Origin: Candidatus Epulonipiscium sp.
GTDB taxonomy: Bacteria > Bacillota > Clostridia > Lachnospirales > JAAYNZ01
NCBI GenBank assembly: GCA_012524135.1
Contig: JAAYSE010000091.1
Span: forward strand, 1 to 34,253
Direction: 5' to 3'
DNA: 34,253 nucleotides
The notes beneath the pieces were generated by a model. The model did not search any database and was not told the origin of the DNA. It saw only the letters and a list, made by a program, of their open reading frames with translations. Shown here piece by piece: positions 1-34,253 of this stretch (positions are counted from its first letter, which is position 1; every line of letters starts with the position of its first letter). Made by a program: the position numbers and the translations under genes.

Positions 1-31
1 ATATAGTTATTTTTTATAAGAAAGTAAAAAG

Positions 32-37
32 TATAAT
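32..37 (+). promoter_or_regulatory. Possible -10 element for the hemerythrin gene
   Basis: A perfect TATAAT lies 42 bp before the start codon. The matching -35 position (about 9-14) is only T-rich and fits poorly, so the full promoter is uncertain. Confidence 0.35.
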
Positions 38-79
38 AAGATAAAGTGTATCGATTTATTAGTAGGAGGATTAGAAAAG

Positions 80-502
80 ATGATATGGAAAAAAGATTAC
101 GAAATAGGTATTGATATAATAGATCAACAACATCAGGAAATTTTTCAATACATATCCAACTTTATAGCAATTACACAGGGAATATCGGACAGAAAAGAAA
201 AACTAGATCAAATTAAAGAATCTATGACTTTTATTAAAGAAAGTATAACAGCCCATTTGGAGATGGAAGAGACTTATCAAGAAAAAATGAGTTATCCTAA
301 TATAGAACAACATAAAAAAGTTCATGCTCAATTTAAAAAGGAACTATCTTATTATATAAATTTATGTGAAAAACAAAAGTTAGATGTAATAAAATCACAA
401 GAGTTTGGCACAAAGTTAATGACCTGGTTAATTATGCATATATGTCAAATGGATCAAGAAATTGGACAATATATAAAATGCCAAAAAGGAATATTGAAAT
501 AG
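80..502 (+). CDS. Bacteriohemerythrin (140 aa)
   Basis: This is a single-domain hemerythrin, a four-helix bundle holding a non-heme di-iron centre that binds O2. All seven expected iron ligands can be placed: H18 (in DQQH), H59 and E63 (HLEME), H78 and H82 (HKKVH), H120 and D125 (HICQMD). The length is normal for a stand-alone bacterial hemerythrin, and no methyl-accepting or other signalling domain is attached. The ATG start follows a perfect AGGAGGA at 64-70. In anaerobes such proteins are thought to store, scavenge or sense oxygen; which applies here is inference. It appears monocistronic: the next gene is about 200 bp away and has its own promoter-like sequence. Family assignment is secure, physiological role is not. 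Confidence 0.95.
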   Translation: MIWKKDYEIGIDIIDQQHQEIFQYISNFIAITQGISDRKEKLDQIKESMTFIKESITAHLEMEETYQEKMSYPNIEQHKKVHAQFKKELSYYINLCEKQKLDVIKSQEFGTKLMTWLIMHICQMDQEIGQYIKCQKGILK

Positions 503-640
503 AGTAATTTTATAATATACATAAGAATCATAGTAAAAAAGCATTTTCTCGATAAAGTAGATTTTAGTTTTAAAAATTTGTTAGATAATAGTATCGATTA
601 TGAAGATTAGTATCCTTATAATTAATGAAACAATTATTGT

Positions 641-667
641 ATAGGTTTTGTTTGCTGGCATATACTA
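641..667 (+). promoter_or_regulatory. Possible sporulation-sigma (SigE/SigK-like) promoter
   Basis: CATATACTA at 659-667 fits both the SigE -10 pattern (CATAYANT) and the SigK -10 pattern (CATANNNTA) known from Bacillus. An ATA trinucleotide at 641-643, 15 bases upstream, could be the SigE -35 core. No good SigA promoter was seen in front of the 55-aa gene. In AT-rich DNA such matches arise easily, so this is tentative. Confidence 0.3.
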
Positions 668-708
668 TCCATAAATATATAAAAATATGAAAAGGAGAGT
701 GGATAGTA

Positions 709-876
709 TTGGAAAAACAACAATTTCAAAAATTAAAAGATATTTTTCAAAAGGCGAGTGTAGATGAAAAAATTGATATGTATATGAGTACAGAAGGGCT
801 GAGTCAAGAACAATATAAAGAATTACTTAGAATTTTCCCTTTGGAACATTTGTCTAAATTAGAACAAGCTTTATAA
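709..876 (+). CDS. Small conserved-looking hypothetical protein (55 aa, TTG start)
   Basis: This short gene reads from TTG at 709 to TAA at 874, followed at once by a second in-frame TAA. An AAAGGAGAG ribosome binding site at 691-699 gives about 9 bases of spacing, which favours TTG over the internal ATGs at codons 24 and 26. The product is acidic, soluble and probably helical, with no membrane segment or signal peptide. Recognisable blocks are VDEKIDMY, EGLSQEQYKELL and FPLEHLSKLEQAL. I recall similar short proteins in Clostridia but cannot name a function. A strong hairpin terminator at 910-947 follows, so it is a one-gene unit. The upstream sequence resembles a sporulation-sigma promoter. 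Confidence 0.75.
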   Translation: MEKQQFQKLKDIFQKASVDEKIDMYMSTEGLSQEQYKELLRIFPLEHLSKLEQAL

Positions 877-909
877 TAATATCTTTATAGTTTGTTGCGC
901 TATTGTTTT

Positions 910-947
910 ATATCGGCCTGTTTTGATACAAGCCGATATTTTTATTT
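910..947 (+). terminator. Rho-independent terminator after the 55-aa gene
   Basis: ATATCGGC at 910-917 pairs perfectly with GCCGATAT at 932-939 around a 14-base loop. A T-rich tail (TTTTATTTTT) follows. Confidence 0.85.
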
Positions 948-952
948 TTAAG

Positions 953-981
953 TTGGTTTTGGCAAAATATTCTGTTATAAT
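953..981 (+). promoter_or_regulatory. SigA promoter of the 1022-3319 operon
   Basis: TTGGTT (953-958), a 17-base spacer, then TATAAT (976-981). The spacer ends in TGT, giving an extended -10 (TGTTATAAT). Expected transcription start is near 988, about 34 bases before the first gene. Confidence 0.7.
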
Positions 982-1021
982 GAGAAAGTAGATACAAAAT
1001 AAAAAAGAAAAGGAAGGTAAT

Positions 1022-1330
1022 ATGAAATTTTATAATCCTCTATATATAGATTTTGGAATAGGGAAAATACAAAAAAGACGTATTCTAAGAGCTTTTAAAA
1101 AGAAAAAACCGATATTAGGTATATATTGTCTTTGTGCACGGGAGGATTCTCTTTATCTTTTAGAGATTATGACCATGGAAGAATTATTTAGAGGATATTA
1201 TTCTTTAAATAATGTTTTAATTTTTGGTTTTGCTAAAGGAAAAGAAGAAGCTTTAATGATAGCAAAGAATGTAGTAGCATCTTGGTACCTTAATAAAAAT
1301 AGTAAAGAGGAATCTAAGATACGTGCATAA
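1022..1330 (+). CDS. Hypothetical protein (102 aa), first gene of the ytfI/ytfJ-type operon
   Basis: I do not recognise the family. The protein has a basic N-terminal third (KIQKRRILRAFKKKKP, about residues 15-30), a central hydrophobic/beta-looking part containing CLCARED and LLEIMTMEELF, and a lysine/glutamate-rich tail. No clear membrane helix or signal peptide is present. The ATG at 1022 follows AAGGAAGG. It is the promoter-proximal gene of a unit with a TIGR01906-type membrane protein, a DUF2953 protein and GerW/YtfJ. Its last 8 bases overlap the next gene, which suggests translational coupling. The context hints at an envelope or sporulation role, but that is inference. Confidence 0.75.
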   Translation: MKFYNPLYIDFGIGKIQKRRILRAFKKKKPILGIYCLCAREDSLYLLEIMTMEELFRGYYSLNNVLIFGFAKGKEEALMIAKNVVASWYLNKNSKEESKIRA

Positions 1331-2021
1331 CAGAAGATGGGTATGGGGGGTTATAGGAGCTATATATTTGCAAGTTATTATTTTATTGACGGTAATTGAA
1401 CAAATTGTTTTTTATCTTCCTTATTATGAAAGCCAATATAGAAAACTTCAGATCTTTGATGCGGTAGAAATGGAGCCAAAGGAACTTCTTTATGTCACAA
1501 AAGAAATGTTATTCTATTTGAAGGATAAAAGGGTTACATTGGATATTAAAGCTAACGTTGCTGGAATAGAAAAAGAGTTTTTTACTACAAAAGAGAAACA
1601 ACATATGGAGGATGTTAAAAAACTTTTTATTATTGGTTATCAAATACGAAGAGTTAGTTTATTTTTTCTTTTAATCCTTCTTTTTTTCTTTATTTGGCGA
1701 GTACCAAAGTGGAGTTTTATATTTGTAAAGAGTATACAATATGTTACTGGTTTTTTATTGATGAGTATAGTTTTATTCTCTTCACTCATTATGATGAATT
1801 TTTCGTATGCTTTTACTATTTTTCATAAAATTTTTTTCACTAATGATTTGTGGTTGCTAGACTATGATATTCATTTGTTAATTCGTATAGTGCCAGAAGC
1901 TTTTTTTATTGATATATTTTTAAAGATAGGGATGTTTATTTTATTGTTCTTAGGACTTCAATGGGTAGCTGCGTTTATGTATATTCGTCAATACAATTAC
2001 AAAGAAGGACAAGAATCATAA
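1323..2021 (+). CDS. TIGR01906/DUF1461-type integral membrane protein (232 aa)
   Basis: The layout matches the TIGR01906 membrane-protein family: one N-terminal helix (about residues 9-30), a roughly 75-residue extracytoplasmic region, then three more hydrophobic helices (about 110-125, 137-165 and 200-222). The extracytoplasmic part has YYESQYRKL and a tract resembling the 'VTKEMLFYLKDKR...FFTTKEKQHMEDVKKLF' type of family signature. The molecular function of the family is unknown. The start is GTG at 1323, inside the end of the previous gene, with AGAGGA about 12 bases upstream. Another ten bases separate it from the DUF2953 gene, so it belongs to the same operon. Confidence 0.75.
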   Translation: MHNRRWVWGVIGAIYLQVIILLTVIEQIVFYLPYYESQYRKLQIFDAVEMEPKELLYVTKEMLFYLKDKRVTLDIKANVAGIEKEFFTTKEKQHMEDVKKLFIIGYQIRRVSLFFLLILLFFFIWRVPKWSFIFVKSIQYVTGFLLMSIVLFSSLIMMNFSYAFTIFHKIFFTNDLWLLDYDIHLLIRIVPEAFFIDIFLKIGMFILLFLGLQWVAAFMYIRQYNYKEGQES

Positions 2022-2031
2022 GGAGTAGATC

Positions 2032-2892
2032 ATGAAGGTATTATGGGTAATTTGGTGTTTGTTAAAAATAATTGGAATTTTAGTAGGAAGCATAATAGGG
2101 ATTTTAGTAATTAGTATGATCCTTGTGTTTGTTGTTCCTATTCATTATGAATTTACTTTTGAAAAATGGGATCAGCTTATGATTCAATATAAATTTACAT
2201 GGTTTTATTCTTTAATTGGATATCAGTATCGTTGGAAACAAAATGATAGACAACAAAATGAATTTCATATTTTAGGTTGGAAGAGGAGAAAGCAGGTAGT
2301 TTTATCAAAAGTGAAAGAAACAGCTGAGTTACCTGTAGAAAAATCGAATATTCATAAAGAGGATCTTAAGAGAAAAAAAAGACGAGTAAAAAATCAGGAC
2401 AAGTTTTCTAAAGAAGAATCAAAACAAAATAATGATAAAAAAACGATGAATTTTAAGGAGAGGGATGAAACAAAAATTGCTGGAGATGATGAAGAAAAAG
2501 AAATAGATCAAAAATTTTGGAAAAATATGATGAAAGAGTATCCTTATAAACAAGCATTGATAAAGGAGGTATATTGTTTTTGTAAAAATTTAATTTTTTA
2601 TATATTACCTAAGCAATATCACGTAAGTTGGGAATTTGGTTTAGAAGATCCTGCTCAGACAGGTTATATGCTAGGGCTTGTGAGTATGGTTTCTCCGTTT
2701 TGTGGAGAAAATATACATATAAGAGGCAATTTTCAAGAAGAAATAATGGAAGGGTTTATTTCAGGAGAAGGAAAAATTCGGATAGGTTCTATCATTAAAA
2801 AGATGATATTATTTTTGTGGAATCCTCCGATTAGAACTCTTATTAAAATGTACTTTAAACAAAGAAAGGAAGGCAATAAAAATGGCAAATAG
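2032..2892 (+). CDS. DUF2953 protein, YtfI-like (286 aa)
   Basis: The protein begins with one long hydrophobic helix (about residues 5-35) and a short beta-type stretch (YEFTFEKWDQL). A highly charged, low-complexity linker follows (about 95-165, rich in K, E and D). The conserved C-terminal half contains YHVSWEFGLEDPAQTGYMLG and IHIRGNF, which is typical of DUF2953. In Bacillus the equivalent gene ytfI lies next to ytfJ, as here: its 3' end overlaps the GerW/YtfJ gene by 11 bp. The ATG has AAGGAG at 2020-2025. Function is not known; membrane location and pairing with GerW suggest a sporulation-linked role. The charged linker is longer than I would expect. Confidence 0.8.
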   Translation: MKVLWVIWCLLKIIGILVGSIIGILVISMILVFVVPIHYEFTFEKWDQLMIQYKFTWFYSLIGYQYRWKQNDRQQNEFHILGWKRRKQVVLSKVKETAELPVEKSNIHKEDLKRKKRRVKNQDKFSKEESKQNNDKKTMNFKERDETKIAGDDEEKEIDQKFWKNMMKEYPYKQALIKEVYCFCKNLIFYILPKQYHVSWEFGLEDPAQTGYMLGLVSMVSPFCGENIHIRGNFQEEIMEGFISGEGKIRIGSIIKKMILFLWNPPIRTLIKMYFKQRKEGNKNGK

Positions 2893-3319
2893 CTTTACAA
2901 CAGCAGTACAATCTCTTTTTAGTGAAATGGAAAAATTTGTATCAAGCAAAACGGTAGTAGGAGATGCTATTCATATTGGAGAGACTATTATTCTACCCTT
3001 AGTTGATGTTACATTTGGGGTAGGAGCCGGAGCTACAGAAGAATCTGCAGAAAAGGGTGATAATAAAGATACAGGAGGTGGAGGGTTAGGAGCTAAAATT
3101 ACTCCTAGTGCAGTTATTGTGATTCACAAAGGTGAAACTCAGTTAATTAATATTAAAAATCAAGATAGCTTAAATAAATTAATTGATATGGCACCAGGCT
3201 TATTGTCTAAATTGCCTTGGATGAATAAAAAAGATAAAAATGCAACAGAAGAAAAAGAAATGGCTGATGCAGTGAAAAAGGATTTAGAAGAATACTATGA
3301 AGAAACAGATGAAATGTAA
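2882..3319 (+). CDS. ytfJ: GerW/YtfJ family sporulation protein (145 aa)
   Basis: YtfJ (GerW) family proteins are made in the forespore in Bacillus; GerW is needed for normal spore germination. Family hallmarks are the start AVQSLFSEMEKFV, a VVGDAIHIGETIILPL strand pair, VTFGVGAGA, a glycine-rich loop (GGGGLGAKITPSAVIVI) and the C-terminal LINIKNQDSLNKLIDMAPG. The tail after residue 115 is acidic and variable. It overlaps the end of the DUF2953 gene by 11 bp and is the last gene of its operon, closed by the shared hairpin at 3376-3414. The ribosome binding site is AAAGGAAGG. The family call is strong; the exact germination role in this organism is inferred. Confidence 0.92.
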   Translation: MANSFTTAVQSLFSEMEKFVSSKTVVGDAIHIGETIILPLVDVTFGVGAGATEESAEKGDNKDTGGGGLGAKITPSAVIVIHKGETQLINIKNQDSLNKLIDMAPGLLSKLPWMNKKDKNATEEKEMADAVKKDLEEYYEETDEM

Positions 3320-3375
3320 TTTTTTTATAATTGATATACAGATATGATATACAGGTAATAAAATAATGAGAAAAT

Positions 3376-3414
3376 AAAAACTCAACTTGATATAAAAAAA
3401 TAAGTTGAGTTTTT
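3376..3414. terminator. Bidirectional terminator between gerW/ytfJ and ychF
   Basis: AAAAACTCAACTT (3376-3388) pairs perfectly with AAGTTGAGTTTTT (3402-3414). A-runs and T-runs on both sides let it serve the convergent genes. Confidence 0.9.
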
Positions 3415-3428
3415 TAATTACTATATTT

Positions 3429-4526
3429 TTATACATTAAAACGAAAGAGAATTACGTCACCATCTTGTACGATGTATTCTTTTCCTTCTAAACGAACTAA
3501 TCCCTTTTCTTTAGCGGCTGTATAACTTCCGCAATGTATTAAATCATCATAAGCTACTACTTCAGCTCGAATAAAACCTTTTTCAAAATCAGTATGAATT
3601 TTACCTGCTGCTTGTGGGGCTTTTGTTCCTCTTGTAATAGTCCATGCTTTGGTTTCTGTTGGACCTGCTGTTAGATAGCTAATCAGTCCTAATAAACGAT
3701 AACTAGCTGCAATCAATCGATCTAGTCCAGTATCTTGAATTCCTAATTCTTCTAGAAAAATGTTTTTTTCATCATCATCTAATTCTGCTATTTCTTCTTC
3801 AATCTTAGCACAGATGATAAATACTTCAGAGCTTTCTTCTAAAGCAAATTTTTTGACTGTTTCTACGAAAGGATTATTTTGACCATTATTAATCAAGTCT
3901 TCTTCCGTTACATTTGCGGCATATAAAACAGGTTTCTGAGTTAATAACTGTAAAGAGTCTACAAATTTTTGTTCATCTTCAGAGTTCCATGTAATACTAC
4001 GAGCACATTTTCCATTTTCCAATTCTGTTTTTAGTGTTTCTAATATTTCAAGTTCAGCTTGTAAACTTTTATCTGCTTTGACAGCTTTTATAGTCCTTTG
4101 GATTCGCCTATCTAAAACTTCCATATCAGAAAAAATGAGTTCTAAATTAATAGTCTCAATATCTCGTAAAGGATCTATTGATCCTTCTACATGAACGATA
4201 TTAGCATCTTCAAAACAGCGTACTACGTGTACAATAGCATCTACTTCTCGAATATGAGATAGAAATTGATTTCCTAATCCTTCTCCTTTGCTAGCACCTT
4301 TTACAAGACCTGCGATATCTACAAATTCGATGCCAGCAGGTACAATTTTTTCTGAGTTATACATGGTAGCTAATGTTTCCAATCGAGAATCTGGTACAGT
4401 CACAATACCTACATTCGGATCAATGGTACAAAAAGGATAATTGGCTGATTCTGCTCCCGCTTTTGTTAAAGAATTAAATAATGTACTTTTTCCTACATTG
4501 GGGAGACCTACAATTCCCAGTTTCAT
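3429..4526 (-). CDS. ychF: YchF/OLA1 family redox-regulated ATPase (365 aa)
   Basis: YchF is a translation-associated P-loop NTPase of the Obg group that prefers ATP and binds ribosomes. The P-loop GLPNVGKST lies at residues 7-15, the switch/G3 element VDIAGLVKGA around 69-78, and NVTE at 205-208 in the G4 position. NxxE instead of NKxD is the mark of this ATP-using branch. The C-terminal TGS-like domain ends in the family motif EGKEYIVQDGDVILFRFNV. Length is exactly typical. It starts at ATG with AAAGGGATG upstream and has its own SigA promoter (4593-4621). It is convergent with the gerW/ytfJ operon and shares its terminator. Confidence 0.97.
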   Translation of the reverse strand: MKLGIVGLPNVGKSTLFNSLTKAGAESANYPFCTIDPNVGIVTVPDSRLETLATMYNSEKIVPAGIEFVDIAGLVKGASKGEGLGNQFLSHIREVDAIVHVVRCFEDANIVHVEGSIDPLRDIETINLELIFSDMEVLDRRIQRTIKAVKADKSLQAELEILETLKTELENGKCARSITWNSEDEQKFVDSLQLLTQKPVLYAANVTEEDLINNGQNNPFVETVKKFALEESSEVFIICAKIEEEIAELDDDEKNIFLEELGIQDTGLDRLIAASYRLLGLISYLTAGPTETKAWTITRGTKAPQAAGKIHTDFEKGFIRAEVVAYDDLIHCGSYTAAKEKGLVRLEGKEYIVQDGDVILFRFNV

Positions 4527-4592
4527 TTATGTCATCCCTTTCTTTTTTTCTTGGATAATTCTATGGATTACTATGATTTTAATATCCTTGTT

Positions 4593-4621
4593 ATTATACT
4601 GAAAAAATATATTTTATGCAA
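4593..4621 (-). promoter_or_regulatory. SigA promoter of ychF
   Basis: On the minus strand: TTGCAT (4621-4616), a 17-base spacer, TATAAT (4598-4593). It lies between the hairpin at 4636-4666 and the ychF start, with a leader of about 60 bases. Confidence 0.75.
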
Positions 4622-4635
4622 GATAAGGTATAGGA

Positions 4636-4666
4636 AAAGGTGCAATGAATTATTCATTGCACCTTT
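4636..4666 (-). terminator. Perfect 15-bp hairpin downstream of the 63-aa gene
   Basis: AAAGGTGCAATGAAT (4636-4650) and ATTCATTGCACCTTT (4652-4666) are perfect inverted copies around one base. On the minus strand only CTTTTCC follows, so the U-tract is poor; the plus-strand side has a longer T-run. It most likely ends the small minus-strand gene and insulates ychF. Confidence 0.6.
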
Positions 4667-4675
4667 ATCATTTTT

Positions 4676-4867
4676 TTATTGCTCTTTAGAGGTAAGGATT
4701 CCAACTAATACTCCTTGTATAAAACTAAAGATGAAAAGACCAATACCACAAGCAATATATTTCTTTTTATTATCTTTTGTTATAGTAAGACAAATGTTTT
4801 TTGTTTCATCCACTTGTTGTTTAGCTACACGATATGGTCTTCGTGATTGATTATATCGTTGATTCAT
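4676..4867 (-). CDS. Small single-pass membrane protein, hypothetical (63 aa)
   Basis: The reading frame starts with ATG preceded on the minus strand by a strong GGAGGGA at about 7 bases. The first 35 residues are hydrophilic and basic (NQRYNQSRRPYRVAKQQ, then KDNKKKK). Residues 36-58 form one hydrophobic helix (ACGIGLFIFSFIQGVLVGIL), followed by a short TSKEQ tail. The basic flank before the helix suggests the N-terminus stays in the cytoplasm. No family is recognised. It is followed by a perfect hairpin and then ychF on the same strand. The opposite strand also has an open frame here, but it lacks a ribosome binding site, so this strand is the better choice. Confidence 0.72.
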   Translation of the reverse strand: MNQRYNQSRRPYRVAKQQVDETKNICLTITKDNKKKYIACGIGLFIFSFIQGVLVGILTSKEQ

Positions 4868-4972
4868 AAAAATCCCTCCATAAAGATCATTCTATATGCT
4901 ATATATATATTTATATACTAACATAATTTAGAAATAAAGTACAAACACTTTTTGCTAGTTATATTGAAAAAA

Positions 4973-5001
4973 TTGCTTTTCTTAGAAGCCTTTTCTATAG
5001 T
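4973..5001 (+). promoter_or_regulatory. SigA-type promoter of the YhcN/YlaJ lipoprotein gene
   Basis: TTGCTT (4973-4978), 17-base spacer, TATAGT (4996-5001). The predicted leader is about 38 bases and contains GGAGGTG before the ATG at 5046. Confidence 0.5.
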
Positions 5002-5045
5002 AAAATATCTACTATTACTCCATACTAATATTGGAGGTGTTATTC

Positions 5046-5579
5046 ATGAAAAAAAAATATTTTCATAGATTCTTTATAGCATTTGTTTTTTTGAGTATTT
5101 TATTCGGATGTACTATAAAACCACAAAAAACAGGTGATAATATAGAAAATAGATTGACAAATGTATTACCACAAAGTCCACCGTTTGTTTCTGAATATAA
5201 AGCAGAAGATTCTTATCGAAGACCAGATACGGTTGTGGAACCTGTAGAAGATACGAAAAAAGCAAAAAAAATAGCTTCTAATATTACAAAACAGCCAGAA
5301 GTAGAAAAAGCAACGGTATTAATTACAGGAAATACTGCATTAGTGGGTATTCAACTATCGCAAAACTTATCCAACGATGATTTAGATCAATTAAAAAGAG
5401 AGATAGAATCTCAGGTAAAACAGGAACAACAGGATATTAAATATGTATCTGTAACTAATTCTCCTAAACTAGTCGATCGAATGACGATTATTGCAGAAGA
5501 TATTATGGAAGGACGACCTATACAAGGATTAGCTGACGAGATAGGAGTTATTTTACGACGCATAACACCTACTGTATAA
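5046..5579 (+). CDS. YhcN/YlaJ family sporulation lipoprotein (177 aa)
   Basis: The N-terminus is a classical lipoprotein signal: lysines at 2-4, a hydrophobic core, then the lipobox L19-F20-G21-C22. The rest matches the YhcN/YlaJ family, whose Bacillus members are spore or forespore-membrane lipoproteins. Examples are AKKIASNITKQPEVEKATVLITGNTALVGIQL split by short variable parts and the closing LADEIGVILRRITP. The start at 5046 is chosen because GGAGGTG (5033-5039) is at ideal distance; a TTG at 5031 would start inside that site. Next downstream is lgt, whose enzyme modifies exactly this class of protein. Function beyond sporulation linkage is unknown. Confidence 0.88.
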   Translation: MKKKYFHRFFIAFVFLSILFGCTIKPQKTGDNIENRLTNVLPQSPPFVSEYKAEDSYRRPDTVVEPVEDTKKAKKIASNITKQPEVEKATVLITGNTALVGIQLSQNLSNDDLDQLKREIESQVKQEQQDIKYVSVTNSPKLVDRMTIIAEDIMEGRPIQGLADEIGVILRRITPTV

Positions 5580-5616
5580 AAATAAAAAATGAAAATTTTA
5601 TTTCATACTATCATCC

Positions 5617-5645
5617 TTTACAAATAAAGGTAAGATCGATATAAT
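5617..5645 (+). promoter_or_regulatory. Strong SigA promoter of lgt
   Basis: TTTACA (5617-5622), 17-base spacer, TATAAT (5640-5645). A small hairpin follows in the leader: ATAAAGT (5643-5649) with ACTTTAT (5654-5660) around GTAT. Confidence 0.8.
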
Positions 5646-5679
5646 AAAGTGTATACTTTATGATGAAAGGATGATATCG

Positions 5680-6531
5680 TTGCCACCAGAAATATGGTTC
5701 CCTCATTTAGGAATAGAAATAAAGAAAATAAACCCAGTTGCATTTCATATTTTTAAAATACCTGTGTATTGGTATGGTATTCTTATTGGTTTAGGTGTTT
5801 TAGTTGGCTTAAAAGTAGCAACTAAAGAAGCAAAACGTACCGGACAAGATCCAGAAATATATATGGATTTTTTATTGTATGCATTAATTGCTGCTATTAT
5901 TGGTGCACGTTTATATTATGTAGCTTTTTCCTGGGATGAATATAAAGATAATTTATTAAAAATTTTTGCGACACGTGAAGGTGGTTTAGCTATTTATGGA
6001 GGTGTGATAGGAGCTGTTATTGCAGCATTTTTTTATACGCGAGCAAAAAAAATAGATTTTTGGATTTTGGCAGATACATGTGCCCCTAGTTTGATTATAG
6101 GACAAGCGATTGGTAGATGGGGAAATTTTGTTAATCAAGAAGCATTTGGAGGTTATACAGATTCACTTTTTGCTATGCGATTAATGAAAAATAATATATA
6201 TGATGTTCCTCAAGAAGTACTTGATAATATTAAAATAATAAATGGGATTGAATATATACAAGTTCATCCAACTTTTTTATATGAATCTATGTGGAATTTA
6301 ATGATTTTTATTATTTTAATTCAATGTCGTAAGTATAAAAAAATTAATGGTGAAATATTTATGTTATATTTATTAGGATATGCTTTAGGACGTATTTGGA
6401 TAGAAGGATTACGAACCGATCAATTATTAATTCCACATACTTCTATTCCAATTTCTCAAGTTATTGCGGGTATTTCGATTTTTTTCGCCTTATTTTTCAT
6501 TTATTTTAGGAGAAAAAAGAATTATAGTTAA
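5680..6531 (+). CDS. lgt: Prolipoprotein diacylglyceryl transferase (283 aa, TTG start)
   Basis: Lgt moves diacylglycerol from phosphatidylglycerol to the lipobox cysteine of prolipoproteins in the cytoplasmic membrane. Family motifs present are YWYGILIGLGVLVGL, IGARLYYV, GGLAIYGGVIGA, the signature GRWGNFVNQEAFGG, VHPTFLYESMWN and GRIWIEGLRTDQL. About seven membrane helices are visible and the length is normal. The TTG at 5680 is preferred because AAGGA (5667-5671) lies 8 bases before it. The in-frame ATG at 5671 would abut the ribosome binding site; using it adds three residues. The gene has its own strong promoter even though a lipoprotein gene sits just upstream on the same strand. Confidence 0.95.
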   Translation: MPPEIWFPHLGIEIKKINPVAFHIFKIPVYWYGILIGLGVLVGLKVATKEAKRTGQDPEIYMDFLLYALIAAIIGARLYYVAFSWDEYKDNLLKIFATREGGLAIYGGVIGAVIAAFFYTRAKKIDFWILADTCAPSLIIGQAIGRWGNFVNQEAFGGYTDSLFAMRLMKNNIYDVPQEVLDNIKIINGIEYIQVHPTFLYESMWNLMIFIILIQCRKYKKINGEIFMLYLLGYALGRIWIEGLRTDQLLIPHTSIPISQVIAGISIFFALFFIYFRRKKNYS

Positions 6532-6541
6532 AATAATCTAT

Positions 6542-6556
6542 TTTTCTGACAGAAAA
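6542..6556. repeat. Inverted repeat upstream of the spo0E-like promoter
   Basis: TTTTCTG-A-CAGAAAA is a perfect 7-bp palindrome 14 bases before the -35 at 6570. It lacks a T-tail, so it is more operator-like than terminator-like. No regulator can be assigned. Confidence 0.4.
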
Positions 6557-6569
6557 GTGTAAAATAATG

Positions 6570-6598
6570 TTGATTTTTCTTCTTATTCGTATTACAAT
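6570..6598 (+). promoter_or_regulatory. SigA promoter of the spo0E-like gene
   Basis: TTGATT (6570-6575), 17-base spacer, TACAAT (6593-6598). Transcription is expected to start near 6605, directly at a hairpin. Confidence 0.7.
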
Positions 6599-6606
6599 AA
6601 ATAAGG

Positions 6607-6639
6607 GGCTTTTGATTGTATGAATGTACAACAAAAGCT
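6607..6639 (+). promoter_or_regulatory. 5' leader hairpin of the spo0E-like mRNA
   Basis: GCTTTTG (6608-6614) pairs with CAAAAGC (6632-6638) and TTGTA (6616-6620) with TACAA (6627-6631), with one bulged A and a six-base loop. No T-tract follows. Its position at the predicted 5' end suggests an mRNA-stabilising or regulatory leader. Confidence 0.5.
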
Positions 6640-6674
6640 ACTAGATTACGGGGATTTATAAATGAGGTGGGAAG

Positions 6675-6827
6675 ATGAGTGTATTTTCAGATAAGATTAA
6701 TGATCTTAATGACAAATTGGATGACATCATAATCAAACAAAGTGAAAGACATAATATTTATAAACTTAGTCAAGAATTAGATGAATTGATTATTTTATTT
6801 TATCAAAAAAACAAACATACAAAATAG
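6675..6827 (+). CDS. Spo0E-family aspartyl-phosphate phosphatase (50 aa)
   Basis: The 50-residue product carries the signature of small Spo0E-like phosphatases: S32-Q-E-L-D-E-L-I39 followed by LFYQK. The rest is a helical hairpin (residues 4-20 and 27-44). These proteins dephosphorylate Spo0A~P and so delay or block entry into sporulation. Starting at ATG 6675, it has an excellent GAGGTGGG site. It has a private promoter (6570-6598), a hairpin leader and a perfect 19-bp terminator, so it is an independent unit wedged between lgt and mraZ. It is too short for many gene callers. The substrate in this organism is inferred from the family. Confidence 0.88.
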   Translation: MSVFSDKINDLNDKLDDIIIKQSERHNIYKLSQELDELIILFYQKNKHTK

Positions 6828-6830
6828 TAA

Positions 6831-6874
6831 AAAATAAAAGATAGGACTTAAGTCCTATCTTTTATTTTTTTTTT
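6831..6874 (+). terminator. Very strong terminator after the spo0E-like gene
   Basis: A perfect palindrome: 19-base arms at 6831-6849 and 6850-6868, with core GATAGGACTT/AAGTCCTATC. A run of T follows to 6874. It insulates the dcw cluster from upstream transcription. Confidence 0.93.
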
Positions 6875-6884
6875 GAAAAAGATC

Positions 6885-6913
6885 TTGATACAGACTCAGA
6901 AGTGTACTAAAAT
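6885..6913 (+). promoter_or_regulatory. SigA promoter of the dcw (mra) operon
   Basis: TTGATA (6885-6890), 17-base spacer, TAAAAT (6908-6913). The start is expected near 6920, just before the MraZ-type repeats. Confidence 0.8.
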
Positions 6914-6924
6914 AAGGATAATAG

Positions 6925-6948
6925 GTGGGGGAAAGTGGTTTAAAGTGG
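6925..6948 (+). promoter_or_regulatory. MraZ-binding repeats (operator)
   Basis: GTGG occurs at 6925, 6935 and 6945, exactly 10 bases apart; the second and third copies share AAAGTGG. MraZ proteins are known to bind short direct repeats of this kind with 10-bp phasing in their own promoter. The repeats overlap the predicted transcription start, so autorepression is likely. Confidence 0.8.
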
Positions 6949-6979
6949 TGATAAAAGATAAAAAGGTGGTTGTTCTGAC

Positions 6980-7411
6980 ATGTTTATGGGAGAATACATC
7001 CATTCTATTGATTCTAAAGGTCGTTTTATTGTACCGATTAAGTTTAGGGAACAACTAGGAGAAAGATTTGTTGTTACGAAAGGATTAGATAACTGTTTGT
7101 TTGTCTATCCTTTGGTTGAATGGAGCCTTTTTGAGCAAAAATTAAAAGCATTGCTCCTTGCCAATCGTGATGCTCGTAAGTTTACTCGGTTTTTCTTTGC
7201 TGGTGCTGTTGAGTGTGACGTAGACAAGCAGGGGAGAATTCTATTACCTTTAAATTTAAGAGAGTATTCACAATTAAAAAAAGAAGCTGTTTTGATTGGA
7301 GTATCTAATCGAGTAGAAATTTGGAGTAAAGAAATGTGGAATGCTTATAATAATGAAGATGATTTTGACGTAAGTGATTTGGCAGATAAAATGGCCGAAT
7401 TAGGAATATAA
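6980..7411 (+). CDS. mraZ: Transcriptional regulator MraZ (143 aa)
   Basis: MraZ has two AbrB/SpoVT-like swapped-hairpin domains and forms a ring that binds promoter repeats of its own operon. The first domain has the classical start [19 protein letters not shown], and the second has [19 protein letters not shown]. The length is normal. The ATG at 6980 has AAAGGTGG (6962-6969) ten bases upstream; a second ATG two codons later is possible. It is the first gene of the dcw operon, directly behind its probable binding site at 6925-6948. Confidence 0.97.
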
Positions 7412-7441
7412 TCAATATGAAGTTATTAAGGATGTGTAGTA

Positions 7442-8377
7442 GTGGAGTTTCAACATGTTTCAGTATTATTAGAAGAATCTATACAAGGTTTAAATATTAA
7501 ACCAGAAGGTATTTATCTAGATGGAACGTTAGGAGGTGCGGGACATAGTGAAAGAATTTGTAAGCAATTAGGAGATCAAGGTCTTTTAATAGGAGTTGAT
7601 CAAGACAGTGATGCTATTGAGGCGGCAAAAAAAAGATTGAAAATATATCAAGATCAAGTTATTTTTTATCAAAGTAATTTTACAAATATCAAAGAAATTT
7701 TACAAATATTCGATATTTTTCGATTGAATGGTATACTGTTGGATTTAGGAGTTTCTTCGTATCAATTAGATGAAGCGGATAGAGGATTTTCGTATATGCA
7801 AGATGGTCCTTTGGATATGAGAATGAATGTAAATGAGGCACGATCTGCAGCACAAATCGTAAATGAATATTCAGAAAAAAAATTAATGCATATTATAAAA
7901 GAATATGGAGAAGAAAGATGGGCAAAACGTATTGCTCAGTTTATTGTTGCAGAACGAAAGAAAAAACCATTAACTAGAACAATGGAATTAGTAGAAGTTA
8001 TTAAAAAAGCAATTCCTAAAGGAGCACGTCGAAATGGACCTCATCCAGCAAAACGAACTTTTCAAGCTATTCGTATTGAAGTGAATCAAGAATTAGCTAT
8101 ATTAGAACAATCTATCCGGGATATGGTAGATGTATTAGATACAGGTGGCAGACTATGTATTATTACTTTTCATTCTTTAGAAGATAGAATTGTGAAACAA
8201 ACATTTCGAAGTTTAGAAAATCCATGTACCTGTCCACCAAATTTTCCAATTTGTATTTGTGGAAAACAACCTTTAGTAAAAGTTATTACAAGGAAACCAA
8301 TTGTACCTACAGATCAAGAAATACAAAACAATCCAAGAGCTCGAAGTGCAAAATTACGAATACTAGAAAAGATTTAA
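7442..8377 (+). CDS. rsmH: 16S rRNA (cytosine-1402-N4)-methyltransferase (311 aa)
   Basis: RsmH (MraW) uses S-adenosylmethionine to methylate C1402 in the ribosomal decoding centre. Seen here: the SAM-binding loop [23 protein letters not shown], the catalytic-region block [17 protein letters not shown] with GPLDMRM, and [15 protein letters not shown]. The C-terminal [13 protein letters not shown] cysteine cluster and RKPI.P.. region are usual in Firmicutes. The start is GTG at 7442 after AAGGATG. It lies 30 bases behind mraZ in the standard dcw position. Confidence 0.97.
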
Positions 8378-8421
8378 ATATAGTTACGTTGGGTAAAAAT
8401 AATAGATAAATGGGGGGAAAT

Positions 8422-8955
8422 ATGATGAAAAGGGGATCAGAGTATTATACATATGGAAGTAGTGCGCATGATTTAGGACAAAGTTATATATCATCATTAC
8501 AAATACCTTCTGAAGTGACACAACCTCAAATAGAACAGGAGTCAAAAAAACGGCAAAAAGCAAAGCAAAGGGCATATCAGAAAAAAAGCATTTTATATAA
8601 GTTGCAATTATTAGCATGTACGATTCTTTTTTTTGCAGGTTGTTTAATATTAATGGTAGGATACTCAGCGATTAGTTCTCAACAAGCGAATATAGCAGAG
8701 ATGACTAAAACCTTACAAGAATTACAGAAAAAAAATGCTATGATTCAAGGAGAAATTGGTGAAAATATGGATTTAAAAAAGCTAGAGGAGAAAGCCACTT
8801 GTCAATTAGGAATGGTACATCCCAATGAGCATCAATTAGTTTATATCGACATTCCCCAAAATAGTTATACGGTATTATATCAGCCTATACAATCAGATTC
8901 TACAGAAACCTCTTTTCTTTCTTCTATTTTTCGATTTTTAACTAAGGTTTGGTGA
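8422..8955 (+). CDS. ftsL: Cell division protein FtsL-like (177 aa)
   Basis: This is a bitopic membrane protein in the FtsL position. It has a long basic cytoplasmic N-terminus (1-58), one membrane helix (about 60-82), then a coiled-coil segment (about 86-125, MTKTLQELQKKNAMIQGEI) and a conserved LGMVHPNEHQLVYI block. FtsL works with DivIC and FtsQ to activate septal peptidoglycan synthesis. A GGGGGG site at 8412-8417 fits the ATGs at 8422 or 8425. The upstream in-frame ATG at 8410 has no ribosome binding site. It is longer than typical FtsL because of its tails. Only four bases separate it from the PBP gene. Confidence 0.85.
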   Translation: MMKRGSEYYTYGSSAHDLGQSYISSLQIPSEVTQPQIEQESKKRQKAKQRAYQKKSILYKLQLLACTILFFAGCLILMVGYSAISSQQANIAEMTKTLQELQKKNAMIQGEIGENMDLKKLEEKATCQLGMVHPNEHQLVYIDIPQNSYTVLYQPIQSDSTETSFLSSIFRFLTKVW

Positions 8956-8959
8956 TGTT

Positions 8960-11122
8960 ATGGAAAAAAAGGATAGGCAGATACAACGACGATTGGGATT
9001 TGTTTTACTTAGCTTTTTAATGGGGATATTTTTTTTAATTTATCGATTAGGATATATTAAGTTAGTAAATGGAGAGGAGTATGAAAAAAAGGCAATTGGA
9101 CAACAACTTCTTTTAGATCAACAAATCCCAGCAAGGAGAGGTGGGATTTATGATAGGAATCAACATATATTAGCTTTAGATTATACAGTATATAATTTGA
9201 TTTTAGATACAGTAGTATTACATCATTATGAAAAAGAAGAACATGAAAAAACTATAAATTTTCTTAAAGAAATAGTAGAAATTCCCCAAGAGGAGCTTTG
9301 GAAGCATATTAATTCAGAAACACAACGATATTATATTGTTTTAAGAAAGGAAATACCTCAACAGGAAGGACAAAAAATACAAGAAGAAATAAAAACGCAA
9401 AAGATTAAGGGGGTCTGGCTAGAAGAAGACTCCCTTCGTAATTATAATTATGATTCCTTGGCTTCTCATGTAATTGGTTTTGTAGGAGCTAAAGAAGGAC
9501 GCCTAGGTCTTGAGCTTCAATATAATCGTTGGTTAACAGGAATACCGGGACGAAATTTTAGAACTTTTGAACAAGGCCATTATGTTATGAAAAACTATAT
9601 ACAGCCTACTCATGGATTGTCTTTGATATTAACTATTGATGAGGCAATTCAACACTATACAGAAGAAGCTCTATTAGAAGCGATGAGAGAGTATGAACCT
9701 GAAAGTGCATCAGCAATTGTCATGGTACCTAAAACAGGCGAAATATTGGCAATGACCTCTTTCCCTAATTTTAACTCTAATAAGCCAGGAAATATAGATC
9801 ATCTTGTAGATGCAGAGCGTTATCAAACGATGACTCAAGAAGAAAGAACAAAAATGCTAAATAAAGTATGGCAAAATTTTAATATTACGTATACTTATGA
9901 ACCAGGTTCTACTTTTAAACCCATGGTAGTAGCTGCAGCTTTAGAAGAAAATGTTATATCCATATCCGATACTTTTTATTGTGGAGGATATAAAAATGTT
10001 GCAGGTACGATTATTCGTTGTTGGAAAAGAAGTGGGCACGGAGAACAAACGATAGAAGAAATTTTAGCTAATTCTTGTAATGTGGGTATGATGGATATTG
10101 CTGAAAAGATGGGAAAAGAAGTATTTTATCGTTATCAAAAAGCTTTTGGATTTGGTACAAAAACAGGAATTGATTTACCAGGGGAGCAAGATGCTGCAGG
10201 TCTTCTTCATAAAGAGGAAAATTTAGGCCCTGTTGAATTAGCTACGAGTTCTTTTGGACAAACCTTTAATGCAACACCCATTCAGATGATAACTGCTTTT
10301 ACAGCTGTAATTAATGGTGGAAATTTAGTTAGACCTCATCTAGTAGCACAAATGATTGATTCTAATGGAAATCCTGTACAAGAAGCGGATAAAGAGATTC
10401 GAAAAAAGGTAATTTCAGAGAAAACTTCTAAACAAATGAGAGAGACTTTAGAAAGTGTAGTAACCGCAGGGACTGGAAGAGGAGCTAGGATACCTGGATT
10501 TCGAATTGGGGGAAAGACAGGAACAGCAGAACAAGGATCTCGTACGAATCCGGAAGAACATAGATATATTTTTTCGTTTATTGGATTTGCTCCTGTTGAA
10601 GATCCTCAAGTGATTGTTTTTGTTGCTTTAAATCGTCCTAAAGATGACACTATTGGAAGTACTATGGTAACAACGGTATGCAAAAACATTATGGAAAGGA
10701 CATTACCTTATTTAGGAATTTCAAAAACAGAAGTTCTGGAAAAAGAAGATAACCAAGAACCTACTATTAGTGATTATACGGATTTATTTTTAATGGATGC
10801 TATACAGGATATTAAAGATCAAGGATTGCAATATGAAATTGTTGGAAAAGGAAGTACTATTGTAAACCAAATGCCAAAGGCAGGAACAAAGGTTCCAGTT
10901 AATACTTTAGTGTATTTATATGTAACAGCTAATGATACACAAGAAGTAGTAGAAGTTCCTAATGTTATAGGATCTACTTATGAAGAAGCTTTTGAAACAA
11001 TAAAAAAGCAGTATTTAATTCCTACTTTTATTGGTGAAGGAAATATTGTCGAGGGACAAGAACCTAAATCTGGAACCCGAGTAGATAAAAATACTGAGGT
11101 TATTATACAATTGAAAAAATAG
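8960..11122 (+). CDS. pbpB: Class B penicillin-binding protein, PBP2B/FtsI type with two PASTA domains (720 aa)
   Basis: This is the septal DD-transpeptidase. Its order is a membrane anchor (about 12-33), a dimerisation domain, then the transpeptidase domain with S317-T-F-K320, S372-C-N374 and K519-T-G521. Two PASTA repeats end the protein (about 600-657 and 663-720). Position and two PASTA domains match pbpB of Bacillus, followed by spoVD in the same order here. S317 is the expected acylated nucleophile and the target of beta-lactams. The ATG lies 4 bases after ftsL and has only a weak GGTGATG site, suggesting coupling. Confidence 0.93.
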   Translation: MEKKDRQIQRRLGFVLLSFLMGIFFLIYRLGYIKLVNGEEYEKKAIGQQLLLDQQIPARRGGIYDRNQHILALDYTVYNLILDTVVLHHYEKEEHEKTINFLKEIVEIPQEELWKHINSETQRYYIVLRKEIPQQEGQKIQEEIKTQKIKGVWLEEDSLRNYNYDSLASHVIGFVGAKEGRLGLELQYNRWLTGIPGRNFRTFEQGHYVMKNYIQPTHGLSLILTIDEAIQHYTEEALLEAMREYEPESASAIVMVPKTGEILAMTSFPNFNSNKPGNIDHLVDAERYQTMTQEERTKMLNKVWQNFNITYTYEPGSTFKPMVVAAALEENVISISDTFYCGGYKNVAGTIIRCWKRSGHGEQTIEEILANSCNVGMMDIAEKMGKEVFYRYQKAFGFGTKTGIDLPGEQDAAGLLHKEENLGPVELATSSFGQTFNATPIQMITAFTAVINGGNLVRPHLVAQMIDSNGNPVQEADKEIRKKVISEKTSKQMRETLESVVTAGTGRGARIPGFRIGGKTGTAEQGSRTNPEEHRYIFSFIGFAPVEDPQVIVFVALNRPKDDTIGSTMVTTVCKNIMERTLPYLGISKTEVLEKEDNQEPTISDYTDLFLMDAIQDIKDQGLQYEIVGKGSTIVNQMPKAGTKVPVNTLVYLYVTANDTQEVVEVPNVIGSTYEEAFETIKKQYLIPTFIGEGNIVEGQEPKSGTRVDKNTEVIIQLKK

Positions 11123-11164
11123 CATAAGATCCTTGCTTATACAATACAATGTTATAAAGTAATT

Positions 11165-11191
11165 CTTATCTAACCCTAGACGTTAGCTAAG
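11165..11191 (+). other. Hairpin in the pbpB-spoVD gap
   Basis: CTTA-T-CTAAC (11165-11174) can pair with GTTAG-C-TAAG (11182-11191), with one internal mismatch and a seven-base loop. There is no T-tract. It may be an mRNA-processing or weak attenuation structure. Confidence 0.35.
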
Positions 11192-11224
11192 GATATGATT
11201 ATAATGTATAGGTGGGATTTAACT

Positions 11225-13171
11225 ATGAATCATAAACCTTCGATAATGATTAAAAGGCGTCTCCTTTTTTTTCTAACTGTTATTACAATTGGAATTATTG
11301 GGTTAATTTTTCGTATCAGTTATATTCAGATTATACAAGGAGATTATTTAAAAAATCTAGCCTGGGAACAACAAACCCGCGATCGGCTTATTGCTCCGCA
11401 AAGAGGTTCGATTTATGACCGTAATGGGATTCCATTAGCTCAAAATGCCTCAGTAGCTACTGTTAGTGTAATTCATAATCAAATTCAGGATAAAGAAGAA
11501 GTGATTGAAGCTTTAGTAGACGTTTTGGATTTAGAATATGAAGAAGTGAAGCAAAAAGTAGAACGAGTCGTAGCCTTAGAAAGAATTAAGTCTAGGGTAG
11601 ATAAAGAAGTGGCTGATAAATTAAGAGAAAAAAATATTCCTGGTATTGTAGTGGATGAAGATTCTAAACGATATTATCCTCATCGTAATTTAGCTTCACA
11701 TGTTCTTGGTTTTGTAGGAAAAGATAATCAGGGAATTATTGGTATTGAAGTAAAGTATGATGAGTATTTACGAGGAATACCAGGTAAAATTGTAACAGAA
11801 TCAGATGCAAAAGGTAGAGATATTTCAGGTGGGATTCAAAAAAGAATTGAACCTCTTCCAGGAAATCATCTTGTTACTAGTATTGATATTGTGGTACAAC
11901 AGTATGCAGAACAGGCATTAGAAAAAGTATTACAAGGGAAGGAAGCAAAAAAAGGCTCTATTTTGATTATGAATCCTAAGACAGGAGAAATATTAGCAAT
12001 GGCGAATAAGCCAGATTTTGATTTAAATGAACCTTTTCGTATTCAAGATCCAACTTTACAAGTAAATTGGAATCAGCTTTCTCAAAAAGAACAAATGGAT
12101 GCTTTAAATCAAATGTGGAGGAATTTTAGTATTAATGATACTTATGAACCAGGTTCTACTTTTAAAATAGTAACTTCTACAGCTGGTTTAGAAGAAAAAG
12201 TGGTTACGCTAGAGGATACATTTTCATGTCCAGGATATCGAATTGTAGCAGATCGAAGAATACGATGTCATAAAACGGGAGGTCATGGAACTGAAACTTT
12301 TTTAGAAGGAGTTTTAAATTCTTGTAATCCAGTTTTTATGGACGTAGCAGATCGATTGGGAGCAGAAGCCTTTTATAAATATATGAAGTTATTTGGTTTT
12401 GATGAAAAAACAGGTATTGATATTCCAGGAGAAGCAGTCGGCATTATGCATGATATAAAAAAAGTAGGTCCAGTAGAGTTAGCAACAATGTCTTTCGGAC
12501 AATCATTTCAAATCACACCGTTGCAATTAATTCGAGCAGGTGCTGCTATTGTAAATGGAGGATATTTAGTTACGCCTCATATTGGAAGGGAATTGGTAAA
12601 TGAGGAAGGAAATATTATTAAAATTTTTGAATATGACAATAAAAAACAAATTATTTCAAAAGAAACTTCTGATATTATGCGGTCTATTTTAGAATCTGTA
12701 GTATCAGAAGGAACAGGTCATAGGACTTATTTGCCGGGTTATAAAATTGGAGGTAAAACAGCAACTTCTGAAAAATTACCTCGAAGTAATCATAAATATA
12801 TTGCTTCTTTTATAGGATTTGCTCCTGCTGATGATCCACAAGTAATAGCTCTTATTCTTATTGATGAGCCTGTAGGAATTTATTATGGCGGAACAGTAGC
12901 AGCACCGGTAGTTAAAGAAATATTTGAAAATATACTTCCTTATTTAGGAATTGAACCTAAATATACGGACCAAGAATTAACATTAGAAGGAGTAGGAGAT
13001 GTAGACATTCCTAATGTACTTCAAAAATCTTTATCAGAAGTGAGACAAGAAGCGAGGGAATTAGGTTTAACATTGGAAGTTTTAGGAGAAGGGAATATTG
13101 TTAAGGAACAGTTTCCACTTCCAGGTGAAAAAGTAAGTAAAGGAACAAAATTAATTATATATATAGAATAG
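11225..13171 (+). CDS. spoVD: Stage V sporulation protein D-type transpeptidase (648 aa, one PASTA)
   Basis: SpoVD is the class B PBP that works with SpoVE to build spore cortex. It has a membrane helix (about 12-32), R60-G-S-I-Y-D-R, the active-site S311-T-F-K314 and S366-C-N368, and one C-terminal PASTA domain (about 590-648). The third active-site motif reads K511-T-A513 instead of the usual KTG. The start at 11225 follows AGGTGGG; in-frame ATGs further upstream (11195, 11204) lack a site. Its paralogue pbpB is immediately upstream. A hairpin (11165-11191) lies in the 100-bp gap between the two. Assignment to SpoVD rather than FtsI rests on position and PASTA count. Confidence 0.9.
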   Translation: MNHKPSIMIKRRLLFFLTVITIGIIGLIFRISYIQIIQGDYLKNLAWEQQTRDRLIAPQRGSIYDRNGIPLAQNASVATVSVIHNQIQDKEEVIEALVDVLDLEYEEVKQKVERVVALERIKSRVDKEVADKLREKNIPGIVVDEDSKRYYPHRNLASHVLGFVGKDNQGIIGIEVKYDEYLRGIPGKIVTESDAKGRDISGGIQKRIEPLPGNHLVTSIDIVVQQYAEQALEKVLQGKEAKKGSILIMNPKTGEILAMANKPDFDLNEPFRIQDPTLQVNWNQLSQKEQMDALNQMWRNFSINDTYEPGSTFKIVTSTAGLEEKVVTLEDTFSCPGYRIVADRRIRCHKTGGHGTETFLEGVLNSCNPVFMDVADRLGAEAFYKYMKLFGFDEKTGIDIPGEAVGIMHDIKKVGPVELATMSFGQSFQITPLQLIRAGAAIVNGGYLVTPHIGRELVNEEGNIIKIFEYDNKKQIISKETSDIMRSILESVVSEGTGHRTYLPGYKIGGKTATSEKLPRSNHKYIASFIGFAPADDPQVIALILIDEPVGIYYGGTVAAPVVKEIFENILPYLGIEPKYTDQELTLEGVGDVDIPNVLQKSLSEVRQEARELGLTLEVLGEGNIVKEQFPLPGEKVSKGTKLIIYIE

Positions 13172-13182
13172 GAGGGAATATT

Positions 13183-14640
13183 GTGAAACTTAAGGAATTA
13201 ATGGGTTCGATTTGTTATCAACGAATCCAAGGCAATATAGAAGTTGATATTTCACATCTATCTTATAATTCTAAACATATTCAGCCAGGAACTTTATTTT
13301 TTTGTATTAAGGGGTTTCAAACAGATGGACATCAATATGCCATAGATGCTGTTCAAAAGGGAGCTATTGCTTTAATTGTGGAAGATTCTATATCAAATAT
13401 CCCAGAAGATATAACGGTTCTTCAAGTGGATAATACAAGAAAAGTTATGTCCCTTATTTCAACAAATTTCTATAATCATCCTGCATCAAAAATGAATATA
13501 ATAGGAGTTACAGGTACAAACGGAAAAACAACGATTACATTTTTAATCGACGCTATTATAAAGGAAGCAGGTCGCAAAACGGGGGTCATTGGTACAATTC
13601 ATAATAAAATAGGAGATAAGGTTGTACCTTCTGAACGAACAACTCCAGAGTCTATTGATTTACAAAAATTATTTGCCCAAATGGAAAGTGAAAAAGTTGA
13701 TGATATCATTATGGAAGTGTCTTCACATTCTCTTGCATTAGATCGTGTTGCGGGATGTCATTTTAAAGTAGGTGTATTTACAAATTTAACTTTAGATCAT
13801 TTAGACTTTCACAAAACTATGGATCAGTATAAAGCAGCAAAGGCTAAATTATTTCAGCATTCTGAGTATGCAGTGATCAATGCAGATGATTCAGTAGCTG
13901 AATATATAATAAAATCTAGCAATGGAAAAGTACTTACGTATGGTATTGATAAAGACGCAGATCTCATCGCTTATGATTTACAAATTACAGCTGATGGTGT
14001 ATCTTTTAATATAGACATTGATAATGAAAAAAGAAATTTTTATCTTAATATTCCAGGAAAATTTAGTGTATATAATGGTTTGGCAGCAATAGGTACCTGT
14101 TTATGTCTAGGAATTCCACCTTCGATTATTCAAGAAGGATTAAAGAAAGTGAATAATGTTCCTGGACGTTTTCAAACGATTTCTTCTCCTGTAGGTTATC
14201 GCATAATTGTTGATTATGCTCATGCTCCTGATGGATTAGAAAATATATTAAAAACGGTTCAAGAATTTAAAACAGGTAGAATTATCACTGTCTTTGGTTG
14301 CGGTGGTAATCGTGATAAAAGCAAACGTCCTATTATGGGTAAAATTGCTGGAACCTATTCAGACTTTTGTGTTTTAACATCGGATAATCCTCGTTCGGAG
14401 GAACCACTTCAAATATTAGATGAAATTGAAGTAGGAATTCAAAAAACAGATTGTCCATATACAAAAATTGTAGATCGTAAAAAAGGAATTATTTTTGCAC
14501 TCGAAGAAGCTAGAGCCGAGGATATTGTAATTATTGCAGGTAAAGGACATGAAAAGTATCAAATTTTTGATCAAGGACAAAAAATACATTTTGATGATGT
14601 AGAAATAGTAGAAGAATATATACAGGAGGAATCGATGTGA
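13183..14640 (+). CDS. murE: UDP-MurNAc-tripeptide synthetase, meso-DAP type (485 aa)
   Basis: MurE adds the third amino acid to UDP-MurNAc-L-Ala-D-Glu. The ATP-binding loop GTNGKT is at 111-116, the TTPESIDLQ substrate loop about 153-161, NLTLDHLDFH at 201-210 and the Mur-ligase lysine region YKAAKAKLF near 216-224. The selectivity motif D401-N-P-R404 is the version found in meso-diaminopimelate-adding enzymes, not lysine-adding ones. The start is GTG at 13183 after AGGAGGGA, 11 bases behind spoVD. Its stop overlaps the start of murF (GTGA). Confidence 0.97.
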   Translation: MKLKELMGSICYQRIQGNIEVDISHLSYNSKHIQPGTLFFCIKGFQTDGHQYAIDAVQKGAIALIVEDSISNIPEDITVLQVDNTRKVMSLISTNFYNHPASKMNIIGVTGTNGKTTITFLIDAIIKEAGRKTGVIGTIHNKIGDKVVPSERTTPESIDLQKLFAQMESEKVDDIIMEVSSHSLALDRVAGCHFKVGVFTNLTLDHLDFHKTMDQYKAAKAKLFQHSEYAVINADDSVAEYIIKSSNGKVLTYGIDKDADLIAYDLQITADGVSFNIDIDNEKRNFYLNIPGKFSVYNGLAAIGTCLCLGIPPSIIQEGLKKVNNVPGRFQTISSPVGYRIIVDYAHAPDGLENILKTVQEFKTGRIITVFGCGGNRDKSKRPIMGKIAGTYSDFCVLTSDNPRSEEPLQILDEIEVGIQKTDCPYTKIVDRKKGIIFALEEARAEDIVIIAGKGHEKYQIFDQGQKIHFDDVEIVEEYIQEESM

Positions 14641-16016
14641 AACCTATTCAACTATCCTGGCTTTTACAAGTAATAGAAGGAAACTTGATAAAAGGAGAAG
14701 AACAAGTAGAAGGTACAATATGTGGGATTTCCACTGATACTAGAAAGATTCAATTAGGTGATTTATTTATTCCTCTTCGTGGAGAACGATTTGATGGACA
14801 TGATTTTATTGAAGAAGCTTATAAAAAAGGAGCTATAGGATGTATATCTGAACGTCAAGATGTTCAGATTCCTAATGGAAAATGGTTGTTTCTTGTTTCA
14901 GATACAAAAAAAGCAATGATGGATTTAGCAGAGGCCTACCGTAAATGTTTTTCTATACCTGTGATTGGAGTTACAGGAAGCGTAGGTAAAACGAGTACAA
15001 AAGACATGATTGCATCAATTCTTTCTCAGAAAGGTTCTATTTTAAAAACACAAGGAAATTATAATAATGAGATAGGTGTACCTTTAACTATTTTTGGTTT
15101 ACAATCGGCTCATCAATTTGCTATAGTAGAAATGGGAATGAGTGGATTTGGAGAAATTCATAATTTGAGTAAGATTGTCCGACCTCAATTTGCTATTATT
15201 ACTAATATAGGGGTTTCTCATATTGAGTATTTAGGAAGTCGAGAGGGAATTTTAAAGGCAAAAAGTGAAATTTTTGATTATCTTGCTCCTAATGGAGTAG
15301 CTATTATCAATGGAGATGAACCGTTACTTCGATCATTACAAGAAACACTTTCTTGTTCAGTTATTACTTTCGGGCATAAAAATACCAATATGTATTGGGC
15401 ACAAATAAAACAATATCAAGATCAAGGAATGCAGCTTTTGGTTCATACACCTTCTAATGAATTTATGTTAGAAGTACCTTGTATAGGTGAACATTGGATT
15501 TATAATATTTTACCTGGTGTTGCGATAGCAGAATTAGTAGGTTTAAGTGTAGAACAAATTCAAAGAGGAGTTTTATATTTTGTACCTAGTGGAATGCGTA
15601 TGGAAAGAGAATCTACGGCTTATCCATTACATATTATTAATGATACATATAATGCGAGCCTAGATTCAATGAAAGCAGCGATAAAAGTATTAACTCATTT
15701 ATCTGTACCAGGTAGGAAAGTAGTTATTTTAGGAGATATTTTTGAACTTGGTAAGTATTCTCAAGAAATTCATAGAGAATTAGGAAGATATGTTGCACAA
15801 AAACCTATTGATTCTTTATTATTTGTAGGAGAAGCGGCAAAAGAAATAGCAGTAGGAGCTCAACAAATGGGGAAAAAAAGCTTTTATTTTAAAACAAAGG
15901 AAAATTTACTAGATGCAATTTCTTCTTTAATTCAAAAAGATGATACAATTTTAATTAAAGCATCAAGAGGAATGCACTTAGAAGAAGTTGTGGAAAAACT
16001 TAAAGAGGTGAAATGA
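14637..16016 (+). CDS. murF: UDP-MurNAc-tripeptide:D-Ala-D-Ala ligase (459 aa)
   Basis: MurF finishes the soluble pentapeptide precursor by adding D-Ala-D-Ala. Visible are the N-terminal STDTRKIQLGDLFIPL substrate domain, the P-loop G114-S-V-G-K-T119, NYNNEIGVPLT, AIVEMGMSGFGEI and the late NDTYNASLDSMKAA block. Length is typical. Translation probably starts at GTG in the GTGA overlap with murE, with AGGAGGA just upstream. An ATGA overlap joins it to mraY, so murE-murF-mraY are translationally coupled. Confidence 0.96.
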   Translation: MKPIQLSWLLQVIEGNLIKGEEQVEGTICGISTDTRKIQLGDLFIPLRGERFDGHDFIEEAYKKGAIGCISERQDVQIPNGKWLFLVSDTKKAMMDLAEAYRKCFSIPVIGVTGSVGKTSTKDMIASILSQKGSILKTQGNYNNEIGVPLTIFGLQSAHQFAIVEMGMSGFGEIHNLSKIVRPQFAIITNIGVSHIEYLGSREGILKAKSEIFDYLAPNGVAIINGDEPLLRSLQETLSCSVITFGHKNTNMYWAQIKQYQDQGMQLLVHTPSNEFMLEVPCIGEHWIYNILPGVAIAELVGLSVEQIQRGVLYFVPSGMRMERESTAYPLHIINDTYNASLDSMKAAIKVLTHLSVPGRKVVILGDIFELGKYSQEIHRELGRYVAQKPIDSLLFVGEAAKEIAVGAQQMGKKSFYFKTKENLLDAISSLIQKDDTILIKASRGMHLEEVVEKLKEVK

Positions 16017-16975
16017 AAATGGATTATGCGGCCATTTATCCAGTGTTAATTGCATTTTTATTTAATTTATTATTAGGCCCTTTTGTAATTCCTTTTTTAA
16101 CAAAATTAAAATTAGGTCAATATGTTCGAGATGACGGTCCACAAAGTCATCTTAAAAAAGCAGGTACTCCCACTATGGGTGGTGTTATTATTTTAGGTAG
16201 TTTAGTCTTAACGAGTTTATTTTTTATACAAAGCTATAAAGAAATTATTCCTATTTTACTTTTAACGATAGGATTTGGAATCATAGGATTTATAGATGAT
16301 TATATTAAAGTAGTAATGAAACGATCGTTAGGATTAAAAGCATATCAAAAAATTATTGCACAATTATTAGTTACTGCTTTATTTGGATATTATCTTTTGA
16401 AATATACTAATATTGGAACAGAAGTATTCATTCCTTTTACAAGAGGAAAAACTATTGATTTTGGAATGGCTTTTATTCCTTTACTTATTTTTGGTATGTT
16501 AGGAACAGTAAATGGTGTAAACTTAACGGATGGACTAGATGGATTAGCAGCCAGTGTAACCGTATTAGTAGCAACTTTTTTTGCTGTTGTTAGTTGGGGA
16601 GAACATAGTACATTATTACCTATTACCTCTGCAGCTGTAGGAAGTTTATTAGGGTTTTTATTGTTTAATGCCCATCCTGCTCGGGTTTTCATGGGAGATA
16701 CAGGATCTTTAGCATTAGGTGGATTTGTAGCGGGAACCGCCTTTATGTTAAAAATGCCTTTATTTTTACCTATTGTTGGTTTTATTTATGTGATAGAAAG
16801 TCTTTCAGTTATTATTCAAGTATTATATTTTAAGAAAACGAAAAAACGTTTTTTTAAGATGGCACCTATTCATCATCATTTTGAATTGTCTGGTTGGCAA
16901 GAAACAAAAGTAGTGGCTGTTTTTTGTGTTTTGACAGCTATCTTTTGTTTAATTGGACTGCTTGGGTTACCATAA
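16013..16975 (+). CDS. mraY: Phospho-MurNAc-pentapeptide transferase (320 aa)
   Basis: MraY makes lipid I by transferring phospho-MurNAc-pentapeptide to undecaprenyl phosphate in the membrane. Conserved pieces are DDGPQSHLKKAGTPTMGG, GFIDDYIKV, the magnesium-binding NGVNLTDGLDGLA, NAHPARVFMGDTGSLALGG and the cytoplasmic KMAPIHHHFELSGW. About ten membrane helices are visible. It begins in an ATGA overlap with murF, with AGAGGTG upstream. It is followed after 24 bases by murD. Confidence 0.97.
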   Translation: MKMDYAAIYPVLIAFLFNLLLGPFVIPFLTKLKLGQYVRDDGPQSHLKKAGTPTMGGVIILGSLVLTSLFFIQSYKEIIPILLLTIGFGIIGFIDDYIKVVMKRSLGLKAYQKIIAQLLVTALFGYYLLKYTNIGTEVFIPFTRGKTIDFGMAFIPLLIFGMLGTVNGVNLTDGLDGLAASVTVLVATFFAVVSWGEHSTLLPITSAAVGSLLGFLLFNAHPARVFMGDTGSLALGGFVAGTAFMLKMPLFLPIVGFIYVIESLSVIIQVLYFKKTKKRFFKMAPIHHHFELSGWQETKVVAVFCVLTAIFCLIGLLGLP

Positions 16976-16999
16976 TCGAAAACAGGAGCGTGAAAATCA

Positions 17000-18379
17000 T
17001 TGAATCTAATGAATAAAAATATTTTAATTGTAGGTTTAGGGAAGAGTGGAATATCAGCCGGAATGTTATGTAAGCAATTAGGTGGTCAAGTTACTTTCTA
17101 TGATGGGAAAAGTCGTATTTCACTAGAACCTATAGTAACATCATTAGAACAGGAAGGATTTTCTTTTATTTTTCAAGAAATCAAGGAGATGGATTGGAAG
17201 ACGAAAGATCTTATTATTATGAGTCCTGGAGTACCGACTGATTTACCTTTTCTTCAACAGGCTAAAAAATATGGGATTTCTATTTTGGGAGAAATGGAAT
17301 TAGCCTATCAATTTTGTCATTTACCTATAATAGCTATTACTGGGACAAATGGTAAAACAACCACCACTACATTGGTAGGTGAAATATTTAAAAAAGTTCT
17401 CTCTTCTACTTATGTGGTTGGTAATATAGGGGTTCCTTTTTCAGAGCAAGTATTAAATATGGAGAAAAAAGGATATGTAGTAGCGGAAGTTAGTAGTTTT
17501 CAATTAGAAACAATTAAAAACTTTCATCCTTTAGTAAGTGCAGTATTAAATATTACACCCGATCACCTCAATCGTCATAAAACTTTTGATAAATATATAC
17601 AAACAAAAGAAAAAATTTTTATGAATCAAACGCAAGATGATTTTTTGGTCTTAAATGCGGATGATCCATATTGTATAGCAATGCAAGATAAAACCAAAGC
17701 AAAAAAAATTTATTTTAGTACACAAAAAGTCCTAAATGAAGGCATATATACCTTAAATGATGACATAATAATAGCTTGGAGAGGAAAAAAAATATCTTTG
17801 TGTTCGATTCATGATCTTATTATTGTAGGTGAACATAATGTACAAAATGTAATGGCTGCTGCAGCAATTGCTTTATGCCAAGGAGTAGATATTTCATTAG
17901 TTAGAGATGTCGTATGTTCTTTTAAAGGGGTAGAACATCGTATTGAATATGTTACTACTTGGAATGATGTACTGTATTATAATGATTCAAAAGGAACAAA
18001 CCCAGATGCAGCAATACGAGCTATTTATTCTATGCAACGTCCTATTGTATTGATTGGAGGAGGTATGGATAAAGGAGCTGATTTTACAACATGGGTTCAA
18101 GCTTTTAAGGGGAAAGTCAAGTATTTAATTTTATTAGGGGAAACATCTCATAAAATTGTACAAACAGCTCATCAACAAGGTTTTTTAAACATAACTCAAG
18201 TGCAAAATATGCAAGAGGCTGTAAAGTTAGCTCATCAAATAGCTAATGTGGGTGATTGTGTCTTATTATCTCCGGCTTGTGCTAGTTGGGATATGTATAC
18301 TAGTTATGAAGAGAGGGGGAATATTTTTAAGGAGGCAATTTTGAATTTAAAGGAGGGAGAGGATGAAAAAACCACGTAA
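17000..18379 (+). CDS. murD: UDP-MurNAc-L-alanine:D-glutamate ligase (459 aa, TTG start)
   Basis: MurD adds D-glutamate. It has an N-terminal Rossmann-type fold (ILIVGLGKSGISA), the ATP loop G115-T-N-G-K-T120, VVGNIGVPF, EVSSFQLE, NITPDHLNRH, YYNDSKGTNPDA, LIGGGMDKGADF and LLSPACASWDMY. The TTG at 17000 is preferred because GGAG (16985-16988) is about 11 bases upstream. The ATG at 17009 would be 20 bases from it. The gene's 3' end overlaps spoVE by 17 bases, which implies coupled translation. Confidence 0.95.
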   Translation: MNLMNKNILIVGLGKSGISAGMLCKQLGGQVTFYDGKSRISLEPIVTSLEQEGFSFIFQEIKEMDWKTKDLIIMSPGVPTDLPFLQQAKKYGISILGEMELAYQFCHLPIIAITGTNGKTTTTTLVGEIFKKVLSSTYVVGNIGVPFSEQVLNMEKKGYVVAEVSSFQLETIKNFHPLVSAVLNITPDHLNRHKTFDKYIQTKEKIFMNQTQDDFLVLNADDPYCIAMQDKTKAKKIYFSTQKVLNEGIYTLNDDIIIAWRGKKISLCSIHDLIIVGEHNVQNVMAAAAIALCQGVDISLVRDVVCSFKGVEHRIEYVTTWNDVLYYNDSKGTNPDAAIRAIYSMQRPIVLIGGGMDKGADFTTWVQAFKGKVKYLILLGETSHKIVQTAHQQGFLNITQVQNMQEAVKLAHQIANVGDCVLLSPACASWDMYTSYEERGNIFKEAILNLKEGEDEKTT

Positions 18380-19493
18380 ACAACTTCGTCGTTCTCCTAG
18401 TATACGTCAGTGTGACTTTACTATTTTATTTACTGTGGTTTTATTAGTTTGTTTTGGTATTGTTATGATTTTTAGTTCTAGTTATAATTATTCTTTGAAT
18501 CGCTATGGAGATCAGTTTTATTTTTTAAAAAGACAAATAATATGGTCTATTATCGGTTTTGGTGCCATGATGGTTATGATGAATTATGATTATCATAATC
18601 TTCGTAAATGGTCTGTTTTGTTATATTTATTTTCTATTATTACATTATTCTTAGTCTTATTAGTGGGTAAAGAAATTAATGGGGCGAAGAGATGGCTTGG
18701 GGTAGGGCCTATTGGTTTTCAACCTTCAGAAATTTCTAAATTGGGAGTCACGTTGTTTTTAAGTAATTTAGTTTCTTTAAATCGTAAAAAGTTAGATAAA
18801 TTTAAAGGTTTTATTTTTTATATGATCATTATTATGATTCCTGTTTTTTTGATTGTTATTGAGAATTTAAGTACAGCTATTGTGGTAATTGCTATTGGGG
18901 TTTGTATTTTATTTGTAGCTAGTCCTAAAATATGGTACTTTATTGCTATGTCAGTTCCAGTTGTTATAGCTGGTTTTTTTGCTATAAATTTAGAAAGCTT
19001 TCGTTATCGATTGGTTCGGATTCAAGCTTGGTTAGATCCGTGGAGTGATCCCTTACATTCTGGATATCAAACGATCCAATCCTTATATGCTGTTGGTTCA
19101 GGAGGCCTTTTTGGATTGGGTTTAGGGGAAAGTAGACAAAAATTAGGTTATATTCCAGAAGCTCATAATGATATTATATTTTCTATTGTATGTGAAGAAT
19201 TGGGGTTAGTAGGAGCTACTATCTTGTTATTATTATTTTTGATTTTAATTTGGCGTGGTATTAAAGTAGCTATTCAAGCTCCTGATTTATTTGGATCTTT
19301 TATTGTTACAGGCATTATCTGCCAGGTAGCTGTTCAAGTTTTGATTAATGTCTCTGTTATTACCAATACAATTCCTGTAACAGGAATGCCTCTACCTTTT
19401 ATTAGTTATGGAGGATCTTCTTTATTATTTCTTATGATTTCTATGGGAATTATGCTTAATGTTTCCAGACATTCCAATATTCCTAGAACTTAA
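18363..19493 (+). CDS. spoVE: SEDS glycosyltransferase, SpoVE/FtsW type (376 aa)
   Basis: SEDS proteins polymerise lipid II into glycan strands and pair with a class B PBP. Ten membrane helices can be traced. Family motifs are INGAKRWLGVGPIGFQPSEISKL, ENLSTAIVV, the large extracytoplasmic loop with SGGLFGLGLGESRQKLGYIPEAHNDIIF and EELG, and TGMPLPFISYGGSSL. It begins inside murD behind AAAGGAGGGAG. Its location matches spoVE of Bacillus, so partnership with SpoVD is likely. With no second SEDS gene here, it could also serve as FtsW in vegetative division. murG, usually next, is absent. Confidence 0.92.
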   Translation: MKKPRKQLRRSPSIRQCDFTILFTVVLLVCFGIVMIFSSSYNYSLNRYGDQFYFLKRQIIWSIIGFGAMMVMMNYDYHNLRKWSVLLYLFSIITLFLVLLVGKEINGAKRWLGVGPIGFQPSEISKLGVTLFLSNLVSLNRKKLDKFKGFIFYMIIIMIPVFLIVIENLSTAIVVIAIGVCILFVASPKIWYFIAMSVPVVIAGFFAINLESFRYRLVRIQAWLDPWSDPLHSGYQTIQSLYAVGSGGLFGLGLGESRQKLGYIPEAHNDIIFSIVCEELGLVGATILLLLFLILIWRGIKVAIQAPDLFGSFIVTGIICQVAVQVLINVSVITNTIPVTGMPLPFISYGGSSLLFLMISMGIMLNVSRHSNIPRT

Positions 19494-19616
19494 AAATATA
19501 AAAGTACTTTGCGGTTGATAGAACATCCCACACTTAAAGTGACCTGTCACAACTTGATGGCAGATGCATACACTGATTGTATAATTACCTTATATTTCCA
19601 GGGGGTGTTTTGTCAG
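19494..19616. other. Spacer in the usual position of murG
   Basis: These 123 bases between spoVE and murA hold no gene. They look less A/T-rich than the surroundings, contain GTGAC-CT-GTCAC (near 19538) and ATACA..TGTAT (near 19568-19582), and a TATAAT at 19580-19585. The only -35 candidate, TTGATG at 19554-19559, is 20 bases away, so a SigA promoter for murA is possible but not convincing. Confidence 0.45.
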
Positions 19617-20879
19617 ATGGGTAAATTTAGGATAGAGGGTGGGATTCCTTTACAAGGTGAAATACGTATTGGAGGGGCTAAAAATGCAGTTTTACCGATT
19701 TTAGCTGCTACAGTTTTATACCCTGGGATTACTTGTATTCATGATTGCCCAAAAATTATGGATGTACTAACAATGATTCGAATTTTAGAGAGCATAGGAT
19801 GTAAGATAAAATGGGAAGATCGAACATTGATTGTTGATACATCTACTGCATGTAATACAGAAATTCCTGCGGATTTAGTAAGTGAAATGCGTTCCTCTAT
19901 TATTTTATTGGGTTCGATTTTAGGCCGCTTTGGTAAAATAAAAATTTCTTATCCAGGTGGTTGTTCTATTGGACCTAGGCCCATTGATCTGCACTTAAAA
20001 GCGTTAAAGAAAATGGGAGTTCAAATTGAAGAGTATCATGGTTATATTACCTGCAAGGTTAAACAATTGCATGGAGAGAAGATTCATTTAGATTTTCCAA
20101 GTGTAGGAGCGACAGAAAATATTATGCTTGCAGCGATATTAGCCAAAGGAAGAACTATTATTTATAATCCTGCAAAAGAGCCAGAAATTGTAGATCTTCA
20201 AAATTTCTTAAATCAAATGGGAGCTACTATTCGGGGAGCCGGATCCCATATCATTACGATTGAAGGTGAATCCAAACTTTCTAGTATTGAATATACGGTA
20301 ATTCCAGATCGTATTATTACAGGAACTTACTTAGTAGCAGCTGCTATTAGTGGGGGAGAGGTATTATTATCCAATGTACAGCCTAAACATTTATATGCTG
20401 TAATTTCTAAATTAAGAGAAACAGGTTGTATAATTAAAGAAGATAAAAATTATATATATATTCAATCTCCTTCTAAATTACAAAGTGTTGGTACTATCCG
20501 TACTTATCCGCATCCAGGTTTTCCAACTGATATGCAGGCACAAATGATGGCTCTATTAGCAGTAGCACAAGGTACTAGTATTATTAGTGAAAATATATTT
20601 GAATCTCGATATAAGCATGCAGAAGAATTGATTCGGATGGGAGCTCATATACAGCTAGAAGGTAGGATTGCAATTATTACTGGAGTGAATAAGTTAATGG
20701 GAACTACTGTTCATGCAGAAGATTTAAGAGGTGGTGCTGCACTTATTTTAGCTGGATTATGTGCCGAAGGTGAAACGCTTGTCTATAATTCAAAACATAT
20801 AGAAAGAGGATATGAATGTATTGATAAAGATTTACAATCTTTAGGTGCTCGTATTCAAAAGATAAAAGAGGAACAATAA
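19617..20879 (+). CDS. murA: UDP-GlcNAc 1-carboxyvinyltransferase (420 aa)
   Basis: MurA transfers enolpyruvate from PEP to UDP-GlcNAc, the first committed step of peptidoglycan synthesis. The active site is intact: K22-N23 in GGAKNA, R92 in SEMRSS, and C116 in PGGCSIGPRP, the cysteine alkylated by fosfomycin. PHPGFPTDMQAQ and DLRGGAALILAGL are also present. The start at 19617 follows GGGGGTG (19601-19607) and fits the family N-terminus MGKFRIEGG. The frame stays open 36 codons further upstream, but that part is unlike MurA. Firmicutes often have two murA genes; which one this is cannot be told. Confidence 0.96.
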   Translation: MGKFRIEGGIPLQGEIRIGGAKNAVLPILAATVLYPGITCIHDCPKIMDVLTMIRILESIGCKIKWEDRTLIVDTSTACNTEIPADLVSEMRSSIILLGSILGRFGKIKISYPGGCSIGPRPIDLHLKALKKMGVQIEEYHGYITCKVKQLHGEKIHLDFPSVGATENIMLAAILAKGRTIIYNPAKEPEIVDLQNFLNQMGATIRGAGSHIITIEGESKLSSIEYTVIPDRIITGTYLVAAAISGGEVLLSNVQPKHLYAVISKLRETGCIIKEDKNYIYIQSPSKLQSVGTIRTYPHPGFPTDMQAQMMALLAVAQGTSIISENIFESRYKHAEELIRMGAHIQLEGRIAIITGVNKLMGTTVHAEDLRGGAALILAGLCAEGETLVYNSKHIERGYECIDKDLQSLGARIQKIKEEQ

Positions 20880-20892
20880 GAGGTGGATTCAT

Positions 20893-21642
20893 ATGGGGAA
20901 AATGATACCTTTTCCTAAAAAAAAATCAAAAAGAACGCTATCTATATCTATATTATCAATGATAATTAGTATTGCTACTTTTTTTTCTATCATTCTTATA
21001 TCACCTATATTTACCCTTAAACAAATTGAGGTATTAGGAAATGAGAGATATTCAATAGAAGAAATTTTGGATCGTTTGCATATTCAAGAGGGAATGAATG
21101 TATTTGGTTTTATAATGAATAATGAAATAAAAAAATTTAAAAATGATCCTTATATTGAAAAGATAGATATCAAGTTGGATTTTCCACATCAAGTCCAGAT
21201 TAATATTATAGAGCGAAAAGCAATAGGATATGTTCCTTATATGGGAGCATATCTATCTATTGATAAAGATGGACGAGTTTTAGAAACAACAAATCAACTT
21301 GATTTTCCTTTACCGTTAGTCGTTGGATTACAGTTCCAAGGATTTTCTTTGGGGGATATTTTGATTGTTGAACAAGAAGAGATTTTTGATGTTATTTTAA
21401 AAATTTCACAAACAATGTTTAAATATGATATCTTAGATAAGATGGTTAAGATTGATATTAATAGTTCAAAAGATATACAACTTCAAATAGGCAATATTCA
21501 TGTTTTATTAGGTGGTATTCAAGAATATGATTATAAAATTCGTGCGTTATTACAAATATTAAAATATATTCCGAAAGAAGATAAAGGATTTTTAGACTTA
21601 AGTGATACAAGTAAGCCATTTGTATTTAAATATTTGACATAA
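20893..21642 (+). CDS. ftsQ: Cell division protein FtsQ/DivIB type (249 aa)
   Basis: This bitopic division protein has a short basic cytoplasmic tail (about 1-16), one membrane helix (17-37) and a POTRA domain beginning TLKQIEVLGNERYSIEEIL and running to about residue 112. The FtsQ-type beta domain follows, with ERKAIGYVPYMGAYLSIDKDGRVLE and the late LGGIQEYDYKIRALLQIL. It scaffolds FtsL and DivIC at the septum. AAGAGGTGG precedes the ATG, 13 bases after murA. A 254-bp regulatory gap then separates it from ftsZ. Confidence 0.9.
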   Translation: MGKMIPFPKKKSKRTLSISILSMIISIATFFSIILISPIFTLKQIEVLGNERYSIEEILDRLHIQEGMNVFGFIMNNEIKKFKNDPYIEKIDIKLDFPHQVQINIIERKAIGYVPYMGAYLSIDKDGRVLETTNQLDFPLPLVVGLQFQGFSLGDILIVEQEEIFDVILKISQTMFKYDILDKMVKIDINSSKDIQLQIGNIHVLLGGIQEYDYKIRALLQILKYIPKEDKGFLDLSDTSKPFVFKYLT

Positions 21643-21707
21643 ATCATATAATCAATTAATAAAAAAAGAATAAATATAATTTACTTGCAAAAAAAAGGTA
21701 AATCATA

Positions 21708-21736
21708 TTGAATATTTATAGAAAAAAGGCTATGAT
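21708..21736 (+). promoter_or_regulatory. ftsZ upstream promoter with duplicated -10
   Basis: TTGAAT (21708-21713), 17-base spacer, TATGAT (21731-21736). The TATGAT is the first part of the 12-mer TATGATATAATA, which is repeated 17 bases downstream. Confidence 0.6.
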
Positions 21737-21759
21737 ATAATAGAGAATATGATATAATA
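21731..21759. repeat. 12-bp direct repeat, 17-bp period (ftsZ promoter region)
   Basis: TATGATATAATA occurs at 21731-21742 and again exactly at 21748-21759. Each copy contains a TATAAT. Confidence 0.8.
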
Positions 21760-21772
21760 AGGTGTAAAACAA

Positions 21773-21810
21773 AAGGAATTTTATTATTCTATATACATAA
21801 GGAATTTTAT
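21773..21810. repeat. Second 12-bp direct repeat, 26-bp period (ftsZ promoter region)
   Basis: AAGGAATTTTAT occurs at 21773-21784 and 21799-21810, between the two putative ftsZ promoters. Confidence 0.75.
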
Positions 21811-21816
21811 ACAAAT

Positions 21817-21846
21817 TTGACAATAAATAATATTATTATCTACGGT
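21817..21846 (+). promoter_or_regulatory. ftsZ proximal promoter with consensus -35
   Basis: A perfect TTGACA (21817-21822), 18-base spacer, then TACGGT (21841-21846), a weak -10. A hairpin TCTTTTC/GAAAAGA (21849-21868) lies in the leader before ftsZ. Confidence 0.5.
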
Positions 21847-21896
21847 ATTCTTTTCTATTAAGAAAAGATTAAGACATTGTAAACGAAGGGGGACTT

Positions 21897-23027
21897 ATGA
21901 TGCTAGAATTTGATGTTACAGATGAAATGATTGCTCAAATAAAAGTCATAGGGGTAGGCGGTGGAGGAAATAATGCGGTGGATCGTATGATTGAAGAAAA
22001 TCTTACAGGTGTAGAATTTATTACAGTCAATACAGATAAACAGGCTTTAAATCGTTCTGCATCCTCTATTAAAATACAAATAGGGGACAAACTTACAAAG
22101 GGACTGGGTGCTGGTGCAAATCCTGATATTGGAGCAAAAGCAGCAGAAGAAAGTAAAGAAGAAATTAGTAAAGCTATAAAAGGAGCCGATATGGTTTTTG
22201 TTACAGCAGGAATGGGTGGCGGTACAGGAACAGGAGCAGCGCCAATTATTGCGGGTATAGCAAAAGAAGCAGGTATACTAACGGTGGGAGTGGTTACGAA
22301 GCCTTTTAGTTTTGAAGGACGAAAACGAATGCAAAATGCAGAAAAAGGGATTCAAGCATTAAAAGAAAATGTAGATACATTAATTACCATTCCTAATGAT
22401 AAGTTACTTCAAATTATTGATAAAAAAACAACTATGATTGATGCTTTTAAAAAAGCGGATGAAGTATTACGTCAAGGGGTGCAAGGTATTTCTGATTTAA
22501 TTTCAAATCCGGGAATTATTAACTTAGACTTTGCAGATGTAAGAACCATTATGTCGGATAAAGGTATTGCTCATATGGGAATTGGACAGGCTTCTGGTGA
22601 AAATAAGACAGAGTTAGCAGCAAAAATGGCTATTTCTAGTCCCTTGTTAGATACTACTATTGATGGTGCAAGAGGAGTATTAATTAATATTAGTGGTGGT
22701 ATGAATTTAGGTTTATTAGAAGCAAATGAAGCAGCTAATTTAATTCGAGAAGCTGTGGATCCAGAAGCTGAAATTATTTTTGGTACAACCATTAATGAAG
22801 AATTAGGTGACGAAGTTATTGTTACTGTTATAGCTACAGGTTTTGAACATGTTTTTGCACCATCTTACCGTAAGGATTCTAGAACTGCTACTTCTTCATC
22901 TTCTTTACAAGAAAATGAAGAACAAAACCAAGAACAAAAAGATGTTAAAGAATTTCAGGAAAGAGATTCACAAGAGGATGCTGGATTTATTGATATTCCA
23001 GTATTTCTTCAAAGAAGAAGAAGGTAG
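21897..23027 (+). CDS. ftsZ: Cell division GTPase FtsZ (376 aa)
   Basis: FtsZ is the tubulin homologue that forms the division ring and the polar septum in sporulation. The GTP-binding signature G107-G-G-T-G-T-G113, the N-terminal [15 protein letters not shown], and [14 protein letters not shown] are all intact. The T7 region and C-terminal subdomain are normal. After a charged linker (about 325-360), the protein ends in the conserved tail peptide [11 protein letters not shown] that binds FtsA and SepF. AGGGGG lies just upstream; either of the adjacent ATGs (21897 or 21900) could be used. It has its own multi-promoter region and terminator. Confidence 0.98.
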
Positions 23028-23050
23028 TAAAAATAAAATAAAAAAACCTC

Positions 23051-23083
23051 AAAAGATGTGCCTTATTGTCGCATCTTTTTTTT
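23051..23083 (+). terminator. Terminator after ftsZ
   Basis: AAAAGATGTG (23051-23060) pairs with CGCATCTTTT (23070-23079), including one wobble, around a nine-base loop. T's continue to 23083. Confidence 0.88.
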
Positions 23084-23097
23084 ATGAGTTCAGTTAT

Positions 23098-23131
23098 TTT
23101 GACAAAAAATGGATGATATCTTTGCTATAAT
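23098..23131 (+). promoter_or_regulatory. spoIIGA promoter with 21-bp spacing and overlapping 0A-like box
   Basis: A perfect TTGACA (23099-23104) and a perfect TATAAT (23126-23131) are 21 bases apart, too long for ordinary SigA use. The Bacillus spoIIG promoter has the same oddity (22 bp) and is switched on by Spo0A~P. The -35 lies in TTTGACA, the reverse complement of TGTCAAA, one mismatch from the 0A-box TGTCGAA. Confidence 0.7.
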
Positions 23132-23201
23132 AAGCATATAGAAAAAATAAATAGAATATGTATAAATGAAAGAGTTTTCATAAGAAAGGTAGAAGAGGGG
23201 A

Positions 23202-24101
23202 ATGAAAGTTTATGCGGATATTCTTTTTCTTATAAATTGGATTATGGATTTTTTTATATTATGGGTAGTATCAAAATTAATGAAAAAGTCTATTCCTTCT
23301 CGCCGTATTATTATAGGAGCAGGTATAGGTGCTTTATTACATGGAGCTATGTTTTTTCTTCCTTATTTACATAGAGTCTATAATGTATTAGGTTTTTTTG
23401 CATTAGCGATGATTATGGTTACGTTTACTTTTAGACCAATAACAGGGAGAGAATTTTTAAATCTTCTTATAGCTCTTCATGTCATTGCTGTTGCTATTGG
23501 TGGAATGGCAGTAGCTTTATTTTATTATACGAAGGTAGGATTTATTTTAAGAAAAAATATTGTTCATGGAATACAAGATTTTCCTATTCATATTTTGTTA
23601 TTAGCTATTATAATATCTTACATTTTATTAAAAATAACGTATTTTTGGATATCACGATATGTTAAAAGCAAAACGTATTATCCTATTTGTATTTATTTTA
23701 ATGGTTATAAGGTTCATGTTAATGCATTAATGGATACAGGTAATAGTTTATATGATCCATTGACTCATATACCAGTTATTATTGTTGAATTTATTACTCT
23801 TCAAAAATTTTTACCGGAGAGTTTGCAATTTTTATTTATGGAAAAACAAGAAGATAATTTAGAAATAGTTACTAAAATATTAGAAGAAAGTCAAGAGGAA
23901 CAGTTAAAAATTCGTATGATACCTTTTTCTTCTCTAGGTACTCCTAATGGTATGTTGATTGGATTTAAACCTGATTATGTAGATATTTGTTTTAAAAAAG
24001 GTGTAGCTGTATCTAAAGAAGTTGTTATTGGAATTTATAATCATACTTTGTCTTCAGATAATACTTACCAAGCTTTATTACATCCAGATATTATTCAGTA
24101 A
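23202..24101 (+). CDS. spoIIGA: Pro-sigma-E processing protease SpoIIGA (299 aa)
   Basis: SpoIIGA is a membrane-bound aspartic protease that cleaves pro-SigE in the mother cell after a signal from the forespore. Five N-terminal helices (to about residue 150) are followed by a soluble protease domain with the catalytic D178-T-G180 in ALMDTGNSLYDP. The late IPFSSLGTPNGMLIGFKPD block is typical. The length is normal. AGAGGGGA precedes the ATG. Its substrate gene sigE is next, though 143 bp away rather than nearly touching as in Bacillus. Confidence 0.94.
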   Translation: MKVYADILFLINWIMDFFILWVVSKLMKKSIPSRRIIIGAGIGALLHGAMFFLPYLHRVYNVLGFFALAMIMVTFTFRPITGREFLNLLIALHVIAVAIGGMAVALFYYTKVGFILRKNIVHGIQDFPIHILLLAIIISYILLKITYFWISRYVKSKTYYPICIYFNGYKVHVNALMDTGNSLYDPLTHIPVIIVEFITLQKFLPESLQFLFMEKQEDNLEIVTKILEESQEEQLKIRMIPFSSLGTPNGMLIGFKPDYVDICFKKGVAVSKEVVIGIYNHTLSSDNTYQALLHPDIIQ

Positions 24102-24244
24102 AAATTTTATAAATAGTTGCTGTTGATATTTAAATTTTAACTTTTTAACTATTTTAATGGATGAGACTTAATATTTATATTTATTTTTCTAGCAAAAAAT
24201 AAAAGATTATTATATCTACTAATAAAAAAGAAAGGAGAAGAAGG

Positions 24245-24988
24245 ATGAAGATAAAAGGAATAATGGATATAAAAATAAAATTTCGACTTTGGTTTTATAA
24301 TATGGGAAGAAAAATGGGATTTTATAAAGCAGATACTATTTATTATATAGGAGGTAGCCAAGTATTACCTCCTCCTTTAAAAAGTGATGAAGAAGCGTAT
24401 CTATTAGATAAATTAGGTGGCGAAGAAGATGTTGCTACTAAGTCTATTTTAATTGAAAGAAATTTAAGATTGGTAGTATATATTGCAAGGAAGTTTGAAA
24501 ATACAGGAATTGGAGTAGAAGATTTAATATCTATTGGATCGATTGGTTTAATTAAGGCTATTAATACTTTTAATCCAGAAAGAAAAATAAAATTGGCTAC
24601 CTATGCCTCACGATGTATTGAAAATGAAATTTTAATGTATTTACGTAAAAACAATAAAATTAAAACAGAAATTTCTATTGATGAACCTTTAAATGTAGAT
24701 TGGGATGGAAATGAACTCCTTTTATCTGATATTTTAGGTACCGATCAAGATATTATTTATCGTAATCTTGAAGATGAAGTAGATCGACAATTATTAGCAA
24801 AAGCTATAAATAAATTAAATCAGAGAGAGAAGGTTATTGTACAATTACGATTTGGTTTAACCAAAGAAGGAATTGAGAAAACACAAAAAGAAGTAGCAGA
24901 TCTTCTGGGAATTTCTCAATCTTATATTTCTAGATTAGAGAAAAAAATTATCGTGCGTTTAAAAAAGGAAATAACTAGAATGATGTGA
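24245..24988 (+). CDS. sigE: Sporulation sigma factor SigE, pro-form (247 aa)
   Basis: SigE directs early mother-cell transcription. A basic, amphipathic pro-sequence ([17 protein letters not shown]) precedes the conserved [13 protein letters not shown] segment where SpoIIGA cleaves. Region 2 ([51 protein letters not shown]) and region 4 ([19 protein letters not shown]) follow. AAAGGAG at 24231-24237 supports ATG 24245. A second in-frame ATG at 24263 gives the same numbering as Bacillus SigE but lacks good spacing, so the pro-sequence may be six residues longer here. Confidence 0.96.
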
Positions 24989-24994
24989 GTAGAT

Positions 24995-25022
24995 GTATAA
25001 ATTAATATCCTCTGGTAATGAT
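24995..25022 (+). promoter_or_regulatory. Possible SigF-type promoter of sigG
   Basis: GTATA (24995-24999), 14 bases, then GGTAATGAT (25014-25022), one mismatch from the GGNNANANT-type -10 used by SigF. In Bacillus sigG (spoIIIG) is SigF-dependent, so position supports it. Confidence 0.35.
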
Positions 25023-25057
25023 TTTAATAAAGGATTTTATTGACTGGAGGGAACTTT

Positions 25058-25831
25058 ATGGCCATGCATAAAGTAGAAATTTGTGGCGTAAATACATCTA
25101 AGTTACCAATTTTAAATGATAAACAAAAGAAGATTTTATTTGATAAGATATTACAAGGGGATCGAGAAGCACGTGAAGAATATATTTATGGAAATTTACG
25201 TTTGGTTTTAAGTGTAATTCAACGATTTCAGAATAGAGGAGAATATGCAGATGATTTATTTCAGGTAGGATGTATTGGACTCATGAAGGCAATTGACAAT
25301 TTCGATATTACACAAAACGTTAAATTTTCAACATATGCTGTTCCTATGATTATAGGAGAAATTCGTCGTTATTTGCGAGATAATAATTCTATTCGTGTAA
25401 GTCGTTCCTTGCGAGATACGGCGTATAAAGCTCTTCGTACCAAGGAACAATTGACGAATAAAAATTCTAAAGAACCTACCATTATGGAAATAGCAAAAGA
25501 AATGGGAATTCCAAAAGAAGATATTGTATTTGCCCTTGATGCCATTCAAGATCCAGTCTCTTTGTTTGAACCAGTTTATCAAGATGGAGGAGACGCCCTT
25601 TATGTAATGGATCAAATTAGTGATGAAAAAAATCAAGATGAACGGTGGCTAGAATCTATAGCATTAAATGAAGCCATGAAAAGGTTAAATGAAAGAGAAA
25701 AACGAATATTAACATTACGTTTTTTTCGTGGGAAAACACAAATGGAAGTAGCAGAGGAAATTGGAATTTCTCAAGCACAAGTTTCTAGATTGGAAAAAAC
25801 AGCTCTTAAACACATGCGTAAATATGTATAA
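25058..25831 (+). CDS. sigG: Forespore sigma factor SigG (257 aa)
   Basis: SigG drives late forespore genes. The near-invariant N-terminus KVEICGVNTSKLPIL, region 2 (GNLRLVLSVIQRFQNRGEYADDLFQVGCIGLMKAIDNFD, here in parts), NVKFSTYAVPMIIGEIRRYL, DPVSLFEP and the region 4 helix-turn-helix EEIGISQAQVSRLEK identify it rather than SigF. TGGAGGGA at 25046-25052 supports ATG 25058; a TTG at 25040 would lie upstream of that site. It follows sigE by about 70 bases, as in other Clostridia and Bacilli, behind a SigF-like promoter. Confidence 0.97.
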   Translation: MAMHKVEICGVNTSKLPILNDKQKKILFDKILQGDREAREEYIYGNLRLVLSVIQRFQNRGEYADDLFQVGCIGLMKAIDNFDITQNVKFSTYAVPMIIGEIRRYLRDNNSIRVSRSLRDTAYKALRTKEQLTNKNSKEPTIMEIAKEMGIPKEDIVFALDAIQDPVSLFEPVYQDGGDALYVMDQISDEKNQDERWLESIALNEAMKRLNEREKRILTLRFFRGKTQMEVAEEIGISQAQVSRLEKTALKHMRKYV

Positions 25832-25838
25832 GCAAAGG

Positions 25839-25863
25839 AACAGCTTTTATAGCTGTTTTTCCT
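25839..25863 (+). terminator. Probable weak terminator after sigG
   Basis: AACAGCT (25839-25845) pairs with AGCTGTT (25851-25857), loop TTTAT, followed by only TTT. Two wobble pairs could extend it. Confidence 0.5.
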
Positions 25864-25903
25864 ATTTGTATTGATTATATACATTCGAAGTGGGGGGATT
25901 TGA

Positions 25904-26167
25904 ATGGTTAGAATTTATGATATGAAGCAAAAAGAAGTAATTAATACTGTTGATGGAAGTCGATTAGGTTACGTTTGTGATGTTGAATTAGATTTAAAAG
26001 AAGGAAAACTAACTAAAATTATTGTACCAGGTCCAGGAAGAATTTTAGGTATGTTTGGACGTGAAATGGAGTATCAAATTCCTTGGTCTAAAATTAAGAA
26101 AATAGGAGAAGATATTATACTAATTGACGTAGATCCCAAAGAGGTATTACAGGAAATAGAATATTAG
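25904..26167 (+). CDS. YlmC/YmxH family sporulation protein, PRC-barrel (87 aa)
   Basis: This is a single PRC-barrel-like domain with the hallmarks of the YlmC/YmxH sporulation family: RIYDMKQKEVINTVDGSRLGYV, a DVELDLKEGKLTKI strand pair, and PGPGRILGMFGREMEYQIPW. The length is typical. The biochemical role is not known; genes of this family often sit behind sigE-sigG, as here. The ATG follows a GGGGGG-rich site 7 bases upstream. The preceding hairpin at 25839-25863 is weak, so readthrough from sigG is possible. Confidence 0.88.
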   Translation: MVRIYDMKQKEVINTVDGSRLGYVCDVELDLKEGKLTKIIVPGPGRILGMFGREMEYQIPWSKIKKIGEDIILIDVDPKEVLQEIEY

Positions 26168-26168
26168 C

Positions 26169-26197
26169 TTGACTCATAAAATATAGTAAGCTATACT
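26169..26197 (+). promoter_or_regulatory. SigA promoter of nrdR
   Basis: TTGACT (26169-26174), 17-base spacer, TATACT (26192-26197). The inverted repeat TATAG-TAAG-CTATA (26182-26195) overlaps the -10 and could be an operator. The leader is about 65 bases. Confidence 0.7.
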
Positions 26198-26266
26198 TTA
26201 GTGATATAGAGATCTTTATAAATGTATTTTTGTTGAGATATAGTGAATTAGATAGGAGGAAATAGA

Positions 26267-26725
26267 ATGCGATGTCCTTATTGTAACAATGATTCTATTA
26301 AAGTAATTGATTCAAGACCATCTGAAGAAAATAATTCTATTCGTCGTCGAAGGCAATGTGAAAGTTGTGGCAAACGGTTTACAACTTATGAAAAAATAGA
26401 AACAATTCCTATGATTGTTGTTAAAAGAGATGGAACTAGGGAATCATTTGATCGTGATAAATTACTCAATGGTATTTTAAAATCTTGTAACAAGCGTTCT
26501 GTTTCACTTCAACAGATAGAAAAAATAGTAGATGAAGTTGAAAATACAATATTAAATTCTTTAGAGAAAGAAATTACCAGTACAAAAATAGGCGAACAGG
26601 TGATGGAAAAGTTAAAAGAAGTCGATGAAGTTTCGTATGTTCGTTTTGCATCTGTTTATCGTCAATTTAAAGATGTAAATACTTTTATGGAAGAACTTAA
26701 AAAAATTTTAAAAGAAGAAAGATAA
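26267..26725 (+). CDS. nrdR: Transcriptional repressor NrdR (152 aa)
   Basis: NrdR is a nucleotide-sensing repressor of ribonucleotide reductase genes. The zinc ribbon uses C3, C6, C31 and C34 (MRCPYC, CESCGKRF). The ATP-cone follows (IVVKRDGTRESFDRDKLLNGI, then YVRFASVYRQFKD). Length is exactly typical. It starts at ATG after AGGAGGAAA, has a private promoter, and ends inside the shared terminator. No ribonucleotide reductase gene is in the window, so its targets lie elsewhere. Confidence 0.97.
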   Translation: MRCPYCNNDSIKVIDSRPSEENNSIRRRRQCESCGKRFTTYEKIETIPMIVVKRDGTRESFDRDKLLNGILKSCNKRSVSLQQIEKIVDEVENTILNSLEKEITSTKIGEQVMEKLKEVDEVSYVRFASVYRQFKDVNTFMEELKKILKEER

Positions 26726-26760
26726 TTAAAAAAGGCACTAGAGGTGCCTTTTTTAATTAT
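26722..26760. terminator. Bidirectional terminator between nrdR and comM
   Basis: A perfect 17-bp stem (26722-26738 with 26744-26760) with core GGCAC-TAGAG-GTGCC, A-run before and T-run after. The nrdR stop codon lies inside the left arm. Confidence 0.93.
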
Positions 26761-26764
26761 AAAA

Positions 26765-28294
26765 TTAGATATTATAATTTCGATCAAGGTTTCGATATTG
26801 AGCTGCTTCTGTAATATGATGAACTTGAATGAAGCTTGATTCTTCTAGATCTGCAATTGTACGAGCTACTTTTAAAATACGATGATAGGCTCGGGCACTT
26901 AAATCTAAAGTAGAAAAAATAGTTTCTAATAACTTAGATTCTTCCTTACCTAAAATGCAATATTTTTCAATATGCTTAGGATTCATTTGTGCATTAAACA
27001 AAATTGTATCCTGTTTAAAACGTTCATTTTGTATTTGAACTGCTTTTTGAACACGTTTTTGAATAGTTTGAGAAGATTCTTCCAAACGTTTATTAGTAAG
27101 CTCTTCATATTCAATGGCTGCTGCTTCTACATGAAGATCAATACGATCTAGTAAAGGACCGCTAATTTTTCCTAAATACCTATGAATTTGCATAGGGGTA
27201 CAAGTACATTTTTCTATATCAGGATAAAATCCACAAGGACAAGGATTTAGAGCAGCAACAAGCATAAAATTGGATGGATACGTATAATGACCATGATTAC
27301 GAGCAATAGTAACCTTTCCATCTTCTAATGGTTGTCGCATCATTTCTAATACATTTCTTTTAAATTCAGGTAATTCATCCAAAAATAAAACTCCATAGTG
27401 GGCCAAACTTACTTCACCAGGTTTTGGATTATGTCCCCCGCCTACCAATGCAGAAGGTGAGATGGTATGATGAGGAGCACGAAAGGGACGTTTAGAAATC
27501 AGTCCTTGTTTTTCAGGTAGCAGCCCTGCTACACTATAAATTTTTGTAATTTCCATACTTTCTTCAAAAGTTAGGGCAGGTAAAATTCCAGGTAGACATC
27601 GAGCCATCATTGTTTTACCGGAACCTGGAGGTCCTACCATAATAACGTTGTGAGATCCGGCAGCTGCAATTTCTAATGCCCGCTTTACTGTTTGTTGACC
27701 TTTAATATAAGAAAAATCAGGTATTGTTGGGTCTGGTTCTGATATAGATTTTGCAGTAGTATTTTTAATTTTATTTAATGAATATTCTTGTAATAAATGT
27801 GCTACTACCGATTTTAAATCAGAAGCAGCCCATAAAGTTATTCCCTCAATTAAAGCTCCTTCTTGTGCATTGGCTTCAGGTATCATACATTGTGTAAATT
27901 GATTTTTATACGCACAATGAACAAGTGATAAAAGACCATGAATGGGACGAATTTTACCATCTAAAGATAATTCACCCATACATACTATATTATGTAATGA
28001 TTTTTTAGGAATGATACCAGAAGATGCTAAAATACCTAAAGCAATAGGTAAATCAAAAGCAGGTCCTTCTTTTCTAATGTGCGCAGGAGCTAAATTAACA
28101 GTAATTCTTTTAATAGGAAAAGAAAATCCAGAATTTTTAATTGCAGAACGAACCCGTTCTTTGGATTCTCGTACAGCAGAATCAGGAAGTCCAACCAAGT
28201 CGAAACTAGGAAGTCCTTCACTTAAATCAACTTCTACTTCTATCATAGAACCTTCAATACCTTGAAGTGTACAACTAGGTACTTTGCTAATCAT
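26765..28294 (-). CDS. comM: YifB/ComM family Mg-chelatase-like AAA+ ATPase (509 aa)
   Basis: ComM proteins are ring-shaped helicases that help integrate transforming DNA in some bacteria; in Clostridia the role is not settled. The N-terminal ChlI/Lon-like domain (VEVDLSEGLPSFDLVGLPDSAVRESKERVRSA in parts) is followed by Walker A G221-PPGSGK-T228, Walker B VLFLDE at 302-307, and a cysteine cluster C352, C354, C363, C365. The C-terminal Mg-chelatase domain ends the protein (SARAYHRILKVARTIADLE). It starts at ATG with AAAGGGGGATG upstream. It is divergent from dprA, another transformation-related gene. Confidence 0.94.
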   Translation of the reverse strand: MISKVPSCTLQGIEGSMIEVEVDLSEGLPSFDLVGLPDSAVRESKERVRSAIKNSGFSFPIKRITVNLAPAHIRKEGPAFDLPIALGILASSGIIPKKSLHNIVCMGELSLDGKIRPIHGLLSLVHCAYKNQFTQCMIPEANAQEGALIEGITLWAASDLKSVVAHLLQEYSLNKIKNTTAKSISEPDPTIPDFSYIKGQQTVKRALEIAAAGSHNVIMVGPPGSGKTMMARCLPGILPALTFEESMEITKIYSVAGLLPEKQGLISKRPFRAPHHTISPSALVGGGHNPKPGEVSLAHYGVLFLDELPEFKRNVLEMMRQPLEDGKVTIARNHGHYTYPSNFMLVAALNPCPCGFYPDIEKCTCTPMQIHRYLGKISGPLLDRIDLHVEAAAIEYEELTNKRLEESSQTIQKRVQKAVQIQNERFKQDTILFNAQMNPKHIEKYCILGKEESKLLETIFSTLDLSARAYHRILKVARTIADLEESSFIQVHHITEAAQYRNLDRNYNI

Positions 28295-28431
28295 TATATC
28301 ATCCCCCTTTATAGTTATAAAAAGAAATAGCTGATAGAAAAATTACTCATTAAAATATGATGAATTAATATCTATATAATAGCATATTTTACAAAAAAAT
28401 TAATTAATTTTAAAAGAAAAGTTTATATTTA

Positions 28432-28460
28432 TTGAAATTTTTGATAATCATAGGTACAAT
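28432..28460 (+). promoter_or_regulatory. SigA promoter of dprA (and possibly topA)
   Basis: TTGAAA (28432-28437), 17-base spacer, TACAAT (28455-28460). topA follows dprA by only 24 bases with no hairpin between, so both may be served. Confidence 0.7.
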
Positions 28461-28531
28461 AAGTAGGGTAGGGATGAAAGACTAGATGTATGAATAGTGA
28501 TAAAATGTTTGATATACATAGGAGAATGGAT

Positions 28532-29638
28532 ATGAAAGATGAAAGATTATGGATGTGGTTTACTCGTATCCCAAGGATTGGTATTGCAAAACAAAGATAT
28601 TTATTGGAGATTTTTAAGACTCCTGAACGTATTTGGAATAGTAGTGAAGAGGAGTTAAGGAGTTGTTCTCGATTATCACAAAGAGATATTACTAGTATTA
28701 TTCAATCAAAAAATCCGAATAAAATTCAAAAATGGTTAGAAGAACTGAAAAATAAGAATATTCAGTTTTATTCTATGGACCATCCTTGTTATCCTACTTT
28801 GCTTAAAAAAATTTATGATCCTCCTTATGTAATATATGCAAAAGGTAAAAAAAGCTTGATTGAGGAAACTACTATAAGCATTGTAGGAGCAAGACGATGT
28901 TCAGAATATGGTAGGCAAATGGCATTTTACATGGGAAAAGAGTTAGGTAGTAGAGGAATTACTGTGGTTAGTGGGATGGCTCGAGGAGTAGATAGTGCGA
29001 GTCATAAAGGAACATTAGCAGGAAAAGGACGTACAGTGGCTGTATTAGGTAGTGGGGTGGATATATGTTATCCGGCAGAAAATAAAAAGTTATATGAAGA
29101 AATTATAGAACAGGGTGTAGTATTATCCGAATTTCCTCCTGGAACGATGCCAAAGCCAGCTTTTTTTCCTATGCGAAATCGTATTATTAGTGGATTATCT
29201 CAAGGAATTTTAATTGTTGAAGCTGCTCATCGTAGTGGTTCGTTAATTACTGCAGATCAAGCTTTAGAACAAGGAAGGGATGTTTATGCTATTCCGGGGA
29301 ATATTACCAGTTCTTTGAGCCAAGGAACGAATCATTTAATTCAACAAGGAGCTAAATTAGTAATGAAAGTAGAAGATATATTAGAAGATATAGATACTCA
29401 ATTATTTGATTTTACTGAAAGTAAAAAAGAGGTTTTTGAGAAAGATCAAGGAAGTCCCCTTGAAAAGGAAGAAAAAATAGTATATGATTGTTTAAGTCTA
29501 GACCCTATATCCATTGATCAATTATGTCAAAAAACAGGACATTCTCCAGGAATGCTACAACATATTTTGTTAGTATTAGAATTAAAAGGAAGAGTTAAGA
29601 AGGTATCTAGCCAATGGTTTGTAAGAAATGAAAATTAG
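28532..29638 (+). CDS. dprA: DNA-processing protein DprA (368 aa)
   Basis: DprA binds incoming single-stranded DNA and loads RecA in natural transformation. The order is a short N-terminal helical (SAM-like) part, a Rossmann-like core from about residue 110, and a C-terminal winged helix. Core motifs are SIVGARRCSEYGRQMA, TVVSGMARGVDSASHKG, AVLGSGVDICYP, EFPPGTMP, FPMRNRIISGLSQG and EAAHRSGSLITADQALEQGRDVYAIPG. AGGAG at 28520-28524 is 7 bases from ATG 28532. In-frame ATGs at 28490 and 28526 would give up to 14 more residues without better sites. Confidence 0.95.
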   Translation: MKDERLWMWFTRIPRIGIAKQRYLLEIFKTPERIWNSSEEELRSCSRLSQRDITSIIQSKNPNKIQKWLEELKNKNIQFYSMDHPCYPTLLKKIYDPPYVIYAKGKKSLIEETTISIVGARRCSEYGRQMAFYMGKELGSRGITVVSGMARGVDSASHKGTLAGKGRTVAVLGSGVDICYPAENKKLYEEIIEQGVVLSEFPPGTMPKPAFFPMRNRIISGLSQGILIVEAAHRSGSLITADQALEQGRDVYAIPGNITSSLSQGTNHLIQQGAKLVMKVEDILEDIDTQLFDFTESKKEVFEKDQGSPLEKEEKIVYDCLSLDPISIDQLCQKTGHSPGMLQHILLVLELKGRVKKVSSQWFVRNEN

Positions 29639-29662
29639 ACACAATCATGACGGAGGTGCAAA

Positions 29663-31735
29663 ATGGCTAAATATTTAGTAATTGTAGAGTCCCCTGCCAA
29701 AGCCAAGACGATTAAAAAGTTTTTGGGGAGCTCTTATAAAGTAGAAGCCTCCAATGGTCATGTCCGTGATTTACCTAAAAGTCAATTAGGAGTCAATATC
29801 GAAGATGATTTTGAACCTAAATATATTACGATTCGTGGTAAAGGAGAATTGCTCAATAAGTTAAGAAAAGAAGCAAAAAAGGCAGATAAGGTCTTTTTAG
29901 CAACGGACCCTGACCGTGAAGGAGAAGCTATTTCTTGGCATTTAAGTTCAGCTTTAAATGTAGATAAAAAAAATATTCATCGTATTACATTTAATGAAAT
30001 TACAAAAAGTGCAGTAAAAAACTCGATTAAAGAAGCAAGAAATATTGATATGGATTTAGTTGATGCACAACAAGCACGAAGAATATTAGATAGAATTGTA
30101 GGTTATCAAATTAGCCCTTTACTATGGAAAAAGGTAAGAAAGGGACTAAGTGCAGGAAGGGTACAGTCTGTCACTTTACGTTTGATTTGTGATAGAGAAG
30201 AAGAAATTGAAAATTTTATACCAGAAGAATATTGGACTATTGAAGGTCAATTTTTAGAAGAAGAAACAAATGTTCAAATAGAAGGTAAATTTTATGGTAC
30301 AAAAAAAGAAAAGTTAAAAATTACTTCAAAAGAACAAGCGGATACTATATTAAAAGAATTAAATCAAGCTACTTTTTCTATCACAGAAATTAAAAAAGGG
30401 CAACGTATTAGAAATACACTACCACCTTTTATTACAAGTACTTTACAGCAAGAAGCATCAAAACAATTAGGATTTTCACCTCAAAAAACGATGCGTATTG
30501 CACAACAATTGTATGAAGGTATAGATATAAAAGGGGAAGGCAGTGTAGGATTAATTACCTATATTCGTACAGATTCTATTCGTATTTCAGAAGAAGCAGA
30601 AAAACAAGTAAAGGATTATATTGTAAAAGATTTTGGAAAAGAGTATGTAAACACGGTATCTATATTTCAAAAAAAGAAAGGTAAGATGCAGGATGCTCAT
30701 GAAGCAATTCGTCCTACTAATATAGAATATATACCAGAAGATATTAAATCATCCTTATCAAAGGATCAATATCGATTATATTCGTTGGTATGGAAGCGTT
30801 TTGTAGCTAGCCGTATGTCGCCTGCAAAATATCAAACCTATTCTGTTAAAATTGATGGGGGTCAATATCGCTTTACTGCTTCAGGATCAACGTTATTGTT
30901 TGATGGTTTTTTAGCTGTCATAGGTTCAGCAGAAGAAAAAGCACATGATTTAGGAAAGTTAAAACAAAATCAAAAAGTTTCTTCTATGTCTATTCAGGGA
31001 GACCAACACTTTACACAACCACCAGCACGTTATACAGAAGCAGCTCTTATTAAAACTTTAGAAGAAAATGGTGTAGGACGTCCTAGTACTTATGCTCCTA
31101 CGATTACAACTATTTTACAACGAGGATATGTAGTAAAAGAAGAGAGAAATTTATACCCTACAGAATTAGGAGAAATTGTAAATGAGATCATGACTACGTA
31201 TTTTAAAGATATAGTGGATGTAGATTTTACAGCTCAATTAGAAGAACGTTTGGATCAAGTAGAAGAAGGAGAAGTTTTATGGAAAACAGTTCTTCGAGAT
31301 TTTTATCCTAGTTTTTATAAAACATTAAAAATAGCAGAAGAAAAGATTGGTAAAATTGAAATTAAAGATGAAGAAACAGATGTAGTATGTGAAAAGTGTG
31401 GACGTAATATGGTTATTAAATATGGAAGATATGGAAAGTTTTTAGCTTGCCCAGGTTTCCCAGAATGTCGGAATGCAAAACCTTTATATGAAGATACAGG
31501 TGTTCCTTGTCCTAATTGTGGTGGTAAAGTAATGATTAAAAAAACAAAAAAAGGACGAACATATTATGGTTGTGAACACAATCCAGAATGTAACTTTATG
31601 ACATGGAATCGTCCAGTGAATAAAAAATGTCCTATTTGTGGAGAAATATTAGTAGAAAAAGGACGAAAAAACAAAAAAATAATTTGTAATAATAAAGAAT
31701 GTGGATATATCGAAGAGAGTTTACCGGAGTCTTAA
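29663..31735 (+). CDS. topA: DNA topoisomerase I (690 aa)
   Basis: TopA is the type IA enzyme that relaxes negative supercoils. The N-terminal TOPRIM domain has E9 and the acidic T81-D-P-D-R-E-G-E88. The catalytic tyrosine is Y300 in GLITYIRTDS. GLSAGRVQSV and ENGVGRPSTYAPTI are also conserved. Three C-terminal zinc ribbons are complete: CEKCG..CPGFPEC, CPNCG..CEHNPEC and CPICG..CNNKEC. The site is GGAGGTG, 24 bases after dprA. The genes often found downstream in Firmicutes (trmFO, xerC, hslV, hslU) are absent before codY. Confidence 0.97.
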   Translation: MAKYLVIVESPAKAKTIKKFLGSSYKVEASNGHVRDLPKSQLGVNIEDDFEPKYITIRGKGELLNKLRKEAKKADKVFLATDPDREGEAISWHLSSALNVDKKNIHRITFNEITKSAVKNSIKEARNIDMDLVDAQQARRILDRIVGYQISPLLWKKVRKGLSAGRVQSVTLRLICDREEEIENFIPEEYWTIEGQFLEEETNVQIEGKFYGTKKEKLKITSKEQADTILKELNQATFSITEIKKGQRIRNTLPPFITSTLQQEASKQLGFSPQKTMRIAQQLYEGIDIKGEGSVGLITYIRTDSIRISEEAEKQVKDYIVKDFGKEYVNTVSIFQKKKGKMQDAHEAIRPTNIEYIPEDIKSSLSKDQYRLYSLVWKRFVASRMSPAKYQTYSVKIDGGQYRFTASGSTLLFDGFLAVIGSAEEKAHDLGKLKQNQKVSSMSIQGDQHFTQPPARYTEAALIKTLEENGVGRPSTYAPTITTILQRGYVVKEERNLYPTELGEIVNEIMTTYFKDIVDVDFTAQLEERLDQVEEGEVLWKTVLRDFYPSFYKTLKIAEEKIGKIEIKDEETDVVCEKCGRNMVIKYGRYGKFLACPGFPECRNAKPLYEDTGVPCPNCGGKVMIKKTKKGRTYYGCEHNPECNFMTWNRPVNKKCPICGEILVEKGRKNKKIICNNKECGYIEESLPES

Positions 31736-31784
31736 TAATATTTACGTATAAATCCTCTTGTCTTTTTATTTAAAAGGTGGTACT

Positions 31785-31838
31785 ATGTTATTGTTATTTA
31801 AAAAACAAGTATTTCGACAAGTTTTACAAATAAGTTGA
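31785..31838 (+). CDS. Possible 17-aa leader peptide in the topA-codY gap
   Basis: An ATG at 31785 follows a strong AAAGGTGG (31773-31780) and opens 17 codons (MLLLFKKQVFRQVLQIS). Its TGA stop lies inside the left arm of the hairpin at 31832-31850. A ribosome on this frame would cover the left arm, as in translation-coupled attenuators. No amino-acid run beyond the Leu-rich start is seen. It may be a chance ORF or the remnant of a lost gene. Confidence 0.4.
   Translation: MLLLFKKQVFRQVLQIS
31813..31819 (-). promoter_or_regulatory. Exact Spo0A box (0A box) heptamer
   Basis: TTCGACA here is the reverse complement of TGTCGAA, the Spo0A-binding core known from Bacillus. It is inside the topA-codY spacer, within the short leader-like ORF. 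A single heptamer match can occur by chance. Confidence 0.4.
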
Positions 31839-31858
31839 CAATGTCAACTTTATTTTTT
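31832..31858 (+). terminator. Terminator or attenuator upstream of codY
   Basis: AAGTTGACA (31832-31840) pairs with TGTCAACTT (31842-31850) around one base (effective loop larger), followed by TATTTTTT. It ends topA transcription or acts as an attenuator with the 17-aa ORF. Confidence 0.8.
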
Positions 31859-31992
31859 GAGTGCTTTTGTTTTCCTAAAATTTAATATTTTCAGCATCGT
31901 TTTAATAATCATTATTGTGTATTATTTTAGAAATTTTCGAACACAATATAAAGGAGTATAAACATCGTTAATATATACAAGGAGGAAATAAG

Positions 31993-32766
31993 ATGTCAAT
32001 GGAATTATTGGAAAAAACAAGGAAATTAAATCGGTTATTACAAAAAACAGGATCACAACCTGTTATTTTTAATGATATTTGTGATGTGTTGAAAGAGATT
32101 ATTTCATCACATGCAGTAGTGATTAGCAAAAAAGGTAAGGTTCTTGGAGTTTCCTTGGAAGATGAAGAAGATTCATTATTTGACCCTAGAGAATTAGAAG
32201 TAGGAAATTATATTTATTCACCTTTGAATGAACAGTTATTAAACAATAATGAAACAAAAGAAAATGTAGATTTGAAAGAGTTTACATTACCTATAGAAGT
32301 TTTTCAAACGTACAATGCAATGATTATTCCTATTAGTGCAGGACGAGAAAGGTTTGGAACTTTATTGCTATATAGAGAAGGAGAAGACCAATACGAAACA
32401 CAGGATATTATTATTGGAGAATACGGAGCTACGGTAGTAGGATTAGAAATTCTAAGATCGATTAATGAAGAAAATGCAAAAGAAATTCGAAAGACTACAG
32501 TAGTTAAATCGGCGATAGGAACTTTATCATATTCTGAATTAGAAGCTATCTTACATATCTTTGAAGAATTAGATGGAACAGAAGGCTTATTAGTAGCAAG
32601 TAAGATTGCTGATCGAGTGGGAATTACTCGTTCTGTTATTGTAAATGCACTTCGTAAATTTGAAAGTGCAGGAGTGATTGAGTCTCGATCATTAGGAATG
32701 AAAGGAACCTATATTAAAGTTTTAAATGACGTATTATTGGAAGAATTAGATAAATTAAGACAATAA
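31993..32766 (+). CDS. codY: GTP-sensing global transcriptional regulator CodY (257 aa)
   Basis: CodY senses GTP and branched-chain amino acids, and represses nutrient-stress genes, competence and motility in many Firmicutes. The N-terminal start MELLEKTRKLNRLLQ and GAF ligand domain (to about residue 155) are followed by a winged helix with the conserved ASKIADRVGITRSVIVNALRK recognition region (about 202-222). GMKGTYIKVLN is near the end. The length is normal. The ATG follows GGAGGAAA. It is a single-gene unit between a hairpin upstream and a two-tier hairpin downstream. Confidence 0.97.
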   Translation: MSMELLEKTRKLNRLLQKTGSQPVIFNDICDVLKEIISSHAVVISKKGKVLGVSLEDEEDSLFDPRELEVGNYIYSPLNEQLLNNNETKENVDLKEFTLPIEVFQTYNAMIIPISAGRERFGTLLLYREGEDQYETQDIIIGEYGATVVGLEILRSINEENAKEIRKTTVVKSAIGTLSYSELEAILHIFEELDGTEGLLVASKIADRVGITRSVIVNALRKFESAGVIESRSLGMKGTYIKVLNDVLLEELDKLRQ

Positions 32767-32780
32767 GAAATAGAATGACA

Positions 32781-32842
32781 ATAAAAACAATAAAGATAAT
32801 ACAAAAAAAAGCACATATATGTGCTTCTTTTATTGTTTTTAT
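32781..32842 (+). terminator. Nested hairpin terminator after codY
   Basis: The inner perfect palindrome AAGCACATA/TATGTGCTT (32809-32826) is followed by CTTTTATTGTTTTT. Outer 14-base arms at 32781-32794 and 32829-32842 are also perfect complements and enclose it. Confidence 0.85.
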
Positions 32843-32867
32843 AGTCTAAAAGTCTTATATAGAATAC

Positions 32868-32896
32868 TTGCCAAATATTGTAGATATATATATAAT
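32868..32896 (+). promoter_or_regulatory. Flagellar operon promoter P1
   Basis: TTGCCA (32868-32873), 17-base spacer, perfect TATAAT (32891-32896). Expected start is near 32903, about 150 bases before flgB. Confidence 0.75.
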
Positions 32897-32918
32897 AAAT
32901 ACAGAATTAGATAAAAGA

Positions 32919-32944
32919 TGTCGAAAAAAAGGATGGTTGTCGAG
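32919..32944 (+). promoter_or_regulatory. Two tandem Spo0A-type boxes upstream of flgB
   Basis: TGTCGAA (32919-32925) is an exact 0A heptamer and continues as an A-run; TGTCGAG (32938-32944) differs at one base. They are in the same orientation, 19 bases apart. They lie just downstream of P1 and about 85-108 bases before the expected start of P2. Confidence 0.55.
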
Positions 32945-32991
32945 AAAGAAAGTATTATGTTAAAAAAAGTAGATCATCCGTGTAGAAAAGA

Positions 32992-33020
32992 TTTACAAAG
33001 CATTAAAAAAAGTATACAAT
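32992..33020 (+). promoter_or_regulatory. Flagellar operon promoter P2
   Basis: TTTACA (32992-32997), 17-base spacer, TACAAT (33015-33020). The predicted start near 33027 leaves a short leader with AGAGGAG before flgB. Confidence 0.7.
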
Positions 33021-33054
33021 AATTTTATACAAAATTAAGTAGAGGAGTATAGAT

Positions 33055-33432
33055 ATGATGATGGAAAGGATATTTAATTACAGCAATATTTTAAAAACAG
33101 CACTAGATGCTACTTATCTTAGGGATAAAGTAATTAGTCAAAATGTGGCTAATGTAGATACCCCAGGATATAAAAAGAAGAGTGTTGCATTTGAAGAGCA
33201 GTTACAAAAAGCGTTAGATTCTCATAAGCGGTCTAGTCAAATTAATCTTTCTACTCTAAAACCACAGGTTATTCAACCTATGAATGGTATGAGTTATCGA
33301 ATGGATCAAAACAACGTTGATATTGATGTAGAAACAGTAGAACAAACAAAGAATTATTTACGATATCAAGCGTTAGTGGATCAAGTTACTTATGATATGA
33401 GACGTTTTAAAACAGTGTTAAATGCAAGATAG
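33055..33432 (+). CDS. flgB: Flagellar basal body rod protein FlgB (125 aa)
   Basis: FlgB is a proximal-rod component. The conserved N-terminal helix and motif (LDATYLRDKVISQNVANVDTPGYK in parts) is intact, followed by the NNVDIDVETVEQTKN-type C-terminal half. Length is normal for the family. Three ATGs in a row follow AGAGGAG; the first (33055) has the best spacing. It is the first gene of a flgB-flgC-fliE operon, driven by two tandem promoters that bracket 0A-type boxes. Confidence 0.96.
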   Translation: MMMERIFNYSNILKTALDATYLRDKVISQNVANVDTPGYKKKSVAFEEQLQKALDSHKRSSQINLSTLKPQVIQPMNGMSYRMDQNNVDIDVETVEQTKNYLRYQALVDQVTYDMRRFKTVLNAR

Positions 33433-33478
33433 CAAACTTTTCGGAGCATAAAAAGAAAAGAGAAGGAGGTGTTTATAG

Positions 33479-33916
33479 ATGTCTTTTTTTAGTACGATGA
33501 ATGTTAATGCCAGTGGTCTTACGATGCAACGATTACGAATGGATATTATTTCTCAAAATATTGCGAATGTAGAAACAACAAAAACATCAGAAGGAACTCC
33601 TTATCGGAGAAAAACTTTATTAATCGAAGAACAAAAAGAACCTTTTCAATCCTTTTTACAAAAAGCCCAAGGAGAATATTCGATAGGAAAAGGAGTAAAA
33701 GTATCTAAAATTGTAGAAGATCAAAGCCCTTTCCGTAAAGTATATAATCCCGGACATCCAGAAGCAGATGAGCAAGGATATGTATCTATGCCCAATGTCA
33801 ATATTATTGAAGAAATGGTAAATTTACTTTCTGCTAATCGGGCTTATGAAGCCAATGTTGTTTCTCTTAATACATCTAAAACGATAGCAATGAAAGCATT
33901 AGAAATTGGGAAATAA
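33479..33916 (+). CDS. flgC: Flagellar basal body rod protein FlgC (145 aa)
   Basis: FlgC is the second proximal-rod protein. It shows the N-terminal GLTMQRLRMDIISQNIANVETT helix, a variable middle, VYNPGHPEADEQGYVSMPNVNI and the C-terminal rod/hook motif EMVNLLSANRAYEANV. Length and layout match the family. AAGGAGGTG lies 8 bases before the ATG. It follows flgB by 46 bases and precedes fliE by 35, without a hairpin between. Confidence 0.96.
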   Translation: MSFFSTMNVNASGLTMQRLRMDIISQNIANVETTKTSEGTPYRRKTLLIEEQKEPFQSFLQKAQGEYSIGKGVKVSKIVEDQSPFRKVYNPGHPEADEQGYVSMPNVNIIEEMVNLLSANRAYEANVVSLNTSKTIAMKALEIGK

Positions 33917-33951
33917 CAATAAGGTCAAATTAATACATAGGAGGAAAGGGA

Positions 33952-34253
33952 ATGGATATTTGTTCAGTTAACCTTCAAACTAGGTTACAAGAAATTCAAA
34001 ATAAAAATACAAAAACGCAACAAGTAAATGAATCAGAAAATGATTTTGATGGTTTTTATAAAAATGCATTAAAAATGTGGAATAAAACGAATGAATTTCA
34101 AAAAGAAGCAGAACATATGGCTTTAGAATTTGCTGCTGGAAGATTCGATAATTTTCATGCCTTGACTATTGCACAAGCAAAAGCCAATGTTTCCCTTGAA
34201 TATACTGTGCAGGTTCGAAATCAGATATTAGATGCTTATCGTGAAATCATGCG
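33952..34253 (+). CDS. fliE: Flagellar hook-basal body protein FliE, 3' end cut by window
   Basis: FliE joins the MS ring to the rod. One hundred codons are readable from ATG 33952, behind AGGAGGAAAGGG. The conserved parts are FYKNALKMWNKTNEFQKEAE and DNFHALTIAQAKANVSLEY followed by VRNQILDAYREIM. FliE usually ends a few residues after EIMRM, so almost the whole protein is present. It is the third gene of the flagellar operon, which continues beyond the window. Confidence 0.94.
   Translation, partial: MDICSVNLQTRLQEIQNKNTKTQQVNESENDFDGFYKNALKMWNKTNEFQKEAEHMALEFAAGRFDNFHALTIAQAKANVSLEYTVQVRNQILDAYREIM

Follow-up and report, generated by a model that had tools for sequence, protein, structure and literature searches.

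The window, the whole 34,253-nt stretch of DNA that was analyzed, carries codY followed by flgB, flgC, and fliE. The gap of about 288 to 291 bases between codY and flgB holds two predicted promoters, P1 and P2, and between them two heptamers of the 0A-box type, both on the plus strand and 19 bp apart from start to start (Table 1). A preliminary description of this DNA had reported the same two words between two promoters, and its coordinates, strand, and spacing were exact. It had also called both boxes exact, which holds for box 1; box 2 ends in G, though it retains G2, C4, and G5, the bases contacted by Spo0A (PMC3485338).

Table 1. Features of the codY-flgB region, with positions in the window
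Feature	Position	Strand	Remarks
codY	31993..32766	+	Upstream neighbor; NF003170 332 bits, PF06018/PF08222 over cutoff
Terminator-like hairpin, bidirectional, after codY	32804..32831	both	From scan; 12-pair stem on minus, 7-pair stem on plus
Short element tatagtctaaaagtctt	32841..32857		~26 nt upstream of P1 -35; from aligned spacers
Predicted promoter P1, TTGCCA-17-TATAAT	32868..32896	+	Sigma-70 type, match 11/12
0A box 1, TGTCGAA	32919..32925	+	Exact; starts ~22 to 23 nt past P1 -10
0A-like box 2, TGTCGAG	32938..32944	+	Starts 42 nt past last base of P1 -10
Predicted promoter P2, TTTACA-17-TACAAT	32992..33020	+	Sigma-70 type, match 10/12
flgB	33055..33432	+	TIGR01396 94.5 bits, over cutoff
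flgC	33479..33916	+	TIGR01395 172 bits, over cutoff
fliE	33952..34251	+	TIGR00205 and PF02049 over cutoff; runs past window end

Both promoters named in the preliminary description were recovered. A promoter scan gave sites not above shuffles (9 versus 11.8), but P1 and P2 are supported as promoters by their conservation in the sister genome G001, whose CodY and FlgB are 90% and 71% identical, respectively. There, 29 of 35 positions are identical at P1 (32868 to 32902) and 24 of 32 at P2 (32990 to 33021). A P1-type promoter is also found in the f24 genomes, and a P2-like GATTTAC...TAAAAT is found in L084 and L145. If transcription from P1 starts 7 nt after the -10 element, box 1 would lie at about +17 to +23 and box 2 at about +36 to +42 of the transcript, which places both within the first tens of transcribed bases, as expected of a roadblock.

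The short element upstream of P1 has a counterpart, catagtcctaaagactt, at equal distance in G001; the versions of this genus read tagtctaaaagtctta and tagtcctaaagactta, and f24 and f7 genomes have TAGGWCWAATT. The conserved element stands at a fixed ~26 nt upstream of the flgB P1 -35 (the window, L084, L085, L087, L101, and L145 to L147). Searches for other regulatory signals gave the following results. At flgB, an Rfam search of the window and 16 related loci detected neither a known leader RNA nor a c-di-GMP riboswitch, and folding of the P1 leader was unremarkable (z of -1.6). The CodY box AATTTTCWGAAAATT, with up to 3 mismatches allowed, was not found in the codY-flgB locus. The SigD-type promoter pattern matched 12 times compared to 9.75 expected, and none of these matches was at P1 or P2.

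Box quality and expectation by chance

The boxes were scored with a matrix derived from 0A boxes of this order, ten in all, of which eight belong to abrB and two to spo0A of f21 genomes. Box 1 reached 16.0 of a possible 16.6 bits, corresponding to a p of ~0.0025 per spacer when the codY-flgB spacer was shuffled, and its flank is A-rich. The terminal G of box 2 limited its score to 7.2 bits. Single TGTCGAR words occur in the window at chance level (4 seen, 3.67 expected). A pattern search of the 1.95-Mb genome for two TGTCGAR words on the same strand with a gap of 5 to 25 nt found this pair once, and the reversed-pattern control gave 0. By analytic estimate, however, 0.12 to 0.34 such pairs are expected genome-wide, and the pair by itself could therefore be due to chance; box 1, given where it lies downstream of P1, carries more weight. 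Among the matches listed in the genome-wide search, which took in nearly all of 106 copies of TGTCGAA, 17 of 101 are intergenic, compared to 9.5% of sampled bases that lie between genes, which hints at a retention of the intergenic copies.

Other copies of the word were seen as well. A further exact TGTCGAA lies on the minus strand between topA and codY (window 31813 to 31819), ~175 nt before codY; it is not kept in G001. Two intergenic copies precede a dnaG-like gene by 52 nt (G000:C88 1562, L184) and a prs-like gene by 70 nt (G000:C49 7646, L170), and these genes are possible Spo0A targets.

Spo0A and the box at the AbrB-family gene

The genome encodes a cognate, intact Spo0A of 266 aa (L001) with receiver and Spo0A_C domains (TIGR02875, 412 bits; PF08769, 158 bits), the HTH of which reads PSRVERAIRHAIEVAWSRG. 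With spoIIAA, spoIIGA, sigE, and sigG present in the genome, and spoIIGA-sigE-sigG carried by the window itself, the organism is, by its gene content, a spore-former. TGTCGAA was sought as a positive control at the spo0A, spoIIGA, and spoIIAA genes of this genome and was found at none of them; the region upstream of spoIIAA is interrupted by a contig end. In the spoIIGA promoter (window 23100 to 23133), TTGACA and TATAAT are separated by a 21-nt spacer, and TGTCAAA, overlapping the -35 element, replaces TGTCGAA. The motif TTTTGACAAAA at this promoter recurs in f1, f7, and f21. In its spacing it resembles the spoIIG promoter of Bacillus subtilis, which is long-spaced and activated by Spo0A.

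A canonical box stands 15 nt past the -10 element of a gene for an 86-aa AbrB-family protein (PF04014, lp_hng_hel_AbrB) in this genome. Of 13 genomes of the order, 11, among them sister G001, have the same layout at the AbrB-family gene, a promoter followed by TGTCGAA, and the promoter is strongly conserved (TTGACTTTTATTNNTAATTATGGTAYNCT; L234 = G000:C8, L235 to L243, and L245). Most likely, then, the Spo0A of this order uses a canonical box placed shortly after a promoter, in the manner of B. subtilis abrB. A Spo0A-abrB switch shared by the whole order has a good candidate in the AbrB-family gene. Because relatives keep this layout, a box shortly past P1 is credible as a site of repression.

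Farther from the gene, ~265 to 320 nt before abrB and by a divergent SpmA-like gene, lies another box cluster (L150, ~1175 to 1191; L236, L237, and L243). It reads TGTCGAAAAAAGTCGAA here, whereas in G059, G060, and G048 it consists of two TGTCGAA words separated by 8 nt. Tandem boxes upstream of abrB are spaced 8 to 10 bp apart, compared to 19 bp for the flgB pair, a difference that speaks against the latter.

Conservation of the flgB boxes

The codY-flgB neighborhood is widespread, so that its spacers can be compared, and 42 of them were examined. An alignment of the flgB upstream regions had been proposed in the preliminary description as a check on the boxes, and its outcome went against them: G001 keeps P1 and P2 and yet has neither box, reading TGTCAAG at the position of box 1 and TTATCGA at that of box 2. 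The G-to-A change in TGTCAAG falls on a contacted base, G5, whose mutation to A lowered the affinity of Clostridium difficile Spo0A ~10-fold (PMC3485338). This test has power because the abrB box is kept in G001; the flgB boxes fail the same test. An exact TGTCGAA was found in three of the 42 spacers, namely, that of the window and those of two f21 genomes, which represent two lineages with the word at different positions (in f21, directly ahead of a flgB promoter's -35 element). No close relative among these spacers has it. A Spo0A switch at flgB would therefore be at best peculiar to this species, as far as the aligned spacers indicate.

These observations bear on whether the boxes have any function. 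They may be chance words, or the decaying remnant of a site, in an unconstrained spacer between conserved promoters, with no direct regulation of flgB by Spo0A. We regard this as a serious possibility, though short of probable. First, only 31 of 89 positions between the promoters match in G001, in contrast to the well-preserved P1 and P2. Second, single words in the window are at chance level, and 0.12 to 0.34 pairs are expected genome-wide. Third, the sister genome has kept its abrB box and not the flgB boxes. On the other hand, box 1 is near-perfect, with an A-rich flank and a low p value, and, like the abrB box, it follows a promoter; the intergenic excess of TGTCGAA over the share of bases between genes also hints that intergenic copies are retained.

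Some trends across the 42 spacers could instead suggest that Spo0A controls flgB directly throughout the order by means of shifting or degenerate boxes, the window being one version. Such versions would be the AGTCGAWT just past P1 of f24 genomes, the TGTCGAA that precedes the -35 element in f21, and the TGTCAAG of G001. AGTCGA[AT] occurs 8 to 10 nt after the P1 -10 in three of the four f24 genera, TGTCAAA-like sites occur at the spoIIG promoters of the order, and GTCGAA (with GTCGAWTT) is enriched on the plus strand of the spacers, GTCGAA being found 6 times compared to 1.5 in shuffles, with 0 of 200 shuffles having as many. However, the enrichment is not leaned on here, because the GT of the f24 sites is part of a start region, TATAAT..aaATArgGT, that is also seen in Lachnospiraceae spacers without the CGA, and because most f24 sites have nonsignificant matrix scores. 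Moreover, f24 has A in place of the initial T of the box, and genomes within one genus are not independent. We consider order-wide control of this kind very unlikely.

Possible role of the boxes at flgB

The proposal that Spo0A controls this operon, as put forward in the preliminary description, gains from the intact Spo0A, the sporulation genes, the abrB precedent, and a layout like that of spo0A; it loses from the failure of G001 to keep the boxes. If the boxes function at all, repression of P1 is most likely their role. We consider the chances about even that they form a species-specific operator through which Spo0A~P represses P1 directly. Box 1 would be the principal site, assisted by box 2. 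Spo0A~P bound ~17 to 42 nt into the transcript would impede RNA polymerase that initiates at P1, either in promoter escape or in elongation, and a rise in Spo0A~P would turn down the flgB-flgC-fliE operon. Transcription from P2, whose predicted start lies past the boxes, would be hindered weakly or not at all. Swimming may in this way be shut off as the cell commits to sporulation. Here, Spo0A binding, P1 repression, and the timing and direction of control are what we infer from the arrangement of the sites.

The boxes might instead act from upstream on P2, with bound Spo0A~P serving as an activator or a supercoil barrier and the operon switching promoter. Their distance to the predicted P2 start is ~83 to 108 nt. 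In B. subtilis, the output of Ps is changed by the 0A boxes that lie upstream of it (PMC12090719), and the TGTCGAA of the f21 genomes, directly preceding a flgB -35 element, is at the usual place for an activator. However, the boxes end ~47 to 66 nt before the P2 -35 (32992), which is too distant for direct contact of the spoIIG type, P2 is kept in a sister genome without any box, and turning flagella on at sporulation would be the biologically wrong sense. We found no specific support for the activation of P2 that the preliminary description had allowed for, and we consider this reading very unlikely. P2 is probably not dependent on the boxes, because it is predicted to start beyond them and G001, which lacks them, has kept it.

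Direct repression of P1 has parallels in known systems. In B. subtilis, the 0A boxes between the Pv and Ps promoters of spo0A, and those downstream of abrB, are thought to be roadblocks (PMC12090719). The flgB spacer likewise has tandem promoters with 0A boxes between them, and a box position past the first promoter fits a roadblock. However, Ps is a SigH promoter, the gene there is spo0A, and the effects were measured, whereas here both promoters appear to be of the SigA type, the operon is flagellar, and the effects are predicted. The abrB case offers the same word on the same strand, 15 nt past the -10 at the abrB-like gene of this genome compared to ~22 nt at flgB P1, but conservation across the order is seen for the abrB box and not for the flgB boxes.

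A link between Spo0A and motility is itself not new. A spo0A mutant of C. difficile is hyperflagellate with increased flgB mRNA, and a consensus box was not found immediately before the flagellar structural genes of that species (PMC4028888). In solventogenic clostridia, 0A boxes have been proposed before motility operons (PMC3395874). The link proposed here is the same, with Spo0A lowering flgB and other flagellar genes. In contrast to C. difficile, where no consensus box was found at that place, the window has an exact one, as read from its DNA. Repression of flagella by Spo0A, direct or indirect, is already known; what distinguishes the present case is an exact box at the flgB operon of one species and its absence from the sister.

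One may go further and suppose that a recently gained two-box operator, specific to this species, silences P1 and leaves P2 untouched. Swimming would then give way to sporulation through a direct and graded switch that is absent from the sister species, and this would be a rewiring within one genus. We offer this tentatively and consider it somewhat unlikely. If the operator is real, it would tie sporulation commitment directly to motility in an anaerobe, where the link is usually thought to be indirect. The two sister genomes would then be a pair having the same promoters with and without an operator, and the abrB box would serve as a positive control within the species.
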